This document shows, one piece after another, positions 1-64,000 of a DNA stretch of 64,000 nucleotides. The notes beneath the pieces are model-generated. The model did no database searches and was not told the origin of the DNA. It was given only the letters and a program-made list of their open reading frames with translations. Source of the DNA: Candidatus Bipolaricaulis sibiricus (GTDB lineage: Bacteria; Bipolaricaulota; Bipolaricaulia; Bipolaricaulales; Bipolaricaulaceae); NCBI GenBank assembly GCA_004102645.1, contig CP034928.1:62001-126000 (forward strand), in the 5' to 3' direction. A program made the position numbers and the translations under genes. The stretch's first letter is position 1. Every line of letters begins with the position of its first letter.

Positions 1-479
1 ACGCTGAGGCCTACACCCCACCGTCGGTCGTAGGCATAGGTGTACGTGGCCCCCCCCTTCTCGACCACGGTTCGCACGGTAAGGCGCGCCCGCGGTGAGC
101 GGCGAAGCTGCGTTCGCTCCTTGCGGCGGGTGAAGAGATACCCAGCGACGACGATCATCAGAACCCCGAAGATCGCGTTGAAGGCAAGGCGCGGGACATA
201 GTCCACGGTCAGCGCACCAGCGACCGCCCCCGGCACCGTGGCTGCCGCGAACACGAGCCCCGACCGGTAGTCCACACGCCCCATCCGGGCGTAGGCCCAG
301 GAACCCGACGTGGCGTTGAACAGGACTACGGCGAGCGAGATGCTGCTGATGGTCAGCGCGCTCTCGTGGGGGTAGAGGAGGAGGAGGATCGGGACCAGGA
401 TGAACCCACCGCCTGCCCCAATGAGCGTCCCCAGCGCCCCAGCTCCGCCCCCCAGCGCGACGAGCAGCAGGTAGTGCAC
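1..479 (-). CDS. TauE/SafE-family membrane permease, 3' part off the window
   Basis: About 159 codons are visible; the gene runs off the left edge so the C-terminus is missing. The frame opens with GTG at 479. It reads a first hydrophobic helix followed by the glycine-rich segment GAGGGFILVPIL (about residues 22-33), typical of the TauE/SafE sulfite/sulfoacetate exporter family, then further membrane helices and a basic loop (FTRRKERTQL). Family members move sulfur oxyanions or organosulfonates across the inner membrane, but the substrate cannot be read here. The start is chosen because helix 1 begins directly after it; the nearest purine-rich site (GGAG) is rather far upstream. Confidence 0.75.
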   Translation of the reverse strand, partial: MHYLLLVALGGGAGALGTLIGAGGGFILVPILLLLYPHESALTISSISLAVVLFNATSGSWAYARMGRVDYRSGLVFAAATVPGAVAGALTVDYVPRLAFNAIFGVLMIVVAGYLFTRRKERTQLRRSPRARLTVRTVVEKGGATYTYAYDRRWGVGLS

Positions 480-574
480 AACCGTCTCTACTCCGTCCTG
501 CCCGAAGTCGCAAGTCCGTGGCGCCTACCTCGATCACGGATCCTGCGAACGGATCAGCCCACAGACCGAGGGGA

Positions 575-1195
575 TCACCGGCATCGGCGGACGAGCTGAC
601 TCACGACGATCGCGAGGCCAACCACGATCAGCGCCACTGGCCCAAGAAAGCGGGCCGCTCTCTCGGCGCCGGTGAGCAGGAAGACCCCACCAGCTGCCAA
701 CCCAGTTGCAGGAAACCACGCCCACGTCTGCCGACCGTGGGGCGTCGGTGCCACGGCAACGCCCGCGAACGTGACCGCAAGCCCGAGGAACAGCACCCCA
801 CCGCGTCCCCGGCCGGGGAGAGCAGAAATGGCCCCCACCGACAGCAGCGCCCCGGCCGGAATCAGCGACCACCACTGCTCCCGGTCGGAGAGGTACACCA
901 GACCAAACCCGAGTCCGATCGATCCGAGGAATGCCAGGGGGCTCCACCGGCCGGCCTCGGGGCCGAGGAGCGACGCCAGGGCCAGCCCCACGAGTGCGCC
1001 CCCGGGGATCGCCGCCCACCATTGGCGCCGATCGCGGGCGAACACCCCGAGGAACACCGCCCCACCGACCGCGAACAGAATGGCCCCGACCGTCCCCCGC
1101 CGCCCCCAGAACACGTTTAGGCTGTCGAGAAGGAGGAGGACCCCTGCCACCACCAGGCCCAAGGCGACCCATAGACCTATGCGGTTCTCTCTCAT
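575..1195 (-). CDS. Hypothetical multi-pass membrane protein with internal repeats
   Basis: About 206 residues, almost wholly hydrophobic, with small polar loops; no enzymatic motif. The chain holds three related units, recognisable by the loop-plus-helix pattern QWWAAIPGGALVG, QWWSLIPAGALLS and QTWAWFPATGLAA, spaced about 50 residues apart, so it probably arose by triplication of a two-helix unit. ATG at 1195 is preferred over the GTG at 1216 because a CATACT -10-like box (1205-1210) lies 9 nt upstream, as for many genes here. Function is unknown; LiaF/DUF5668-like membrane modules are a possible relation. Confidence 0.6.
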   Translation of the reverse strand: MRENRIGLWVALGLVVAGVLLLLDSLNVFWGRRGTVGAILFAVGGAVFLGVFARDRRQWWAAIPGGALVGLALASLLGPEAGRWSPLAFLGSIGLGFGLVYLSDREQWWSLIPAGALLSVGAISALPGRGRGGVLFLGLAVTFAGVAVAPTPHGRQTWAWFPATGLAAGGVFLLTGAERAARFLGPVALIVVGLAIVVSQLVRRCR

Positions 1196-1317
1196 GGCAG
1201 ACCGAGTATGCGTCACGCTCCCCCCGAGGACGAGCGGTCTCGCTGCGTTTCTTCATCTCAGGAGACACGGGGACCAGTCAAGAGTTCGTAACTACACAGA
1301 GATAACCGCGCTTCGCG

Positions 1318-2211
1318 CTACGACTGGAGTTCGGCGAACACCTCGTGGATGTTGCCCTCGGGATCGGCGAACAGGGCGCTGCGCTGGCTCCACGGCATGT
1401 CCTGCGGAGATGCAACCCCCACTGCACCATGCTCCAGAACAATCCGGTACGCCTCGTCCACGTCACTGGGCTCCTCGCAGCGGAACGCGAGCTCGAACCT
1501 CTGACCGCGGACGGGCTCCCTGAACGCGGGGCTGTGGCCGTGCATCACGCTCCGCTCGCACAGCGCGAACCGCGCACCGTGGTTCTCGAACTCGACGTAC
1601 CCACCGAGATCGGTCTTCACGACGAACCCCAGGACATCACGGTAGAAGGCCCGCATCGGGTCCATCGCCTCCACCCACACCGTGACGAGGTCGATCCGCG
1701 GGACGAGGGGCAGCAGGCGCGGCCGCCCCGGTGTTCCTCCCGGCAGCTCGAGGCGCAGGACGCGCTCCCCCTCCACGTCGTGTCCCGTGTCGGTGAAGCC
1801 GTACCTGAGGTAGAACCCGTACGGCCCCTCCGGTTCCTCGAGGACGACCGAGGTGTACATCGTGCGCACGCCGCGCCGAGCGAAGTGGGCGACGAGCTGA
1901 TCCAGAACCCGTCGTCCATAACCCTTACGCTGCCAGGGGCGGCCAAGCATGAACCGCCACAGCCCGACCGCTGGCCGATCGTCGGCCGGGACGTGGTCGT
2001 CCTCCGCGAGGTCCACCATCACAAACCCGATCGGCTCCTCCCCGAGGTAGATCGCCCGCATCCATGCCGCGGGTGAGACGCCCGCTTGGGCGACGGAGAC
2101 CACGTTCGAGGCCACGCAGCGAGACTGGGACTCGGTCAGGGTATCGCTGAGGCGGATCAGGGCCCGCAGGTTATCGCTCGTCACCGGCCGCAGCGTGATC
2201 TGAACTTCCAT
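1318..2211 (-). CDS. GNAT acetyltransferase fused to a glyoxalase/VOC domain
   Basis: 297 residues. Residues about 5-150 are a GNAT N-acetyltransferase fold, with the acetyl-CoA loop around RPWQRKGYGRRVLDQ and the FYLRYGF strand-helix near its end. Residues about 170-297 are a vicinal-oxygen-chelate domain (IDLVTVWVEAMDPMRAFYRDVLGF opening, FADPEGNIHEVFAEL at the end), as in glyoxalase I and bleomycin-resistance proteins. The two domains read through without a gap, so this is a genuine fusion. Target molecules are unknown; small-molecule modification or detoxification is the likely role. TAAGCT (2221-2226) lies 9 nt before the ATG. Confidence 0.85.
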   Translation of the reverse strand: MEVQITLRPVTSDNLRALIRLSDTLTESQSRCVASNVVSVAQAGVSPAAWMRAIYLGEEPIGFVMVDLAEDDHVPADDRPAVGLWRFMLGRPWQRKGYGRRVLDQLVAHFARRGVRTMYTSVVLEEPEGPYGFYLRYGFTDTGHDVEGERVLRLELPGGTPGRPRLLPLVPRIDLVTVWVEAMDPMRAFYRDVLGFVVKTDLGGYVEFENHGARFALCERSVMHGHSPAFREPVRGQRFELAFRCEEPSDVDEAYRIVLEHGAVGVASPQDMPWSQRSALFADPEGNIHEVFAELQS

Positions 2212-2220
2212 AAGGGCTCC

Positions 2221-2226
2221 AGCTTA
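2221..2226 (-). promoter_or_regulatory. -10 box of the GNAT-VOC gene, leaderless spacing
   Basis: Reading the minus strand, TAAGCT ends 9 nt before the ATG at 2211. Transcription starts about 7 nt after a -10 box, so the mRNA should begin at or next to the start codon; no Shine-Dalgarno site is present. Confidence 0.5.
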
Positions 2227-2289
2227 TCCGTCGAGATGCCCACCGTCACGGCCTGGACCCGACTGCCGGACGATCCGAGTGCAGACCAG

Positions 2290-3264
2290 CTAACGAACAG
2301 CGCGAGCTGCAAGGGGAACAACCGTGTCGATCGCCTCACGGACGCCGCGGACCTTCAACAGGCAGCCTGCAGCGCGAGGGTGGCCTCCGCCGCCCAACGC
2401 CAACGCGATCTCGCTCACGTCCACGTATGACTTCGAGCGGAACGACACCTGGACCTCGCCTGGAGGCGACTCCACGAACAGCAGTGCCACCTCCACTCCG
2501 TGCAGGGCGCGCACCTCGCCCACGAACCCCTCTGCTTCCTGCTCTGTACAGCCAGTCTCGGCGAGCATCGCCGCGCTCACCCACCCGTAGGCAAGCTTCC
2601 CAGCGGCGGCAAGGGTCACCGTGTCGAGCATCCGGGCCAGAAGCTTGAGTCCATGAAGGGTCTTGTTCTCCAACGCGGCCGAGGCAATACGCGGAAGGCT
2701 CGCCCCGCTCTTCACGAGGTCGGCCGCCACCTCGAGCACGCGGTGATCACCGTTCCCATACCTGAAAAAACCGGTATCGGTGGCGACTCCCAAGAGCAGG
2801 ACCTGGGCCAGTTGCTCGTCCACCGGAACCAGCGCCTGGGCGATCTCGTAGACGATGAGGGCGGTGGCCGCGGAACTGGGGTCGCAGTAGTTGAGCCGGC
2901 CAAACCCCCGGTTCGTCCGATGGTGGTCGAGCACGATGTCCGGAGGCTTCCCGTCGAGGAGAGCTTGGGCGTCTCCCAGTCGGGCGAGGTCAGAGGAGTC
3001 CACCGTCACCACGGTATCGAACGTTGCTCCCTTGACCTCATCGGGCGTGCGGATGAGGCCGTCGGCCAGGAGGGGACGGTAGAACCACGGCACGCCGTCT
3101 GCGATGCACCCAACCGCCTTCTTCCCCTGCTTGCGTAGAATCAGCACCAATCCCGCCACCGAGCCGATCGCGTCGCCGTCCGGACTGACGTGGCCGATCA
3201 CGAGGACGCGCCGTGCCACATCGAGTCTGTCCATCACTTGCTGTAACGTTGCACCCTCGATCAT
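2290..3264 (-). CDS. nrnA: DHH/DHHA1 phosphoesterase, NrnA-like (nanoRNase / pAp phosphatase)
   Basis: 324 residues, normal for the family. The N-terminal DHH domain shows GHVSPDGDAIGS (about 24-35), an aspartate in TVDSSDLARLGD (about 93-102) and the DHHRTNRG signature (about 118-125), all ligands of the two catalytic metals. The C-terminal DHHA1 domain ends with GGGGHPRAAGC (about 295-305), the substrate-binding glycine motif. Homologues degrade 2-5 nt RNAs and dephosphorylate 3'-phosphoadenosine 5'-phosphate in the cytoplasm. It is transcribed alone; TAGGCT (3274-3279) sits 9 nt upstream of the ATG. Confidence 0.9.
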   Translation of the reverse strand: MIEGATLQQVMDRLDVARRVLVIGHVSPDGDAIGSVAGLVLILRKQGKKAVGCIADGVPWFYRPLLADGLIRTPDEVKGATFDTVVTVDSSDLARLGDAQALLDGKPPDIVLDHHRTNRGFGRLNYCDPSSAATALIVYEIAQALVPVDEQLAQVLLLGVATDTGFFRYGNGDHRVLEVAADLVKSGASLPRIASAALENKTLHGLKLLARMLDTVTLAAAGKLAYGWVSAAMLAETGCTEQEAEGFVGEVRALHGVEVALLFVESPPGEVQVSFRSKSYVDVSEIALALGGGGHPRAAGCLLKVRGVREAIDTVVPLAARAVR

Positions 3265-3677
3265 CGCCCGTCAAGCCTACCCGTTGGGCCGATTGCCGCC
3301 ACCGTCCGTCGCCCTGGGCCGTGCCCTGCACCCTACCACGGGCTTGGTCAACGAGGAGGGGTGGGGGGGATGTTCGGTGGCGTGGACGACGTGGTTACGG
3401 GGATCGCGATGATCCGCCAATGCGTGAGGTTAGGCTGCAGCCACTCGTCACCAGCAGAACGAGGGCAGACGTAATCGGTCTCGCCTGGACCGTCATCCTC
3501 CGCGCTTGGACATTGGCCTGGGGCCAGCGTCTCCACGAACGAGTCGCCCGTTCGCCCGGACGGCACCCACCTCCCGGCTGCGTGTCGGCTTCCTGGACTT
3601 GGCCTGCTCCACCCACGAGGCCTGCCTGAGTGCACGGGTAAGATGGTGGGGAGCGAGGGACGATGGAAGGGGGACGG
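3265..3677. other. Intergenic spacer, nothing recognised
   Basis: About 410 bases between the divergent nrnA and serine hydrolase genes. Apart from the nrnA -10 box at 3274-3279 and the ribosome-binding site before 3678, I see no gene, repeat or structured RNA that I can support. Confidence 0.5.
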
Positions 3678-4751
3678 ATGAAGAGGTTTCTTGACCAAGA
3701 CTTCGTTCACGACACCGTACGCCGTATGGTCGACGGCAAGAACGTGTCCAGCGCCGTGCTGCGGGTGGAGAGTGGGGACAGCTCGCTCGCCTGCGTCGCA
3801 GCGGCCGGTGAAATGCACGTCAACGACCGGTACTTCATCGCCAGCGTCACCAAGCTGTACGTGACCGCGGTCGTGATGCGGCTCGTGGCCGAGGGCAACC
3901 TCCGGCTGAACGACCGGATCATCGGCTTCTTCCCCGAGGGGACGCTCGCCGGATTGCATGTCATCCGGGGCGTCGACCACACCAGCGAGATCACGGTTGC
4001 CCACCTCATGTCGAACACCTCGGGACTGCCGGACTACTTCTTCGGGAGAGCCCCCTCAGGAAGGTCGGCGGGGGAGGAACTTCTGGCGGGCAAGGATGAA
4101 CCGTGGCCACTGGAACGCATCCTAGCCACCGCCCGCGCCCTCGGGCCTCGCTTCCGCCCCGGGCAACCGGGCCGCGCCCTCTACTCGGACACGAACTACG
4201 AGCTGCTCGGCGCGGTGGTCGAGCAGGTCACGGGGAAACCCATCGCCCAGGTGTTCCAGGAGTTCATCTTTGGCAGACTGGGCCTTCAGGATACGTACGC
4301 GTTCCAGGACGAGGGCGATGACACCCCTGCCCAGCTCTACTACACGTCTCGCCCCGTGCGCCTTCCGCGATACCTGGCCTCGGTCACCGCCGAGGGCGGC
4401 ATCGTGTCGACCGCCGCGGAATGCATGAAGTTCCTGAAGGCGTTCTTCGCCGGGGTTTTTTTCCCGAGAGAGGAGATCGAGAACCTCAAGCGGTGGAACC
4501 TCGTCCTCCGTCCGGGGACCTTCCTGTACGGCCTCGGCCTGGAGAAGATCTTCATCCCCCGGCCCCTGGCGCCGTTCTTCCCGTTCGGGGAGATCCTCGG
4601 GTACTGGGGCCAGACGGCAGCGTTCGCCTGGTACAACCCCCGGAGCGACCTCTACTTCACCGGCACGGCGAACCAGCTCGCCGGCCCCGGGCACCGCGCC
4701 GCACTGCGGGCGATGTTTCGAATCCTTCGGATAGGCGCGCGACGAAGGTAA
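3678..4751 (+). CDS. Serine hydrolase, class C beta-lactamase/DD-peptidase fold
   Basis: 357 residues. SVTK at about 56-59 is the SxxK motif carrying the nucleophilic serine and general-base lysine, and YSDTNYELLG near residue 172 supplies the YxN motif. LSxTSGLPDYFFG-type sequence (MSNTSGLPDYF) between them is typical of the beta-lactamase/esterase EstB family. There is no obvious signal peptide, so a cytoplasmic esterase or peptidase is more likely than a secreted lactamase. ATG 3678 is chosen over ATG 3663 because AAGGGGGA (3667-3674) is a good Shine-Dalgarno site for it. Confidence 0.8.
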   Translation: MKRFLDQDFVHDTVRRMVDGKNVSSAVLRVESGDSSLACVAAAGEMHVNDRYFIASVTKLYVTAVVMRLVAEGNLRLNDRIIGFFPEGTLAGLHVIRGVDHTSEITVAHLMSNTSGLPDYFFGRAPSGRSAGEELLAGKDEPWPLERILATARALGPRFRPGQPGRALYSDTNYELLGAVVEQVTGKPIAQVFQEFIFGRLGLQDTYAFQDEGDDTPAQLYYTSRPVRLPRYLASVTAEGGIVSTAAECMKFLKAFFAGVFFPREEIENLKRWNLVLRPGTFLYGLGLEKIFIPRPLAPFFPFGEILGYWGQTAAFAWYNPRSDLYFTGTANQLAGPGHRAALRAMFRILRIGARRR

Positions 4752-4816
4752 CGCGCCGTCCCGTGCCCCGAGGGGACCGGGCCCACGCCGTCCCGGCCCC
4801 CGCCTGTGGGAGAGGC

Positions 4817-5551
4817 TCAGCCCCTCTCTCGGCCCACCTGCTGATCCCAGAACCGGTTGACGGCCGCCATGTACTCCTCGTCCGTCGCCAGCGGCTCGTG
4901 GATCTGCTCCACCGTCTCCGGCCGGACTGTGCCGTGCGCGACGAGCTCCCGACCTGCCTCCCGCAGCGCCGCACGGAACCCGGCGATGCGCGCCGTCAGC
5001 TCCTCATTCTCCCCGTCCGCCAGCGGCAGCGCTTCGCCGCAGTTGCGGTACACCTCGAGGACGACGCTCCCCGGGTTCATTCGCTTCGCCACCTCGACGA
5101 ACGTCTGCAGGACCAGGAAGTTGTGCTCACCAGGGAACCCGGAGTTGAACACGAGGAGCTGCCGGGGGAACCGCCTCACCCGCCCCTCGTGATAGAACGT
5201 CCCGTCCCCGCTCCGCCGGATGTGTGGCGTGGCCAGGGGCAGCAGGCGGTCCATGAAATCCTTGAGGAGCGCAGTGACGTACATCCCATACACGGGTGAG
5301 GCCAGGCCCACGTAGTCGGACCCGAGGTACAGGTCGAGGAGCTCGGCCATGTCGTCCTCCAGCACGCACCGCCCGGGGGTGACCCCCCAGCAGCTGAAGC
5401 AACCCCGGCAGTGCTGGATGTTGCGTTCGATCAAGAACACCTCTTCGACCTCGGCCCCTGCCGAGCGGGCCCCGTCGAGCAACGGCGCGATGATCCGATG
5501 GCTGTTGCTCTCCTTTCCCCGTGGGCTCCCATTGAACACCGTCAGCTTCAT
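4817..5551 (-). CDS. Iron-sulfur flavoprotein (Isf-like), NADPH-FMN reductase fold
   Basis: 244 residues. The N-terminus is a flavodoxin-like fold with the FMN phosphate loop FNGSPRGKESNS (about 6-17). It carries the compact cysteine motif C48-x2-C51-x2-C54-x7-C62, characteristic of methanogen and clostridial iron-sulfur flavoproteins that bind one 4Fe-4S cluster beside FMN and pass electrons from ferredoxin, often to oxygen or peroxide. LASPVYGMYVTALLKDFMDR (about 90-109) is the conserved flavin-site segment. GGGAGGT with about 8 nt spacing fixes the ATG at 5551. It is the last gene of a three-gene minus-strand run. Confidence 0.8.
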   Translation of the reverse strand: MKLTVFNGSPRGKESNSHRIIAPLLDGARSAGAEVEEVFLIERNIQHCRGCFSCWGVTPGRCVLEDDMAELLDLYLGSDYVGLASPVYGMYVTALLKDFMDRLLPLATPHIRRSGDGTFYHEGRVRRFPRQLLVFNSGFPGEHNFLVLQTFVEVAKRMNPGSVVLEVYRNCGEALPLADGENEELTARIAGFRAALREAGRELVAHGTVRPETVEQIHEPLATDEEYMAAVNRFWDQQVGRERG

Positions 5552-5594
5552 CGCTCTTACCTCCCTGTCCAAGTTGGTCTTCCCCGCTTCGCCC

Positions 5595-6257
5595 TCACGC
5601 GGCCCGCCCTTCGCAGGCGCGGAACATGTGGTAGACGGTGAACCCCGCTCCGCCCGTTGACTCCCGCACGGGCCGGTACCCGAAGCGCGCGTAGATGTCC
5701 CGACTGCGGGCGTCGCCGGTGAAGAGATAGGTACCTGCCAGGTCCGCCTCCGTCTCGACCCGCGCGTGGACGGAGTCGAGGAGAAGGCGCGCGATCCCCG
5801 TGCCCTGGTGGGCGGGGGCCACCGCCAGGCCGACGAGCGTGGCGTGCGGCTTCGGCAGGTCCTTCGGCGGCTGCATCGCCTTCAACGTGGACAGGACACG
5901 GCGCCACCGGATCCACCTCGCCAAGGATACGGCTCGCACAAGGTGGGGGATGCCTCCCAGGACCCGCCTCCACCGCGGCGAGCGCGCCGGCTGGCCGGGG
6001 ACGCCGACGAGCGCCGCCCCCACGATCTCACCTCCAGCCACCGCCACGAGCAGCGAGTCCCCGGCCTTCCACTTTCCCGCCACCGTCCGCGCGAACGTGC
6101 GCGCCAGATGGACTCGGACGCGCTCGCCTGAGAGGTTGAACAGCCAGTTTGTGAACGCCTCCCCCTGGAAGGCCTCCGCGGCCACGCGCGCAGCGCGGGC
6201 CACCTCCCCCAGGGTCGCCTCGCGCACCGTGGCCGGGGCCTCCCGGTCAGTTTTCAT
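5595..6257 (-). CDS. GNAT-family N-acetyltransferase
   Basis: 220 residues. The C-terminal half holds the GNAT core: VGLAVAPAHQGTGIARLLLD (motif A, binding the acetyl-CoA pyrophosphate) and YARFGYRPVRE (motif B). The N-terminal half is longer than in minimal GNATs and may shape the acceptor site. The start is directly downstream of the alpha/beta hydrolase stop (1 nt gap), with GGGGGAATGAG before the ATG, so the two are co-transcribed. Substrate unknown. Confidence 0.8.
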   Translation of the reverse strand: MKTDREAPATVREATLGEVARAARVAAEAFQGEAFTNWLFNLSGERVRVHLARTFARTVAGKWKAGDSLLVAVAGGEIVGAALVGVPGQPARSPRWRRVLGGIPHLVRAVSLARWIRWRRVLSTLKAMQPPKDLPKPHATLVGLAVAPAHQGTGIARLLLDSVHARVETEADLAGTYLFTGDARSRDIYARFGYRPVRESTGGAGFTVYHMFRACEGRAA

Positions 6258-6258
6258 C

Positions 6259-7353
6259 TCATTCCCCCAGACTCGGGTCGCCGCGCGTTGCGGGCCCGGC
6301 GCTGGGCAGGACCGTGTCGAGCACCTCGACGATCAGGGCGCCGAACCGCGCCGGGTCCCCCAGGAACGGCGCGTGGGCCGTTCCTTCGATCACGTGCAGG
6401 GTCTTCCGTGGGGCCTCCAGCGCCTCGCAGTACTCCCGTACGAGCGCGGCCGGAGTGTTCTGATCCTCGCCTCCCACGATGAACGCCACGGGAACGTCCA
6501 GCGCCGGCACCTCGCGGAACAGATCGTAATCGTTCGTCTCCTCCCACATGGGCCCGCTGCCACGGTTGGCACCGCCGAGCCACCGAACGTAGTCTCCCAT
6601 CGTGTACTCGGCGGCGCCCAGCGCGATCCGGGCCAGGCGAGCCATTCCCACGTCCATCCCTCCCCCAAACGCCTCGCGGAGCTGGGAGAAGGCGATGTAC
6701 CGGGCGTGGTCGACGAACGGGGGCGGCCCGAGGGCAGCGAACTGCTCCCGCTGGGCCCGCGTCCCGCGCACCATGACCTCCTCCCGAAGCCAGGCGTAGG
6801 CGATCTCCTCCCCGCGACGGGCGTGGACCGGCTGGGCCACGGACACGAACGCGTGGTAATCCTCGGGATAGCGTTGAACGACGTACACCCCAAGCAAGGC
6901 CCCCCACGAGTGCCCAAGGAGGAAGATCCTCTCCTCTCCGAACCGCACCCGGAGGTATTGGGTGAGCTCGTGGACGTCGGCGATGAAGCGAGCGAGGGTC
7001 ATCGTCTCCTCGCGGAATCCCGCGTGGTTCGACTTACCGGCCCCGCGCTGGTCCCAGTGGACAACGACGAAGTCCCGCTCCAAGTCCTTGTTGAAGGCGC
7101 GGTGAATCGGGATCTGGGCCGCCCCCGGACCCCCGTGGAGCCACAGCAAGACCGGGTTCGACCGGTCGTGGCTGCGGACGAGGATCCACTGCTCGAGCCC
7201 GCCGATCTCGACCGCCCGCAGCTCGGCGATGCTCTCCGGGAGGGGTCTCCCCCGAGGGTCGGTGATCGGGGGCGTCCGCCCCGGACCGACCCCAAGGTAG
7301 GCCACGATCAGGCCCACCGCGACACCCACCCCCACGAGAACCCACTTCAACAC
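6259..7353 (-). CDS. Membrane-anchored alpha/beta hydrolase, prolyl-aminopeptidase type
   Basis: 364 residues. One N-terminal membrane helix (about 4-22) is followed by an alpha/beta hydrolase: HGGPG oxyanion loop (about 72-76), DQRGAGKS (about 97-104), nucleophile elbow GHSWG (about 145-149), an aspartate in VGGEDQNTP and the histidine in GTAHAPF. HGGPG plus DQRGAGKS is the signature of proline iminopeptidases and related esterases. GTG 7353 is chosen because AAGGGA lies at proper distance and the membrane helix then begins at once. First gene of a run with the GNAT and Isf-like genes. Confidence 0.8.
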   Translation of the reverse strand: MLKWVLVGVGVAVGLIVAYLGVGPGRTPPITDPRGRPLPESIAELRAVEIGGLEQWILVRSHDRSNPVLLWLHGGPGAAQIPIHRAFNKDLERDFVVVHWDQRGAGKSNHAGFREETMTLARFIADVHELTQYLRVRFGEERIFLLGHSWGALLGVYVVQRYPEDYHAFVSVAQPVHARRGEEIAYAWLREEVMVRGTRAQREQFAALGPPPFVDHARYIAFSQLREAFGGGMDVGMARLARIALGAAEYTMGDYVRWLGGANRGSGPMWEETNDYDLFREVPALDVPVAFIVGGEDQNTPAALVREYCEALEAPRKTLHVIEGTAHAPFLGDPARFGALIVEVLDTVLPSAGPATRGDPSLGE

Positions 7354-8101
7354 GCCCGTCCCTTCACCCTGCCGCGCTCCGGGCGCGCCGGATCCACCGC
7401 CACGCCTCGCGCAGATGGGCACGCATCTGCCCGAGAACAGAAGCGAGGCTCCAACAACCGGGCATCTGCACCCAGGGCCCGTTCCTTGCGAACCTGCCCG
7501 ATCTCCCGCCGGAACGGACCGCGCCTCGCCCCCGTCGGATGAAGTTCAGAACCCTGCCGGTCGTGACTGTCTTCCCTGAGCGACGGGGTCCGTGCCGCCT
7601 TCGGGATCGCGCCCGACCTTGGCGGGAACGACGCGTGCTCCACGGTCGCCAGGCCCCTGACCCGCCTGTCGCGGCCCTGACCCTCACGGACATGCCCGGT
7701 GTACACGGGATCACCTCTCTGGTGTGAAGCGTACCGCACGGCCGACCACGGCTCCCCCTCGCGGGGGGGTACGGCCCGATCCAGCGGCCCACGGCGCGGG
7801 GGCAAGTATTCAGCCCTATTGCCCCTCCTGGAGCGCAAGATCTATGGACCAGGCAGATCGTTGGGCACGGGGCCGGCGACTTGGATCGGCGTTCCCCGGG
7901 GCTTGGGAATCGGGGAGGAGTGGACGCAGCTAGACTGCCACTCGCGGGGTCGGCCGAGGATCTCCCGCGGGATGGTGATGGTGAAGCCTCATCTCCAACA
8001 GCACACTGGCCCGCCCAGACACGGGGGGCAGTGGCTCCCGCTGAGCCGTCCCGGAAAGCCGTGCTCTACCAGCCACGGCACGGACTGCCCGCCCTAGCCC
8101 T
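7354..8101. other. Long spacer without a recognised gene
   Basis: About 750 bases. An arginine-rich minus-strand frame starting at a GTG near 7703 is preceded by AGAGAGGTGAT, a fair Shine-Dalgarno site, but its composition looks like non-coding high-GC sequence and I recognise no domain. I also looked for tmRNA, RNase P RNA and SRP RNA signatures on both strands and saw none. Confidence 0.4.
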
Positions 8102-9769
8102 CTATGGCTGCCCGATCTGCCTTGGCGATCTCCCCACGTACAGGTGGCGCTTGATGTCCTGTTTGGTGCTCTTCTCGAACGGCTGCTCGACGATCCTAAT
8201 GCAGTCCTTGTCTCTCAGGCGCTTGAATGGGGCAAGGTCGCGCTGGGCTTCGCGTATCTTCTCCCATACCCGCGCTTTGGCCACTTCAGGGCTCTCGATG
8301 CCCTGCTTCTTGAGGAGTTGCCAGTTGGGGTACACCATCGCTGCCACCATCGGTTCGCCCCGGCTTACGTCCTCGTACACGAGCACTTCCTCGATCTCCG
8401 GGATCTGCGAAAAGTGCCACTCGAGCTCTTCAGGGTGGACCTTTTTCCCGGACTCGAGCACCACAAGGTTCTTCTTGCGGCCGGCGAGGAAGAGCCTGCC
8501 CTCCACGTCGAGCTTGCCGATGTCACCTGTGCGGAACCAACCGTCGGGCGTGAGCACCTCCGCCGTTCGCTCGGGGTTCTTGTAGTAGCCCAGCATCACA
8601 TTCGGCCCCCAGGCGATGACCTCGCCGTAGCCCTCGATGTCGGGCTTATCAAGCTTGACCTTCACACCAGGGAGCGGACGCCCCACGTTGCCGGGAATCG
8701 GGGTGAACGGGTCACTCATCGTGAGGACGGGCGCGGTCTCGGTGAGGCCGTAGCCCTCGATCATTCCCAGCCCAAGCCGGCGAAGTCCGGCCCCGACCTC
8801 GGCCGCCAGGGGTGCCCCGCCGGAGACGAAGAACCGGAACTGCGTTCCCAGGAGCCGTTTCTTGAGCATCTTCCCCACCGCCTTGGGTAGGAACCGGTGG
8901 AGAAGTCGCCGCATTGTGTTCCCCTCGATGTTCTCCAGGATCCGCCGCCACAGGGAATGGTAGAGCTTGGGCACACCCACCAGCACGGTCACGCCGACCC
9001 GCCGTGCGAATGCAACGAGGTTCCGGTAGTCGTCGGTGTAGGTCACCGTCGCGCCCGCCCACAACGGAGCCAGCAAGGTCGCGGTCAGGCCGTAGATGTG
9101 ATACCAGGGGACGATCGTGACCACGCTGTCAGCAGATGTGAATTCGATCACCTTGAGGAACGCCTCGATGTTGGCGGTGATGTTGCGGTGGCATAGCATC
9201 ACGCCCTTCGAGTCGTCGGTGGTGCCGGACGTGTACATGAGAACCGCGAGGTCTTCGCAATCAGGTCGCGCATCCGGGATGGGAACGTCGCGATTCGGCA
9301 TCACATCCCACAAGGATACAGCTCCCAAAGCCACATCAACCGAGATAACCTCTTTCAGGGACGGAACTTCGCGGCTCAGGGGGGTGAACTCGTGATAGCG
9401 CTGCGGGGCGCAGAAGAGCATCTTGGCCTCGCACTCGTTCATCAGCCGGGCGACCTCACCCGGCTGGAGCCCACCGTCCATCGGCACGACCACCGCCCCC
9501 AGTCGCTGGACAGCGAAGAACGCCACCGCCCACCCCACAGACGGCTTTGAGATCAGTCCCACCCGATCTCCGGCGCCGATGCCCTGCTCAGCCAGCCACG
9601 CGGCGAGCTTCCCCGAGAGATCCCACAACTCGCGGTACGTGGCGTCCTGGAACTGCATGACGCCCCGCCGGGACACAGGAACCCGGACTGCCACCCTTGG
9701 ACCGTACTGCTGCACAGAACGTGCGAAGAACTCCGGTATGCTCATGTGACGCTTAAATCGCGTCGCCAT
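8102..9769 (-). CDS. AMP-forming acyl-CoA ligase (long-chain fatty acid type)
   Basis: 555 residues, usual length. It has the adenylate-forming core motifs: YTSGTTDDSKG near residues 185-195 (A3 loop), YGLTETAP near 329 (A5), GDIGKLD and GRKKNLVVLESGKKVHPEE (A7-A8 hinge). It activates a fatty or other carboxylic acid to the acyl-AMP and then the CoA thioester in the cytoplasm. The A3 loop departs from the usual TSGTTGxPKG (Gly to Asp, Pro to Ser). AAGGAGG abuts the ATG at 9775, so translation should use the next ATG, 9769, six bases after the site. Confidence 0.85.
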   Translation of the reverse strand: MATRFKRHMSIPEFFARSVQQYGPRVAVRVPVSRRGVMQFQDATYRELWDLSGKLAAWLAEQGIGAGDRVGLISKPSVGWAVAFFAVQRLGAVVVPMDGGLQPGEVARLMNECEAKMLFCAPQRYHEFTPLSREVPSLKEVISVDVALGAVSLWDVMPNRDVPIPDARPDCEDLAVLMYTSGTTDDSKGVMLCHRNITANIEAFLKVIEFTSADSVVTIVPWYHIYGLTATLLAPLWAGATVTYTDDYRNLVAFARRVGVTVLVGVPKLYHSLWRRILENIEGNTMRRLLHRFLPKAVGKMLKKRLLGTQFRFFVSGGAPLAAEVGAGLRRLGLGMIEGYGLTETAPVLTMSDPFTPIPGNVGRPLPGVKVKLDKPDIEGYGEVIAWGPNVMLGYYKNPERTAEVLTPDGWFRTGDIGKLDVEGRLFLAGRKKNLVVLESGKKVHPEELEWHFSQIPEIEEVLVYEDVSRGEPMVAAMVYPNWQLLKKQGIESPEVAKARVWEKIREAQRDLAPFKRLRDKDCIRIVEQPFEKSTKQDIKRHLYVGRSPRQIGQP

Positions 9770-9797
9770 CTGCATCCTCCTTAGATAAACGGAAGGA

Positions 9798-10742
9798 TCA
9801 AAGCGTGCAAGTATACCACTCGGCGGACAACGCGGCCAACGCCCCTTCAGCAGCGGCGATCACAGCCTGGGCACGGCGGACGGCCGGATCGCGGACGTCA
9901 CCGGCAGCAAACAGGCCCGGCCGATCGGTGCGCATGAAGCTGTCCGTAACCACGTACCCCGCCTCGGTCAGCGTGGCCACCCCTCGAAGCCAGTCCGTGT
10001 TGGGCTTCCAGCCGATCTTGACGAACACCCCATCCACCGGGAGCTCCCGCCGCCGGCCGGTCGTCACCTCGCGCAGGAGGACAGACTTGACCCCCTGTTC
10101 CCCTCGTACCTCGTCCACTTCGACACCCCACAGGACCTCGATCTTGGGATCGGCGAACACCTTCTCCTGGAGGGCGGCCTTGGCGCGGACGGCACGGGGG
10201 TCGGTCTGAGGACGGTGGACGGCCAGGTACACCTTCTGACAGAGGTGGGACAGAACCAATGCTTCGGTGAACGCGCCGTCCCCCCCGCCCACAACGAGGA
10301 CCGTCTTGTCGCGAAAGAAGAATCCGTCGCACACCGCGCAGTAGGAGATCCCCCGCCCCACGAGCTCCTTCGCCCCCCGGGCGGGGAGCTCGCGGGGATG
10401 GGCCCCGCTCGCCGCGATGACGGACCGCGCCCGGACCACGTGATCCCCCACCGCGAGCTCCCACCCTGCGCCGACCGCCTGGAGGCCCGTCACCTCTGCC
10501 GTCTGGAAGGACGTTCCCAGCCGCTCGGCCTGGGCGCGCATCTTCTCCGCGAGGTCGAACCCGGACACCGGCTCGACGAACCCCGGGTAGTTCTCGATGG
10601 CCGGGGTCTCAAGCATCTGCCCGCCGGGCAGCGCTTTCTCGACGAGGAGCGTAGTGAGCCCGGCCCGGGGGGCGTAGATCGCCGCGGAGAGCCCCGCCGG
10701 CCCCCCCCCTACGATGACCACATCCCACCACTCGTTCGTCAC
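9798..10742 (-). CDS. trxB: Thioredoxin reductase-like FAD/NAD(P) disulfide oxidoreductase
   Basis: 314 residues, the normal length of low-Mr thioredoxin reductases. VVIVGGGPAGLSAA (about 8-21) binds the FAD ADP moiety, C135-A-V-C138 is the redox-active CxxC, VLVVGGGDGAFTEA is the nucleotide-binding loop, and FAAGDVRD the C-terminal FAD motif. The NADPH-recognition motif HRRxxxR is not intact (HRPQTDPR), and GGGDSA is GGGDGA, so the electron donor may not be NADPH. The protein reduces thioredoxin or a similar partner in the cytoplasm. TATCAT (10750-10755) is 7 nt before the GTG start. Confidence 0.9.
   Translation of the reverse strand: MTNEWWDVVIVGGGPAGLSAAIYAPRAGLTTLLVEKALPGGQMLETPAIENYPGFVEPVSGFDLAEKMRAQAERLGTSFQTAEVTGLQAVGAGWELAVGDHVVRARSVIAASGAHPRELPARGAKELVGRGISYCAVCDGFFFRDKTVLVVGGGDGAFTEALVLSHLCQKVYLAVHRPQTDPRAVRAKAALQEKVFADPKIEVLWGVEVDEVRGEQGVKSVLLREVTTGRRRELPVDGVFVKIGWKPNTDWLRGVATLTEAGYVVTDSFMRTDRPGLFAAGDVRDPAVRRAQAVIAAAEGALAALSAEWYTCTL
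9810..9815 (-). promoter_or_regulatory. -10 box for the acyl-CoA ligase gene, inside the trxB 3' end
   Basis: TATACT on the minus strand lies within the last codons of trxB, giving a leader of about 35-40 nt that contains the AAGGAGG site of the ligase gene. It would let the ligase be transcribed separately from trxB. Confidence 0.4.
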
Positions 10743-10749
10743 GCCTGAG

Positions 10750-10755
10750 ATGATA
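10750..10755 (-). promoter_or_regulatory. trxB -10 box, leaderless spacing
   Basis: TATCAT read on the minus strand ends 7 nt before the trxB GTG. It lies back to back with the xseA promoter in a 67-base divergent spacer. Confidence 0.5.
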
Positions 10756-10774
10756 CCCGGTCCCCTCGCCGGAC

Positions 10775-10803
10775 TTGTCCGACCTGCCCGGCTGGGCTAC
10801 GGT
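10775..10803 (+). promoter_or_regulatory. xseA promoter (-35 and -10), leaderless spacing
   Basis: TTGTCC (10775-10780), a 17-nt spacer and TACGGT (10798-10803), ending 6 nt before the GTG at 10810. The box positions imply that the mRNA begins at the start codon. Confidence 0.5.
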
Positions 10804-10809
10804 GGGGGC

Positions 10810-12507
10810 GTGAGCCCCGGCTACCCCATCCCCCCAAGCCGCCGGGTGATTGCGGGCCCCGACGGTCGCCTCCGCGTGGAGTTCCCGTACGATCCCCGTC
10901 TTGTTGCGCTCGTGAAGGGCCTCCCCGGACGGGCGTGGAACAACGGGGAGAAGTTCTGGTCGGTGCCCGTGGAGCACGTGGTGGCCACGGTGGACCTCCT
11001 CCGCCCCCACGGGTTCGCGTTCGACGAGGAGACGCTTCGCCTGTACGACGCGCACCGCGGGGCCACAGCCGACCACCTCACCGTGTCCCAGCTCAACCTC
11101 CGGGTGCGCGAGGTCGTGCTCAGCGCGTTCCCCTCCCCGCTGTGGGTGGTGGGGGAGGTGAGCGGGTTCAACCGGAGCGCCCACAAGAAGTGGGTCGGCT
11201 TCCAGCTCGTGGAACGGAGCGCCACCGGCGAGACCGTGGCCCAGGTCGAGGCGGTCCTCTCCCCCGACGACCGCGCGCACCTGGAGGCCAAGCTTCAGCG
11301 CGAGGGTGCCCCGTTTCGTCTGGAGGACGAGATCCAGGTCCGGCTCTTGGTGGCAGTGGACCTCCGCCCTGACTGGGGCCGGTACCAGGTCACGGTGCGG
11401 GACATCGACGTCGCGTACACCCTGGGCGAGGTCGCCCGCCGCCGGGAGGAGATCCTCCGCCGGCTGACCGCAGCGGGTATCCTAGAACGGAACCGGACCC
11501 TCCCGTTCCCCGACCTCCCGCTGCGGGTGGGGCTCGTGACGAGCCTCGGTTCGGATGCCTACCACGACGTCCTGCGCACGTTCCGCGAGTCCGGGTACGG
11601 GTTCACGGTGACCGTGCACGGGGCGCGGGTTCAGGGCCCGAACACCGAGGCATCGGTCCTGAACGCGCTGGACTGGTTCCGAGAGCGAGCGGCGGAGTTC
11701 GACCTCGTCCTCGTCTGCCGGGGCGGTGGATCGCGCACCGATCTCGCCTGGTTCGACTCCGAGGCCCTCGGCCGCGCGGTGGCGCTCTTCCCGCTGCCGG
11801 TGGTCGTGGGGATCGGTCACGAGGAGGATCGGTGCGTGCTCGACGAAGTGGGGTGGCGACAGAAGACGCCCACCGCCGCCGCCCAGTTCGTAGTGGAGAC
11901 GGTGCGGAAGGCCCTCCTCCGCGCCGAGGACGCCGCGTCAGCGCTCCTCAACCGGGCTCGGGCTCGGATCGGCGAGGCGGGCGAGGCCCATCGCGAGCGG
12001 GCGCAGCGACTGGCCCGGGCCATCGGGGTGCGCGTGGAGGGAGAAGCGCGGGACCTCGTCCACCGCGCCCGGCGCCTGGGCCGTGGGGTGCGAGTCCGCC
12101 TCCACAAGGCCCGAGAGGACACCGCTCGATTCCGGTCGGACCTCCAGCGATCCGCGACCTCGCTCCTCGGGGGAGCGAACGCCCGGCTTGCCGACGTAGC
12201 CGGCCGGCTGTCCCGCGGAGCGCAGCGGGACCTCGTCCTGGCACGGCGGCACCTTACCCAGTCCGCACCCCTCGTCGGCGCGCGGTCGAGGCGGCGGGTC
12301 GCGCGGGCCTGGGAGCAACTGGAAAGCCGAGGCAAGCGCCTCCACTCCCTCGACCCACAACGGGTCGTGGAACGGGGCTATGCGATCGTGCGCCTGGCGG
12401 AGGGCGCAGTGGTCACGGATGCTTCCCAAGCCCCACCGCCGGCGCGTCTGCGGGTTCAGCTCAAGCGGGGGGTGCTGCGCGCCCGGTCGGAGGGTGAAGA
12501 GAGGTGA
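10810..12507 (+). CDS. xseA: Exodeoxyribonuclease VII large subunit with an extra N-terminal HARP-like domain
   Basis: 565 residues, longer than the usual 400-450. The XseA part starts near residue 89 (LTVSQLNLRVREVV then WVVGEVSGFN, the OB fold), followed by the catalytic domain (VGLVTSLGSDAYHD, VCRGGGSRTDLAWFDSE, VVVGIGHEEDRCVLD) and a long helical C-terminal arm. Exo VII degrades single-stranded DNA to oligonucleotides from either end. Residues about 12-80 form an additional domain of the pattern FPYDPRLVALVKGLPGRAW then KFWSVP, like the HARP domain of annealing helicases. GTG 10810 is chosen from the promoter position and the domain start. Its stop overlaps the xseB ribosome-binding region. 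Confidence 0.9.
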   Translation: MSPGYPIPPSRRVIAGPDGRLRVEFPYDPRLVALVKGLPGRAWNNGEKFWSVPVEHVVATVDLLRPHGFAFDEETLRLYDAHRGATADHLTVSQLNLRVREVVLSAFPSPLWVVGEVSGFNRSAHKKWVGFQLVERSATGETVAQVEAVLSPDDRAHLEAKLQREGAPFRLEDEIQVRLLVAVDLRPDWGRYQVTVRDIDVAYTLGEVARRREEILRRLTAAGILERNRTLPFPDLPLRVGLVTSLGSDAYHDVLRTFRESGYGFTVTVHGARVQGPNTEASVLNALDWFRERAAEFDLVLVCRGGGSRTDLAWFDSEALGRAVALFPLPVVVGIGHEEDRCVLDEVGWRQKTPTAAAQFVVETVRKALLRAEDAASALLNRARARIGEAGEAHRERAQRLARAIGVRVEGEARDLVHRARRLGRGVRVRLHKAREDTARFRSDLQRSATSLLGGANARLADVAGRLSRGAQRDLVLARRHLTQSAPLVGARSRRRVARAWEQLESRGKRLHSLDPQRVVERGYAIVRLAEGAVVTDASQAPPPARLRVQLKRGVLRARSEGEER

Positions 12508-12512
12508 GTGCG

Positions 12513-12785
12513 ATGGCCAAAGACAAGACGGTTCCCAAGGAGAAGTCCTACACCGAGGCAGTGGCCAGGCTCGACGAGATTCTGAACCTGATTGAGGAAG
12601 GTGAAGTGGACATCGACGCCCTGTCCGGCCTCGTAACCGAAGCCGCGGAGCTGGTGACCCTGTGTCGGCAGAAGATCACGGCCGCCGAGGTGCAGGTCCG
12701 GGAGATCACGGAGCGCCTGGAGCGCGAGGTGGCGGAATCGGAGAAGGGTCAAGACGAGGTTCCGGCGGACGAACCTCCGTTCTAG
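12513..12785 (+). CDS. xseB: Exodeoxyribonuclease VII small subunit
   Basis: 90 residues, a little longer than typical XseB. The helical core SYTEAVARLDEILNLIEEGEVDIDALSGLV matches the family's two-helix hairpin that packs along the XseA arm; the acidic C-terminal tail is variable in the family. AGAGGTG lies about 6 nt before ATG 12513, preferred over the GTG at 12504. Only a few bases separate it from xseA, so the subunits are co-translated. Confidence 0.88.
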   Translation: MAKDKTVPKEKSYTEAVARLDEILNLIEEGEVDIDALSGLVTEAAELVTLCRQKITAAEVQVREITERLEREVAESEKGQDEVPADEPPF

Positions 12786-12853
12786 ACGACGGCCGACCGT
12801 TGGCCGGTATCCGTTCTCCGCGAGAGAGAAGGACACAGGAGACGGACGACGGG

Positions 12854-14233
12854 TCACGAAACCGTGAGAACCCGCACCAGATTTGTGGTCCCTGGCTCGT
12901 GGAACGGGAGCCCGGCCGTGAACACGACGCGGTCGCCACGGGAAACGGCTCCCAGCTCACGGGCCGCGCGAAGGGACAGCGCAACGAGCTCGTCGGCATC
13001 GCGGGCCGGGGGGATCACCTGCGGGAGCACGCCCCACACGAGGCCGAGTCGGCGCGCGACCTCCGGGTGCGGGGTCGTGGCAACGATGGGCACGTGGGGC
13101 CGATGGGCCGCCACGAGGCGCGCCGTCCACCCGGAGGAGGTCGCACACACGATCGCCCGCACCCCAACCTCGGCTGCCACCCGTTGGGCTGCGTGCGCGA
13201 TCGACGCCGGGATCCCCCCCACCAGGTCCTTGCCCAGTCCGGGAACCCGGATCGGAACACCTCCTGACTCCGCGGCGCACGCTGTCGCAGCCATCGCCCG
13301 CACCGCGTCCAGGGGGTGCTTCCCGACTGCCGTCTCCTCGGACAGCATCACCGCATCGGCTCCGTCCCACACCGCGTTCGCTACATCGGCCACCTCGGCC
13401 CGGGTCGGGACCGGGGACTCCACCATCGAGCGCAACATCTGGGTAGCCACGATCACCGGCTTGGCCTGAGCGTTGCATAGGTCCACCAGGCGCTTCTGAA
13501 CCAGGGGGACCTGGTAGAGGTCGATCTCAACCCCTAGATCGCCGCGGGCAACCATCGCTCCGTCGGAGGCCGCCACGATTGTGTCCATCCGCCGGACCGC
13601 TTCGGCAAGTTCAACCTTCGCCAGAACCCACGGACCCTCACCCACCAACACCCGAGCTTCGGCCACATCTTCCGGGCGCTGCACGAACGACAGAGCCACG
13701 CAGTCGAACCCCATCTCCCGTACCGCAGCCAGCGACTCCCGATCGAACGGGGTCAGCGCCGGCAGCGAGAGCGCGACCCCCGGAACGTTGACCCCCTTGC
13801 CCCCGGCGAGAAGGCCACCCCGGATGACCCGGCACCGCGCTCCGTCCTGAGCTGCGCTACGCACGACCAGCTCGAGGGCCCCGTCCGCGAGGAGGATCCG
13901 CACCCCAGGGGGAAGCGAACCCACGACCTCGGGATGGGTCACGGGGATCCCGCCCCTCCCCAGGACGACCTCTTCCCCTGCCGAAAGACGAACCGGCTCT
14001 GGGAGATGTCCCACCCGCACCTTGGGGCCGCGCGTGTCAAGAAGCAGGGCCACCGCCCGTTCCACGGATGCGGCTGCGGTCCGAGCGAGCCGGGCCAAGG
14101 CGGCATGGTCATTGTGGTCACCGTACGACGTGTTGACGCGCACCACATCCACCCCCGCCGCGATCATCGCGGCGAGGGTCTCTGCGCTCGCCGAGCTCGG
14201 ACCAAGCGTAGCCACGATCTTCGTGCGCTTCAT
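12854..14233 (-). CDS. pyk: Pyruvate kinase
   Basis: 459 residues, the normal length. TKIVATLGPSS opens the first TIM-barrel strand, LLDTRGPKVRVG leads into the B domain, AKVELAEAV holds the catalytic lysine, MVARGDLGVEIDLYQVPLVQK is the family signature with Mg2+ ligands, and ATQMLRSMVESPVPTRAEV follows. It converts phosphoenolpyruvate and ADP to pyruvate and ATP. The usual RxNFSHG motif reads RVNTSYG here, a mild departure. ATG 14233 fits the family N-terminus, and TAAGCT (14244-14249) lies 10 nt upstream. Confidence 0.92.
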   Translation of the reverse strand: MKRTKIVATLGPSSASAETLAAMIAAGVDVVRVNTSYGDHNDHAALARLARTAAASVERAVALLLDTRGPKVRVGHLPEPVRLSAGEEVVLGRGGIPVTHPEVVGSLPPGVRILLADGALELVVRSAAQDGARCRVIRGGLLAGGKGVNVPGVALSLPALTPFDRESLAAVREMGFDCVALSFVQRPEDVAEARVLVGEGPWVLAKVELAEAVRRMDTIVAASDGAMVARGDLGVEIDLYQVPLVQKRLVDLCNAQAKPVIVATQMLRSMVESPVPTRAEVADVANAVWDGADAVMLSEETAVGKHPLDAVRAMAATACAAESGGVPIRVPGLGKDLVGGIPASIAHAAQRVAAEVGVRAIVCATSSGWTARLVAAHRPHVPIVATTPHPEVARRLGLVWGVLPQVIPPARDADELVALSLRAARELGAVSRGDRVVFTAGLPFHEPGTTNLVRVLTVS

Positions 14234-14313
14234 GTGGACAAGGAGCTTAGCCCTGTCCATGCCAAACGGCCAGTTGCCGCCGGAGCAGGGAGAGGTTATC
14301 GTTGTACCTGAAC

Positions 14314-14700
14314 ATGAGCCCAACCTTTGGGCGGGAACACCGCCTCCGCCGCAGGCGGGACGTCGCCCGGGTTTTCCAGTGTGGTCAGCGTCTGGAGGCT
14401 CCTCTGTTCTCGTTTCGCATTCTGCGCAAGGAGGAGTCTACACCCCGGCTCATCGTGATCGCCGGGCGCCGCCTGGGGGGGGCAGTGACGCGGAACCGCG
14501 TGAAGCGAGCGGTGCGTGAGGGGTTTCGCCTCAACAAGGAGGCGTTCGCCCATCTCGACATGGTGGTCATCCCCCGCCCTGGTGCGTCCTGCCTTCGGCC
14601 GGGGGAGTTGGGCGGACGAATGGTGGAGGAATTCCGGGAGGTGATCCATGGCCAAAGAAACCCTCCTCACAAAAGAGGGCTACGAGCAGAAGAAAGCTGA
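14314..14700 (+). CDS. rnpA: Ribonuclease P protein component
   Basis: 128 residues. The N-terminus has the basic FGREHRLRRRRDVARVF helix, and the RNA-binding RNR signature appears as AVTRNRVKRAVREGFR (about 57-72). The protein binds RNase P RNA and helps cut 5' leaders from tRNA precursors. ATG 14314 is preferred over TTG 14302. Its last 53 bases overlap the start of greA in another frame. It is not flanked by rpmH or yidC, its usual neighbours. Confidence 0.85.
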   Translation: MSPTFGREHRLRRRRDVARVFQCGQRLEAPLFSFRILRKEESTPRLIVIAGRRLGGAVTRNRVKRAVREGFRLNKEAFAHLDMVVIPRPGASCLRPGELGGRMVEEFREVIHGQRNPPHKRGLRAEES

Positions 14701-15130
14701 GCTCGAACGGATCGAGCATCGGCTGTACCAGGAGATCCCGCAGCGGCTCAAGGAAGCAAAGGACCACGGCGGCGGGGATGTCCGCGAAAACCGAGAGTAC
14801 CTATACCTCAAGCAGGAACAGGACATGATCGAGGCCGAAGCACGAGCCCTTCGCGAATTGCTCGAATCGGCGCGGATCATGACCGAAGAGGACTTCCGCG
14901 CAGACGAAGTAGGGATCGGAACCCGCGCCATCTTGGAGGACGTGGAGACTGGCGAGGTGGCAACCTACACCCTCGTGCCGCCCGCCGAGGTCGACCTGCT
15001 TCAGAACCGCATCGGTGTGGATTCGCCCGTCGGGCAGGCTCTCCAGGCGTACAGCAAGGGGAAGATGATCACCGTCCAGACGCAGGGCAAGAAGATCAAG
15101 TACAAAATCCTGGGGATCGAGCGGCGCTGA
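14648..15130 (+). CDS. greA: Transcription elongation factor GreA
   Basis: 160 residues, exact family length. The N-terminal coiled coil (LTKEGYEQKKAELERIE onward) ends in a tip containing GGDVRENREY (about 42-51), with the acidic residues that stimulate RNA cleavage in backtracked RNA polymerase; the C-terminal FKBP-like domain ends SPVGQALQAYSKGKMITV. The strong GGGAGGTGATCC site inside rnpA fixes the ATG. Part of a plus-strand run with rnpA and lysS. Confidence 0.92.
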   Translation: MAKETLLTKEGYEQKKAELERIEHRLYQEIPQRLKEAKDHGGGDVRENREYLYLKQEQDMIEAEARALRELLESARIMTEEDFRADEVGIGTRAILEDVETGEVATYTLVPPAEVDLLQNRIGVDSPVGQALQAYSKGKMITVQTQGKKIKYKILGIERR

Positions 15131-15210
15131 CGATGCGTGCTCCAAGTCGGAGAGGGCCCTGATGAACAACTCAGCCGACGCACGAACTGCGCCGGGCCGT
15201 GGGAGGGCTG

Positions 15211-16677
15211 GTGGCCGAGGCTGATCTGATCGCTGCGCGCCGGGAGAAGCTCTCCCGCCTCCGGGCCCAGGGCGTGAGTCCCTACCCCTACAGCTATGAC
15301 CGCACCCACACCGCCGCCAGTGTGCGGAACGAGCATGGGTCTCTCGGCCCTCACCAGCGTACCGGAGCCCACGTCCGCCTGGCCGGGCGGCTCGTTGCGC
15401 TGCGCAAGATGGGCAAGGTCGCCTTTGGGAACCTGCTGGATCGCTCGGGGCGCATTCAGGTCTACGCTTCGGCGGACGGCCTTGGACCAGAGATGTACGA
15501 GCGGTTCGCGGACCTCGATCTCGGGGACATCGTAGGGGTCGCAGGAGAACCTTTCACCACGAAGACCGGCGAGCTGACGGTGGACATCAAGGAGTTCACC
15601 CTTCTGGCCAAGTCGCTTCGTCCGCTTCCGGAGAAGTGGCATGGCCTGAAGGACGTAGAGACGCGGTACCGGCAGCGTGCGCTTGACTTCATCGCCAACG
15701 ATGAGGCCCGGCGGGCGATCCAGGTACGGGCGCTGACACTGCGCGCCTGCCGCGCATACCTCGATGGACTGGGCTTTCTCGAGGTGGAGACCCCGATTCT
15801 CCAGCCGGTGTACGGGGGGGCCACCGCTCGACCGTTTGTTACCCATCACAACGTGCTCAACCGCGACTTGTTCCTGCGTGTGGCTCCCGAGCTCTACCTG
15901 AAACGGCTCCTTGTGGGGGGGCTCGAGAAGGTCTACGAGATCGGCCGCAACTTTCGCAATGAAGGCATCTCCTCGATGCATAACCCGGAGTTCACCGCGC
16001 TGGAGGCCTACGAGGCTTACGGGGACTACGAGCGGGCGATGGAGTTGGCCGAAGGAATCGTCGAAGCGTGCGTCGTTGCGGTAACGGGACAGACTCGCCT
16101 TACCTACCAGGGCCGCGAGGTGAACTTCGGCCGTCCCTGGCGCCGGGCATCCCTGCTCGACCTCGTGGCCGAACGGAGCGGCTGCGATGTGGAGAAGCCG
16201 TTACCCGAGCTCCTCACGGAGGTGGACCGTCGGGGCATTCCTGTCCCTGCCCCGCTCCGCAACGGCCCGAAGGGGAAGCTGATCGAGCATCTTCTGGAAA
16301 CACAGGTCCAGGAACACCTCTGGGACCCGACGTTTGTCGTGGACTTCCCGCTGGACATCTCCCCGCTCGCCAAGCGCAAGCGCGGCCGCGATGACCTCGT
16401 GGAACGGTTCGAGCTCTACCTGACGGGCCGCGAAGTGGCCAACGCGTTCTCCGAGCTCAACGATCCAGACGACCAGCGAGAGAGGTTCGCAATGCAGGAG
16501 GCGCTGCGGGCGTCGGGGGACGACGAGGCGCAACCGTTGGACGAGGACTTCTTGCGCGATCTCGAGCTTGGGATGCCCCCCGCGGCCGGGATCGGTTTTG
16601 GGCTCGACCGCCTGGTGATGGTGCTCGCGGACGCCCCCTCGATCCGGGAGGTGCTGGCGTTCCCGCCACTGCGATGA
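15211..16677 (+). CDS. lysS: Lysyl-tRNA synthetase, class II
   Basis: 488 residues, family length. An N-terminal OB fold (VRLAGRLVALRKMGKVAFGN) binds the anticodon. The class II core shows motif 1 (GFLEVETPILQPVYGGATARPF), motif 2 (FRNEGISSMHNPEFTALEAY) and motif 3 (GIGFGLDRLVMVLAD). It charges tRNA-Lys, and two tRNA-Lys genes lie in this window. GTG 15211 is preferred because GGGAGGG lies just before it, though the spacing is short; GTG 15199 is the alternative. It overlaps the PAP2 gene by 4 nt. Confidence 0.93.
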   Translation: MAEADLIAARREKLSRLRAQGVSPYPYSYDRTHTAASVRNEHGSLGPHQRTGAHVRLAGRLVALRKMGKVAFGNLLDRSGRIQVYASADGLGPEMYERFADLDLGDIVGVAGEPFTTKTGELTVDIKEFTLLAKSLRPLPEKWHGLKDVETRYRQRALDFIANDEARRAIQVRALTLRACRAYLDGLGFLEVETPILQPVYGGATARPFVTHHNVLNRDLFLRVAPELYLKRLLVGGLEKVYEIGRNFRNEGISSMHNPEFTALEAYEAYGDYERAMELAEGIVEACVVAVTGQTRLTYQGREVNFGRPWRRASLLDLVAERSGCDVEKPLPELLTEVDRRGIPVPAPLRNGPKGKLIEHLLETQVQEHLWDPTFVVDFPLDISPLAKRKRGRDDLVERFELYLTGREVANAFSELNDPDDQRERFAMQEALRASGDDEAQPLDEDFLRDLELGMPPAAGIGFGLDRLVMVLADAPSIREVLAFPPLR

Positions 16678-17264
16678 CGGCCACCCACGCGATCCGCGGG
16701 ACATTCCGGACCATCGGGCGGGTCCTTGACCGGTGGGCGGACAGCGTGTGGGAGTGGGACGAAGAGGTGATGGACGCGGTCAGCTCGGCGCGGGTTCTCC
16801 AGCGCCTCGACGCCGTGTTCCTCTCCGCAACGTACCTGGGATACGGGTACCTCTGGGCGGCGGTGGCATTGGCGCTGATCGTGTTCGGGACCAAGGCCGA
16901 CCACGCCGCTGTGCTCATCGGCCTGGGCGTGATCATCGTCTCGGTGTTTCTCTCGCAGACAATGAAGTCCATCACAGGCCGCCCCCGACCGCAGTTCCAC
17001 CGCCGTGGGTTCCATCACCAGTTCCTGTGTAGCTCGTCCTTCCCGTCCAATCACACCGCTGCGGCGTTCGCAATGGGGTACCTCGTGTTGCAGCTGTACC
17101 CGTGGTGGCCGAATGTTGTGGTGATCTACACCATGGCCGCGCTGATCGGTCTGTCGCGTGTGTACCTGCGGGAGCATTTCCCGCTGGACGTTCTGGGGGG
17201 GGCGGTGCTCGGGACCTGGGTGTCCCACGGGCTCCTGCCCCTGTTCGCTCGGCTGGTGCAGTAG
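16674..17264 (+). CDS. PAP2-family membrane phosphatase
   Basis: 196 residues with about five to six membrane helices. All three PAP2 motifs are present: KSITGRPRP (about 101-109), SFPSNHTAA (about 121-129) and SRVYLREHFPLDVLGG (about 163-178), with the catalytic histidines. Such enzymes hydrolyse phosphatidic acid, undecaprenyl diphosphate or phosphatidylglycerol phosphate at the membrane. The ATGA overlap with lysS and the short gap to the aminotransferase indicate co-transcription. Confidence 0.85.
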   Translation: MTATHAIRGTFRTIGRVLDRWADSVWEWDEEVMDAVSSARVLQRLDAVFLSATYLGYGYLWAAVALALIVFGTKADHAAVLIGLGVIIVSVFLSQTMKSITGRPRPQFHRRGFHHQFLCSSSFPSNHTAAAFAMGYLVLQLYPWWPNVVVIYTMAALIGLSRVYLREHFPLDVLGGAVLGTWVSHGLLPLFARLVQ

Positions 17265-17278
17265 ACAAGGGGGATCGC

Positions 17279-18505
17279 ATGAACCCGTTGTACGCGGAGC
17301 GTACGAAAGTGGCGCGCCGGTCGGTGATCCGTGAGCTCCTGAAGCTCACGGAGCAACCGAACATCATCTCGTTCGCGGGTGGGCTGCCTGACCCACAGAC
17401 CTTCCCTCGCGAGTTCCTGGCCAGGGTGGCGGCGGACGAGATCCTGAACAACCCCGGGAAGACCCTCCAGTACACGACCACCGAGGGCAAGCTCCCGCTA
17501 CGGGAACCGCTGTCTCGCTGGTTCGCCGAGGACGGGATGGAATTCCCCCCCGATCACATCGTCATCACGAGCGCCTCGCAGCAGGGCCTCGACCTCGTCG
17601 CCAAGGTGTTCATCGATCCAGGAGATGTCGTGTTGGTGGGACTTCCCACCTACATCGGGGCGATCCAAGCGTTCCAGGCCATGCAGGCTCGACTGGTCGG
17701 CGTGCCGCTGGAGGAAGATGGGATGGACCTTCACGCCCTTGCGGATGCCATCACCACGGCCCGCCTCGCCGGACAGACCCCGAAGTTCATCTACGTCGTT
17801 CCTGACTTCCAGAACCCCTCGGGGATCACGTGGTCCGAGGAGAAGCGCCGGGGGCTCCTCGAGATCGCGCATCGGGAGGATCTGGTCATCGTCGAGGACA
17901 TGCCCTACCGCAAGCTGCGCTACGTTGGAAAGCCCGTCCCCCCGGTGGCATCCCTCGACAAGGAGGGACGGGTGGTTGTCCTGTTCACGTTCTCCAAGAC
18001 GCTTGCCGCCGGTCTCCGCCTGGGGGCGCTGGCCGGACCGAAGGAGATCGTGGAGAAGGTCGTCACGATGAAGCAGGCCACCGACCTCTGCACATCGTCA
18101 CTCAACCAGCGACTCGCCGTCCGCTTCTTCCAGGAGTACGACGTGGCAGGTCACATGAAAAAGATCTGCACCCATTACCGAATGAAGCGAGATGCGATGC
18201 TCTCCGCGCTCGACCGGTACATGCCCAAGAACGAGGGGATCTCGTGGACGAAACCCGAAGGGGGCCTGTTCCTCTGGGTTCGGTTCCCGGAGCAGCTGGA
18301 CACCGAGCGGATGCTCCCCCGCGCGATCGCGCACAAGGTGGCGTACGTGATCGGGGCCCCGTTCTTCGTGAACGGCAAGGGCCACAACACGATGCGCCTG
18401 TCGTTCTCTAGCGCCACGACCGAGCAGCTCGAAGAGGGGATCCGCCGGCTGGGCCAGGTGGTCGAGGAAGAGCTGGCGGCTCTACGCGAGCTGCAGCGAG
18501 CCTAG
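17279..18505 (+). CDS. PLP-dependent aminotransferase (2-aminoadipate/aromatic type, fold I)
   Basis: 408 residues. ISFAGGLPDPQTFP (N-terminal), YTTTEGKLPLREPL, VVPDFQNPSGITWS, VEDMPYRKLRY and FTFSKTLAAGLRLGAL, the last holding the Schiff-base lysine, are hallmarks of the LysN/ARO8-like class I aminotransferases without a GntR domain. Likely substrates are 2-aminoadipate, glutamate, aromatic or branched amino acids with 2-oxoglutarate. AAGGGGGATCGC before ATG 17279 sets the start. Last gene before a convergent hairpin. Confidence 0.87.
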   Translation: MNPLYAERTKVARRSVIRELLKLTEQPNIISFAGGLPDPQTFPREFLARVAADEILNNPGKTLQYTTTEGKLPLREPLSRWFAEDGMEFPPDHIVITSASQQGLDLVAKVFIDPGDVVLVGLPTYIGAIQAFQAMQARLVGVPLEEDGMDLHALADAITTARLAGQTPKFIYVVPDFQNPSGITWSEEKRRGLLEIAHREDLVIVEDMPYRKLRYVGKPVPPVASLDKEGRVVVLFTFSKTLAAGLRLGALAGPKEIVEKVVTMKQATDLCTSSLNQRLAVRFFQEYDVAGHMKKICTHYRMKRDAMLSALDRYMPKNEGISWTKPEGGLFLWVRFPEQLDTERMLPRAIAHKVAYVIGAPFFVNGKGHNTMRLSFSSATTEQLEEGIRRLGQVVEEELAALRELQRA

Positions 18506-18532
18506 CCAAACCCGTATCTCGAGGCCGCGATG

Positions 18533-18561
18533 GAACAGGCCGTCTACACGACGGCCTGTTC
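18533..18561. terminator. Perfect hairpin between convergent genes
   Basis: GAACAGGCCGTC, loop TACAC, GACGGCCTGTTC: a perfect 12-bp stem with a 5-nt loop. It overlaps the last codons and TAG stop of the minus-strand ATPase gene and lies 28 nt after the plus-strand aminotransferase stop. No strong T-run follows on either side, so termination efficiency is uncertain. Confidence 0.6.
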
Positions 18562-19647
18562 GGTCTCCTTGTCGAAGATGTGGAACCGCTCCATCATCGC
18601 GACGAACGTCACATCCTGGCCGGGTTGGATGGAAAGGTGCGGGTCGAGCTTGGCCACGATCTCGTCGCCCGCGCAGTCTGCGTAGACGATGAGCTCGTCG
18701 CCGAGCGGTTCGCGCACCCGTACACGGCCCTTGAACGAACGGCCGGCCTTCTCCTCTCTCACCATCTCCGGAGTCCGGATGTCCTCGGGCCGCAACCCAA
18801 ACACGACTTCCTTGCCCACTTGGCCGCGCAGCGCGTCCGAGGCCCGTTCCTCCGGAACGAGGAGCTTGAACCCCTTGCCCTGGACGTAGAGCCGGCCGCT
18901 CTCGGAGACCAGGCGCGCATCGAGGAAGTTCATCGGCGGGGATCCAATGAACCCCGCCACGAACATGTTGGCCGGGCGATCGTAGATCGTCTGTGGGTCA
19001 TCGTACTGCATGACCACACCGTCCTTCATCACCGCAACCCGCTGCCCGAGGGTCATCGCCTCTACCTGATCGTGGGTCACGTAGACGGTGGTCGTCTTCA
19101 GCCGGAGGTGAAGCTCGGCAAGCTCTGCACGCATCCGCACGCGAAGCTTGGCGTCGAGGTTCGACAACGGTTCATCGAACAGGAACACCTTCGGGTCGCG
19201 AACGATGGCCCGCCCAAGGGCCACCCGTTGCCGCTGCCCGCCGGAGAGCTCGCGAGGCTTCGACTTCAGCTTCTCCGTGATCCCAAGGAGCTCCGCGGCA
19301 TCGCGAACCCGCCGCTCGATCTCCTTCTTCGGAACCTTGCGCAGCTTGAGTCCGAACGCCATGTTGTTGTACACGTCCATGTGCGGGTAGAGTGCGTAGT
19401 TCTGGAACACCATTGCGATGTCACGATCTTTGGGCGGGACGTCGTTTACGCGGCGGTTGCCGATGAAAATGTCGCCGCCCGTAGCATCTTCGAGTCCCGC
19501 CACCATGCGCAGACTCGTCGTCTTGCCGCAGCCAGACGGGCCGACGAGCACAACGAACTCCCCGTCGCGAACCTCCAACGTGACCCGGTCTACCGCGGTG
19601 AAGTTCCCGAACTTCTTCGTCACTTCGTTCAGCCGAACCTCAGCCAT
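18544..19647 (-). CDS. ABC transporter ATPase of the MalK/UgpC/MsmK type
   Basis: 367 residues. Walker A GPSGCGKTT, Q-loop, signature LSGGQRQRVALGRAIVRDP and Walker B VFLFDEPLSNLDAKLR are intact, followed by a C-terminal TOBE region (VFGLRPEDIR, FHIFD) of the sugar-uptake CUT1 ATPases. These shared ATPases power oligosaccharide or glycerol-phosphate importers. No permease or binding protein lies nearby, so it probably serves transporters encoded elsewhere. AAGGAGG before ATG 19647 fixes the start; a TATGCT box upstream gives a leader of about 40 nt. Confidence 0.92.
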   Translation of the reverse strand: MAEVRLNEVTKKFGNFTAVDRVTLEVRDGEFVVLVGPSGCGKTTSLRMVAGLEDATGGDIFIGNRRVNDVPPKDRDIAMVFQNYALYPHMDVYNNMAFGLKLRKVPKKEIERRVRDAAELLGITEKLKSKPRELSGGQRQRVALGRAIVRDPKVFLFDEPLSNLDAKLRVRMRAELAELHLRLKTTTVYVTHDQVEAMTLGQRVAVMKDGVVMQYDDPQTIYDRPANMFVAGFIGSPPMNFLDARLVSESGRLYVQGKGFKLLVPEERASDALRGQVGKEVVFGLRPEDIRTPEMVREEKAGRSFKGRVRVREPLGDELIVYADCAGDEIVAKLDPHLSIQPGQDVTFVAMMERFHIFDKETEQAVV

Positions 19648-19721
19648 CCCGCCCTCCTTACGCTGCTGTGGCAGCGCGAAGCGTGGCCAGCATAGCCACC
19701 CGCCTGCGCCCTCGCAACAGG

Positions 19722-20000
19722 TCACCCACCGCTGATGGGGGGAAAGAAGGTCATCGCATCTCCTGATGCAAGCCGCGTCGCCTCCCCACGCAAGTGAGCG
19801 ACGTTGCGCCCGTTCACGAACACGTGCAGGTGTTCCCGAAGCCTCCCTTCTTTGAACAGCAGCGGCCCGAGAACGGGCTCCCGCTCAGCGAGAATGCGCA
19901 GGGCCTCCCCACACGTCGTCCCCTCAGGAAGATCGAGATCCAGTCGGTCCGCCCCAACGACGGCGCGAAACTCCCCAAACAGCTTCACACTGATCTTCAC
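19722..20000 (-). CDS. MoaD/ThiS-family ubiquitin-like sulfur carrier
   Basis: 92 residues with a beta-grasp pattern (VKISVKLFGEFRAVVG start) and the obligatory C-terminal Gly-Gly (FFPPISGG), which is adenylated and thiocarboxylated in this family. Homologues deliver sulfur to molybdopterin, tungstopterin or thiamine; the presence of an AOR-family enzyme makes the pterin cofactor role attractive. GTG 20000 is the start: TATACT (20007-20012) lies exactly 6 nt upstream, and the family N-terminus begins there. Confidence 0.82.
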   Translation of the reverse strand: MKISVKLFGEFRAVVGADRLDLDLPEGTTCGEALRILAEREPVLGPLLFKEGRLREHLHVFVNGRNVAHLRGEATRLASGDAMTFFPPISGG

Positions 20001-20006
20001 ACCCCG

Positions 20007-20012
20007 AGTATA
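20007..20012 (-). promoter_or_regulatory. -10 box of the MoaD-like gene, leaderless spacing
   Basis: TATACT on the minus strand ends 6 nt before the GTG start at 20000 and sits in the 19-base gap after the rarA stop, so this small gene has its own promoter. Confidence 0.55.
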
Positions 20013-20019
20013 GGCGAAC

Positions 20020-21324
20020 CTACTGCTTGGGCCTGAGACGGCCGCGGATGATCGCTCGCAGCGCTTGGAGCCGCTTGACGATCCTCCCCTCCCACCCCAC
20101 GTCCTTGGGGCGGTAGTACTCCCGGCCCTGCAGCCCCTCGGGTAGGCTTGGCATCGCCGCCACAAGCTCCGGCTCGTCGTGAGCGTAGCGGTACCCTCTG
20201 CCGTAGTCGAGGTCCTTCATCAGGTCCGTGACAGGGTTGCGAAGATGGAGCGGCACGGGTTGGTTGATCGTCGCCTCGACGTCCCGCTTCGCTTCGCCGT
20301 GGGCGACGTAGAGAGCATTCGACTTCGGGGCCAGGGCGAGGTAGGCCGCGGTCTCGACCAGCGCCAACGCGCACTCCGGCATTCCCACCTGCTCCACAGC
20401 CTGGGCCGCAGCAACCGCAAGCGGAAGGGCGTTGGGATCCGCAAGCCCGACGTCCTCACTCGCCATCCGCACCAGCCGTCGCGCCAGATAGCGGGGATCC
20501 TCCCCGGACTCCATCATTCGCACCAACCAGTAGATGGCCGCATCTACGTCGGAGTTGCGCACCGACTTGTGGAGCGCAGAGATGAGGTTGTAGTGCTCTT
20601 CGCCTGCCCGATCGTAACGAGGAGCCTTCTTCCCTACCGCCTCCGCTACCTGCACCAGCGTGAGATCGCCGTTGCCGATCGTCCCCACAGCCGTCTCCAG
20701 GGCCGTCAGGAGCCGGCGCGCGTCGCCGTCGGCGTGCCGGATGAGGAACTCGGCGGCGTCGCGATCGAGCGTGACCTCCCCTCGGAACCCCCGCTCGTCG
20801 GCCAGTGCACGCTGCAGTACCAGGCGCAGGTCATCCTCGGTGAGCGGCTCGAACACGAACAGCTGAGACCGGGACAGGAGGGCCGAGCGAAGAGCGAACG
20901 AGGGGTTCTCGGTCGTCGCGCCGATGAACAGGACCGAACCCTCCTCCAGAAACGGCAGGAGCACGTCTTGTTGAGCACGGTTCCAGCGATGGATTTCGTC
21001 CAGAAACAGAAGGTCTCTCTGCCCGGCCCGTTGCCACCGCTCCCGCGACGCCGCCAGAGCCTCCCGAACCTCGGTGACCGTAGCCAGCGCGGCCGAGCGC
21101 TGGACGAATCTCGCCCCCCACCGCGTGGCGACGAGCCGCCCCACCGTGGTCTTGCCCGTACCAGGCGGTCCCCAGAACAAGAGCGGGACGCCAACCCCGC
21201 CCTCGATGAGCGCGCGGAGGGGTCCCCTCGTGCCGAGGAGATGCCTCTGCCCCACCACTTCGTCCAGGTCGCGCGGTCGCAGCCGCTCTGCGAGCGGCGC
21301 CCGGCCCTGCCACAGGCCCTCCAT
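20020..21324 (-). CDS. rarA: Replication-associated recombination protein A (RarA/MgsA)
   Basis: 434 residues. APLAERLRPRDLDEVVGQRHLLG opens the AAA+ clamp-loader-like domain, WGPPGTGKTTVGRL is Walker A, LLFLDEIHRWN Walker B and GATTENPSF sensor 1; the helical C-terminal tetramerisation domain includes HYNLISALHKSVRNSDVDAAIYWL and RGYRYAHDEP. RarA acts at stalled replication forks with SSB. ATG 21324 matches the family N-terminus, and TACAAT (complement of 21333-21338) is 8 nt upstream. Confidence 0.92.
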   Translation of the reverse strand: MEGLWQGRAPLAERLRPRDLDEVVGQRHLLGTRGPLRALIEGGVGVPLLFWGPPGTGKTTVGRLVATRWGARFVQRSAALATVTEVREALAASRERWQRAGQRDLLFLDEIHRWNRAQQDVLLPFLEEGSVLFIGATTENPSFALRSALLSRSQLFVFEPLTEDDLRLVLQRALADERGFRGEVTLDRDAAEFLIRHADGDARRLLTALETAVGTIGNGDLTLVQVAEAVGKKAPRYDRAGEEHYNLISALHKSVRNSDVDAAIYWLVRMMESGEDPRYLARRLVRMASEDVGLADPNALPLAVAAAQAVEQVGMPECALALVETAAYLALAPKSNALYVAHGEAKRDVEATINQPVPLHLRNPVTDLMKDLDYGRGYRYAHDEPELVAAMPSLPEGLQGREYYRPKDVGWEGRIVKRLQALRAIIRGRLRPKQ

Positions 21325-21332
21325 GCCCTTCC

Positions 21333-21338
21333 ATTGTA
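21333..21338 (-). promoter_or_regulatory. rarA -10 box, leaderless spacing
   Basis: TACAAT on the minus strand ends 8 nt before the rarA ATG; there is no Shine-Dalgarno site between them. Confidence 0.5.
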
Positions 21339-21450
21339 CTGCCTTGACGCAGCCGGCCCGCCGCTCGTACACTCGCACCCGCAAGTCGGCAAGTCACACG
21401 TCGTCGCGCGCCCCTGACTTCCCGACTTAGGTGTCTGGCCATAGTACTTC

Positions 21451-21526
21451 GGGTCGTTAGCTCAGTCGGTAGAGCAGCGGACTCTTAATCCGCGGGCCGG
21501 GGGTTCGAGTCCTCCACGACCCACCA
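21451..21526 (+). tRNA. tRNA-Lys (CTT)
   Basis: Full cloverleaf: acceptor GGGTCGT pairs with ACGACCC, D-arm AGCTCAGTCGGTAGAGC, anticodon loop CTCTTAA, T-arm with GGTTCGAGTCC. The 3' CCA is encoded. Confidence 0.97.
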
Positions 21527-21629
21527 GGACAGGGCAGTCACGGGTCACCGAGTCGCAAGCCCTCGGATTCTGTTCCTGGTCTCCACGGCTTACCGAATCG
21601 GGGCCTGCGGACTCGGGACTCTGTCTCCC

Positions 21630-21702
21630 GGGTCGTTAGCTCAGTCGGTAGAGCACCGGCCTTTTAAGCCGGGAGTCGCAGGTTCGATTCCTGCACGACC
21701 CA
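21630..21702 (+). tRNA. tRNA-Lys (TTT)
   Basis: Acceptor GGGTCGT/ACGACCC identical to the upstream tRNA-Lys, anticodon loop CTTTTAA, T-loop GGTTCGATTCC. The 3' CCA is not encoded (the discriminator A is followed by GAA). Confidence 0.96.
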
Positions 21703-21859
21703 GAACAGCTTTCGGGAGTCGACAGTCCCTGGCACAGAGAAGGGTCGAGCGGCGCAGGTGGAAGGAAGGCCACACGGCAGCGGGTGCGAGTCCGCCAGCT
21801 GTTGGCAGCATCCGTCCCGCCTTGTAGACTTCGACTTGTCGACCTGCGACTGTGGTTGC

Positions 21860-21932
21860 GTCCCCGTCGTCCAGCGGTCTAGGATACCGGGCTTTCAATC
21901 CGGAAACGGGGGTTCGAATCCCCCCGGGGACA
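21860..21932 (+). tRNA. tRNA-Glu (TTC)
   Basis: Acceptor GTCCCCG/CGGGGAC, anticodon loop CTTTCAA, T-loop GGTTCGAATCC. The 3' CCA is not encoded. Confidence 0.96.
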
Positions 21933-21966
21933 CTTGCTGCGCTCGGTGGGTGGGGGGTACACTCCA

Positions 21967-22038
21967 GGGCGAGTAGCTCAGTGGTAGAGCATCCGGCTTA
22001 CATCCGGAAGGCCAGAGGTTCGATCCCTCTCTCGCCCA
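21967..22038 (+). tRNA. tRNA-Val (TAC)
   Basis: Acceptor GGGCGAG/CTCGCCC, D-arm AGCTCAGTGGTAGAGC, anticodon loop CTTACAT, T-loop GGTTCGATCCC. The 3' CCA is not encoded. Confidence 0.95.
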
Positions 22039-22048
22039 GTTGCATCGT

Positions 22049-22127
22049 GGGGACGTGGTCTAGGCTGGACTAGGACACCGGATTGTCACTCCGGAGACCG
22101 CGGGTTCAAATCCCGTCGTCCCCGCCA
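22049..22127 (+). tRNA. tRNA-Asp (GTC)
   Basis: Acceptor GGGGACG/CGTCCCC, anticodon loop TTGTCAC, T-loop GGTTCAAATCC, discriminator G as expected for tRNA-Asp. The 3' CCA is encoded. Confidence 0.95.
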
Positions 22128-22203
22128 GGAAGGGGGTTGCCGGTTCTTCGGTTCGCGGTTGTCAGTTCAGACCGCACAACCGGCAACATGAGACCGGTTC
22201 TCG

Positions 22204-22279
22204 GGCGAGGTAGCTCAGGTGGTAGAGCACACGGCTGAAAACCGTGGTGTCCCCAGTTCGACTCTGGGCCTCGCCACCA
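22204..22279 (+). tRNA. tRNA-Phe (GAA)
   Basis: Acceptor GGCGAGG/CCTCGCC, D-arm AGCTCAGGTGGTAGAGC, anticodon loop CTGAAAA, T-loop AGTTCGACTCT. The 3' CCA is encoded. It ends 10 nt before the dnaA -35 box. Confidence 0.96.
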
Positions 22280-22288
22280 CACCGTACG

Positions 22289-22317
22289 TTGACCGCCCCA
22301 CTGGGGCAAGGTAGGCT
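22289..22317 (+). promoter_or_regulatory. dnaA promoter, leaderless spacing
   Basis: TTGACC (22289-22294), 17-nt spacer, TAGGCT (22312-22317), then 9 nt to the dnaA ATG. Both boxes are well spaced; no Shine-Dalgarno site precedes the ATG. Confidence 0.65.
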
Positions 22318-22326
22318 GACGGGTCC

Positions 22327-23655
22327 ATGGGCCACACCGCTGAGGAGATCTGGCAGAAGGCGAGGACCCTGCTCGTCAAGGAGATCCCCCCCGCCACCTT
22401 CGCCGCCTGGATCGCCGACGCCCGCGCCCGTCCCAGCGAGGAGGGCACCCTCGTCCTAGAAGTCCCTTCCGTTCTGGCCAAGGGCGGTATCGAGCGTCGC
22501 TACCGTTCGCTCGTGGAGCGGGCGCTGGAGGAGGTAGCCGGCCATCCCGTCGAGCTCCGGGTGTCGGTCTCCGATCAGACCGCCCCTCCCCCTGCGCTCG
22601 AACCCCAGTTTGCTCGTCGCTACCATGGTTCCCTCCCCCTCAATCCGGAGTACACGTTCAGCACGTTCGTTCAAGGAAGGAACTCCCAGCTGGCGTTCGC
22701 CGCCGCTCAAGCCGTGGCCGAGGCACCCGCCCGTGCCTACAACCCCCTGTTCATCTACGGGAGCGTCGGCTTGGGGAAGACCCATCTCCTCCACGCGATC
22801 GGCGCGCACACCCTCGCTTCCCCCACGGATGCCACGGTGGTGTATACGACGTCGGAACGGTTCGCGACCGAGCTCATCCAGTCCATCGCTTCCAACACCA
22901 CGGAGCAGTTCCGCGCGAAGTACCGCACGGTTGGGGTGCTGCTCATCGACGACGTCCACTTCTTGAAGAACAAGGAGGCGACGCAGGAGGAGTTGTTCCA
23001 CACGTTCAACGAGCTCTACGGTAACGGGAAGCAGATCGTGTTGTCCTCGGACCGCGCTCCCGGCGACCTCCAAGGATTGCAGGACCGCCTCGTGTCGCGA
23101 TTCCGATGGGGTCTCGTCGCCGACATCCAGGCCCCCGACTTCGAGACAAGGGCAGCGATCCTCCGGGAGAAGGCACGCCGAAGGGGCCTTGAAGTCCCCG
23201 ACGAGGTGGTGGAGTTGATCGCATCCCGAATCACAACGAACGTGCGGGACCTCGAGGGCGCACTCATCAGGGCACTGGCCCACGCCGAGCTGTGCCAAGC
23301 CCCCGTCACGGCTGCCATGCTCGAAGAGATCCTCCCCAAGGAGGATCTGTCACGAAAGCTCACCGTGGAGGCAATCAAGAACGAAGTGGCCGCCACCTAC
23401 CGGATCCCGGTCAGCGAGATCGAGAGCCCATCAAGAAAAAAGGAACTCGTTCATGCCCGCCAAATCGCGATCTACCTCGCTCGCGAGCTAACGGACACCT
23501 CCTTCCCCGCGTTGGGTCGCTCCTTCGGAGGACGTGATCACACCACGATCATGCACTCCTACCAGAAGATGCAAGAGCTTCTCCGCCAAATACCGCTCCT
23601 TCGCAGCGAGATCGAGTCCCTTCGGTCGGCGATCCTGAATAAGTACGGTCCGTGA
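22327..23655 (+). CDS. dnaA: Chromosomal replication initiator DnaA
   Basis: 442 residues. Domain I spans about 1-80, followed by a short linker. Domain III starts at LNPEYTFSTFVQGRNSQLA with Walker A GSVGLGKTH (about 145-153) and Walker B VLLIDDVHFL (near 200). Domain IV ends with the DnaA-box recognition helix-turn-helix ALGRSFGGRDHTTIMHSYQKM. It binds DnaA boxes and melts the origin with ATP. It lies between a tRNA cluster and a box-rich intergenic region that is probably oriC; dnaN, recF and gyrB are not adjacent. Confidence 0.97.
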   Translation: MGHTAEEIWQKARTLLVKEIPPATFAAWIADARARPSEEGTLVLEVPSVLAKGGIERRYRSLVERALEEVAGHPVELRVSVSDQTAPPPALEPQFARRYHGSLPLNPEYTFSTFVQGRNSQLAFAAAQAVAEAPARAYNPLFIYGSVGLGKTHLLHAIGAHTLASPTDATVVYTTSERFATELIQSIASNTTEQFRAKYRTVGVLLIDDVHFLKNKEATQEELFHTFNELYGNGKQIVLSSDRAPGDLQGLQDRLVSRFRWGLVADIQAPDFETRAAILREKARRRGLEVPDEVVELIASRITTNVRDLEGALIRALAHAELCQAPVTAAMLEEILPKEDLSRKLTVEAIKNEVAATYRIPVSEIESPSRKKELVHARQIAIYLARELTDTSFPALGRSFGGRDHTTIMHSYQKMQELLRQIPLLRSEIESLRSAILNKYGP

Positions 23656-23905
23656 AGATGTCCCCATCCGACCGGGGATTACCCTGTGGAAAACACTCAG
23701 TGGCCCTGGGGACAACCTTCCCTCAGGACGGGAAAAATGCTGCGGATACCCGGGCGGGAACCCTTTCCCCAACCGTACTTCCCAGGACATGTGTCCTGTC
23801 CCCAGGTTTTCCCCAGGTCTCTCCCCACCACGTTGCGCAGTCCCAGAGGCACCCCGTACAGTTATCCCCAGAGAACGGGCTGCCTCTACTACAACGACAA
23901 GGGTT
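23656..23905. other. Probable chromosomal origin (oriC) with DnaA-box array
   Basis: The 250-base spacer after dnaA holds seven DnaA-box-like nonamers: ATGTCCCCA (23658), TTTTCCACA (minus, 23685-23693), TTGTCCCCA (minus, 23707-23715), CTTTCCCCA (23763), CTGTCCCCA (23796), TTTTCCCCA (23807) and TTATCCCCA (23862-23870). Most differ from the classical TTATCCACA by C for A at position 7. After the last box a short GC-rich stretch leads to CTACTACAA (23886-23894), which could be the trinucleotide unwinding element. There is no long AT-rich tract. Confidence 0.75.
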
Positions 23906-24442
23906 ATGACTAAGCAAGACATCTGGCAGTGGTTGGGTCCCCTGTCCCACAGGTGGGGAGCTGAGGAGCTTCTTCGGGACCAGACTGCGGTGTTTGTCTG
24001 GCCAGCTACAGGGCTCGCTCCGTTGGCGCGGGCGGTGTACGTTGATCAGACGATCCTTCACCTGTCGGTGGGAAGCCACGTTGTCGCGGCGGAGCTGAAC
24101 CTCCTCAAGCACAAGCTCCTTGCTCGGCTCCACGAGATCTCGCCGGAGTGTGGAGTGACCGATCTTCGGTTCCAGGTTCGCGCTTGGGAGCGGCCGCCCC
24201 ATGAGATCGTTGTTCCAGCTCCCACCGCGGAGATGGTGCGCCGAGCGCGCCGCTCCCTCCCCGCCGGGCTTCCCCCACGACTTCGAACGATCTTTGCCGA
24301 GGCCGTGGCGTGGGCACAGGCAAGGGATCGGGCGATTCTTGACGCCGGCGGATGGACGTGCCCGCAGTGTGACGTGGTGGCAACGGCGGAGATGACCGCG
24401 TGTCCGGTCTGCGGGATTGAACGGTCCAAGAGGGGTCGCTAG
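23906..24442 (+). CDS. DciA-like (DUF721) protein with a C-terminal zinc ribbon
   Basis: 178 residues. Residues about 10-100 fit the DUF721/DciA fold (LARAVYVDQTILHLSVGSHVVAAELN, KHKLLARLHE), the helicase-loading operator found in most bacteria without DnaC. Residues about 145-172 add a putative zinc ribbon: CPQC, then CPVC 16 residues later, not part of the usual DciA. The position directly after dnaA and oriC supports a replication role. ATG 23906 is chosen because the DUF721 pattern begins there; longer forms would extend into the origin. Confidence 0.7.
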   Translation: MTKQDIWQWLGPLSHRWGAEELLRDQTAVFVWPATGLAPLARAVYVDQTILHLSVGSHVVAAELNLLKHKLLARLHEISPECGVTDLRFQVRAWERPPHEIVVPAPTAEMVRRARRSLPAGLPPRLRTIFAEAVAWAQARDRAILDAGGWTCPQCDVVATAEMTACPVCGIERSKRGR

Positions 24443-24457
24443 ACTCGATCGGTACCT

Positions 24458-24991
24458 ATGATCTCCAGCACCATTCTCGCTCTTCGCTCGGAGAAGGATC
24501 GCATGGCGGTGATGGCCTGCGATGGCCAGGCGACGATGGAGAGCCGGGTGGTGAAGGCCGCGGCGCGCAAGGTGCACCGCATTCACGGGGGGCGCGTCCT
24601 CGCGGGGTTCTCGGGGGGAACCGCGGACGGGATGACGCTCCTCGAGCGCCTGGAGGCCAAGATCGCCTCCGGTGGGAACCTCCGTCAGGCGGCGGTGGAG
24701 CTGTCACGCGAGTGGCGTACCGATCGCACCCTGCGTCGGCTGGAGGCCGTGGTGGTGGCGGTGTCGGAGGAAGCGTTGTTCCTTCTTACGGGTGAGGGGG
24801 ACGTGATCGAGCCGGACGACGGTCTCGTGGGGATCGGGTCCGGTGGGGGGTACGCCGTGAGCGCGGCGCGGGCGCTGCTTCGCCATGCGCGCCTTCCTGT
24901 GGTTCAGGTTGCCCAGGAAGCGCTCCGCATCGCCTCTGAGCTCGACATCTACACGAACGACTGCGTCACTCTGGAGACCGTGACCTGGTGA
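24458..24991 (+). CDS. hslV: HslV (ClpQ) proteasome-like protease subunit
   Basis: 177 residues, family length. CDGQATMESRVVKAAARKVHRI, VLAGFSGGTADGMTLLERLE, LSREWRTDRTLRRLEA and VGIGSGGGYAVSAARAL are clear HslV hallmarks. Family enzymes mature to an N-terminal Thr (or Ser) nucleophile. Here the start reads M-I-S-S-T-I, so after trimming the nucleophile would be Ser, as in Bacillus ClpQ. The ATPase partner HslU is not adjacent; thrS follows. TAGACT (24440-24445) is 12 nt upstream of ATG. Confidence 0.88.
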   Translation: MISSTILALRSEKDRMAVMACDGQATMESRVVKAAARKVHRIHGGRVLAGFSGGTADGMTLLERLEAKIASGGNLRQAAVELSREWRTDRTLRRLEAVVVAVSEEALFLLTGEGDVIEPDDGLVGIGSGGGYAVSAARALLRHARLPVVQVAQEALRIASELDIYTNDCVTLETVTW

Positions 24992-25071
24992 CCGACCGCC
25001 GCGCCGCTGTTGTCACGGGCACGGAGACACGGTAAGGTTCGGCACATCCTTTTGATGACAGGAGGTGTGGG

Positions 25072-26994
25072 ATGGCCAACGTGATTCTGCCCAGCGGCGA
25101 CATGGTCGTGGTGAACGACGGCGATCTGCTTTCGATCCTCAAGGAGCGTGGGCAGACGGCGGCCGCGATCCTTGTAGACGGGGAGCTCCGCGATCTACGG
25201 GATCCGCTGCCCAGCGTTGGTGAGATCCGAGCGGTCGGCCTGGACGACCCAGCGGCGCTCGAGGTGCTGCGCCACACGGCCTCCCACGTCCTGGCCCACG
25301 CTGTGACCCGCCTCTACCCCGGGGCGAAGCTCGCCATCGGCCCCGCGATCGACGACGGGTTCTACTACGACATCCGGTTCCCCCAGCCCGTGAACCGCGA
25401 CGAGCTCCCCAAGATCGAGGCAGAGATGGCGAAGATCGTGCGGGAGGACCTCCCGATCGAGCGGGTGTGGCTTTCGCGCGCCGAAGCCGAAGCGCTCCTC
25501 GCCAACAACGGGGAGGACTACAAGCTTGAGCTGGTGGGGGAGATTCCCGACGAGAGAATCTCGTTCTATCGGCAGGGGGAGTTCATCGATCTGTGCCGTG
25601 GTCCGCATCTTCCTTCGACGGGCCTCGTCAGGCACTTCGCCCTCCTCGACCTTGCCGGCGCGTACTGGCGCGGTGACGCGACCCGCGACATGTTGACCCG
25701 TGTCTACGGAACAGCGTTTCCGACCCGGGAGGCGCTCGAGGAGCACCTGAAGTGGCGCGAGGAGGCGCGGAAGCGCGACCACCGCACGCTCGGGCCGGAG
25801 CTCGATCTTTTCTCCATCCAGAACGAGATGATCGGAGCGGGGCTCGTCCTGTGGCACCCCAAGGGGGCAGCGGTCCGCCACCAAATCGAGACCTTCTGGA
25901 AGGACGAGCACTACAAGGCTGGCTACCGGCTCGTGGTTAGCCCCCACATCGGGCGGGCCCGGTTGTGGGAGACCTCGGGCCACCTCGACTTCTACAAGGA
26001 CGGGATGTACAGCCCGATGGACATCGAGGGTCAGGAGTTCTACCTGAAGCCGATGAACTGCCCGTTCCACATCGCGATCTACAAGACCCACACCCGGTCC
26101 TACCGCGACCTGCCCATCCGCTATGCCGAGCTCGGCACCGTGTACCGCTTCGAGCGGTCGGGCGTGTTGCACGGGCTTCTGCGGGTGCGGGGGTTCACCC
26201 AGGACGATGCGCACATCATCTGCCGGCCGGACCAGATCGAGGATGAGGTCTCCGCATGCCTCGACCTGACGCTCCACATCTTGGGCGCGTTCGGGTTCCA
26301 CGACTACAAGGTTGCCTTGTCTGTGCGCGATCCCGAGCACATCGAGCACTACATCGGAAGCGACGCAATGTGGGAGCAGGCAGAAGGGTCACTGGTCCGA
26401 GCCCTCGAGCGGAAGCGACTCTCCTACACCCGGATGCCAGGCGAGGCCGTGTTCTACGGCCCGAAGATCGACCTCCACGTCCTCGACTCGCTCAAGCGGT
26501 CGTGGCAGCTGACCACGATCCAGTTCGACTTCAACGAGCCGGAGCGGTTCGACATGGCCTACATCGGGGACGATGGCCAAGCCCACCGTCCGTACATGGT
26601 TCACCGCGCACTCCTCGGGTCGCTCGAACGGTTCTTCGGGATCTTGATCGAGCACTACGGCGGAGCGTTCCCGGCGTGGCTCGCGCCCGTCCAGGCGGCG
26701 GTTCTGCCCGTGACCGAGGCCGAGATCCCGTATGCGGAGGGGGTGGCCGACGAGCTCCGTCAGGCTGGGATCCGGGCCGAGGCGTGGACGAAGGAGCGGA
26801 AGACGCTCCGCTGGCTCATCCGCGAGGCGCAGGTGCACAAGGTCCCGTACATGCTCGTCTGCGGGGCGCGAGAGGCATCAGGAGGCGTGGTGGCGGTCCG
26901 GCTCCGAACCGGAGAAGACCTGGGCCCTCACCGGGTCGCCGATGTGGTCGCCCGGATCCGAGGAGCCGTAACGTCCCGGGGTGCTTCGCTGTAG
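25072..26994 (+). CDS. thrS: Threonyl-tRNA synthetase
   Basis: 640 residues, full length. An N-terminal TGS domain (to about 60), the editing domain starting HTASHVLAHAVTRLYPGAKLAIGP, then the class II catalytic core with MNCPFHIAIYKTHTRSYRDLPIRYAE (zinc-site Cys), motif 2 around TVYRFERSGVLHGLLRVRGF and motif 3 before AWLAPVQ, followed by the anticodon-binding domain. It charges tRNA-Thr and clears mis-charged serine. AGGAGGTG fixes the ATG; TAAGGT about 39 nt upstream is a candidate -10 box, giving a leadered mRNA. Confidence 0.96.
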   Translation: MANVILPSGDMVVVNDGDLLSILKERGQTAAAILVDGELRDLRDPLPSVGEIRAVGLDDPAALEVLRHTASHVLAHAVTRLYPGAKLAIGPAIDDGFYYDIRFPQPVNRDELPKIEAEMAKIVREDLPIERVWLSRAEAEALLANNGEDYKLELVGEIPDERISFYRQGEFIDLCRGPHLPSTGLVRHFALLDLAGAYWRGDATRDMLTRVYGTAFPTREALEEHLKWREEARKRDHRTLGPELDLFSIQNEMIGAGLVLWHPKGAAVRHQIETFWKDEHYKAGYRLVVSPHIGRARLWETSGHLDFYKDGMYSPMDIEGQEFYLKPMNCPFHIAIYKTHTRSYRDLPIRYAELGTVYRFERSGVLHGLLRVRGFTQDDAHIICRPDQIEDEVSACLDLTLHILGAFGFHDYKVALSVRDPEHIEHYIGSDAMWEQAEGSLVRALERKRLSYTRMPGEAVFYGPKIDLHVLDSLKRSWQLTTIQFDFNEPERFDMAYIGDDGQAHRPYMVHRALLGSLERFFGILIEHYGGAFPAWLAPVQAAVLPVTEAEIPYAEGVADELRQAGIRAEAWTKERKTLRWLIREAQVHKVPYMLVCGAREASGGVVAVRLRTGEDLGPHRVADVVARIRGAVTSRGASL

Positions 26995-27043
26995 CGACAG
27001 CGGGGCAAGCACCCCGAGGTAACAGAGTGGACAGGAGGGGTGG

Positions 27044-28162
27044 GTGCTCACGATCAGTGCGGTCAAGGCGGACATCGGTAGCATCGGCGGCCATACGTGT
27101 CCGTCGGCGCGGATGGTCGAGGAGGCCACTGCCGCGCTGCGGGAGGCTGTGAAGCGAAGACTCCTCTGCGACTTCGCGGTCACCTACACGGGAGACGACC
27201 TGTGCCTTCTCATGACCCATCGCCATGGGAGCGGGAACGCGGAGGTCCACAACCTGGCGTGGGACGTGTTCAAGCGTTGCACGGAGATCGCCCGCGGGGA
27301 GGGGTTGTACGCGGCGGGCCAGGATCTTCTCAAGGACGCCCCGAGCGGGAACGTGAGGGGAGCGGGCCCCGGCGCAGCGGAGATCACGTTTGACGAGGGG
27401 GCCTCGGAGCGGAAGGCGGAGGCGTTCCTCGTGTTCACCGCCGACAAGTGCGGCCCTGGGGCGTTCAACTTCCCCCTGTGGGCCGTGTTCACGAGCCCTC
27501 TCTACAACGCCGGGCTCATGCTCCCCTCCATGCGGAAGGGGTTCACGTTCCGCGTGATCGACATGGAGCACGCCCACGGGGACCGGGTGATCGACCTCGT
27601 CTCCCCCGAGGAGCACGTGGACCTCGCGATCCTCCTCCGAGACGAGAACCGGTTCGGGATCCAGGCAATCTACTCCCGCCTCCACCCCAAGCAGCAGGTG
27701 GTGGCCGTCTCCACGGACCGGCTGCACACGATCGCCGGCGAGTACAAGGGCAAGGACGATCCCGTGGCAATCGTCCGCACCCAGGGGATCTTCCCGGCGC
27801 CGGAGGAGGTCGTGAGCCCGTTCGTGGTCGCGCCGTACGTGGCGGGTGGGGCCCGGGGAAGCCACACCATGCCCCTCATGCCGGTGGCGATCAACACCCC
27901 GGTCACGGGCCCGTACTGCCTGCCTCTCGTGGCGTGCGTGGCCTACTCTGTGAACGGGGACGGCGTGCTCTCCGAAGGGGTCGACGTGTTCGGGAACCCA
28001 GTCTGGGATCACGTGCGGCGGAAGGCGCAGCAGAAGGGCGAATGGATGCGGGAGCAGGGGTTCGTGGGGGCGGCGATGCTCCCGATGACCGAGCTCGAGT
28101 ACAGCGCGTTCCGGAAGTCGCTCGCGGACCTCGAGGGCCGGTTCCGGACTCTGGGCTCGTAG
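27044..28162 (+). CDS. fbp: Bifunctional fructose-1,6-bisphosphate aldolase/phosphatase (type V, archaeal type)
   Basis: 372 residues. VKADIGSIGGHTCPS near the N-terminus, TGDDLCLLMTH, the metal-rich DKCGPGAFN region, and HTIAGEYKGKDDPVAIVRTQG, which holds the Schiff-base lysine, identify the FBPA/P family of archaea and deep-branching thermophilic bacteria. One active site condenses dihydroxyacetone phosphate with glyceraldehyde 3-phosphate and then dephosphorylates the product, making gluconeogenesis unidirectional. AGGAGGGG before GTG 27044 sets the start. Downstream of thrS by 49 nt. Confidence 0.95.
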   Translation: MLTISAVKADIGSIGGHTCPSARMVEEATAALREAVKRRLLCDFAVTYTGDDLCLLMTHRHGSGNAEVHNLAWDVFKRCTEIARGEGLYAAGQDLLKDAPSGNVRGAGPGAAEITFDEGASERKAEAFLVFTADKCGPGAFNFPLWAVFTSPLYNAGLMLPSMRKGFTFRVIDMEHAHGDRVIDLVSPEEHVDLAILLRDENRFGIQAIYSRLHPKQQVVAVSTDRLHTIAGEYKGKDDPVAIVRTQGIFPAPEEVVSPFVVAPYVAGGARGSHTMPLMPVAINTPVTGPYCLPLVACVAYSVNGDGVLSEGVDVFGNPVWDHVRRKAQQKGEWMREQGFVGAAMLPMTELEYSAFRKSLADLEGRFRTLGS

Positions 28163-28186
28163 CCGGAGCGGACGGGGAAAGAAGCG

Positions 28187-29050
28187 ATGAGCGGGTTGCA
28201 GGAGCTAGGAAGCTTCCTGCGCTGTCCGTACACCCAGAGCGGCCTGCGGGTCGAAGGTGACGTGCTCGCCGCCGACGGGGGCCGGACCTACCGCGTCGTG
28301 GACGGGGTGCCGTGGTTGGTGGACGAGGAGACGATCTCCGCGCTCGATCGTGACTTTCAGCGTCAGTACACGGAGGCGGACGCCCGCTCCTACGACCGGT
28401 TGGTGGGCCTGTTGAGCCTGCTTCTCGGGTGCTGGGAGCCCCGCGAGCGGCGGCGGATCGCTGATCTGCTCGAGCTCCGGCCCGGGATGCGTGTGCTCGA
28501 GGTGTCGGTGGGGACGGGAGCCAACCTCCCCTACCTTGCCCGGGGGGTGGGGCCGGAGGGGCGCCTGGTTGGTCTCGACCTGTCGGCGGCGATGCTCAGC
28601 GTCGCCCGGAGGCGAACCCAGTCCCTCCCGTGCCCGGTGTACCTCGTGCGGGGGGATGCGATGCGCCTCCCGTTCGCGGACGAGGCGTTCGACGCCGTGC
28701 TCCACTTTGGGGGGGTGAACCTGTTCGGGGACCGCGCCCTGGCCCTGGCGGAGCTGGTGCGGGTCGCCAAGCCCGGGGCCACGCTCGTGGTCGGGGACGA
28801 GGGGCTGTCCGAGGCCCGCCGGGCGGGGTGGCTCGGACGAAGGCTCGTGAAGATGAACAGCCTGTACCGGTTCCGGCCCCCGTTCCACCTCCTCCCGTGG
28901 GACCGGATCGAGAACGTCCAGCTCCACTGGGCCTGGCGCGAGGTGTTCTGGCTCCTCCGGTTCTGGAAAGCTGGGGGCACGACCCCGCCCGATGAGGGCG
29001 AGGTCCTGCGCCGGAAGCTGGAAGCCCGCAGCGCGGCGGTGCAGCCCTAG
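28187..29050 (+). CDS. SAM-dependent methyltransferase with a Trm112-like N-terminus
   Basis: 287 residues. LRCPYTQSGLRVEGDVLAA then YRVVDGVPWLVDEE (residues about 12-45) resembles a Trm112-like cap, lacking most of its cysteines. The class I methyltransferase core follows: VLEVSVGTGANLPYLA (SAM loop), VGLDLSAAMLSVARRR, DAMRLPFADEAFDAVLHFGG. The substrate cannot be inferred; UbiE-like or lipid methyltransferases are nearest in pattern. 24 nt after fbp, probably co-transcribed. Confidence 0.8.
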   Translation: MSGLQELGSFLRCPYTQSGLRVEGDVLAADGGRTYRVVDGVPWLVDEETISALDRDFQRQYTEADARSYDRLVGLLSLLLGCWEPRERRRIADLLELRPGMRVLEVSVGTGANLPYLARGVGPEGRLVGLDLSAAMLSVARRRTQSLPCPVYLVRGDAMRLPFADEAFDAVLHFGGVNLFGDRALALAELVRVAKPGATLVVGDEGLSEARRAGWLGRRLVKMNSLYRFRPPFHLLPWDRIENVQLHWAWREVFWLLRFWKAGGTTPPDEGEVLRRKLEARSAAVQP

Positions 29051-29079
29051 ACCGCTTCAGCCGGGGATTGCCTAGGGCT
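29043..29079. terminator. Inverted repeat between convergent genes
   Basis: AGCCCTAG (29043-29050) and CTAGGGCT (29072-29079) form an 8-bp stem with a 21-nt loop between the methyltransferase stop and the AOR stop. No T-run; a weak bidirectional terminator at most. Confidence 0.35.
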
Positions 29080-29089
29080 CCAGGCACCC

Positions 29090-30973
29090 CTACGGACCGC
29101 TGGCGCCGATGGCCTCGGCCACGTCGGGAAGATCCAGCGCTGCCAGGCGTCCCTTGAGGGGCACCCCGTCCCGGCTCCACCCGCGGGCCTCGTAGTAGTC
29201 GTCGAGGAGCGCCTGCAGCTCCTCCAGGCTCACCCGATCCCCGGCCGACGGCCCCTCCGGGATCGGGAGCTCCATCACCCGCGGCGGGAGGTGGTCGTCC
29301 TTGCGGGCGAACCCCTCCCGCACGTTGAACGCCCGGGCGAGGTTCGACGCCCGCTCGCCGAACGTGAGGAGTTCAGCTCCCGTCAGCTCAAGGCCGGTCT
29401 GGGCGGCCACCATCTCCGGGAGCCCCTCGAGGAAGTAGATGTGGCGGGTGAACTTGCACACCCCGAGCGTGTCGTACACCGCCATCAGATCTTCGAGGAG
29501 CTTGACCTCGAACCCCTTCCCGCGCAGGGAGTGCCGATCCGCGGTGAGCTTCCACCACGACCCGCCGTACTCGAGGCCGTACACGCCGCCCGTGAGGTGG
29601 TCTCCACCGCGGAACGCCACCGCGAACGCGAGGGCAACCCCCTTCGACCCGCGGATGTCGTAGGCGGGAAGCTCCATCCCCTTGATGTGGATCGCGAACG
29701 AGGCGCCCTTCCCCAGCCGCTCGCAGGCGGCCTTCGTTCCGTCGGCGAGGAGCGCCCCCGTCTTCCCCTCCCGGCGGCCCATCTTGTCCAGTACGGCGAG
29801 CATTGCGTCCCCGTCCCCGAACTTGAGGTCGATCCCGTCGAGGTCCTTCTTCGAGAGGAGCCCGCGCTCGACGGCCTCCATCGCCCACGCCACGGTCACG
29901 CCGGCCGAGATCGTGTCCAACCCCAGGACGTCGCAGATCTCGTTCGCCTTGGCCACGGCCTCGATCGAGGCCACCTCCGGGCACCCGCCAAGCGAGTACA
30001 GGGTCTCGTACTCCGGCCCGTCCACCTCCGTGCCGGCGTACTTCCCATCCTTGATCTGGAACAGCTGCCCGCACGGTTTGGTGCAGGTCGGGCACGCGAC
30101 GTTTTTCGCTACGTACTTCGGGGCCCAGTAGTAGGGGTCGAGCTCGATCTTCTCACCCTTGGCTCGGGCGTAGGCGCTCTTGAAGAACCCCCACTGCCAG
30201 TTCTTGGACGGGAACGTGCCGGGCTCCTTGTTCATCCAGTCGAGGAACTCGCCGCTTCCGTAGGCCCGATCGGCCTTCGTCACCGGGTGGTCGCGGATGA
30301 TCGTCTGCCAGTGGGCGACGAGCTTTTTCAGCTCCTCACGGTCGTGCACGGGAACCGGTCCAGTTCCCTTGATGACGATCGCCTTCAGCTTCTTCGATCC
30401 GAACACGGCCCCGCCCCCACCGCGGCCGGCCTGGCGTCCGTCGCACTCGATCGTGGAGATGCGGGACAGGGTTTCACCTGCAGGACCGATGACCACCGAG
30501 CGGTAGCCCTCCCCAAACCGTTCCTGAAGGGCCTTCGCTGTGGCGCGGGTGTCGAGGCCCCACAGGTCCGAGGCATCCTCGAACCGCGCCTGACCGTCCT
30601 CGACCACCAGGACCGTCGGCACCTTGCTCTGTCCCGTGATGAGGAGGGCATCCCATCCCGCCTTGCGCAGCGCGATCCCCGCCCACGCCCCGGCCACAGA
30701 GCGGGCGAGGGTTCCTGTGAGGGGGGAGCGGAAGGTAAACGTGGTCTTCGATGCGGTGGAGATCCCGTCTCCGGTGAGTAACCCCGGAACCATCGCCACT
30801 GCGTTGCGCGCGCCCAGGGGATCGGAGCCCTTCGGGATCCGGTCCCATGCGAGCCGAGCCCCGAGCCCGAACCCGCCCAGGAACAGGCGGTACATCTGAT
30901 CGGGCAGCGTCTCCGCCGCCGTCGTCCCCTGCGAGAGGTCCGCCACCAGGATCTTCCCCGTCACACCGTTCAT
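29090..30973 (-). CDS. Tungsten aldehyde:ferredoxin oxidoreductase (AOR) family protein
   Basis: 627 residues. GVTGKILVADLSQG opens domain 1; RQAGRGGGGAVFGSKKLKAIVIKG is the pterin-binding segment; CPTCTKPC (C-x2-C-x3-C) plus the later cysteine in DTLGVCKFTRH ligate the 4Fe-4S cluster; LGLDTISAGVTVAWAMEA is the second pterin-loop motif. AOR enzymes oxidise aldehydes to acids with ferredoxin, using a bis-tungstopterin. The specific substrate is not readable. AGGGGGGAG before ATG 30973 fixes the start. Confidence 0.92.
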   Translation of the reverse strand: MNGVTGKILVADLSQGTTAAETLPDQMYRLFLGGFGLGARLAWDRIPKGSDPLGARNAVAMVPGLLTGDGISTASKTTFTFRSPLTGTLARSVAGAWAGIALRKAGWDALLITGQSKVPTVLVVEDGQARFEDASDLWGLDTRATAKALQERFGEGYRSVVIGPAGETLSRISTIECDGRQAGRGGGGAVFGSKKLKAIVIKGTGPVPVHDREELKKLVAHWQTIIRDHPVTKADRAYGSGEFLDWMNKEPGTFPSKNWQWGFFKSAYARAKGEKIELDPYYWAPKYVAKNVACPTCTKPCGQLFQIKDGKYAGTEVDGPEYETLYSLGGCPEVASIEAVAKANEICDVLGLDTISAGVTVAWAMEAVERGLLSKKDLDGIDLKFGDGDAMLAVLDKMGRREGKTGALLADGTKAACERLGKGASFAIHIKGMELPAYDIRGSKGVALAFAVAFRGGDHLTGGVYGLEYGGSWWKLTADRHSLRGKGFEVKLLEDLMAVYDTLGVCKFTRHIYFLEGLPEMVAAQTGLELTGAELLTFGERASNLARAFNVREGFARKDDHLPPRVMELPIPEGPSAGDRVSLEELQALLDDYYEARGWSRDGVPLKGRLAALDLPDVAEAIGASGP

Positions 30974-31374
30974 CGTCTCCCCCCTTCGTGTCTGTGGTCT
31001 CGCGTTTGGCGACTGGGCCGGGCACCGCGCGTCAGTAGCCACTCTGCGGCGAAGCCGCGCCCGAGTCGAGTATAGCCCGACCCGTCCGTACAGGCCCGAT
31101 CGGGCGGACGCTGGAGCGAACGCACTGCCGTAGCATCACGCAGCCTCGACGATGGGCAGCGCTCTGGATCTCCTTGGAGTGCGGGCGGATGGTAGGGTCG
31201 GGCTTCATGCCCGACGGCCGTTCGGGGTGGCGCAGCGTCGGGGTTCGCCCGCGACGCCGGTTCGACGTTCGCGGTTCTGTGTCGGCCCCGGGGTCCGCCG
31301 TCTTCGAGAGGGCCGTCGCGGCAAGCTGTGGCGCTGCGCCCCCGTGCCAACCTGCACGGTGAGCCAGCGCGGAC
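30974..31374. other. Spacer with AOR promoter and leader
   Basis: On the minus strand TATACT (complement of 31069-31074) would give a leader of about 90 nt before the AOR start, with a GCGGC-TTC-GCCGC hairpin near 31045-31058. A second hairpin, GTCGGGC-TTCAT-GCCCGAC (31197-31215), stands alone further right. I see no gene in the rest. Confidence 0.5.
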
Positions 31375-31578
31375 TCAGCCCTTGATCAGCCGCTCCAGGT
31401 ACTCGCGGATCTCCTGCAGGCCGTAGATCGTGCGCCGGGCCTCCAGGTCGTCGAGCCACGCCTCGGCCACCGTCTCGTCGCGGATGACGTCCACGTCTTC
31501 GACGTCAAGCGAAGCGAGGAGCTTCCGCCCTTCCTCTTCGATCTCGCCGTCGTGGGCGCGAAAGATGAACCTGCGCAT
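31375..31578 (-). CDS. Small acidic hypothetical protein
   Basis: 67 residues, rich in Glu, Asp and Arg, helical by composition: RAHDGEIEEEGRKLL at the start and GLQEIREYLERLIKG at the end. No family recognised. Translation from ATG 31578 is supported by GGAGG about 8 nt upstream and a TACACT -10-like box a little further up. It is divergent from the ABC exporter operon starting at 31702. Confidence 0.6.
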   Translation of the reverse strand: MRRFIFRAHDGEIEEEGRKLLASLDVEDVDVIRDETVAEAWLDDLEARRTIYGLQEIREYLERLIKG

Positions 31579-31701
31579 CTCTGTAGCCTCCGCCCCGAAG
31601 TGTAGCCTGCGGGAACCTGGGGGGGCACGAACGACGAGACGAGGGAGGGTACACTGCCCATTCGGAGCCCCGGGTCGGGGTTGGCCGCAGGAGGGAGTGT
31701 G

Positions 31702-32724
31702 GTGGGTCAGGAGTTCTCCATCGAAACGAAGGACCTCACCCGCGTGTTCCGGGTCAAGCGCCGCGAGGCGCGCGGCGGCAAGCGCGAGGTTGTCGCCCTT
31801 GACCGGGCGACCCTTGCCGTTGAGCGCGGGGAGCTGTTCGGCGTGCTCGGCCCGAACGGGGCGGGGAAGACGACGCTCATCAAGATCCTCGCCACCCTCC
31901 TCTCCCCGACATCGGGCACAGCGTGCGTCGCTGGCGTCGACGTGGTCGCCGACCCGTGGGAGGTGCGCCGCCACATCGGGATGGTCTCCGGTGGTGAGTC
32001 CTCCGGGTACGGCCTTCTCACCGTGGAGGAGAACCTGTGGATGTTCTCCCAGTTCTACGGGATGCCAAGCGGGGAGGCGAAGCGGCGGATCAAGGAGCTC
32101 CTCGAGGTTGTCGGCCTCCCCGATGGCGCGAAGACGAAGGTGTACCACCTCTCGACGGGGATGCGGCAGAAGATGAACTTCGCCCGTGGCTTCCTCACCG
32201 ATCCGGAGATCCTGTTCCTCGACGAGCCGACGATCGGCCTCGACGTGCACACGGCGCGCACCCTGCGCTCGTATATCCGAACGTGGATGGACGAGCACCC
32301 CGACCGGACGATCCTCCTCACCACCCACTACATGTACGAGGCGGACGAGCTGTGCGACCGGGTGGCGATCATCGACCAGGGCCAGGTACTGGCCTGCGAC
32401 ACGCCAGTCGCCCTCAAGCGCGGCCTCCAGGGCGAGGCGGTGTTCCGCCTCGAGGTCGACGGGGCCCGCGACCTGACCCCGCTCGTCGAGGGCGTGGGCG
32501 GGGTCCAGCGGTGCACCCAGGCCGCGCGGGATGGGCACACCGAGCTCGGTCTCATCCTCGCCGACGAGAACGCGCTCCTCCCCGTCTTGTCCGCGATCCA
32601 ACGGACCGGGGCGCGGCTTCTGGCCCTGGAGAAGCGCGAGCCGACCCTGGAAGACGTGTTCCTCCGCCTCGTTGGGCGGGGGCTGACGGACGCGAGCGGG
32701 GGGAGCGATGAACCTTCGCCGTAG
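31702..32724 (+). CDS. ABC-2 type exporter ATPase
   Basis: 340 residues. Walker A GPNGAGKTT, signature LSTGMRQKMNFAR, Walker B ILFLDEPTIGLD and H-loop TTHYMYEADELCD mark a CcmA/DrrA-type exporter ATPase; the C-terminal 80 residues form the usual regulatory extension. GTG 31702 is chosen because AGGAGGGA lies 5 nt before it. It overlaps the first permease by 17 nt and forms a three-gene operon. The exported substrate may be a lipid, polysaccharide or drug. Confidence 0.9.
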   Translation: MGQEFSIETKDLTRVFRVKRREARGGKREVVALDRATLAVERGELFGVLGPNGAGKTTLIKILATLLSPTSGTACVAGVDVVADPWEVRRHIGMVSGGESSGYGLLTVEENLWMFSQFYGMPSGEAKRRIKELLEVVGLPDGAKTKVYHLSTGMRQKMNFARGFLTDPEILFLDEPTIGLDVHTARTLRSYIRTWMDEHPDRTILLTTHYMYEADELCDRVAIIDQGQVLACDTPVALKRGLQGEAVFRLEVDGARDLTPLVEGVGGVQRCTQAARDGHTELGLILADENALLPVLSAIQRTGARLLALEKREPTLEDVFLRLVGRGLTDASGGSDEPSP

Positions 32725-33535
32725 TGCTGCCACGTTCGTGCGCACGGTGATTGGCCGCGCCTACCCGCGGGTGATCGGGATGCAACGGGAGAAGAGCTGG
32801 ATGCTGTTCGAGGTGATCCTGCCCCTCCTCCAGGTCGCGGCCTACGTGTACATCTACCGGGCGGTCGGCGCGCCGCCGGAGTTCACGGGGTTCGTCGTCC
32901 TTGGCGGGGCGATGACCGCGTACTGGATGAACATCCTGTGGAGCATGGCCAGCCAGCTGTACTGGGAGAAGGAGACGGGGAACCTGGAGCTCTTCATCAT
33001 CGCCCCCACGTCGCGGATGGCAATCCTCCTGGGGATGGCGGTCGGCGGGATCTTCGCCACCACCCTCCGCGCGGCGGGCGTCCTTGTGGCGGGAATCCTC
33101 ATCTTCCGCGTGCCGCTCGCTCCCACGAGCGTGCCCGCGCTCGTCGGCGTCTTCCTCCTCACCCTTATCGCCCTCTATGGGCTGGGGATGCTTATGGCGT
33201 CGCTGTTCCTTCTCTGGGGGCGGCAGGCGTGGCATCTGGCGAGCCTCCTCCAGGAGCCGGTGTTCCTCGTGTCGGGGTTCTACTTCCCGGTGCGGGCCCT
33301 CGGGTTCCTCGTCGCGCTCGGCGCGTCGATCGTCCCGATCACGCTCGGGCTCGATGCGATGCGCCAGCTCCTGTACCCGGCGATGATGGAGGGGTTTCGG
33401 TTCCTCCCCGTGGGGGTGGAGCTGGGGATGCTGGCCGTCCTGGGAGTGGTGTTCTTGGTCCTCGCCCAGCAGGCGCTGCGCTACTTCGAGGACCTCGCCC
33501 GCCGCGAGGGGCGGCTAACAGTGCGCGGGCAGTGA
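32708..33535 (+). CDS. ABC-2 type permease
   Basis: 275 residues with about six membrane helices and a short cytoplasmic N-terminus (MNLRRSAATFVRTVIGRAYP). YWEKETGNLELFIIAPTSR is the conserved coupling segment of ABC-2 permeases. Partner of the ATPase whose end it overlaps. A second, diverged permease follows, so the transporter is probably a heterodimer in the membrane. Confidence 0.85.
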   Translation: MNLRRSAATFVRTVIGRAYPRVIGMQREKSWMLFEVILPLLQVAAYVYIYRAVGAPPEFTGFVVLGGAMTAYWMNILWSMASQLYWEKETGNLELFIIAPTSRMAILLGMAVGGIFATTLRAAGVLVAGILIFRVPLAPTSVPALVGVFLLTLIALYGLGMLMASLFLLWGRQAWHLASLLQEPVFLVSGFYFPVRALGFLVALGASIVPITLGLDAMRQLLYPAMMEGFRFLPVGVELGMLAVLGVVFLVLAQQALRYFEDLARREGRLTVRGQ

Positions 33536-33555
33536 CCGAACGTGACGGGTGACGG

Positions 33556-34476
33556 GTGATGGGCGAAGGGACGAACCGCGCCGGATCAGGGGCCACGGGG
33601 AACGGGTTTCGGACTGCCCGTCGTTCGTCGGCTCTGGCCGAGAGCTGGCGGAGCCTGCGGGTGGCGACGTGGCTGGGGTGGCAGATCGAGTCGAACTGGA
33701 CCGATCCGTTCCTGTTCGCGGTCTACTCCGTGGTCAAGCCGGTGGCCGGGGCGCTGATCCTGGTGTTCATGTACCTCGTCGTCGCCCGCGGGGGCCTGGG
33801 GAACCCCCTCTTCCCGTACATGTTCGTGGGCAACGCGTTCTACATCTACGTGGGGGCGGTGCTGACCGGCATCAGCTGGGTGATCATCGACGATCGCGAG
33901 CACTATGGGATGCTCAAGTACTTGTACGCGGCACCCCTGAACATCTACACCTACCTCGTCGGCCGCGGGGTGGCCCAGACCGCGATCGCCACGATTGCCG
34001 CCGCGATCACCCTCCTGTTCGGCGTCGGGGTTCTCGGGGTCCGGATTCCGCCTGGGGACGTGGACTGGGGACTCCTCGTGGGGGCACTCGTCCTCGGGCT
34101 CGTGGCCCTCGCGTTCCTCGGGCTCCTCCTGGGCGGGGCGACGCTCCTCACCGCGCGGCACAACTACCTCGTGGGCCAGGCCGTGGCCGGCGCGCTGTAC
34201 CTCGTCTCCGGCGTCGTGTTCCCGCTCGACGTCCTTCCCCGTGCCCTGCAGTGGGTGGGGCTGGGAAACCCGGTCACGTACTGGCTGGAGGCCCTGCGCC
34301 GCGCAGTCCTCGGTGACGGAGGGAACGAGGCGCTGCGCTTGCTTTCCACGGGGACCGTGGTTCTGATCCTCGCTCTCTCTACCGCTGGGCTCGCCGTGGC
34401 GTCGCTCTTGTTCTTCCGGTGGGCGGAACGGATCGCCCACCGCCGCGGCCTCCTCGACATGCAGACCATGCATTGA
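33556..34476 (+). CDS. ABC-2 type permease
   Basis: 306 residues with about six membrane helices after a polar N-terminal stretch of about 45 residues. DDREHYGMLKYLYAAPLNIYTYL is the ABC-2 coupling helix, and FPLDVLPRALQWVGLGNPVTYWLEALRRA the conserved C-terminal motif. Third gene of the exporter operon. The spacer before it carries a short imperfect tandem GACGGGTGACGGGTGATGGG, which overlaps the GTG/ATG start choice (33556 or 33559). Confidence 0.85.
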   Translation: MMGEGTNRAGSGATGNGFRTARRSSALAESWRSLRVATWLGWQIESNWTDPFLFAVYSVVKPVAGALILVFMYLVVARGGLGNPLFPYMFVGNAFYIYVGAVLTGISWVIIDDREHYGMLKYLYAAPLNIYTYLVGRGVAQTAIATIAAAITLLFGVGVLGVRIPPGDVDWGLLVGALVLGLVALAFLGLLLGGATLLTARHNYLVGQAVAGALYLVSGVVFPLDVLPRALQWVGLGNPVTYWLEALRRAVLGDGGNEALRLLSTGTVVLILALSTAGLAVASLLFFRWAERIAHRRGLLDMQTMH

Positions 34477-34487
34477 GGCCGTAGCAT

Positions 34488-35416
34488 GGGGGTCAGGTCT
34501 TGTTCCGTGCATCCCGGCGTTCATCAGCCACTCTGTTCGCGATCCGGCTGATCGTCGAGTAGTGGAGCCCGAGGTGCCGGGCGACCTCGGCGAGCGTGTA
34601 CCCATGCTCGTGGATCGCACGATGGACCGCCTGATCCCTCTTCACCTTGTCTCGCCCTAGGTTGGCGAACAGCGTGGCGAGCGTTGGCCGCGCGGCGAGG
34701 CGCTGGTTTCGGGGGACCTCACGGAGCGCCGTGGCGTCCCGCAGGAGGGGTCGCATCTTCTCCACGAACCGGTCTGTGCCCAGGAGCACACCACCTCGGA
34801 GCTCGTCCCATACGGTCACGTCGTAGCCTGCCCTCACGAACTGCCGGTAGGCCTCGCGGGCCCGATCGCGTCTTCGATCGAACTGGGACAGGATCCACGA
34901 AGTGGTGAGGATCCCTGGGGGCGCCACCTCGCCCGCCGTGGCCCGGTAGCTACTCCACCGCCATTGCCGCGGGTGGCGGACCATCCCCGCGCGGACAGGA
35001 TTGAGGACCACATAGCGGGCAACCTCCAGGAGGTGGCTGTCCTTCTCCACCACGATCGCCTTGAACCGCCCCTGGAGCACGTGCCCGACCCGCCCGTGCC
35101 GCCGGTTGAACGCCTGTGTGTACACCCCGTTGAGCTGGCGCATGCCCCGCGACAGGTTGGCGTCTGGGGTCTCCACGAGGAGGTGGTAGTGGTTGGGGAG
35201 GAGACAGTAGGCGTGGCAGACCCAGCCGAACCGCTGGACGACGCTGCCCAAGACCTCGAGGAACTTCAGGCGGTCGGTGTCGTCAACGAAGATGTCCTGT
35301 TGGGCGTTTCCCCGTGCTGTGACGTGGTAGACCGCTCCCGCGAACTCGATCCGCAACGGCCGCGCCATGGGGCTGAGTGTACCGCGGGGGATGCGTTAGA
35401 ACAAGATCTGACCCCT
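34488..35416. mobile_element. REP-associated tyrosine transposase element with inverted ends
   Basis: GGGGTCAGGTCTTGTT (34489-34504) and AACAAGATCTGACCCC (35400-35415) are a 16-bp inverted repeat with one mismatch that encloses a single RAYT gene. The left repeat includes the stop codon of that gene. This is the size and arrangement of a stand-alone IS200/IS605-related RAYT unit. Confidence 0.7.
34493..35368 (-). CDS. REP-associated tyrosine transposase (Y1/HUH family)
   Basis: 291 residues. MARPLRIEFAGAVYHVTARGN is the classic RAYT opening; LLPNHYHLLVETP holds the HUH pair (His-x-His), and VARYVVLNPVRAGM the catalytic tyrosine helix. A C-terminal helix-turn-helix (YTLAEVARHLGLHYSTISRIA) resembles the DnaA-like tail often attached. 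These proteins nick single-stranded DNA at REP hairpins. The frame is intact, so the gene may be active. Confidence 0.9.
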   Translation of the reverse strand: MARPLRIEFAGAVYHVTARGNAQQDIFVDDTDRLKFLEVLGSVVQRFGWVCHAYCLLPNHYHLLVETPDANLSRGMRQLNGVYTQAFNRRHGRVGHVLQGRFKAIVVEKDSHLLEVARYVVLNPVRAGMVRHPRQWRWSSYRATAGEVAPPGILTTSWILSQFDRRRDRAREAYRQFVRAGYDVTVWDELRGGVLLGTDRFVEKMRPLLRDATALREVPRNQRLAARPTLATLFANLGRDKVKRDQAVHRAIHEHGYTLAEVARHLGLHYSTISRIANRVADERRDARNKT

Positions 35417-35473
35417 CTGTCTGCCTGCCCGCCGGGGGAGATGAGAGGGGGGCACCGTGCTCGGGCGGGCGGG

Positions 35474-35479
35474 TAGGAT
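35474..35479 (+). promoter_or_regulatory. -10 box of the GNAT gene, leaderless spacing
   Basis: TAGGAT ends 6 nt before GTG 35486, with no Shine-Dalgarno site. It lies just outside the RAYT element. Confidence 0.5.
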
Positions 35480-35485
35480 ACCTCT

Positions 35486-36337
35486 GTGGCGATCACGGTT
35501 CGTCCGGCACGGGTTGAGGATCGGGAGGCGATCCTCGCCATCTCGGCCCAGATCTGGCAGGGCGAGGACTACATCCCGCTCGTCCTCGACGGGTGGCTCG
35601 CCGAGGGCGGCCTCGCCGTGGCCGAGCTCGACGGCGTGGTCGCGGGCCTCGGGAAGCTCACGGTGCTCGCTCCCGGCGAGGTGTGGCTCGAGGGCCTGCG
35701 GGTCGATCCGGCCCACCGGGGGAAGGGCGTGGCGAAGGCCCTCGCCCGACATCAACTCGAGTCCGCGCTGGGGCTTAACCCGCGCTCGATCCGGTTCGCC
35801 ACGGCCGAGGTGAACGCAGAGAGCCTCCACATCGCGGGCAGGCAAGGGTTCAGGGAAACCGCCCGGTTCACCTACGTCGAAGGCCCGGTGCGGGACGAGC
35901 CTGCGCCCCTTGGGGTGACTCCCGTGCATGACGTCGCGCCGGCCTGGGCGCTCGTCCAATCGTCGCCCACGTTCCGCGACGCCCGCGGCCTGCTGGCCTG
36001 GGGCTAGCGGTTCCCCGCGCTTTCCCCGGAGCGGTTCGCCCGTCTCGTGGCCAGCGGGGCGGTGTTCGCCTGGGGAGACCCGGCCCGAGGGCTTCTCGTC
36101 CTCCAGCCCGACCCCTACGCTCCCGCCGCGTTCGCCTCGATCGGCTTCCTGGACGGAGACGACGCGGCCCAGGACGCGCTCCTTCTCTTCTCCCACGCTT
36201 GGGCTCGCGAGAAGGGGATGGAGTACCTGTCGGCGATGGTGCCGGACGAGCTTCGTGTCGAGACCTTCGCCCGGCACGGGCTCGCGCCCCTCCCTTACTT
36301 CCGGTACGTGCTCGTCCTCACGTATCCCCTTCCGTGA
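35486..36337 (+). pseudogene. GNAT acetyltransferase interrupted by one in-frame TAG
   Basis: The first part (173 residues) has the GNAT core: EVWLEGLRVDPAHRGKGVAKALARH and the following ESLHIAGRQGF. It stops at TAG 36005-36007 after RGLLAWG. The same frame continues at once with RFPALSPERFARLVASG to 36337, making one protein of about 283 residues with a second GNAT-like half. A single substitution (for example TGG to TAG) explains it. It may be a recent nonsense mutation, a sequencing error or a read-through stop. Confidence 0.7.
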
Positions 36338-36495
36338 GGATCGTTCGCGGGGCGGCCCTTTTCGGGTCCACCCGCGGGGTGATCGGCAAGATACTCCAGG
36401 ATCAGGTACCGCTTACCATCGAGCGACGCGCGTTCTTTCGCAATCTGCTGTCGGCCCCGGTTCACCCTGCAGCGCTAGGAGGGCTGCGAAGGCTG

Positions 36496-37161
36496 TTACC
36501 GCCGGCCGAAGGCCGGATCGGACAGGGCGCTGCAGCCGGTCGCATGGCAGGCACGCACACGGTACCAGTAGGCTAGCCCGACGGTGGCCGTGGTGTCCTC
36601 GATGCTCGTTGTCTCCACCTGTCCCACCGGAGTGGCGAACGTCCCGTCCGGGAACCGATCGCGAAACACCTGGTACGAGATGGCCCCCGGAACGGGATCC
36701 CACAAGATGACGATCTTGTCCGGATAAGCGCGGTCGGTTGCTCGGACGTTGGCGGGAGCGGGGGGGTAGCCGGCGTAGCCCGCCGCGGCTGTTGACATGG
36801 GGCTGCAGCCGACCGAGTTGCACGCCTCGACCTTGTACCAGTACATCCGTCCCTGGTTGGCGGCGCCCACCGTGTCGGTGTAGACGAGCGACGACTCGCT
36901 GCCGAGGAACTGGTAGTCACCGTCGCGGGAATCAGCACGGTACACCCGGTAGCTCGTCGCCCGCTCCACGGACAGCCACGTCACGCGGATCTGCGTCTCG
37001 AATTGACCCAACGATGCCGTGACCCCCGTCGGGGCCCGATCCGGAGGGAGGGTCGGGTTGATCCGGTTGAGCAGGTCGCACCCCGCGAGGACGATACCCA
37101 CGGCGAGAGCTGTCAGCACTCCCACTATGTCTCTGACGATCCGTCGCGCCTCTCTTCTCAT
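36496..37161 (-). CDS. Lipoprotein with two fibronectin type III-like domains
   Basis: 221 residues. A signal peptide with lipobox LAGC (Cys about 28) predicts a lipid-anchored extracytoplasmic protein. Two FnIII-like repeats follow, each starting with a proline-rich strand (PTGVTASLG..., PANVRATDR...) and ending YWYKVEACNSVGCS or YWYRVRACHATGCS; the paired cysteines in each end suggest disulfides. Probably a binding or scaffold protein. ATG 37161 fits the arginine-rich signal start. Confidence 0.8.
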   Translation of the reverse strand: MRREARRIVRDIVGVLTALAVGIVLAGCDLLNRINPTLPPDRAPTGVTASLGQFETQIRVTWLSVERATSYRVYRADSRDGDYQFLGSESSLVYTDTVGAANQGRMYWYKVEACNSVGCSPMSTAAAGYAGYPPAPANVRATDRAYPDKIVILWDPVPGAISYQVFRDRFPDGTFATPVGQVETTSIEDTTATVGLAYWYRVRACHATGCSALSDPAFGRR

Positions 37162-37191
37162 CGTCGGTCCCCTCCTTGGCCTGCCGTGATG

Positions 37192-38265
37192 TTAGGCGGA
37201 CGGGGGGCTTCCGACAAACGCCGGCAGCCGGACATCGAGCGATCGCAGACTGGCAAGCAGGGGCTGCCGTGCCGCGCCGAGTCTCTTCGCGATCTCCTCT
37301 TCCAGGGCGAGGAGTTGGGGGAGCGCCTGCGCGATCTGGCTCCCGCTCGACACATAGCGACAGGAGAGGGCGGTTACCCGTTCCACAAGCCCGACCACCT
37401 GGTCCTCCTCGACGATCTTGTCCCCGTAGTGGACGAGTCTTTCCTCCCACGTCTCTGGGTGTGCCCCCAGGACGTGGCGCTCGGCGATGGCGGCGAGCCC
37501 CGGCCAACCTAGCTTGCGCAGGATCCGCCCCGCCTGCACCCCGTGGTCGGTGGGCTTCTCGGAGGACAGCTTGTCCAGATCGTGGAGGAGCCCGCCCCGG
37601 TGCACAACGAGGGGATCGACCTCGACCCCGCTCTCGCGAAGCCGGAGCGCCAACCAGTGGGCCACAGCCGCCACGGCAGCGGAGTGGCGAACGATGTTCT
37701 CCGGGACGGCATGTTCGTGAAGGATCTGGAGGCACATCGTGACATCCGGGAGCAGGGGTCGTCCCAGAATGGGGGGGAGTTCGCCCAGCATCTGAATCTC
37801 TGCGTCGTGGACCGGGTGTACCAGCGGGCAGCCCTTTGTCGAGGAATTGAGCCAAACTGCCCGCAGTCCCGCGCTCTTGGCCCCGATGATGTCGGCGCTG
37901 TACCCGTCGCCGACCATCACAGCCTCAGCGGCGGAGCACCCCACGCGCTCCAGCACCCTGCGGAAGAACAGGGGGTCGGGCTTGCTCAACCCCAGATCGC
38001 GTGCGGTGACGACCACGGACACGTACGCCGCAAGGCCCGCGCGGGCGAGGGCCGCTCGCACGAGGCGTTCGTCGGACAAGGCAGCGTTCGTGGCCACGGC
38101 GATCACGTAGCGGCCGTGGAGGGCGCGCAGCGCCTCCCCGGCGCCCGAGACCGCCTCGACCCGCGGCCAGTCGGCCATCGGGCCGTCGAAACCGGGGATC
38201 TCCCGCATCAGCGTCCCGCCCCAGTCGAAGAGAACTGCCCGTACCCGATCACTGGAGACGCGCAT
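37192..38265 (-). CDS. HAD-superfamily hydrolase fused to an HD domain
   Basis: 357 residues. The N-terminal HAD domain shows VLFDWGGTLM (motif I, Asp nucleophile), ATNAALS (motif II), GLSKPDPLFF (motif III) and MVGDGYSADIIGAKSAG (motif IV). From about residue 200 an HD phosphohydrolase follows: RHSAAVAAVAHWLA, HRGGLLHDLDKL with the HD pair, and GAHPETWEERLVHYGDKI. Both halves may act on nucleotides or phosphosugars. ATG 38265 is set by TATCAT (38274-38279) 8 nt upstream. It is divergent from the C39-like gene. Confidence 0.82.
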   Translation of the reverse strand: MRVSSDRVRAVLFDWGGTLMREIPGFDGPMADWPRVEAVSGAGEALRALHGRYVIAVATNAALSDERLVRAALARAGLAAYVSVVVTARDLGLSKPDPLFFRRVLERVGCSAAEAVMVGDGYSADIIGAKSAGLRAVWLNSSTKGCPLVHPVHDAEIQMLGELPPILGRPLLPDVTMCLQILHEHAVPENIVRHSAAVAAVAHWLALRLRESGVEVDPLVVHRGGLLHDLDKLSSEKPTDHGVQAGRILRKLGWPGLAAIAERHVLGAHPETWEERLVHYGDKIVEEDQVVGLVERVTALSCRYVSSGSQIAQALPQLLALEEEIAKRLGAARQPLLASLRSLDVRLPAFVGSPPSA

Positions 38266-38273
38266 CGCGAGCG

Positions 38274-38318
38274 ATGATACCCCCGCCGCGGGAAGGCCGA
38301 CCGGACCGCACGTACAAT
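38274..38318. promoter_or_regulatory. Back-to-back leaderless promoters
   Basis: TATCAT on the minus strand (38274-38279) is 8 nt from the HAD-HD ATG, and TACAAT on the plus strand (38313-38318) is 8 nt from ATG 38327. The 61-base divergent spacer thus holds two -10 boxes with the same start-codon distance. Confidence 0.55.
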
Positions 38319-38326
38319 GGCCGATC

Positions 38327-39217
38327 ATGCGATCCTGGGCCCCTGTAGTGCTGTGCGTGTTGGTCGGCGTGGTGGGCGCTGGGCAGGGGTGCGTGTTGGC
38401 GGTCAGCGGGGACGGTCTAGAGGGTCGGTACATCACCGGTGTGCCCGACATGCCCCAGCCACCGCCCAACCCCCTGGGATTCCCGTCCGTGGACAACTGG
38501 AGCGGGCCGCTCGCTGCGGCGAGCGCGATCGCCTATCTCGGGACGACCGTCGGCGGCTGGCCCCGGGGGGTGAGCGGGAACCTGTCTCCGGCCGAGGTGA
38601 GCGCGTATCTGGGGTACTTCATGGCGACGAACGGCGTGGGGAGCCCCGATCGGGCGAACGCAGTCCTGGGCCTCCCCGGCACGATCGTGGACGACCTCGT
38701 GGCCGGGATCCGCGAGTTCGCGCGCTGGGACCCGGTCCATCGGTTCCGAACCCCGCCTCCGGCGATGCTGAACAAGGCGGGATTCGATGCCGACGTCGTG
38801 CTGATCGCTGGCTTCGGTCTCGACTCTGCTCAGTACAGGGCGGGGCTGAGTCGGGGGAGTCCCCCCCTCGTCGTGTTCCGCTACTGGAATCCCCTGGACA
38901 GCGGGCACGCGCTGTGGGTCACCGGCTCGGGGTATCGGGTTCGTGTTCAGTTCTACACCTGGGGCCCAGAGATCCGGTCCAGCAAGGATAGTTCCGTTGC
39001 CGGTGCGGGAGTCCCTCTTGAGGTCTGGGACCCCGACCGCGGGGTTGGCCACGTGGCGGTGGGTGAGGGGTTCCTGGTTGGCGACCCCGACGGGGCCGGA
39101 CCCCTTCCGAGCACGCTGTGGCTCCTCCTCCGCGACACGTGGGGGGCAACCGCGGAGCACGTCGCGATCCCGTGGGGCGAGGTTGTGGCACTCGTTCTAG
39201 TGAGTCGAGCGCGGTAG
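38327..39217 (+). CDS. Secreted C39-peptidase-like protein lacking the catalytic cysteine
   Basis: 296 residues with an N-terminal signal peptide (WAPVVLCVLVGVVGAGQGCVLA). DNWSGPLAAASAIAYLG (about 53-69) matches the NWCGPTAAA helix of C39-like cysteine peptidases, but the Cys is Ser. The later SGHALWVTGSGY carries the family's histidine. The remainder forms beta-rich, tryptophan-containing strands. It could be a pseudo-enzyme or a serine variant. The function is not known. The 3' end overlaps the convergent GNAT gene by 21 nt. Confidence 0.6.
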   Translation: MRSWAPVVLCVLVGVVGAGQGCVLAVSGDGLEGRYITGVPDMPQPPPNPLGFPSVDNWSGPLAAASAIAYLGTTVGGWPRGVSGNLSPAEVSAYLGYFMATNGVGSPDRANAVLGLPGTIVDDLVAGIREFARWDPVHRFRTPPPAMLNKAGFDADVVLIAGFGLDSAQYRAGLSRGSPPLVVFRYWNPLDSGHALWVTGSGYRVRVQFYTWGPEIRSSKDSSVAGAGVPLEVWDPDRGVGHVAVGEGFLVGDPDGAGPLPSTLWLLLRDTWGATAEHVAIPWGEVVALVLVSRAR

Positions 39218-39727
39218 CGAAGCCTGCGTCCCCGCGTTCTCCCAGTACGAGAACCCAGCGCGGCTACCGATCTGGTGGAACCCGGTCTTCTCGAGGACGC
39301 GGATCGAGGCGACGTTATCCGGCGCGCACTCGGCGACGACCCGCCGCACCTCGGGGTGCGTGAACGACCACCGGCACAGGGCTTCCACCGCCTCGGTCGC
39401 GTACCCGCGTCCTCGGTGGGGAGGGGCGATCGCGTACCCGATCTCCACCGTACCGTCGCGGTCTGGCTTCCCCTTGAACCCGGCCTCACCCACGATCGCG
39501 TGATCCTGGCGCCCGATGGCGAACCACACCCCCCACCCGAGGGCCCGGGGATCGTGGAGGAGTTCCTGCAGGTGCAGGAGGATGATCTCCTCGAGCTCTG
39601 GGGACAGCCAGCAGGGTGGGACGGCCGCACCGAGGAGCCGTGCGCCTCCAGGAGGGCTGTCGAGGAGGGCCTGGGCGGCCTCAACCGGACACGCCACGAG
39701 CGTCAGCCTCCGGGTGGTGAGGGTCAT
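39197..39727 (-). CDS. RimJ/RimL-type GNAT acetyltransferase
   Basis: 176 residues. TTRRLTLVACPVEAA start, GEAGFKGKPDRDGTVEIGYAIAPPHRGRGYATEAVEAL (beta4, acetyl-CoA loop) and NVASIRVLEKTGFHQIG are the RimJ-like signature. Such proteins acetylate protein N-termini or small amines. ATG 39727 matches the family start and follows TACGAT (complement of 39737-39742) by 9 nt. Convergent with the C39-like gene. Confidence 0.85.
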   Translation of the reverse strand: MTLTTRRLTLVACPVEAAQALLDSPPGGARLLGAAVPPCWLSPELEEIILLHLQELLHDPRALGWGVWFAIGRQDHAIVGEAGFKGKPDRDGTVEIGYAIAPPHRGRGYATEAVEALCRWSFTHPEVRRVVAECAPDNVASIRVLEKTGFHQIGSRAGFSYWENAGTQASLPRSTH

Positions 39728-39744
39728 CGTGGGTCGATCGTACC

Positions 39745-39780
39745 GAAGAGGAAAACGCCCGGCGGGGCTCCCGCCGGGCG
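39745..39780 (-). terminator. Rho-independent terminator
   Basis: On the minus strand a 10-bp G+C stem (CGCCCGGCGG with CCGCCGGGCG, 5-nt loop, 39756-39780) is followed by TTTTCCTCTT. It ends the transcript of the coiled-coil secreted protein gene (39807-40409). It is the clearest intrinsic terminator in the window. Confidence 0.85.
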
Positions 39781-39806
39781 CCATGCTCTGCGTTTTCAGA
39801 TGGGAC

Positions 39807-40409
39807 CTACTTCTCTGCCGGCGGCCCCTCAAGGGACCGCAGAAGAAGGAGGTCGAGACGGTTCACCGCCACCCGCAACTCCTGGACGATGCGTCCGACC
39901 TCGGCAGGATTGGCCCCTCCCGGCCTTCGCTCGCCCACCTTGTCGTGGATCAGATCGAGCAGCTCCTGGGCGAACTCGCGGAACTGCCGGGCGGTTCGGG
40001 GATCCATCCGTTCGGTGAACCGGTCCACGAACTGATTCACCGAGTCCCGGAACTCGGCCAGCTCCCGGGCGCTCTGTTCCAGGTCGAACAGGAGCCGGTG
40101 CAGATGGAGGCCGAGCTTCAGGAGCTCCACTTGGATGTCCTTGGGTTCAATGCCCTCGCGATCCCGGATCGCCTCCCGCAGCCCCTTGAGGATGGCCTCG
40201 ATCGGCTCGAGACGGGGCGCGATGAGCGGGAGTGCCCTGTGCAGGGCCGCGACCCCCTCTGCGATGTCCTGGACCACGGCGACGAGAACCTGCGCCAGCG
40301 GGGCCGGTGCTGGGGCTGGGGAGACGGGCGGGGGTGGGGCCGCGACCGCTCCCAGCGAGGTGACGACCGCTCCGATCAACCCGAAGACGAACAGACGCTT
40401 TCTACCCAT
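39807..40409 (-). CDS. Secreted helical hypothetical protein
   Basis: 200 residues. A signal peptide (about 1-24) and a Pro/Ala linker precede long amphipathic helices rich in Leu, Arg and Glu (IQVELLKLGLHLHRLLFDLEQ, RQFREFAQELLDLIHDKV), suggesting a coiled coil. No family recognised. It resembles in style the secreted helical protein at 41523-42122 beyond the membrane-bound regulator gene. AAGGAGG before the ATG supports the start. Confidence 0.6.
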   Translation of the reverse strand: MGRKRLFVFGLIGAVVTSLGAVAAPPPPVSPAPAPAPLAQVLVAVVQDIAEGVAALHRALPLIAPRLEPIEAILKGLREAIRDREGIEPKDIQVELLKLGLHLHRLLFDLEQSARELAEFRDSVNQFVDRFTERMDPRTARQFREFAQELLDLIHDKVGERRPGGANPAEVGRIVQELRVAVNRLDLLLLRSLEGPPAEK

Positions 40410-40549
40410 GGTGAACCTCCTTGTGTACTGGCCATCCGATGTTTGGGCATCGGGAACCGCAGTCAGGTTAGGCGGCGACCGATCACGGGGCTACCGCGGC
40501 GCGGTCAAGCCACGGTCAACGCGAGGTCGCTGCGGGTAACCTTCGCCTG

Positions 40550-41482
40550 ATGCAGGTGGCGTTGCGTGGATGGCGGCTGGGGGTTGCGGTGGGGGTGGTG
40601 ATCCTCACCGTGGCCGGGGTGGTCGCGGCGAGCGTGATCCACCGACGGGCGCTCGAGGCCTCGTTCCGCACCCACGGGATCGCGTTTGCCGTGGCGTTCG
40701 CTGACGCTGCGGAGGCATGGCTTGCCTCGGGGGACACGCAGGCGATCCAGCGTGCCGCTCAGCTGATGTTCCTTGGGAGTGTGCGCTACGTGCAGGCCGT
40801 CTCCAACGGGGTCGTCCGCGTGGATGCGCAGCGGGCGGGCCGGCCCGATGAGCCTCTCTCCGTATTGGACAGCATGCCGCGCATCCCGCTGGCTCGGTAC
40901 GTCCGGTCTCCCGGGGGGAAGTACAGCGTTCTCGACGTAGCGGTTCCCCTGCTGGAGGGAGGGCCGGGCTACGTTAGGCTGGGGCTCGACACCCAGGAGA
41001 TCGCGTCCGGGGCACGCGCCGGGACTCTGGTTGCGGTGGGAGCGGGATTCGGGCTCGACCTTCTTGTCCTGGGGTCTCTCTTCCTGACGGGCAGGAGACG
41101 CCTGGCTCGCGTTGACGACGGCCAAGGGGCGGGGACGCTGACCTCTGCCGCGGCTCCCGGTCTGGTGGTGGACGTGAGCCGGAAGGCAGCCGCCCTCAAC
41201 GGGGTGCCCCTCTCCCTGTCTCCGAAGCTGTTCTCGCTTCTCGCGCTCCTCGTGAGCGAGCCAGGGCGGGTGTTCTCCGACCGGGAGATCCTTGGAGCAG
41301 TATGGCCTGCCTCGCGGTACGCGAACGCAAAGGATGTGAAGCAGCACATCTACCTCTTGCGGAAGAAGCTGCGCGGAGTCCAGCCTGGGGCGGAGGGGAT
41401 GATCGTCACCGTTCCTGGGTTCGGGTACCGGTTCGAGCCACCGCGGCGGGACGGGGTTGACCCTCCGTTGGTGGCCTGTTGA
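40550..41482 (+). CDS. Membrane-anchored one-component regulator, C-terminal OmpR-type winged helix
   Basis: 310 residues. A membrane helix at about 10-28, an extracytoplasmic sensor region of about 125 residues (ALEASFRTHGIAFAVAFADAAEAWLA; VLDVAVPLLEGGPGYVRLGLD, PAS/Cache-like), a second helix at about 157-177, then a cytoplasmic OmpR/PhoB winged helix (about 200-300) with LSLSPKLFSLLALLVSEPGRVFSDREILGAVW and VKQHIYLLRKKL. This is ToxR/CadC-like in concept but with reversed domain order. It lies between two secreted helical proteins that it may control. TAACCT (40537-40542) is 7 nt before ATG. Confidence 0.8.
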   Translation: MQVALRGWRLGVAVGVVILTVAGVVAASVIHRRALEASFRTHGIAFAVAFADAAEAWLASGDTQAIQRAAQLMFLGSVRYVQAVSNGVVRVDAQRAGRPDEPLSVLDSMPRIPLARYVRSPGGKYSVLDVAVPLLEGGPGYVRLGLDTQEIASGARAGTLVAVGAGFGLDLLVLGSLFLTGRRRLARVDDGQGAGTLTSAAAPGLVVDVSRKAAALNGVPLSLSPKLFSLLALLVSEPGRVFSDREILGAVWPASRYANAKDVKQHIYLLRKKLRGVQPGAEGMIVTVPGFGYRFEPPRRDGVDPPLVAC

Positions 41483-41522
41483 CCGAAGACGTTCTAGACT
41501 GGTGGCGATGGAGGGGGGGACG

Positions 41523-42122
41523 ATGCTCGTGAAGAACGCGCTGGTTGGAATGGCCTCCATGGCCCTGATCGCCGTGGGAGGCGTTGGAGCCCAACCCGAT
41601 CCCTCCATCCCGCAGGTCCATCCTGATGTGGCCCGGATTGTGCTCACTCTGCGGACAATGGGTGACCGGCTGACTGTCTCCCTCCACCTGGCGACGATGG
41701 GGGTTCTGGCTCCGACCCAGCTAGACCAGCGGCTGTACGCGGGGCAGCTCCTGAACTATCTCGTCGGGCCGGGCGCGGACGGGTTTGACCCCCGTCTGGG
41801 GCCGGAGGAGCGGTTCACAGGACTTCTCCCCGAGGCGCGGTCGCTTACCGAGTTCATCGTCAAGGCGGACGTCCCCCCCGAAGTCCGCGACCGCCTGTCG
41901 TCGGTTGCCAAGAAGGTGCTCCTCCTCCTTTCCATGGCCCGGGACGATGCCCTGCAGGCGCTCCGCGCTCGTCGGCTGGACATCGGGGCCGATCACCTGT
42001 TGCGAGCGTTTGCCTACCTTCACGCGGCGCTGGGCCGGGAGACCGACCCCGTGCACCTGGGTGGGGTGCTTGCCCTCCTGCGGATTCTCCCCCCCGTGCC
42101 ACCGCCTGATCGTGGTCCGTGA
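41523..42122 (+). CDS. Secreted helical hypothetical protein
   Basis: 199 residues. Signal peptide MLVKNALVGMASMALIAVGG, cleaved near GVGAQ. The mature part is helical (VARIVLTLRTMGDRLTVSLHLATMG; ARDDALQALRARRLDIGADHLLRAFAYLHAALG). No known domain. ATG 41523 is preferred for the clean signal peptide and the upstream GGAGGGGGG; ATG 41508, 7 nt after TAGACT (41495-41500), would be a leaderless alternative. Downstream of the membrane-bound regulator. Confidence 0.6.
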   Translation: MLVKNALVGMASMALIAVGGVGAQPDPSIPQVHPDVARIVLTLRTMGDRLTVSLHLATMGVLAPTQLDQRLYAGQLLNYLVGPGADGFDPRLGPEERFTGLLPEARSLTEFIVKADVPPEVRDRLSSVAKKVLLLLSMARDDALQALRARRLDIGADHLLRAFAYLHAALGRETDPVHLGGVLALLRILPPVPPPDRGP

Positions 42123-42153
42123 TCCGCGTCTCGTGGACCGCCACCGGGCACCA

Positions 42154-42975
42154 TCACGGTTCCTTCCGTGCGCGGAGGGTCCACAGAAGAGGGATCTTGT
42201 TCTCGTACAGAGGAAGCCTGTACCAGCGCCTGTCTGCGGACGTCATGCTCGGCAGGAACGGGAAGAACAACCGGTCGTACTCGTTCAGGAACTCGAGCCG
42301 CAGCCCGGCTCGGAGCACGGCGTTGACGACGTCGGACATGCTCCAGATCCACTCGTGCGACGGGTGCTGCAAGCGGTAGGTCGGATCGGCGTAGTCGTGT
42401 CCGCCTGCCTCCCATCGCACGGGTTCCCGGCGGTGGAAGTAGGGGTGGATGAACGCGATTTCGCCGGTCGGCCGCTCCTCGAGGGCATGGAGAATCGGGT
42501 GGGACTCCATGAGGTAGAAGATCCCGTCTGGGGCCAGGAACCGGGCGATGATCCCTGCCCAGGCGTTGAGATCACGCAGCCAGCAAAGGACACCGCGTGA
42601 CGTGTACACGAGGTCGAACTCCTCGGACAGGACGTCCGGCAGGTCGTAGACGTTTGACTGGATGAACCGCGCCTCAAGCCCGAGCTCCTCGCGGAGGGCT
42701 TCGGCGCAACGGATCGATTCCCCCGAGAAATCCACGCCGGTGACGATCGCCCCGTGGCGCGCCCACGCCAGGGTGTCGGTGCCAATGTGGCACTGCAGGT
42801 GGAGGAGCCGCTTCCCACGGACGTCGCCCACCTCGCGGAGTTCGATCTCGTCGAGGACCTCTTGGCTGGTGCGCAGGAGGTCCACTTCCCTGTACGCCCG
42901 GACGTGGACATGAGCCATCTCGTCCCACAGGCGGCGGTTCCACTCCTCGGCCTGGCGCTGTGCCTCTCGATCCAT
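42154..42975 (-). CDS. SAM-dependent methyltransferase
   Basis: 273 residues. LLHLQCHIGTDTLAWARHGA is the SAM loop (glycine-poor variant common in UbiG-like class I enzymes), then VTGVDFSGESIRCAEAL, FDLVYTSRGVLCWL and YLMESHPILHALEE. The C-terminal half with HPYFHRREPVRWEAGGHDYADP is typical of a family often annotated simply as class I methyltransferase. Substrate unknown. AAGGAG precedes GTG 42984 and ATG 42975; the start between these is uncertain. Confidence 0.8.
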   Translation of the reverse strand: MDREAQRQAEEWNRRLWDEMAHVHVRAYREVDLLRTSQEVLDEIELREVGDVRGKRLLHLQCHIGTDTLAWARHGAIVTGVDFSGESIRCAEALREELGLEARFIQSNVYDLPDVLSEEFDLVYTSRGVLCWLRDLNAWAGIIARFLAPDGIFYLMESHPILHALEERPTGEIAFIHPYFHRREPVRWEAGGHDYADPTYRLQHPSHEWIWSMSDVVNAVLRAGLRLEFLNEYDRLFFPFLPSMTSADRRWYRLPLYENKIPLLWTLRARKEP

Positions 42976-43150
42976 CTTCTCCACGGGCTCCTTGTTCCTC
43001 GGCTGAGTGTGCCCGTTCGGGGGACGTTGGGCGAGGCGGCTGTCCGATTCCGGTCTCGAGCGTTCCCGCGGTGGACCCACGGGTTGGCGGGGTGTGACCC
43101 TGTTGCGCGCGTCCGGTTCCTCTGTGATCCTCCACCAGAGGAGGTGGCCC

Positions 43151-44179
43151 ATGAGAAGGACGATCCGGCGTCGGGCGCTGTCGTGGCTGTCCTGGGTTCC
43201 CCTGCGAGCGCGGGACGACAGCCACCTTCGCCGTCCGGTGATGACCGTTCTGCGCCAGGACGCGCCGGTCCTGCGGGAGGAACAGACGGTGGGAGAGGCA
43301 CTGGAGAGCGCCCGCCTCCACGGGCTTGGCGACCGTCCGTTCTACTTCTACGTTGTGGACGAGGCTGGCACGCTCGTCGGTGTGCTTCCCATCCGTCGCT
43401 TGCTGACCGCGCCCCTCGACCGCCGGCTGGTCGACCTTGTGGTTCGGCCCGTGCGCACCGTGCCGAAGGGTGCATCCGTGCTCCAGGCGTACGAGATGAT
43501 GCTTCAGCACAGACTTCTTGCCCTTCCGGTGGTCGACGAAGAGGGACGCTTGCTGGGTCTGGTGGACGTCAGCGCGCTCCTGAGCGAGCCAGTGGACCCT
43601 GGGGACACCGACGCCGTGTTCGAGACCGTCGGCCTTCACGTCGCCCAAGCGCGGCTTGCGTCGCCGATGAAGGCCCTGCGGGTGCGCTTCCCATGGCTCG
43701 TGGCCACCCTTTCGAGCGGGGTCCTGTGCGCGCTCCTGATCAGCGTGTTCCAGGTTACGCTCGAGAAGAGCCTGATCCTGGCGTTCTTCCTCACCCTGGC
43801 GCTGGGGCTGGGGGAGAGCGTGAGCATGCAGTCCGCGGCGGTGACGATCCTCGCTCTGCGCGCGAAGCGGCCGTCGTGGCGGTGGTACGTCACGGCTGTC
43901 CGACGCGAGGCGGGCGCGGCGCTCCTCCTCGGCGCGGTGTGCGGGCTCATCGTGGGCGCGGTGGTGTGGGGTTGGCTCGGCGAGCGGGTGGCCGCGGTCG
44001 CGATTGGGATGAGCCTGGTGTTGAGCATCACCGCGGCCAGTACGTTCGGGTTGAGCATCCCGACGCTACTTCACGCCCTCAAGCTCGACCCCAAGATCGC
44101 CGCGGGGCCGCTCGTCTTGGCGATCAGCGACATCTGGACCGTCCTGTTCTACTTCGGCATCGCGACGCTGCTGCTCTAG
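43151..44179 (+). CDS. MgtE-like divalent cation transporter lacking the N-terminal superhelical domain
   Basis: 342 residues, shorter than the usual 450. A pair of CBS domains (about 28-150; VVDEAGTLVGVLPIRRLLTA, VVDEEGRLLGLVDVSALL) precedes the five-helix MgtE pore domain (from FPWLVATLSSGVLCALLISVF; SMQSAAVTILALR; AAGPLVLAISDIWTVLFYFGIATLLL). The N-terminal Mg2+-sensing superhelix of classic MgtE is absent. It probably imports Mg2+. AGAGGAGGTGG sets ATG 43151. Confidence 0.85.
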   Translation: MRRTIRRRALSWLSWVPLRARDDSHLRRPVMTVLRQDAPVLREEQTVGEALESARLHGLGDRPFYFYVVDEAGTLVGVLPIRRLLTAPLDRRLVDLVVRPVRTVPKGASVLQAYEMMLQHRLLALPVVDEEGRLLGLVDVSALLSEPVDPGDTDAVFETVGLHVAQARLASPMKALRVRFPWLVATLSSGVLCALLISVFQVTLEKSLILAFFLTLALGLGESVSMQSAAVTILALRAKRPSWRWYVTAVRREAGAALLLGAVCGLIVGAVVWGWLGERVAAVAIGMSLVLSITAASTFGLSIPTLLHALKLDPKIAAGPLVLAISDIWTVLFYFGIATLLL

Positions 44180-44187
44180 AGGAGAGA

Positions 44188-44212
44188 GCGGGCCCGCTAC
44201 AGCGAGGCCCGC
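44188..44212. terminator. Hairpin between convergent genes
   Basis: GCGGGCC...GGCCCGC with an inner CGC-TACA-GCG extension (44188-44212) forms a strong stem overlapping the adenosine deaminase stop and lying just after the MgtE-like stop. No T-run, but suited to bidirectional termination. Confidence 0.5.
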
Positions 44213-45207
44213 ACCCGGGCCGTCAGCTCCTGCCGAACTGCGTCGGGGGCGAACGACGCCTCGGCGCTCGCGACGAGGATCGTCCGCAGTTCGTCTGGGC
44301 CAAGGCCGAACGCGCGTACGACCTGCCACAGTTCGTCAGTGGCCGAGGTTCGCGACATGAGCCGGTTGTCGGTGTTCACCGTCACCCGGATCCCCCCATC
44401 CAGGTAGCGCTTGAGGGGGTGGTCGGCGAGCGAGCGCATGATCCCCGAGATCTGGAGGTTGCTCGTCGGGCAGACCTCGAGCGGGATTCCGGCCTCCCGC
44501 ACCCGTGCCTCCGTCGCCGCGTCCTGGAACAGGTAGACGCCGTGCCCGATCCTCTCCGCGCCAAGGTCGAGGGCCTCGGCGATGTGCTCCGGGCAGCACC
44601 CCTCCCCAGCGTGAAGGGTGAGGTGCACGCCCGATTCCCGCGCGAGGCGGATCGCCACCGCGTGGTTCGATAGCGGGAACCCCTTCTCCGGCCCAGCGAG
44701 ATCGAACCCAACCACCCCGCGGTCGCGGTACCGGCCGGCGAGGAGCGCGACCGCAGCCGACCTCTCCGACGGCTCCTGGCGCATCCCGCATAGGATGACC
44801 CCAGCGCGAATCGGGAGCTCGGCTTGGGCCCGTGTGGTCCCGGCGAGCACCGCCTCCACAACCTCGTCCGGGATGAGACCCCGCTGCAGGTGGAGAAGCG
44901 GTGCGAAGCGGATCTCGAGGTAGACGACGCCCTCCGCTGACGCGTCCTCGCAGAGCTCGAACGCCGCGCGCTCCAGGGCCTCCGGGGTCTGGAGCAGGGC
45001 AACCGTGATCCGGAAGGCTTGGAGGAACTCCTCGAGCGGGCACGGGACGCGGGGCAGGACGGCCTCGTCCACCGCGCCGGTGATGGGGGGCCTGTCCTTC
45101 GCTGGCAGGGCCTCCCACAGCTCGCGGACCGTCCCTGGGCGGAGTGAACCGTCGAGGTGGCAGTGGAGGTCGAACTTCGGGAGTCGGGCGATCGTCGCGC
45201 GGTCCAT
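44197..45207 (-). CDS. add: Adenosine deaminase
   Basis: 336 residues, family length. FDLHCHLDGSLRP (zinc ligands HxH), HLTLHAGEG (zinc His plus catalytic Glu), RIGHGVYL, and VNTDNRLMS, which holds the zinc aspartate. The TDN variant in place of TDD is common in bacterial Add. It deaminates adenosine to inosine in purine salvage. Convergent with the MgtE-like gene and divergent from the flavoprotein gene at 45269. Confidence 0.92.
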   Translation of the reverse strand: MDRATIARLPKFDLHCHLDGSLRPGTVRELWEALPAKDRPPITGAVDEAVLPRVPCPLEEFLQAFRITVALLQTPEALERAAFELCEDASAEGVVYLEIRFAPLLHLQRGLIPDEVVEAVLAGTTRAQAELPIRAGVILCGMRQEPSERSAAVALLAGRYRDRGVVGFDLAGPEKGFPLSNHAVAIRLARESGVHLTLHAGEGCCPEHIAEALDLGAERIGHGVYLFQDAATEARVREAGIPLEVCPTSNLQISGIMRSLADHPLKRYLDGGIRVTVNTDNRLMSRTSATDELWQVVRAFGLGPDELRTILVASAEASFAPDAVRQELTARVRASL

Positions 45208-45255
45208 GAGCTGGTCCTACCCCATCCCCGCTCGCTCCGCAACCGTGGGGTGGCC

Positions 45256-45261
45256 TATACT
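45256..45261 (+). promoter_or_regulatory. -10 box of the flavoprotein gene, leaderless spacing
   Basis: TATACT ends 7 nt before ATG 45269; only CGGGGG-like C-rich sequence separates them and no Shine-Dalgarno site is present. Confidence 0.55.
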
Positions 45262-45268
45262 GGCCCCC

Positions 45269-46606
45269 ATGGTATGGGACGTGGTCGTCCTGGGGGGAGG
45301 CCCGGCGGGCTTGTTCGCGGCGATCTCTGCGGCGGAAGAGGGGGCGCGGTCGATCGTCCTCGAACACCTGCCGAGCCCTGGTCGGAAGCTCCTCGCCTCC
45401 GGCGGAGGGGCGTGCAACCTCACCCACGAAGGAGAGGTCGCGGACTTCCTCGCCCACTACGGCGGCGGCGACCGGCCGGGCGACGCGGGGCGGTTTCTGC
45501 GGCCCGCCCTCTACGGGTTCTCGAACAAGGACCTCTCCCGCTACTGCGCCGACCGGGGCCTGCCCTTGGCTGCCGATCAACATGGACGCGTCTTTCCCCG
45601 CTCCCGCCGGGCGACCGATGTGCTCGCCATCCTTCTCGCCGCAGCCCGCCGACGAAGGGTGGAGCTGAGGACGGGGTTTCGGATCCGGTCCGTCCGGGTC
45701 GAGCGCTCCAAGTTCGTCGTCTTTGATTCTCCAGAGGGAGAACCGACGCTCGAGGGGACGACGCTCGTCCTGGCAACGGGGGGGCGGTCGTACCCGACGT
45801 TGGGGGCCACGGGCGATGGCTACCGACTTGCGGCGTCGCTGGGCCACGCGGTGGTGCCGCCCCGCCCAGCGCTCGTCCCGCTGCGGATCGAGCGGGAGAC
45901 GTTCGCGCCGTTCACCCCCTGCGCGGGGGTCTCCCTATCCACTGCCCTGTCGCTCGTCCGGGGGGCGAAGAAGGTCGCAAGCGGGCACGGGGAGATCCTG
46001 TTCACCCACCGTGGTCTCTCCGGGCCGGCGGTCCTGGACCTCTCGCGCCACGTCCTTCCCGGTGATGTGGTCCGCGTCGGGCTTCTTCCGGGGGCGGGGG
46101 ATCTCCCCGCGACCGAAGCGCGACTTGCGGCGGAGATCGCCGCCCACGGCAAGCGAACCGTGACGAACCTTCTCCAGGGAATGGGAATGGTGGCTTGCCT
46201 TGCCCGAGCCCTGGTCGCCTCGGTGGGGCTCGACGGGGGTACGAAGGCAGCGGAGCTTCGCCGGGACGCCCGCCACACGCTGGCAGCGAGCCTCGCCGCA
46301 GGGGTCGAGGGGGGGCACCCGTTCCCTGTCCGCTCCCTGGGCGGCTGGAACGAGGCGATGGTCACCGCAGGTGGGGTCCGTCTTGCCGAGGTGGATCCGA
46401 AGACCCTGCAGAGCCGGCTCGTTCCGGGGCTGTTCTTCGCGGGCGAAATCCTTGACGTGGACGGCGACACGGGGGGCTACAACCTCCAAGCGGCGTTCTC
46501 CACCGGCCGCCTCGCCGGGCAGAGCGCCGCCCAGCTTGCCCGCGGGCGCCGGGGCGCTCACCGCCCGAGAACGAAGAGACGAAGAGGTACTGGCCTACCT
46601 GGGTGA
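45269..46606 (+). CDS. HI0933/BaiN-type FAD-dependent oxidoreductase
   Basis: 445 residues. WDVVVLGGGPAGLFAAISAAEEG binds FAD; GRKLLASGGGACNLTH is the hallmark of the HI0933-like family; VLATGGRSYPTLGATGDGYRLAASLGH and FFAGEILDVDGDTGGYNLQAAFSTG complete it. Members include enzymes reducing enone-type compounds; the physiological substrate is usually unknown. The basic C-terminal tail (RPRTKRRRG) is not part of the fold. ATG 45269 is set by the promoter and family N-terminus. Confidence 0.87.
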   Translation: MVWDVVVLGGGPAGLFAAISAAEEGARSIVLEHLPSPGRKLLASGGGACNLTHEGEVADFLAHYGGGDRPGDAGRFLRPALYGFSNKDLSRYCADRGLPLAADQHGRVFPRSRRATDVLAILLAAARRRRVELRTGFRIRSVRVERSKFVVFDSPEGEPTLEGTTLVLATGGRSYPTLGATGDGYRLAASLGHAVVPPRPALVPLRIERETFAPFTPCAGVSLSTALSLVRGAKKVASGHGEILFTHRGLSGPAVLDLSRHVLPGDVVRVGLLPGAGDLPATEARLAAEIAAHGKRTVTNLLQGMGMVACLARALVASVGLDGGTKAAELRRDARHTLAASLAAGVEGGHPFPVRSLGGWNEAMVTAGGVRLAEVDPKTLQSRLVPGLFFAGEILDVDGDTGGYNLQAAFSTGRLAGQSAAQLARGRRGAHRPRTKRRRGTGLPG

Positions 46607-46651
46607 GGATCCGAATGTGGCTTTGTCCCGTCCTGTTCTCCGGGTCGTCTC

Positions 46652-47074
46652 TCAGAGGTAGGGGCGGAGGAGCGTGAACGCGCGTCTGGAGAACCGGATC
46701 CGTACACCGGGAACCGAGCGGACGGTCAGCCACGGAGCTGCGCCCGGACCCCGCGCAGGGTGGACCACGATCTCACTCCACGGGATGAACAGCGGCGGGT
46801 GGAACGGCCGGAACGCCCAGATCGGGGCCAAGTAGAGCCCGGACGTGCTGGCTCGTAGCTCGAGGGCACCGCCGTAGTTCCCCCACCCGATCTGGGCCGA
46901 CGCGAACCGTACTCGCTCACCGACCGAAGCGAACGGCCCGGGGCTTCCGAACCGCTGCGCAAGGCGGTGCCACCCGCTCGCCCGGGACGCGATCCATGTC
47001 ACGAAGATCCAGATCCCCACGAAAGACGCGATGAACAGCAACGGGAACGCGGCAGGCAGTTCGGTCCGCTCCAT
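46652..47074 (-). CDS. Small membrane-anchored hypothetical protein, PH-like
   Basis: 140 residues. One N-terminal membrane helix (FPLLFIASFVGIWIFVTWIA) and a beta-rich cytoplasmic part (GALELRASTSGLYLAPIWAF, LFIPWSEIVVHPARG, VPGVRIRFSRRAF) whose strand order resembles small bacterial PH-like domains. Function unknown. TACCCT (complement of 47081-47086) lies 6 nt upstream of ATG. Confidence 0.6.
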   Translation of the reverse strand: MERTELPAAFPLLFIASFVGIWIFVTWIASRASGWHRLAQRFGSPGPFASVGERVRFASAQIGWGNYGGALELRASTSGLYLAPIWAFRPFHPPLFIPWSEIVVHPARGPGAAPWLTVRSVPGVRIRFSRRAFTLLRPYL

Positions 47075-47251
47075 GCGTGTAGGGTAAGGCCTGCTCTGGG
47101 AACTCACAATGGACGAGTGGGCCTCCGTCGAGGGACGGGTTCTCCGTAATTCCTTCACAATCGAGACACGGAGCTTCCACCACCCCCAGGCACAGTCCCC
47201 CCTCGCGCGGGGCCGCGACCCAGGGGCCCGGCGCACAGGGAGTGTGTGACG

Positions 47252-47905
47252 ATGAACGTGAGAACGTGGACGATCGCAATGGCGTTGGCAGGCGCGGTGG
47301 GACTGGTCTCGTTGGGGTGTGACTTCGTGTTCAGCTACAAGTCCATCACGGCGCCGGTGGGGACATGGGGCGAGGTGGGGATTCGCGTGTACAAGACGCA
47401 TGCCAACTGCACGCTCCCCAGCCCGTACGCGTACGACATCACCACCGCGGGAGTGCAGATCCTGGACGAGACACCGTGGAACGAAGTCCAGCCGAATGTG
47501 ATCGAAAAGTGGGTGATCCTCTCGTTGGCCGAAGTGGGCGACGGGCTCCTGAAGATCTCCAAGACGTGTACGAAGGAGGGCTATGAGGAAGGCATCCTCC
47601 CGATTCGGGTCACCGCTCCGACCGCAGATGGCGCGTGGTTCCAGGCCTGGAGTGGAACTTACCCCTTCGAGTCCCCCGTGGGGTACACCCTGGCCTCGGT
47701 GGTTGGGGACGCGTCCCTGAACGGTGATGTGCTCTCTGTAGGTGGGGTCAGCCTTGCTCTGCCAACCGTTCCCCAGATGCTTGCGGGGCGAACCGTCTCC
47801 GTTCGCCTGTTCTACGTGATGCGGGACGGGAAGCCTTTCCCACTCCTCATCGTCGGCGAGGGGCTTTTCTGGCGGTACGACGCCTTGCTCAGCGCTGACG
47901 AGTAG
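47252..47905 (+). CDS. Putative lipoprotein, extracytoplasmic
   Basis: 217 residues. Signal peptide with lipobox LVSLGC (Cys about 23). The mature protein has three further cysteines in NCTLPSP, KTCTKEG and otherwise beta-rich sequence. No domain recognised. It is 8 nt upstream of the NapH-like gene, so it may be an extracytoplasmic partner of that Fe-S membrane protein. ATG 47252 is preferred over GTG 47246. Confidence 0.6.
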   Translation: MNVRTWTIAMALAGAVGLVSLGCDFVFSYKSITAPVGTWGEVGIRVYKTHANCTLPSPYAYDITTAGVQILDETPWNEVQPNVIEKWVILSLAEVGDGLLKISKTCTKEGYEEGILPIRVTAPTADGAWFQAWSGTYPFESPVGYTLASVVGDASLNGDVLSVGGVSLALPTVPQMLAGRTVSVRLFYVMRDGKPFPLLIVGEGLFWRYDALLSADE

Positions 47906-47913
47906 GGGTTCGC

Positions 47914-48828
47914 GTGCGTACCAGGGTTCTGATCGCGCTTGCCTTGTTCGTAGCGGCAGGCGGGGGGGTGGCTCAGTCGTTCGGGGGGTTCGGCGAAGAG
48001 CCCGCGTTCGGTCCGCCGGCGGAGGCGCGGGACTACGGGCAGGCCCAGACTGAGGCAGGGCCGCGGTTCTTCATCCACCGCCAGGAGGTGAAGCTGGCCC
48101 TTCTCGGGGCGTTCATGGTCGGGGCGGGGTTCCTCGCGTTCCTCGGACGACCGTGGCTGCGCCGGGTCTATCTCGTCGTTGCGGTGGCCGTGCTCGGATT
48201 CTTCATGGGGGGGTTCCTCTGTCCCACCGCTGCGGTGCAGAACGTGTTTCTCAAGGCGGGAACTGCGTACCTCCTCCTGTTCCTTGTCCCCGTGGTCGGC
48301 GCTCTGGCCCTGGGCCGGCTGTTCTGTGGGTACGTGTGCCCGTTCGGAGCCCTACAGGAATTGCTCCACGTCCGGAAGTGGGCCCTGAAAGTCCCGGACC
48401 GGGTCTGGAGGGCCTTGGGCTGGGTTCGCCACGTCGTACTCGTCTACCTCGTGGCGCGGGTCCTCGTCGTGCACACGGTCGCGTTCGACGGGTTCTCCCC
48501 GTTCAAGCCCCTGTTTGCGTGGGGGGGGACCCCGGCCACGATTGTGTTCTCTGCGCTGTTCGCGGTCCTGTCCGTCGTCGTGTTCCGACCGTTCTGCCGC
48601 GTCCTGTGCCCGTACGGAGCACTCCTCTCGATCGTGTCGCGGTTCAGCCTGTTCCACATCGAGGCGGGCGAGGGGTGTCGGGACTGCGGTCTCTGCACCC
48701 GAGCCTGTCCCGTGGGGGCGATGCACGGAGGAGCGGTCGACGCCACGGAGTGCCTGTTGTGCGGCACCTGCACGGGCGTGTGTCGGCCGACAGCTCTCAA
48801 GCTGCACCCGTTGTGGCGACGGAGGTAG
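47914..48828 (+). CDS. NapH/CcoG-like membrane polyferredoxin
   Basis: 304 residues. An N-terminal signal-like helix, then four to five membrane helices with the paired motifs CGYVCPFGALQE (about 130-141) and CRVLCPYGALL (about 229-239), and a C-terminal ferredoxin tail CRDCGLCTRACPVG plus CLLCGTCTGVC for two 4Fe-4S clusters. Proteins of this type pass electrons from the quinone pool or a cytoplasmic donor to periplasmic reductases. Directly after a putative lipoprotein and convergent with another Fe-S gene. Confidence 0.82.
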   Translation: MRTRVLIALALFVAAGGGVAQSFGGFGEEPAFGPPAEARDYGQAQTEAGPRFFIHRQEVKLALLGAFMVGAGFLAFLGRPWLRRVYLVVAVAVLGFFMGGFLCPTAAVQNVFLKAGTAYLLLFLVPVVGALALGRLFCGYVCPFGALQELLHVRKWALKVPDRVWRALGWVRHVVLVYLVARVLVVHTVAFDGFSPFKPLFAWGGTPATIVFSALFAVLSVVVFRPFCRVLCPYGALLSIVSRFSLFHIEAGEGCRDCGLCTRACPVGAMHGGAVDATECLLCGTCTGVCRPTALKLHPLWRRR

Positions 48829-48856
48829 AGCCGCTCCGGGGGGCCGAGCCCGGGGA

Positions 48857-49498
48857 TCAGACCGCAGCACGGGGGACGAACGCGATCGCTCCGACGGGGC
48901 ACGTGGTCACGCACAGACCACAGCCGAAGCACCGCTCCGGGTGAAGCGTGGGCCCCTCGGAGCCGTCGGTCCAGGCTTCGAACGGACATCGCGACATGCA
49001 CACGCCGCACCGGACACAGCGGCCCCCGTCGTGCAGTGCGACACGGGACGACTCCACCACTGCGTCGTGGTAGTCGAACCGCTTCAGCGTATTGAGGTGC
49101 CCGCAGCAGCACGAGCAGCAGGAGCAGAACAGGATCGCTTGCAGGCCAGGCTTCCGGTAGGCGAGGTGGACGAGCCCGGCCTCGTGCGTGGCGCGCAGGG
49201 TCGCCAGCGCCTCGCCCACCGTGACGCGGCGGAACCCTTCCCTCGCTTCCACCGCCTGGTCGCTGGCCCGATCCAGGGTCAGGCAGACGTCCACCGGAGC
49301 ACCACACCGTCGGCGTTTGGCACGGCACTCACACGGGCCGAGCGCGATCGCTCCGGCCCCGCGAAGGAGCGCCTCTGCCTCCCCGAGGTTGAGCACCACG
49401 TGGTCCATGGTGATCTCGACACAGACGGGGATCGTCGTCGCGATGTAGCCGCCCACCGCCTCGGTAACGTCTTCGGACCGCCTGCTCTCCTCTGCCAC
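48857..49498 (-). CDS. 4Fe-4S protein with a CxCCxCCC motif
   Basis: 213 residues. The N-terminal half has GPCECRAKRRRCGAPVDVCL and a helix VTVGEALATLRATHEAGLVH, followed by the cysteine-dense stretch FCSCCSCCCGH; the C-terminus is a two-cluster ferredoxin (CVRCGVCMSRCP; CFGCGLCVTTCPVG). This arrangement is known from anaerobes but its partner is usually unknown. AGGAGGAACG precedes GTG 49498. Convergent with the NapH-like gene, suggesting a shared redox role. Confidence 0.82.
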   Translation of the reverse strand: MAEESRRSEDVTEAVGGYIATTIPVCVEITMDHVVLNLGEAEALLRGAGAIALGPCECRAKRRRCGAPVDVCLTLDRASDQAVEAREGFRRVTVGEALATLRATHEAGLVHLAYRKPGLQAILFCSCCSCCCGHLNTLKRFDYHDAVVESSRVALHDGGRCVRCGVCMSRCPFEAWTDGSEGPTLHPERCFGCGLCVTTCPVGAIAFVPRAAV

Positions 49499-49653
49499 CG
49501 TTCCTCCTGGGGCGCTCCTCAGTGTAACCGCGCCCAACGCCCTCGGAACAACCCCCAGACGCTGAGGATCGGGTCACGAAGCGGCGCGTGAAGTTGTGCG
49601 CCGCCATCCGCCGACCGCGCTCCGGGTAACCTTGGATGGTCGAAGGAGGCGCG

Positions 49654-49968
49654 ATGGAAGGGGCGAAGGTCGTGGAACTCGCGGGGATGGTCGAGTACCA
49701 GGAAGGATCGGTGGTCAGCCGGACGCTCGTCAAGCGCGACGCGGGAACGATAACCCTGTTTGCGTTCGACCTCGGGCAGGCCTTGAGCGAGCACACCGCT
49801 CCGTTCGATGCCCTGGTGCACGTTCTGGAGGGCGAGGCGGAGGTGATCCTCGACGGCACGCCGTACCGGTTGACCCGAGGGCAGGCGATCCTCATGCCCG
49901 CGCACGTCTCGCATGCAGTACGGGCATCCCAGCGGTTCAAGATGCTCCTCGTCATGATCCGCGGGTGA
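49654..49968 (+). CDS. Cupin-domain protein
   Basis: 104 residues, one conserved beta-barrel. EHTAPFDALVHVLEGEAEVILDG is cupin motif 1 (His, Glu) and GQAILMPAHVSHAVRA motif 2, giving a metal site. Single-domain cupins are often isomerases or dioxygenase-like, or sense small molecules. AAGGAGG lies 4 nt before ATG 49654, preferred to ATG 49636. Co-transcribed with the ATC-hydrolase-like gene 7 nt downstream. Confidence 0.8.
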   Translation: MEGAKVVELAGMVEYQEGSVVSRTLVKRDAGTITLFAFDLGQALSEHTAPFDALVHVLEGEAEVILDGTPYRLTRGQAILMPAHVSHAVRASQRFKMLLVMIRG

Positions 49969-49975
49969 CGGGGCG

Positions 49976-50821
49976 ATGGACAGGATTCCCTGTACGCAGA
50001 GGTTCTTCCCGCTCAAGCTTGCCGAATGGCTCCCCATCCGGTACGCAGCGTACCTGCGATGGTTGAGCCACCTCCTCGAACGTCTCGGTCCGGCCCCGGC
50101 GCGTGCGCTGTGGGAGGAGGCCTGTCGAGACAACGACGACCCCTTGCTCTCCAGGATCCTAAGCGAGGGATGGACCCCCATGCTCGAGGGCGAGGCCGTC
50201 GATGGCGAGGAGTCGATCGATCGCGCCTGCGCTCCGTTCTTCAGCTCCCGGGTCGAGGGGATGACCCGCGCCGAGGCGCGGGGCCTCGTCGAACGGATGC
50301 CGCCCCTCCCCCAGATCCGGCGGAGGTTCCCCTCGCTCAACGTGCAGAAGCGCGTCACGGCGTACGAAGCACTGCACCTGGCGTTCGATGGGCAGGCACG
50401 GCTCGTCGAGGCCCTCGTGGGCCATCATGGAGTCGAAGGCCAGCTCATCGCCTACGACGCACTGCGCGAGGCGCGGATCGCCGCAGCGGGCGGCAAGACG
50501 GGAACGGTAGAGGAGTTCGTCGCCGGCTTCGTCTCACCGCCCGTCGAGGGGAGCATCTTCGCTGCCGGCCTGGAGAAGCGGACGGTGCGCGCCGCGGGGC
50601 GCGAGGCCGTGGTCCACGTGGTGGAGTGCGAGTGGGCGCGGTACTTTCGGGAGCGGCACCCCAGTGTGGGGTACCTGATGGCGTGCAGCACGGACGAGGT
50701 TGCGTACCGGGCGTTCAACGGGGATCTGCGGATGCAGCGCACCTCGACCCTCATGGAGGGCGGAGCGCGGTGCGACTTCCGGATCTACGCTGTGGGGGAG
50801 CCGGGTCACGGGCCCACGTGA
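49976..50821 (+). CDS. L-2-amino-thiazoline-4-carboxylate hydrolase-like protein
   Basis: 281 residues. The C-terminal half shows ECEWARYFRERHPSVGYLMACSTDEVAYRAFN then MQRTSTLMEGGARCDFRI, the pattern of the ATC hydrolase family, with conserved Cys, His and Glu. Its founder hydrolyses aminothiazoline carboxylate to a cysteine derivative; many relatives have unknown function. The N-terminal helical half is variable. It follows a cupin gene directly. Confidence 0.75.
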   Translation: MDRIPCTQRFFPLKLAEWLPIRYAAYLRWLSHLLERLGPAPARALWEEACRDNDDPLLSRILSEGWTPMLEGEAVDGEESIDRACAPFFSSRVEGMTRAEARGLVERMPPLPQIRRRFPSLNVQKRVTAYEALHLAFDGQARLVEALVGHHGVEGQLIAYDALREARIAAAGGKTGTVEEFVAGFVSPPVEGSIFAAGLEKRTVRAAGREAVVHVVECEWARYFRERHPSVGYLMACSTDEVAYRAFNGDLRMQRTSTLMEGGARCDFRIYAVGEPGHGPT

Positions 50822-50928
50822 GGGACTCCCCCCCGGCCAGGGCTCTCGCTGACCTCGATCGCCGTCTCCCCAGCCCAGACTCGGTATGCTTGGGGACAAC
50901 GGGAACGGCGCCGAGCGGGTGAAGGTGA

Positions 50929-51924
50929 ATGAAGGAGATGGGAGACAAACGCGGGTTCAGGCGCCGCTGGGCGGACCTCATCCGTCAGCTCCGCGTGGCC
51001 TACGCCGACGGGGACGTCGGTTCGATCCGCAATCTGTGGTACAAGGCGGTGGCCGAGCCCGGGCTCGGAATGTGGCTGCGTCTCTCCAACCGGTTCTATC
51101 CTCTTCAAAGCCTGCTCGATGTGGCCCACGAACTGGATCGGCGGATGGCTGAGCACGGGCTGGCCCGCGCCTCGCGCTGGCTCCTCGATGAAGGGGTCGG
51201 ACGTTGGGTGTCCGAGGTTCCCCCTGCAACCCGCGCCGCTCTGGCCTCGGAGCCCGTGATCCTCTATGGAAATCACCCCACGCTTCTCACGCCGTTCCTC
51301 GTGAGCGCGCACGTCGAGCGTCCTGACCATCGAATCGTGGCAGCGAGCTTCCTCGAGAAGTTCCTGCCCGCGTTCGGGCAGTACGCGATCTCGGTCGAGC
51401 TTCCGGTCAACCAATGGTGGAAGCAGCTGTGGCAGGGCGGCCTGGGTCGGTTGGTCGTGGCGTACTGGGCCACCCGGCTCCGTCCCGTGCCCCCGCGGCC
51501 GACGGCGCGGCAGCGGAACCGGGCTGCCCTCGAGCGTGCCACGGCCCACGTGCGCGGTGGGGGGTCCCTCCTCATCGCTCCCTCTGGATGGAACCGATCG
51601 GGGAAGCGGTGGTACCCCGGGATCGGTCGGATCGTGCGGGGGTTGGCGGACGGGTCGGGGGAGAGGCCGGTGCTACTCGTTGCGTACAACGAGGAAGGGA
51701 CTTCGGATCGATTGGTGCGTCGGCTTCTTGAGAACGCCCAGCGCGGGTCTGGACGGCCGGAGGTGGCCCCGGACCGGGTCCCGCGGGTTCGGTTCAGTGA
51801 GCCGATGCCCCTGTCCGCGTTCTCTCCGAACGAGGGGACCGTGGAGGACCTCGTCGAGAGGCTCCGTCGCCGATACGAGGGGACCTTCGCCCACCCGCGC
51901 CGAACTGGCGGGCGACCCGGCTAG
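50929..51924 (+). CDS. PlsC-like acyltransferase family protein
   Basis: 331 residues. ILYGNHPTLLTPFLV (about 107-121) resembles motif I of glycerophosphate acyltransferases (NHxxxxD), though the Asp is not obvious, and LLIAPSGWNRSGKRWYPGIGRIVRG resembles motif III. Helical N-terminus about 100 residues. It may acylate a lysophospholipid at the membrane, but the missing Asp leaves this open. TATGCT lies about 37 nt upstream of the ATG. Confidence 0.5.
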   Translation: MKEMGDKRGFRRRWADLIRQLRVAYADGDVGSIRNLWYKAVAEPGLGMWLRLSNRFYPLQSLLDVAHELDRRMAEHGLARASRWLLDEGVGRWVSEVPPATRAALASEPVILYGNHPTLLTPFLVSAHVERPDHRIVAASFLEKFLPAFGQYAISVELPVNQWWKQLWQGGLGRLVVAYWATRLRPVPPRPTARQRNRAALERATAHVRGGGSLLIAPSGWNRSGKRWYPGIGRIVRGLADGSGERPVLLVAYNEEGTSDRLVRRLLENAQRGSGRPEVAPDRVPRVRFSEPMPLSAFSPNEGTVEDLVERLRRRYEGTFAHPRRTGGRPG

Positions 51925-52134
51925 CAGCCGCCATCGGAGTGCGGTGATCCGCGGACCCTCGGCACGCCAGCCTGCGGTAGGTAGCTCCGTGATCGGTGGC
52001 CGGTGATCTGCCGCCGGTGTGGGCTCGTCCGCTCCACGGACGGACGGCGCACTACGGTCCTTGCCGCGGGGATCCAGCGCTCTCTCGTGGGTCACCGGCG
52101 CGACGGCGTGCGTGGAGATCCGCCCTGAGCGGCC
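51925..52134. other. Intergenic spacer, nothing recognised
   Basis: About 210 bases between the acyltransferase-like gene and the -10 box of the next gene; no gene or repeat that I can support. Confidence 0.4.
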
Positions 52135-52140
52135 TATACT
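52135..52140 (+). promoter_or_regulatory. -10 box of a GNAT gene, leaderless spacing
   Basis: TATACT ends 9 nt before ATG 52150; no Shine-Dalgarno site. Confidence 0.5.
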
Positions 52141-52149
52141 CTTCTTGCG

Positions 52150-53181
52150 ATGGTCACGATCCGCGAGGCCACGCGCGCTGATGAGGACGTGCTTCGACGT
52201 CTGGAGGACGCGAGCCCCCAGGGACACGACGCACGCATCTCCTCTGAACGGACGACGTTCTTCTACCGCTCTGACCTCTTTTCGCGAGCCCGCGTGCTCC
52301 TCGCCCTCGAGCGAGCACAGGCTGTGGGGGTGATGGCGTACGCGCTGAAGGAGGTGTTCGTTGGAGGCGAGCCCGTTCCGGTTGCCTACTTCTACGACCT
52401 GCGTTCCGACCCCGCGTACCGGCGGAGCATGAAGCGAGGCCTGTGGGAGCTGTGGCGAGCCGTTCGGGAAGAGGCCGCAGCCGCGGGGGCGTGGTTCGTC
52501 TACGGCCACGTGAAGGGAGACAACGTAGAGGCAATACGGGTGTTCACCAAGGGCGGGGGACAGGTGGTGGGCGGGTTCGACGTGCTACTCCTTCCCACGC
52601 GGCCCGGTCGCGTCCAGCTCAACCCAGTCCCAGAATGGAACGGTGCCGTCGCGCGTCTCAGTGAAGCCGTGGGACGGCGCGACCTCCGTCCCCCAGATGT
52701 GGCAGAGGTCTACGCACGCGGGACGGAGCTGGGATACCTGCGAGGAGTGTTCAGCAGTCAGACTCGCCGAGGCTATGCCCAGGCGAGTGTGTGGGACTGC
52801 TCACACGTTCATCGACAGCGGGTGCTGGCCGTGCCCCGCTTGTTCCGCGTGCTCGCGGAAGGGATCAACCCCCTGTCCCGACTGCTCCCGCTGCCGCGCC
52901 TCCCCATTCCCGGACAGACCCTCGCGCTCTGGCACGTGTTCGACGTGCTCGTCGACGGGCCGGATGGGCGCCGCCAGCTCAAGCGAATCCTCGCCGATCT
53001 TCTGTGCCGTGCTCATGCGAATGGTGCAGACCTCCTGGCCGTGTTTAGGAGTCACGGGGACCCGCTCGTGCAGTTGCCCCCCATCCTTCTCAAGGAGACC
53101 CTGAGCTACCAGACTGTTGCCCTTCCCTTGGCGGGCCGCCTACCTGTTCCCCCTCTCTACCTCGACATCCGAGATCTGTAG
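52150..53181 (+). CDS. GNAT-family acetyltransferase, two-domain
   Basis: 343 residues. VTIREATRADEDVLRRLED opens a GNAT; YFYDLRSDPAYRRSMKRGLWEL (acetyl-CoA loop) and WFVYGHVKGDNVEAIRVFTKGGGQVVGG (motif B) follow. The C-terminal 150 residues (from RRDLRPPDVAEVYARG) form a second half similar in length to a GNAT but without a clear signature. Substrate unknown. Confidence 0.8.
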   Translation: MVTIREATRADEDVLRRLEDASPQGHDARISSERTTFFYRSDLFSRARVLLALERAQAVGVMAYALKEVFVGGEPVPVAYFYDLRSDPAYRRSMKRGLWELWRAVREEAAAAGAWFVYGHVKGDNVEAIRVFTKGGGQVVGGFDVLLLPTRPGRVQLNPVPEWNGAVARLSEAVGRRDLRPPDVAEVYARGTELGYLRGVFSSQTRRGYAQASVWDCSHVHRQRVLAVPRLFRVLAEGINPLSRLLPLPRLPIPGQTLALWHVFDVLVDGPDGRRQLKRILADLLCRAHANGADLLAVFRSHGDPLVQLPPILLKETLSYQTVALPLAGRLPVPPLYLDIRDL

Positions 53182-53413
53182 CGGGCACTGGGGTGACATC
53201 TCCCCCATTCTCCTCGTGTCGGAGAGACGATCCGCACGGTGGCCCCCTCACCCCAACCGTCTGCCACAGAGGGGAGAGGGGGAACGAAGGTGAGAAGGAG
53301 GGTGTACCGAAACCTTCATGTCCTCAGCGGTTGACCGTCGTGCACAACACCCAGGGTGAGAAGTCGACGGTCCCTTCCGCAGCATCCTGGATGAGACAGC
53401 TCGCTCTCCGGCT

Positions 53414-54619
53414 TCAGTACACAGGGTACAGGAAAGCTCGCAACTTCGGGAACAGAGCCTCCAGGGGGGCTGGGCACCGCGGCGTACGATGAAGTCAGGG
53501 TACCATGCAGCGAGCTTACCGACCGTCCGGTGTCCGAGCACGAGCGCCAGCAAGCGGTCCTCGTGGGCCCGGAGGTGGCCACGGCCGGGTGATAGCTCGC
53601 GATCCACGGCGCACACCGCCCCGTTCTCTACGCGAAGCCGCACCGTGTACCGGTACAGGTCAAACACAATCTCTCCAGTGTGGTCGGCCCATGCCGACGC
53701 GCGCAGTCGGGCGGTGAGCGCTGGCCGCAGCGCGTCGAGGAGCCTCTGTATGTCGGGGAACCACACCTGCCACGCGTAGCGGCCCGTGTCGCGTGCCCCC
53801 AGCGCGCGCGAGCTGGCTGATCGTGCTCCCATCGTGCAGGCTGAGTCGTACTCCGGGCGTACCCCGCTCCCGTGATAGGGCCACCGCATGAGATAGCATC
53901 GCCAGCGCCGTGTCCGTCCCCGTGGCCACGGCCTCGGAGACCACCAACTCGTCGCCGAAGTGATGCTTCGGGAAGAACATGTACCCCGCCGCCGCATCGG
54001 CGCGCTCGCACACCCAGAACTCTCCTTCCGTCCCCGTCTCGACAGCGTGCTCAAGAAGGTACGACCACACCTCCTCGGACCGTGTCGCATGCAGTTCAAG
54101 CTCCCTTGTGAGTCCTTGGTGGAGGGCGGCGAGCGCGGGGATGTCGCCCGGTGTCGCCTTTCTTACCCGCAACCCATGTTCGGTTGCCGGGAGTTGTCGG
54201 TGCTCCAGGATGAGGCCACCTTCCAGAGGGAGGACGTACGTGTAGCCGAACTGGCGGTAGAACCCAGGGATTCCCTGGATGATCGAAAGGTGCGCCCCCC
54301 GCTCCTGAATCCGTTCACGGAAGAAACCGACCATGGCCCGCTGGAATCCTCGGCCTCGCCAACGCTCGAGCGTGGCCACCAAACCCAGTTCGAGTGCGCT
54401 CAGCTGGACACCGCTCAAGTAGAGCCCCCATGGGATGCCGCACACCGTCGACACGACCTCACCCTGGTCCTCGACCCAGATGACGTCCCGCGGGTCCATG
54501 TCGGGATGATGGAGGGCTAGGCTTCGAAGCAGCGCCCCTACCTCTGGACCGTGGACAGCAGCGTTCACCGCGCACGGACCGCTGAGCTCTGCCTCAGCCT
54601 CGAGCGTTCTAAGGACCAT
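53414..54619 (-). pseudogene. Eis-like GNAT with SCP2-type tail, broken at two repeat tracts
   Basis: From ATG 54619, a GNAT (ELGLVATLERWRGRGFQRAMVGFF; FYRQFGYTYVLPLEGG) leads to a C-terminal sterol-carrier-like domain. The frame breaks at a GCGCGCGCG tract (53803-53811), where a 2-bp loss explains the shift from DGSTISQLARA to LGARDTGRYAW, and again at a run of six G (53464-53469), after which the expected tail LEALFPKLRAFLYPVY ends at 53414. Restoring both gives one protein of about 400 residues. Decay, phase variation or sequence error are all possible. Confidence 0.75.
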
Positions 54620-54806
54620 CCCGCCTTGAAGCTCCCGGCGTACAGGATGCGGTCTTGGGTGGAGCACAGATCTCCTCCTCCGGTTCATGCGTCGCGTCCG
54701 GCCTGACCGGGAGTGTAGCGCACCGTCCGGCCCGCCACGCACACCGTTTTTCTGTTGGAGCCTCGTGAGGATGCCACAGGCCGATCTGCTGGTCGAGGTT
54801 TCCGTC

Positions 54807-54812
54807 TACAAT
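54807..54812 (+). promoter_or_regulatory. metG -10 box, leaderless spacing
   Basis: TACAAT ends 6 nt before the metG ATG at 54819; the gap is CCGCCC with no Shine-Dalgarno site. Confidence 0.55.
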
Positions 54813-54818
54813 CCGCCC

Positions 54819-56494
54819 ATGGCCCGACAGAGCTTGTTCATCACGACGCCGATCTACTCTGTGAACGACCGCGCTCACATAGGCCATATCTACACGACGA
54901 CGGTTGCCGACGCGGTGGCGCGGTTCCATCGGGTTCGGGGCAGAGATACGTTCTTCCTTACAGGCACGGACGAACACGCCTCCAAGGTGGTTGAAGCAGC
55001 TGCCGCGCACGGGCGCACGCCCCAGGAGTGGGCCGAGGAGAACGCGCGGTACTTCCAAGAGGCGTTCGCCCAGTTCGGGATCTCCAACAGCGACTTCATC
55101 CGCACCACCCAGGATCGACACAGACACCGGGTGAGTCGTTACGTCTCCGAGCTCCTTGAGAGCGGCGATGTGTACCCGGGCGAGTACGAGGGGTGGTACG
55201 ACGCGGGTCAAGAGGAGTACGTTCCCGAGACCCGGGCAAGGGAGGCCGACTACCGAAGCCCGGTCAGTGGCAGACCGCTTGTGCGCAAGCGCGAGAGGAA
55301 CTACTTCTTCCGCCTAGGCGCCTATGCCGACGATCTGCGCCGCTGGATCGACGAGAATCCTACGGCCGTCCAGCCCGACGCTCGACGGCAAGAGGTTCTG
55401 GGGCGGATCGACGAGGGCCTCAACGATGTTCCGATCAGTCGTAGTGGAGGCGAGGGCTGGGGCATCGCCGTGCCCGGCGATCCCAAACAGACGATCTACG
55501 TGTGGATCGACGCCTTGTTCAACTACCTCACGGCGGTTGACACGGACGAGCGGCGCCACTACTGGCCGTGCGACGTCCACCTCATCGGGAAGGACATCCT
55601 CTGGTTCCACGCTGTGATCTGGCCGGCGGTGCTGATGGCTCTGCGCAAGCGGCCGGTTACGACTGGGTCGCCCTTCCGCGCCGCGTGTACGCCCACAGCT
55701 TCTGGATCGCAGAGGGGATGAAGATGTCCAAGAGTGCGGGCAACTTCGTCGGCCTCGAGGAGCTGGAGAGCTACGTGGCTGCGTTTGGGCTGGACGCATT
55801 GCGGTTCTTCCTATGTACGCGCGGACCATTGGGTAGCACGGACAGTGACTTCGCCCGTGCGCGGTTCGTGGAGGTGTACAACGGTGACCTTGCTAACGCG
55901 TTCGGAAACTGCCTCAGCCGAGTGTGCAACATGGCGGGGCGGTACCTGGGAGGTCAGTTCTCCGGGCCGATCCCCGAGCGCGGGGAGTGCCGCGACGCCG
56001 CCGAGCGCTGCGTCTCGGGGGCGGTGGTGGCCTATGAGGACCTGAAGCTTGACGAAGCGGCCTCGGAAGCACTCGAGCTTGTGCGCTCCGTGGACTCGTT
56101 CATCCAGCGGACCGAGCCGTTCCGGCTGTCCAAGGACCCGTCGCGGTCCGCCGAGGTGAGCTCGATCCTGCACCAATCCGCCGAGGCGGTGCGGCTGGCC
56201 GCGCTTCTCCTCTGGCCGATGATGCCCGAGCGCATGGCCGAGGCGCTGCGCCGGCTGGGCTGCGTCGGCCAAGCACGCCTGCTCTCTGAGACCGACGGCG
56301 GGCGGCTGGACGAATGGCTCCGGTGGGGGGCCTGGAGCTCTCCACCCCGCTCCAGCGAGGCGATCCCCTGTTCCCGCGCTGCGAGGAATGAGGTAGCGCA
56401 CATCGCCGAGGCCCGGAACCGCCTGCTTCCGGCCCATGCCATCTACAAGAGCGGCGAACTGTTCAGAGTCCCTGCCGAGGAGGTAACTGGATAG
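54819..56494 (+). CDS. metG: Methionyl-tRNA synthetase, one frameshift near 55651
   Basis: Two abutting frames together make about 558 residues, the size of a short MetRS. The first (54819-55721) has RAHIGHIYTTTVADAVARFH with the HIGH motif, and the second contains AEGMKMSKSAGN (KMSKS) and an anticodon domain (VYNGDLANAFGNCLSRVCNM). The frame changes near 55645-55660: MALRKR is followed by GYDWVALPRRVYAHSFW in the other frame, which one extra base would restore. The zinc knuckle cysteines of some MetRS are absent. An essential gene with one shift hints at an error in the sequence. Confidence 0.85.
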
Positions 56495-56672
56495 GCAACA
56501 CCAGTATCCGATCCCTCAGCCGCCTGGCTTGTCCTCTCGCCCAGAGCGCAGGTAGAAGGGTACAATGCCTCCGCGCCGCTCGCTTGGCCCATCGGTACCT
56601 CCGCTTGGGTAACCTGAACTCTGAGGAACCGTTACCCTTTGGGTGAAAGCTTAGCTTAGGCAACTCGTCACC
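56495..56672. other. Start of lower-GC spacer
   Basis: About 180 bases after metG in which G+C falls towards the promoter of the radical SAM island; no gene seen. Confidence 0.4.
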
Positions 56673-56701
56673 TTGACGGATGTGAGCTAGACCACTATAA
56701 T
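56673..56701 (+). promoter_or_regulatory. Near-consensus sigma70 promoter of the radical SAM island
   Basis: TTGACG (56673-56678), exactly 17 nt, then a perfect TATAAT (56696-56701). It is the strongest promoter match in the window and unlike the -10-only signals elsewhere. It points at the short peptide frame at 56773, 71 nt downstream. Confidence 0.75.
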
Positions 56702-56772
56702 TACTTATACTTATAACTAAAAAGACTAGCCTGCGCCCAAGCTGCCATCAATGGGGAAGGGAGGTGGTCCAG

Positions 56773-56853
56773 ATGCGTGTCGTGAGAGAGCGCTCGCCTG
56801 AAGCTGTGATAATGTGCTGCAGGAGCCACAGTGCACCCAAAGACCCGATGTAG
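56773..56853 (+). CDS. Candidate 26-residue peptide gene, possible RiPP precursor
   Basis: ATG 56773 has a strong Shine-Dalgarno site (GGGAGGTGG, 6 nt spacing). The frame codes for 26 residues: a charged start MRVVRERSPE, then a Cys-Cys pair at positions 15-16 and a Ser/His/Lys-rich tail, and stops at TAG 56851. Its stop abuts the ATG of the next frame. Its place between a strong promoter and a radical SAM/SPASM enzyme makes it a possible modified-peptide precursor, but no known precursor family is recognised. Confidence 0.4.
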   Translation: MRVVRERSPEAVIMCCRSHSAPKDPM

Positions 56854-57150
56854 ATGATGCTCTGGCACCCCGTGCGTGGCGTGAAGCGAATAGCGGTTCT
56901 TGGGATCGGAGGTTGCTTGTTGATGGAGTACCGAATAGCGCGGCCCGTCTGCATAAGCAGCGGGCCGTCGCTTACGGCCGTGGTGGCACAAGGTTTGCCT
57001 CGGAAACGGGGCAGAATAGGTGCGTCGGCTGGTTGTACGCATGCCAGACGAATGTTGTCTCCTGGAGCATCTGTGTGTTACGAAGTTGCGTGCGATGATG
57101 GGGAATCTCTGTCAACCGCGAAGGGAGTGATCAGATGCGAGACCCATTAA
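56854..57150 (+). CDS. Candidate 98-residue Cys-containing protein
   Basis: The ATG directly follows the stop of the 26-residue frame, and the end overlaps the radical SAM start by 16 nt, an arrangement suited to translational coupling. It has six cysteines (21, 33, 61, 75, 80, 95), a hydrophobic stretch VKRIAVLGIGGCLLM and a Gly/Ser/Cys-rich second half. It has no Shine-Dalgarno site of its own. Either this or the shorter frame may be the substrate of the downstream enzyme; it may also be non-coding. Confidence 0.35.
   Translation: MMLWHPVRGVKRIAVLGIGGCLLMEYRIARPVCISSGPSLTAVVAQGLPRKRGRIGASAGCTHARRMLSPGASVCYEVACDDGESLSTAKGVIRCETH
56941..56967. other. Strong hairpin between promoter and radical SAM gene
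   Basis: CGGCCCG-T-CTGC, loop ATAA, GCAG-CGGGCCG: an 11-bp stem with one bulged T. It lies within the 98-residue frame, about 170 nt before the radical SAM start. No T-run follows. An attenuator, an mRNA-processing site or a relic of an inserted element are possible. Confidence 0.5.
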
Positions 57151-58466
57151 AGGGTGTAGAGCTCACACTCAGTCGCTACGTGCTGACCGCAGAGCTCCCG
57201 AATGGCGATCTCCGTGTGCTCAGCACGCTCTGGAGTTCAGTGGTAGATCTGGACCATCGCCATCAGCAACTTCTACGTGGCGAGACGTATGCCTCCACAT
57301 CAGAGGAGCAGGAACACCTAGACACCCTGAAGGGTCTAGGGATTCTGGTGGACAAGAGCGTTGACGAAGCAGCCGTGGCGGTTGAGGAACTCAAGCGACG
57401 GAAGCGGGCTGGAAGCGTAACTATGACGTACTGCGTGACATCGAGGTGCAACTTCAACTGTGTTTACTGCGTTCAGGAAGGCAAGTACGGCCCTGAGACT
57501 GAAATGCCACCAGAGATCAGGCGGAGAGCTGTGGACTTCAGTATTGAGATGTTAGAACACCAGGGAGGGGACTCATTAGATGTTCTCTTCTACGGTGGCG
57601 AACCTCTCCTTAACTACGATGGAATGCTTGATATGATGTTCCAGCTACACCGTCAATCCCGCACGGTAGGAGTCAAGGAACTTAGCTTCGGGGTAGTCAC
57701 CAACGGCAGCTTGTTGAGCCCTGCACGCCTCGAAGTGCTTCGATCGCTCGGCCTTGGGCACATGCAGATCACAGTAGATGGCTTGCCGGATACCCATAAC
57801 GCGCGACGCCGGACGAACAATGGTTCTTGGGGCAAAGTGTGGGAAACCATATTGACAGCTTCATCACAAGGCATTCACACCACTGTGAATGTTGTCGTAG
57901 ACTCTCAGAATGTAGGTGAACTGAGCGCTCTGCTCGACGTAGCCGACAGGATCACCTCTGCGAGACCCGATCTGAAGACACATCTCGTGTGGATCTTCGG
58001 AATGTTGATCCCGACTCGGCCAGCGTTTGCCCGATGCCATCAGGTGCTCTTTGGCAAAGAGCCGGAGATCTTCGCTAAGATCATGGACACGTACCTGATC
58101 GCTATGAAGCGCGGATGGCGGGTTCTGCACCCGCTCGTGCAGGCAGTCGACTCGCGGGAATCGCACCGCTCGTTTGCCATTGCCCCCAATGGTAAAGTCT
58201 ATAAGTGCTTTGGAGTAATCGGTCTTCACGAGTACGCGATCGGTGACATTGGCCAACCGGTTGGCGAGGTGGACACGGCCGGGCAGCTCTTCGCTGATCG
58301 AGATGCGTGGGATAGTGATTGCCTTACCTGCTCTATATTTCCGCTTTGCAGAGGAGGATGTCAGGCCATTGCGTCACTGGAACATGATGGGGAGTTCGGC
58401 CACAAGCTTTGCGAACGCGACTTCAGGATCGCAAACTTCCAGCGCGTGTTGCCCGGTCTTTTCTAG
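57135..58466 (+). CDS. Radical SAM/SPASM peptide-modifying enzyme (candidate maturase)
   Basis: 443 residues. Residues about 1-95 form an N-terminal domain that could bind a leader peptide. The radical SAM cluster motif C105-x3-C109-x2-C112 (CNFNCVYC) is followed by FYGGEPLLNYDGMLDM and VTNGSLLSPARLEVL, the SAM-binding strands. The C-terminal SPASM domain supplies KVYKCFG, CLTCSIFPLCRGGC and KLCERD for auxiliary 4Fe-4S clusters. Such enzymes install thioether or carbon-carbon links in peptides, or mature quinone-cofactor proteins. AAGGGAG precedes the ATG. Its codons are less G+C-rich than the window. Confidence 0.88.
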   Translation: MRDPLKGVELTLSRYVLTAELPNGDLRVLSTLWSSVVDLDHRHQQLLRGETYASTSEEQEHLDTLKGLGILVDKSVDEAAVAVEELKRRKRAGSVTMTYCVTSRCNFNCVYCVQEGKYGPETEMPPEIRRRAVDFSIEMLEHQGGDSLDVLFYGGEPLLNYDGMLDMMFQLHRQSRTVGVKELSFGVVTNGSLLSPARLEVLRSLGLGHMQITVDGLPDTHNARRRTNNGSWGKVWETILTASSQGIHTTVNVVVDSQNVGELSALLDVADRITSARPDLKTHLVWIFGMLIPTRPAFARCHQVLFGKEPEIFAKIMDTYLIAMKRGWRVLHPLVQAVDSRESHRSFAIAPNGKVYKCFGVIGLHEYAIGDIGQPVGEVDTAGQLFADRDAWDSDCLTCSIFPLCRGGCQAIASLEHDGEFGHKLCERDFRIANFQRVLPGLF

Positions 58467-58474
58467 GTCTCTCT

Positions 58475-59476
58475 ATGCAAGGCGGAGTAGAAGCTAGGAA
58501 CCTTACGCGCGGCTTCTCCACCTACCGCCGAAGGGAGGGGGTGCGAGGAGCATTGCGGGATTTGGTTCTTCGGCGTGAGGTGTTCAGGGTGACCGCGCTG
58601 GCAGACGTAAGTTTCACTGTGTCGCCGGGGGAATGCGTGGCGCTCCTTGGCCCCAATGGCGCGGGGAAGTCAACCCTGATGAAGATCCTGGCGGGAGTGC
58701 TCTGTCCAGAGCGGGGCACGGTCTTGGTGAACGGGGTGGACCCATGGACGCAGGGGATCCGCCATCGCCGTCTGATCGGGGTGCTGTTCGGCCATAGATC
58801 AGCCCTCTGGTGGAACATCCCAGTGCTTGAGAGCTTACGGTTTCTGGCGGACATCTACGGTGTCGGGCGGGAAGAGTTCGGTCGAACCCTGACAGAACTC
58901 CGCGAGGTCCTAGATCTCGATCCGCTACTGGCCTTGTCGGCCCGTGAGCTGTCGCTAGGTCAGAGGATGCGTTGCGAACTCGCGGCCGTTCTTGTCCACT
59001 CCCCGCCGCTTCTCCTCCTTGATGAGCCAACTATCGGCCTTGATCTCCTCACAAGGCTGAGCTTGCGGTCTTTCCTCCAGAAGCTGGCGAAGAAAGGCAA
59101 GACGACGATTGTGTTCTCTAGCCATGACCTTCTCGATGTCGAAGGGTTGGCAGCTCGCACCCTGGTGCTCGATGCAGGACACCTCATCTTCGACGGGACC
59201 ATCCCCGAACTCAAGAGCCGCTACACCGACTTCACAGCCCGCGTCACTGTGTTCCTGGACGAGGAGCCCACTGATTCCGTTCGGACTGTGCTCGCGCAAC
59301 TTGGGGAGCCGGAGGCCGACTCGGACGCTCCGTGTGTCCTGAGGTTCAAGGTTCGTGAGATCACGCCTTTTGTCCACCAGCTGATGCAGCAGTGCTCGCC
59401 GCGGGACATTCGCATTGAGCAGCCAACGATCGAGGAGGTCGTCCTTGCCCTCTACCGAGGACGCGGAGAGCGATGA
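58475..59476 (+). CDS. ABC exporter ATPase of the radical SAM island
   Basis: 333 residues. Walker A GPNGAGKST, signature LSLGQRMRCELA, Walker B LLLLDEPTIGLD and switch SSHDLLDVEGLA are intact; a C-terminal ACT-like tail follows (ARVTVFLDEEP). Its N-terminal extension before ECVALLGPNG is typical of the ATPases paired with ABC2_membrane_6 permeases. ATG 58475 starts 8 nt after the radical SAM stop. It overlaps the first permease by 4 nt. Confidence 0.9.
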   Translation: MQGGVEARNLTRGFSTYRRREGVRGALRDLVLRREVFRVTALADVSFTVSPGECVALLGPNGAGKSTLMKILAGVLCPERGTVLVNGVDPWTQGIRHRRLIGVLFGHRSALWWNIPVLESLRFLADIYGVGREEFGRTLTELREVLDLDPLLALSARELSLGQRMRCELAAVLVHSPPLLLLDEPTIGLDLLTRLSLRSFLQKLAKKGKTTIVFSSHDLLDVEGLAARTLVLDAGHLIFDGTIPELKSRYTDFTARVTVFLDEEPTDSVRTVLAQLGEPEADSDAPCVLRFKVREITPFVHQLMQQCSPRDIRIEQPTIEEVVLALYRGRGER

Positions 59477-60258
59477 GCGCGATCCGGCAAGCAAGAGCGC
59501 TGATGCGGGTGCAGTGGCGTGAGAACGTGACCTACCGAGTCGATTTCGTTATCGACCTTGTGGGATCCCTGATCGCCGTCGCCGTCTACTACTTCTTGTG
59601 GCGGGCGGTGTTCCTGGCACGACCGGGCACGGGGGGACTGGACCTCGCGTTCATGGTCTCGTATATCGTGCTTGTTCAGATTGTCGAGGCACTGACCGAC
59701 CCACCTGATATCGCGCGCGCCCTCGCTGCTGAGGTAACCCAGGGCTCAGTCGTCCTCCACCTTCTGCGCCCGTACAGCCTTCAGCTGCGTTTCCTGGCGC
59801 AGACTCTGGCCGCAGTAGGTTGGCGCATCGGTTGGGTGGTGGTGCCGTTGGTTTTCGTAGGCGTGGCCGCAAGCATCCGCCTTCCGACGCCCGGCCAGCT
59901 CGGCTGGTTCCTGCTCAGCCTACCGCTTGCACTCGCGGTGAACCTGTGCATTGCCACACTGGTCGGCCTCGGGGCGTTCTGGCTCCGGCAGAACGAAGGG
60001 CTGGTCCAGGTGAGGTTGTTCGCCCAGGAGTTCTTCTCGGGAGCCCTGGTCCCGCTTGTGTTGTTCCCCGGACCACTGGCCCAGCTGGCCGAGTGGCTGC
60101 CATTTCGCGCCGTTGTAGACGTTCCGCTTGGACTCTACCTCGGCTACCATCGGCCCGACGTGCTGCTCGGCCAGGCGGGTTGGGCGATCGGCCTCTGGAC
60201 GCTTACCGCGTTGGTCTTCAACAGAGCGCGGAGGAAGCTGGTGATCCTGGGAGGATGA
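59473..60258 (+). CDS. ABC-2 permease (ABC2_membrane_6 type), first subunit
   Basis: 261 residues with about six membrane helices. WRENVTYRVDFVIDLVGSLIAVAVYYFLW opens the family; TDPPDIARALAAEVTQGSVVLHLLRPYSLQLRFL is its coupling segment, and the short C-terminus ends LVFNRARRKLVILGG. Paired with the second permease downstream by an ATGA overlap. Together with the ATPase it would export the mature product of the island. Confidence 0.85.
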   Translation: MSAIRQARALMRVQWRENVTYRVDFVIDLVGSLIAVAVYYFLWRAVFLARPGTGGLDLAFMVSYIVLVQIVEALTDPPDIARALAAEVTQGSVVLHLLRPYSLQLRFLAQTLAAVGWRIGWVVVPLVFVGVAASIRLPTPGQLGWFLLSLPLALAVNLCIATLVGLGAFWLRQNEGLVQVRLFAQEFFSGALVPLVLFPGPLAQLAEWLPFRAVVDVPLGLYLGYHRPDVLLGQAGWAIGLWTLTALVFNRARRKLVILGG

Positions 60259-61076
60259 AAACGGACGGTTGGATCGCGCGGGTGCGCATGAACCTGGGTT
60301 TCGTATTGCTGTTCACCTTGCAGGCCACCAAGACACACATGGCCGATCGCGGCAACTTCTGGATCGGGTTCCTGACGCTCGCGTTGTACCAGAGCCTTGG
60401 GCTTGCCTTTCTCGCGGTGGTCTTCGCTCACGTGCCTCAGCTTGCCGGGTGGAGCTTCGCAGAGGTCCTGTTCATCTTCGGCGTGTTCCATGTCGTTTCG
60501 GGCCTCTTCTACATGCTGTTTGCCTGGACCCTTTGGTTCTCACGCCGGTATCTGATCGAGCGACGACTGGACGTGATCCTCGTGCGGCCTGTGCCACCTC
60601 TCCTGCAGATCGCTGCGGAAGGGATCGGCAACAGCCTGGCCGAGCTCAACGGGGTGGCGGTCGGGGTGGGCATCATCGCGTACGCAGCTGTCCAGCTTGC
60701 GTGGCGACCCAGCCCAGTCGACGTACTGTTGCTTTTCGTAGGGATCGTGTTGGGCGTGCTCATCCTGGGCGGGATATTCACTGCCCTCGCGATGATCTCG
60801 TTCTGGGCCCGGGCGACAAGCGGGGTGAGCAGGCCCCTCATGCAGATCATCGGGTTCGCCCAGTACCCGATCACCATCTTCCCGCCGCTTCTGAGGTGGG
60901 TGCTCACCTTCGTATTCCCGTTAGGCCTGGTGGCCTACGCTCCCAGTGCAAGCGTGCTGCGGGACACCTCCTGGGAGTGGCTTGTCATTGCACCATCCTG
61001 GGGCCTGGGGCTATGGGGTCTGGTCGGGATTCTGTGGCGCCGGGGAAGGCGCCGATACGAAAGCGCGGGCAGCTAG
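60255..61076 (+). CDS. ABC-2 permease (ABC2_membrane_6 type), second subunit
   Basis: 273 residues with six membrane helices. FWIGFLTLALYQSLGLAFLAVVF and the loop RRYLIERRLDVILVRPVPPLLQIAAEGIGN match the partner-permease pattern; the last cytoplasmic tail is basic (LWRRGRRRYE). ATGA overlap with the preceding gene. Its TAG stop lies within the left end of the inverted-repeat element at 61073, so the element inserted right at the gene end. Confidence 0.85.
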   Translation: MKTDGWIARVRMNLGFVLLFTLQATKTHMADRGNFWIGFLTLALYQSLGLAFLAVVFAHVPQLAGWSFAEVLFIFGVFHVVSGLFYMLFAWTLWFSRRYLIERRLDVILVRPVPPLLQIAAEGIGNSLAELNGVAVGVGIIAYAAVQLAWRPSPVDVLLLFVGIVLGVLILGGIFTALAMISFWARATSGVSRPLMQIIGFAQYPITIFPPLLRWVLTFVFPLGLVAYAPSASVLRDTSWEWLVIAPSWGLGLWGLVGILWRRGRRRYESAGS

Positions 61077-61242
61077 TGTAGTGTCCCGAAGATGCTTTGC
61101 CAATCGTCTGTCTGGAACCATCCGCCCACCCGCCCAGCGAATGTCCTCTTCCCAGCCCATGGTGAGGAGGAAGAGAGTGAGCAATACGTTGGTGCAAAGA
61201 GCGGCGACGCTCTGGAAGGACATGTTAGCGACACTACACTAG
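61073..61242. mobile_element. MITE-like element with 13-bp terminal inverted repeats
   Basis: CTAGTGTAGTGTC (61073-61085) and its perfect complement GACACTACACTAG (61230-61242) bound a 170-base stretch. The CTAG ends are compatible with a TA target duplication, as in IS630/Tc1-mariner elements. No complete transposase lies inside, so it is a non-autonomous derivative or a remnant. Confidence 0.65.
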
Positions 61243-61478
61243 GGTCATGCCAGGGTGATGTGGCCGCTGAGGGGCGGGTGCAGTCCTACAGGGGGCCGAT
61301 CTTGTTCCGTGCGTCCACAGCTTTCCCGCTTTCAGTCGCGGCGTTCCCTGTAGGTCTGTCCCGTTAAGACTAGAGCTCGGGAGAGCAATGGCCCGGCGCT
61401 TCCTGTGCTGAGGTGCACCCGATGGCTGCGACACCCAGCACCTCCAGAACAGGCCTAGCGTGTCCAGTACCGCAATGC
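61243..61478. other. Repeat-rich junction between MITE and IS
   Basis: It contains TCTTGTTCCGTGCGTCC (61300-61316), 16/17 identical to the end of the RAYT gene (34498-34514), and a 9-bp inverted repeat CCTACAGGG (61285-61293) / CCCTGTAGG (61346-61354). These look like remnants of another IS200/RAYT-type unit. No intact gene. Confidence 0.5.
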
Positions 61479-62578
61479 TGTTGACACGTTAGGCCTCCTT
61501 GTCTGACGCGTGAGCCGCCGCTCCCCAGAACACCTCGGCCGGAGTGCGTCCCTGGGTCCGGTACCCGTGGTGCGGTCGCTCCTCGTGTAGAACCGCAGGA
61601 ACCCTGCAAGGGACAGCTGCAGTTGGTGAGCGCGGGTGAAGTACCTTCGTCGGAACGCCACCCGCCAGTGCTCGTGGAGGATTGTCCCCTGTAGTCGCTC
61701 CACGAACCCGTTCGTCCAGGCGTGCCGAGGCTTCGTCCGCGAGTGGGTGATCCTCAGGTCCCGGCAGGCTTGGTCGAACTCGCCCTTGAACTCGCTCCCC
61801 CGGTCTGTGAGCACACGGCGGAGCTTCCACCCCGCCTTGGCGAACTGGGGAACGAGCACCTCAGCCAGGAACCGTGCGGCCTCCACCGCGTTGCGGGCCG
61901 GGATCACCTTCGCCCAGGCGTAGGAGCTCGCCGCATCGCACGCCGTGATCTGCCACATCTGCCCCACGCCCTTGAGCTTGCCGATGAAGAACGTGTCCAG
62001 GCACACCAGCTCCCCGGGTTCGTCGACAGCTACGTGCCGGGTCCGCCGGAGGTTCCGTCGCGTGCGCTCGGTGAGGAGCCCCGCGGTCTTCGCTACATGC
62101 CCCTCCACGGCCAGGAGCCGCGCCTCACGACGTCCCAGCCCCATCCGCCGCAACGCCCGCCACACCGTGCTTGGGGAGACGTGGACCCCTTGTCGTGCAA
62201 GCTGCAAGGACACCCGGTTCGGTCCCCACGTCGGCCACGCCAGCGCCGTCGCTACGATCGCACGCTCCTCCACGGGCCCCAGCAGCGGTGGTCGTCCGGG
62301 ACGAGCGGACGTTCGTCGGGGATGAAGAGCATCCGCCCCGTACGCCCGGAGGCGCTTCTTCCACCGGTAGAACACCGTGCGCGAGATGTCGAGTTCTCGA
62401 CACGCCGCGCTCACGTTGCCCAGCTCCTCCGCTCGGCGGAGTGCATGGAGCCGAAAACCGTGTACCTTGTCTCGAGGGTCATCGGGCCACCTCCCAGGTT
62501 TCTTGTCGGATCCCTGGTGAGCTTGCCACGGTGACCCTCGCTCCTGCTACCCCCTCCGTGTACCTCCACCTGTCAACA
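61479..62578. mobile_element. IS481-like insertion sequence, probably inactive
   Basis: TGTTGACA (61479-61486) and TGTCAACA (62571-62578) are the conserved inner parts of the terminal inverted repeats, with weaker similarity further outward, around a single transposase frame. The transposase is frameshifted and lacks a usual start, so the element is likely immobile by itself. Confidence 0.7.
61489..62414 (-). pseudogene. IS481-family transposase, frameshifted near the 3' end
   Basis: An N-terminal helix-turn-helix (ACRELDISRTVFYRWKKRL) and an integrase core (LVCLDTFFIGKL, VLTDRGSEFKGEFDQACRDL, TKPRHAWTNGFVERLQGTI) with the DDE residues. Coding similarity extends upstream to about 62500 (KPGRWPDDPRDK, HALRRAEELGNV) without a usual start codon. 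Near 61584-61590 the frame shifts: LRFY is followed by EERPHHGYRTQGRTPAEVFWGA in another frame, ending at 61489; one missing base explains it. Confidence 0.8.
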
Positions 62579-62598
62579 CTACTGTGAAACCGAACAGC

Positions 62599-63417
62599 CT
62601 AGCGACATGTGGGACCACGCGTCCGCTGCCCGGTGATGTCGCCGGCGCGGACGTCGGGGTGGTGGTAGCGGCCCCGCATCCGGGTCCGCTTGCCCTGGAC
62701 CTGGATCGCCGCCACGGGGCAGAAGTGGATGCAGGCGAAACACTGCTCGCAGTGCCCGAGCCACTGCGGCGACTTGTCCACCATCTGGATGTTCTCCACG
62801 GGGCACACGTAGGCGCACGTCCCGCAGTGGACGCACGACGGGTCCACGGTGAACCGTCGGTCCCGGGTCCGGGCTTCCTGCACGAACTTTCGGCCGAGCA
62901 GGCTGAACATCGCCCGCCCCAGCAGGCGGTCGAACGGCCCCCCTTTCTCGAGGTGGCGCTCGCCGGCCTGGACGATTCGCACGATCTCCGCCGCCCGCCG
63001 CTCCATCCGCTTCCCCATCGCGCGGACGGAACGCTCCCCGCGCACGTTGTACTCGGCGATGTAGTTCGCGAACATCCGCACCGCGAACCCAGCGTGGAGT
63101 TCTCCTCCCGCTTTCTTGAATAGTTTCTCCCCGTGCTCGACGGCGAGGCCGGGGAGGCCCCCCATCGTGACGACGAGGAACGCGTACTTCACTCCGGACA
63201 GGTCCAGCCGGGGGATGAACTCCCGGACGATGAGGGGAAGGCTGTAGAAGTACACTGGACACACGATCCCCATCCGCTCGGCGGGGACTCGGATCCGATC
63301 CTGCTCGCGAAGTGAGGCGATCGGGACGAGGTCGGTATCGCCGAGTCCCTTAGCGATCGCCCGCGCACAGGCGAGCGAGTTCCCGGTTCCGGTGAAGTAG
63401 TAGAGCGTCGTCCTCAT
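62599..63417 (-). CDS. EFR1-type flavodoxin/ferredoxin fusion
   Basis: 272 residues. TTLYYFTGTGNSLACARAIAKGL is a flavodoxin-like FMN loop, IVCPVYFYSLPLIVREFIPRLD the following strand. The C-terminal half is a two-cluster ferredoxin (CVHCGTCAYVCPVENI, CEQCFACIHFCPVAAI). EFR1-family proteins occur in clostridia and other anaerobes and probably shuttle electrons between ferredoxin and a flavin. GGAGGG precedes ATG 63417; TACAAT lies about 20 nt upstream. It flanks the IS481 element. Confidence 0.88.
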   Translation of the reverse strand: MRTTLYYFTGTGNSLACARAIAKGLGDTDLVPIASLREQDRIRVPAERMGIVCPVYFYSLPLIVREFIPRLDLSGVKYAFLVVTMGGLPGLAVEHGEKLFKKAGGELHAGFAVRMFANYIAEYNVRGERSVRAMGKRMERRAAEIVRIVQAGERHLEKGGPFDRLLGRAMFSLLGRKFVQEARTRDRRFTVDPSCVHCGTCAYVCPVENIQMVDKSPQWLGHCEQCFACIHFCPVAAIQVQGKRTRMRGRYHHPDVRAGDITGQRTRGPTCR

Positions 63418-63482
63418 GTCCAGTCCCTCCGGCTGGATTGTACCGGCCGGCACACGATACCCGTGGCCGGCCGGAAGGGGTG

Positions 63483-63932
63483 CTATCCAGCGGCCTCCTC
63501 GGCGAGGCAGATCATCTTCCCAAACCTCTTCCCCAACCAGATCTGGGGCGCCTCTCTCCCCTCCGTCGTGCCGAGGATCGCCGCACGGAACCGCCTCTCG
63601 TCTCCTCCTCTGCCGTCTGCAACGATCCTCAGGTCCTCAACACACCAGTTGTCCTTCTTCCCGTCGGGCTCGTAGCGAACGTACACGGGGTAGTCCCGGA
63701 GTGTGTCGGTGGTCAGCCGCTGGGCAGATGGGTCATTCTCTCCGGCGTGTTTCGTCGGAGATGGATTCTCACCGAATGCGTACACGAGCACTCTGTCAGG
63801 GGGAAAGTCCTCGCGCTTGAGGGAAACCACGAATTCGCGGCCTCCGACACCGACATACAGATCCCCGTCCGGCCGCCTTCCCGGTACGTGGGCCGTCCGA
63901 ACGTGTATCTCGACCCGCTTGATCTGTGACAT
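63483..63932 (-). CDS. PLAT-like beta-sandwich protein
   Basis: 149 residues. The opening RVEIHVRTAHVPGRRPDGDLYVGVGGREF resembles the PLAT/LH2 domain (a lipid- or protein-binding beta sandwich), and YVRYEPDGKKDNWCVEDLRIV its distal strands. No signal peptide. AAGGAGG sits 7 nt before ATG. This assignment is by pattern only; function is unknown. About 68 bases upstream up to the window end carry no visible gene. Confidence 0.5.
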   Translation of the reverse strand: MSQIKRVEIHVRTAHVPGRRPDGDLYVGVGGREFVVSLKREDFPPDRVLVYAFGENPSPTKHAGENDPSAQRLTTDTLRDYPVYVRYEPDGKKDNWCVEDLRIVADGRGGDERRFRAAILGTTEGREAPQIWLGKRFGKMICLAEEAAG

Positions 63933-64000
63933 GTTCTTCCTCCTTGCGTTCCTTCACGGATTCGGTGCTCACATCCTGAGAACAGCACGAGCTCCTGGTG

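Follow-up and report, generated by a model that had tools for sequence, protein, structure and literature searches.

A 26-codon open reading frame of Candidatus Bipolaricaulis sibiricus, located upstream of a radical SAM/SPASM enzyme gene, is in our estimate (probability about 0.87) a genuine RiPP precursor gene, whose product would be modified by the adjacent enzyme and exported by an ABC transporter. The frame is conserved as coding sequence, co-occurs one-to-one with the enzyme and is part of a fixed gene order. The stretch of DNA analyzed, referred to as the window, comprises 64,000 nt (G000:C1:62001-126000) of a 1.70 Mb genome in a single contig (G000).

The frame and its start signals

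The region preceding and including the frame contains the following features:

56673..56701, plus strand: sigma-70-type promoter TTGACG-17-TATAAT, 11/12 consensus matches, as a sequence match only
56759..56767, plus strand: Shine-Dalgarno sequence GGGAGGTGG, 5 nt before the ATG at 56773
56773..56853, plus strand: putative precursor peptide gene, product MRVVRERSPEAVIMCCRSHSAPKDPM, frame conserved upstream of orthologous enzymes
56815..56841, plus strand: conserved core CCRSHSAPK, identical in genome G025, with CCR-[SG]-[HR]-S-[AS]-P common to all three genomes that carry the enzyme

The initial annotation had described a 26-residue Cys-Cys frame with a strong ribosome-binding site downstream of a promoter, and each of these elements was found as described. 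The frame extends from the ATG at 56773 to a TAG ending at 56853 and places its two cysteines side by side as Cys15 and Cys16. Among the start codons of all 20–60 aa frames of the window, counted on both strands, a perfect GGAGGTG at a distance of 4–17 nt precedes just 5 of 1190, one of which belongs to the MRVVRERSPEAVIMCCRSHSAPKDPM frame. For the promoter, 0.2 sites with 11/12 matches are expected in shuffled sequence. A gene of 26 codons is of the type that annotation would normally miss; this one is real and conserved.

Occurrence of the frame together with the enzyme

Orthologs of the enzyme were sought with a two-sequence profile in 100 genomes of the phylum. They are present in only three of them, G000 itself, G025 (same taxonomic family, enzyme 53% identical to that of the window) and G054 (another taxonomic family, 42% identical). 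These score at least 490 bits, all other matches in the phylum less than 111 bits. The wider genome scan used exact peptide seeds, which the G025 enzyme itself would escape, so that closer relatives outside the phylum are possible; in plasmid records the best enzyme relatives are 22–27% identical.

Loss of the frame where the enzyme is kept had been named beforehand as the observation that would speak against it. The frame is present in all three genomes with the orthologous enzyme, each time as a Cys-Cys peptide of 26–32 aa with a perfect GGAGGTG directly upstream of the enzyme, as expected of a RiPP precursor, a small conserved ORF that adjoins its maturase and co-occurs with it. In G025 the frame MRVLRGKLDVIIMGCCRSHSAPKKGFEA follows AGAGGAGGTGATCAGG, and the distance from Met to Cys-Cys is identical to that in the window peptide; in G054 the frame MIIISVGNKGPDPLPEHPRCCRGRSSPSLDPY follows AAGGAGGTGAAATTA. 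The gene order peptide-enzyme-ATPase-permease-permease is common to all three genomes.

An independent pattern search found exact matches encoding CCRSHSAP in 2 of the 100 genomes (G000 and G025), in both cases upstream of the orthologous enzyme, and in none of the 97 genomes without that enzyme. A zero-mismatch DNA match in G050 was rejected, as it spells CCSTHCAP owing to the degenerate pattern and is not located beside the enzyme. Pattern matches that carry one mismatch or read degenerately, 16 in number, fall into other frames or coding DNA, none of them beside the enzyme.

Coding conservation of the peptide

We compared all forward frames of the upstream regions of two genomes in translation, using 120 dinucleotide shuffles as reference. 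Between G000 and G025 the best translated match is the MRVVRERSPEAVIMCCRSHSAPKDPM peptide with a score of 83, while the shuffles reach a mean of 31 (sd 3.5) and a maximum of 42. Conservation of the peptide is far above chance. Within the nine codons of CCRSHSAPK the two genomes differ by 7 synonymous and 0 replacement changes, as expected under purifying selection, which is the kind of conservation that had been proposed as a check of the frame. All seven changes are at third positions; were 7 differences scattered at random over the 27 positions, all would be at third positions with a probability of 4e-5, considering position alone. The synonymous proportion amounts to 0.99 and the replacement proportion to 0.30 when 23 codons are compared.

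The G054 peptide has the core CCRGRSSP. Compared with either relative, it once more matches best in the CC core, with a score of 35 against a shuffle mean of 28 and a maximum of 37 (about 2 sd above the shuffles). Taken alone these statistics are weak because only three genomes carry the cassette, and the weight of the G054 peptide rests on position, ribosome-binding site and gene order, not on the score. The start Met, Cys-Cys-Arg, one Ser and one Pro do not vary among the three peptides.

Other frames and the spacer

Two further frames lie between peptide and enzyme, one of 98 aa at 56854-57150 and one of 36 aa at 57020-57130, the latter also containing CC. Either of them, or a frame elsewhere, could in principle be the true precursor, with the 26-codon frame open by chance. 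We consider this highly improbable: both candidates were rejected as precursors for having neither a Shine-Dalgarno sequence nor a counterpart in the G025 or G054 loci, and conservation upstream of the enzyme is highest at CCRSHSAP inside the MRVVRERSPEAVIMCCRSHSAPKDPM frame. The observation that the 26-codon frame ends exactly where the next begins is accurate insofar as an ATG at 56854 abuts the stop codon. Since the 98 aa frame lacks both a Shine-Dalgarno sequence and a counterpart and the spacers of the relatives are shorter (116 and 75 nt in G025 and G054, 281 nt in the window), this abutment is probably a coincidence. The second small gene implied by it found no support, and the 98 aa frame is probably not a gene. 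The spacers of G000, G025 and G054 cannot be aligned, and no frame or sequence is kept among them.

The spacer of the window also contains a hairpin:

56937..56972, plus strand: GC-rich stem-loop in the interval between precursor and enzyme, 48 nt fold of -31.9 kcal/mol, possible attenuator or processing hairpin

Consecutive Cys codons are used by actinobacterial cysteine attenuators. Given this precedent, the two adjacent Cys codons and a spacer stem-loop in 3/3 loci (weak in G025), the frame could be read as a regulatory leader peptide, on which stalling at the Cys codons governs the hairpin and expression of the enzyme in response to cysteine or redox state. This appears improbable to us, as stalling would not call for the purifying selection seen on RSHSAPK behind the two cysteines, and the downstream enzyme belongs to a peptide-modifying family. 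Moreover, the window hairpin begins 84 nt past the stop codon of the peptide and has no T-run, and the three spacers cannot be aligned. No excess of RNA structure over shuffles was found for the whole 441 nt region. Searching 56000-58600 against Rfam gave no match even at E<=1, and hence no known riboswitch or T-box there. A hairpin is also present in the spacer of a locus in G041, described below.

Enzyme and putative exporter

Reading the frame as a precursor gene draws on the genes that follow it:

57135..58466, plus strand: radical SAM/SPASM maturase, 443 aa; Pfam Radical_SAM 1.5e-20; CNFNCVYC; SPASM C396xxC399x5C405x3C409...C426
58475..59476, plus strand: ABC transporter ATPase; ABC_tran 1.1e-27; identity 65% to the G025 and 48% to the G054 counterpart
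59473..60258, plus strand: ABC permease 1 (ABC2_membrane_6); order conserved in G025 and G054
60249..61076, plus strand: ABC permease 2 (ABC2_membrane_6; start approximate); order conserved in G025 and G054

No peptidase gene was recognized in the cassette. The enzyme carries the CxxxCxxC radical SAM motif as CNFNCVYC (C105-C112) and auxiliary SPASM cysteines at C358, C396, C399, C405, C409 and C426. The first Cys of the CX9-15GX4C motif is absent in all three orthologs and present in distant relatives; its absence also sets the enzyme apart from the ranthipeptide/SCIFF maturases (PapB, CteB). For this reason the chemistry of relatives cannot be carried over to the window enzyme. One of the auxiliary clusters of CteB has an open site (PMC8326336); by analogy, an auxiliary cluster of the window enzyme could have an open site as well, or C301, invariant among the three orthologs, could substitute for the missing ligand.

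The nearest NCBIfam families of the enzyme are all peptide maturases (geopeptide, CefB, PapB, SCIFF and nif11). Among solved proteins the best sequence match of a three-ortholog profile is CteB (5wgg), with an alignment that spans core and SPASM domain alike. An AlphaFold2 model built from seven sequences reached a pLDDT of 62 and most closely resembles the solved structures of TigE and CteB. TigE (8vpo) is the best full-length match, at 18% identity and on a model of modest confidence; its chemistry is not transferable. At the N-terminus strands and helices follow each other in an order reminiscent of a winged helix, and the alignment with TigE starts at residue 5 (pLDDT about 60 there). We regard this region as a candidate RRE-like recognition domain, on a model of low to moderate confidence.

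Relation to geopeptides and other known systems

The closest known counterpart is the geopeptide system (TIGR04229/TIGR04280), for which our literature search returned no paper. Like the window, it combines a related radical SAM/SPASM enzyme with a short precursor encoded immediately before it (about 33 aa, Cys-Cys close to the C-terminus). In Nitrospirota, Omnitrophota and one Clostridia bin, distant relatives of the window enzyme likewise have short CC frames upstream with strong ribosome-binding sites, for example MEREDIIILDDGVEMEELAGFPACCKPMPSATK; six such frames were observed, against an expectation of 0.34 derived from the opposite strand at these loci. The proposal that the SPASM enzyme downstream acts on a small precursor encoded by the 26-codon frame is supported by these peptides and by coding conservation in 3/3 genomes; the modification itself we infer.

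The cassette might then be filed as a divergent geopeptide system below threshold, a question of classification that is compatible with a precursor gene. Of the models, TIGR04280 fits the window enzyme best, and three of the relatives with upstream CC frames score above its cut-off (545–567 bits), each behind a CC peptide of 33 aa; genuine geopeptide maturases of this kind occur in Nitrospirota. We nevertheless consider this assignment unlikely. Scores for TIGR04280 are 142.8 (G000), 114 (G025) and 139 bits (G054) against a cut-off of 400, and it is not the best model for the latter two. Identity between the enzymes is 25–28%, and the core after CC differs. The precursor model TIGR04229 (cut-off 30 bits) found nothing in the window peptide at E<=10 but matched the Nitrospirota peptides weakly; across the phylum it produced chance-level matches only, with 0 in G000, G025 and G054. 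A tree computed for 27 enzymes unites the three of the window type in a clade of their own (SH-aLRT 100), set off by a long branch of 1.7 changes per column. Clustering of the CC label is seen on this tree (4 changes, as few in 1/500 shuffles), which does not imply one origin. The neighboring transport genes differ too, with an ABC-2 exporter in the window cassette and a TonB-type receptor gene beside geopeptide-type loci. Going by sequence comparison, we regard the window system as a cousin of the geopeptide system, not a member.

At the geopeptide-type loci L032, L033 and L037 the TonB-dependent receptor genes are located upstream of the CC peptides. These adjoining genes hint that geopeptide-type products may be imported or metal-binding.

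Other families are more remote. CefB (NF038107, Cys-every-fifth) is the second-best model for the enzyme with 127 bits against a cut-off of 600, and the window precursor has no repeated cysteines. PapB (NF047865) gave 112.6 bits against 340 and the SCIFF maturase 89 bits against 425. Ranthipeptide/SCIFF maturases likewise combine radical SAM with SPASM, but the SCIFF precursor has six Cys in 45 residues, that of the window two in 26. The precursor frames matched no family in Pfam or NCBIfam.

Flanking genes and possible regulation

In G025 (L092) and G054 (L112) a gene for a CRP/FNR-type regulator with CxxCx5C near the N-terminus precedes the peptide gene. Between regulator and peptide lies a palindrome, TCTATGA-N6-TCATAGA in G025 and TGAAGTAGTTCACA-N7-TGTGAACTACTTCA in G054. 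Regulators of this type together with the palindromes suggest that the cassette may be under redox or anaerobic control in these two genomes. The closest G000 homolog of the G025 regulator (41%) is located elsewhere in the genome. The upstream neighbor in the window is, judging by eye from the sequence, what we take to be a methionyl-tRNA synthetase gene.

Just upstream of the promoter lies an insertion-sequence scar (56568-56637), a stretch that reproduces at 86% the 5’ end of what looks like the transposase gene of an insertion sequence at G000:C1:130722-130791 (minus strand). An rve-type transposase gene is found at 61455-62414 of the window (minus strand), and a similar fragment was identified by eye in G025 (L092, 3860-4321). 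Both flank the cassette, which may therefore have moved between sites.

Several loci of the phylum resemble the cassette in part. In G049 (L115, 2674-4732) a similar regulator and the palindrome TGAAGTAGTTCAAAGATTGAACTAGTTCA are located next to a radical SAM gene that is broken into two frames, probably a decayed relative. In G041 (L113, 6097, minus strand; NFCGVFCNP) and G008 (L114, 2933, plus strand; ACSVYCSGFC) radical SAM and ABC genes are preceded by other small Cys peptides, each behind a perfect ribosome-binding site.

Proposed pathway and its meaning

In the pathway that we propose, the N-terminal recognition domain of the enzyme would bind a short leader made up of about 14 residues at the start of the peptide. 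The radical SAM/SPASM enzyme would modify the C-terminal CCRSHSAPK core by radical chemistry, and the mature peptide would leave the cell via the ABC exporter formed by the ATPase and two permeases. If the frame is such a precursor gene, a thioether linking a cysteine sulfur to a nearby residue would be the single most likely modification by analogy to the relatives CteB and PapB, at somewhat less than even odds. A further, rather doubtful possibility is that the cassette represents an undescribed minimal RiPP class, defined by a precursor of 26–32 residues, a vicinal Cys-Cys core and a SPASM enzyme without the usual first cysteine ligand of its auxiliary cluster; the pair may form a new linkage, or may yield a metal- or redox-active peptide whose export is subject to FNR-type control.

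The cassette of precursor, enzyme and exporter is missing from the curated family libraries searched, and it offers a defined pair of substrate and enzyme open to direct testing. A gene of only 26 codons proved verifiable from cross-genome coding conservation alone. Short Cys-Cys precursors may be a theme common to geopeptide-type SPASM enzymes across several phyla.
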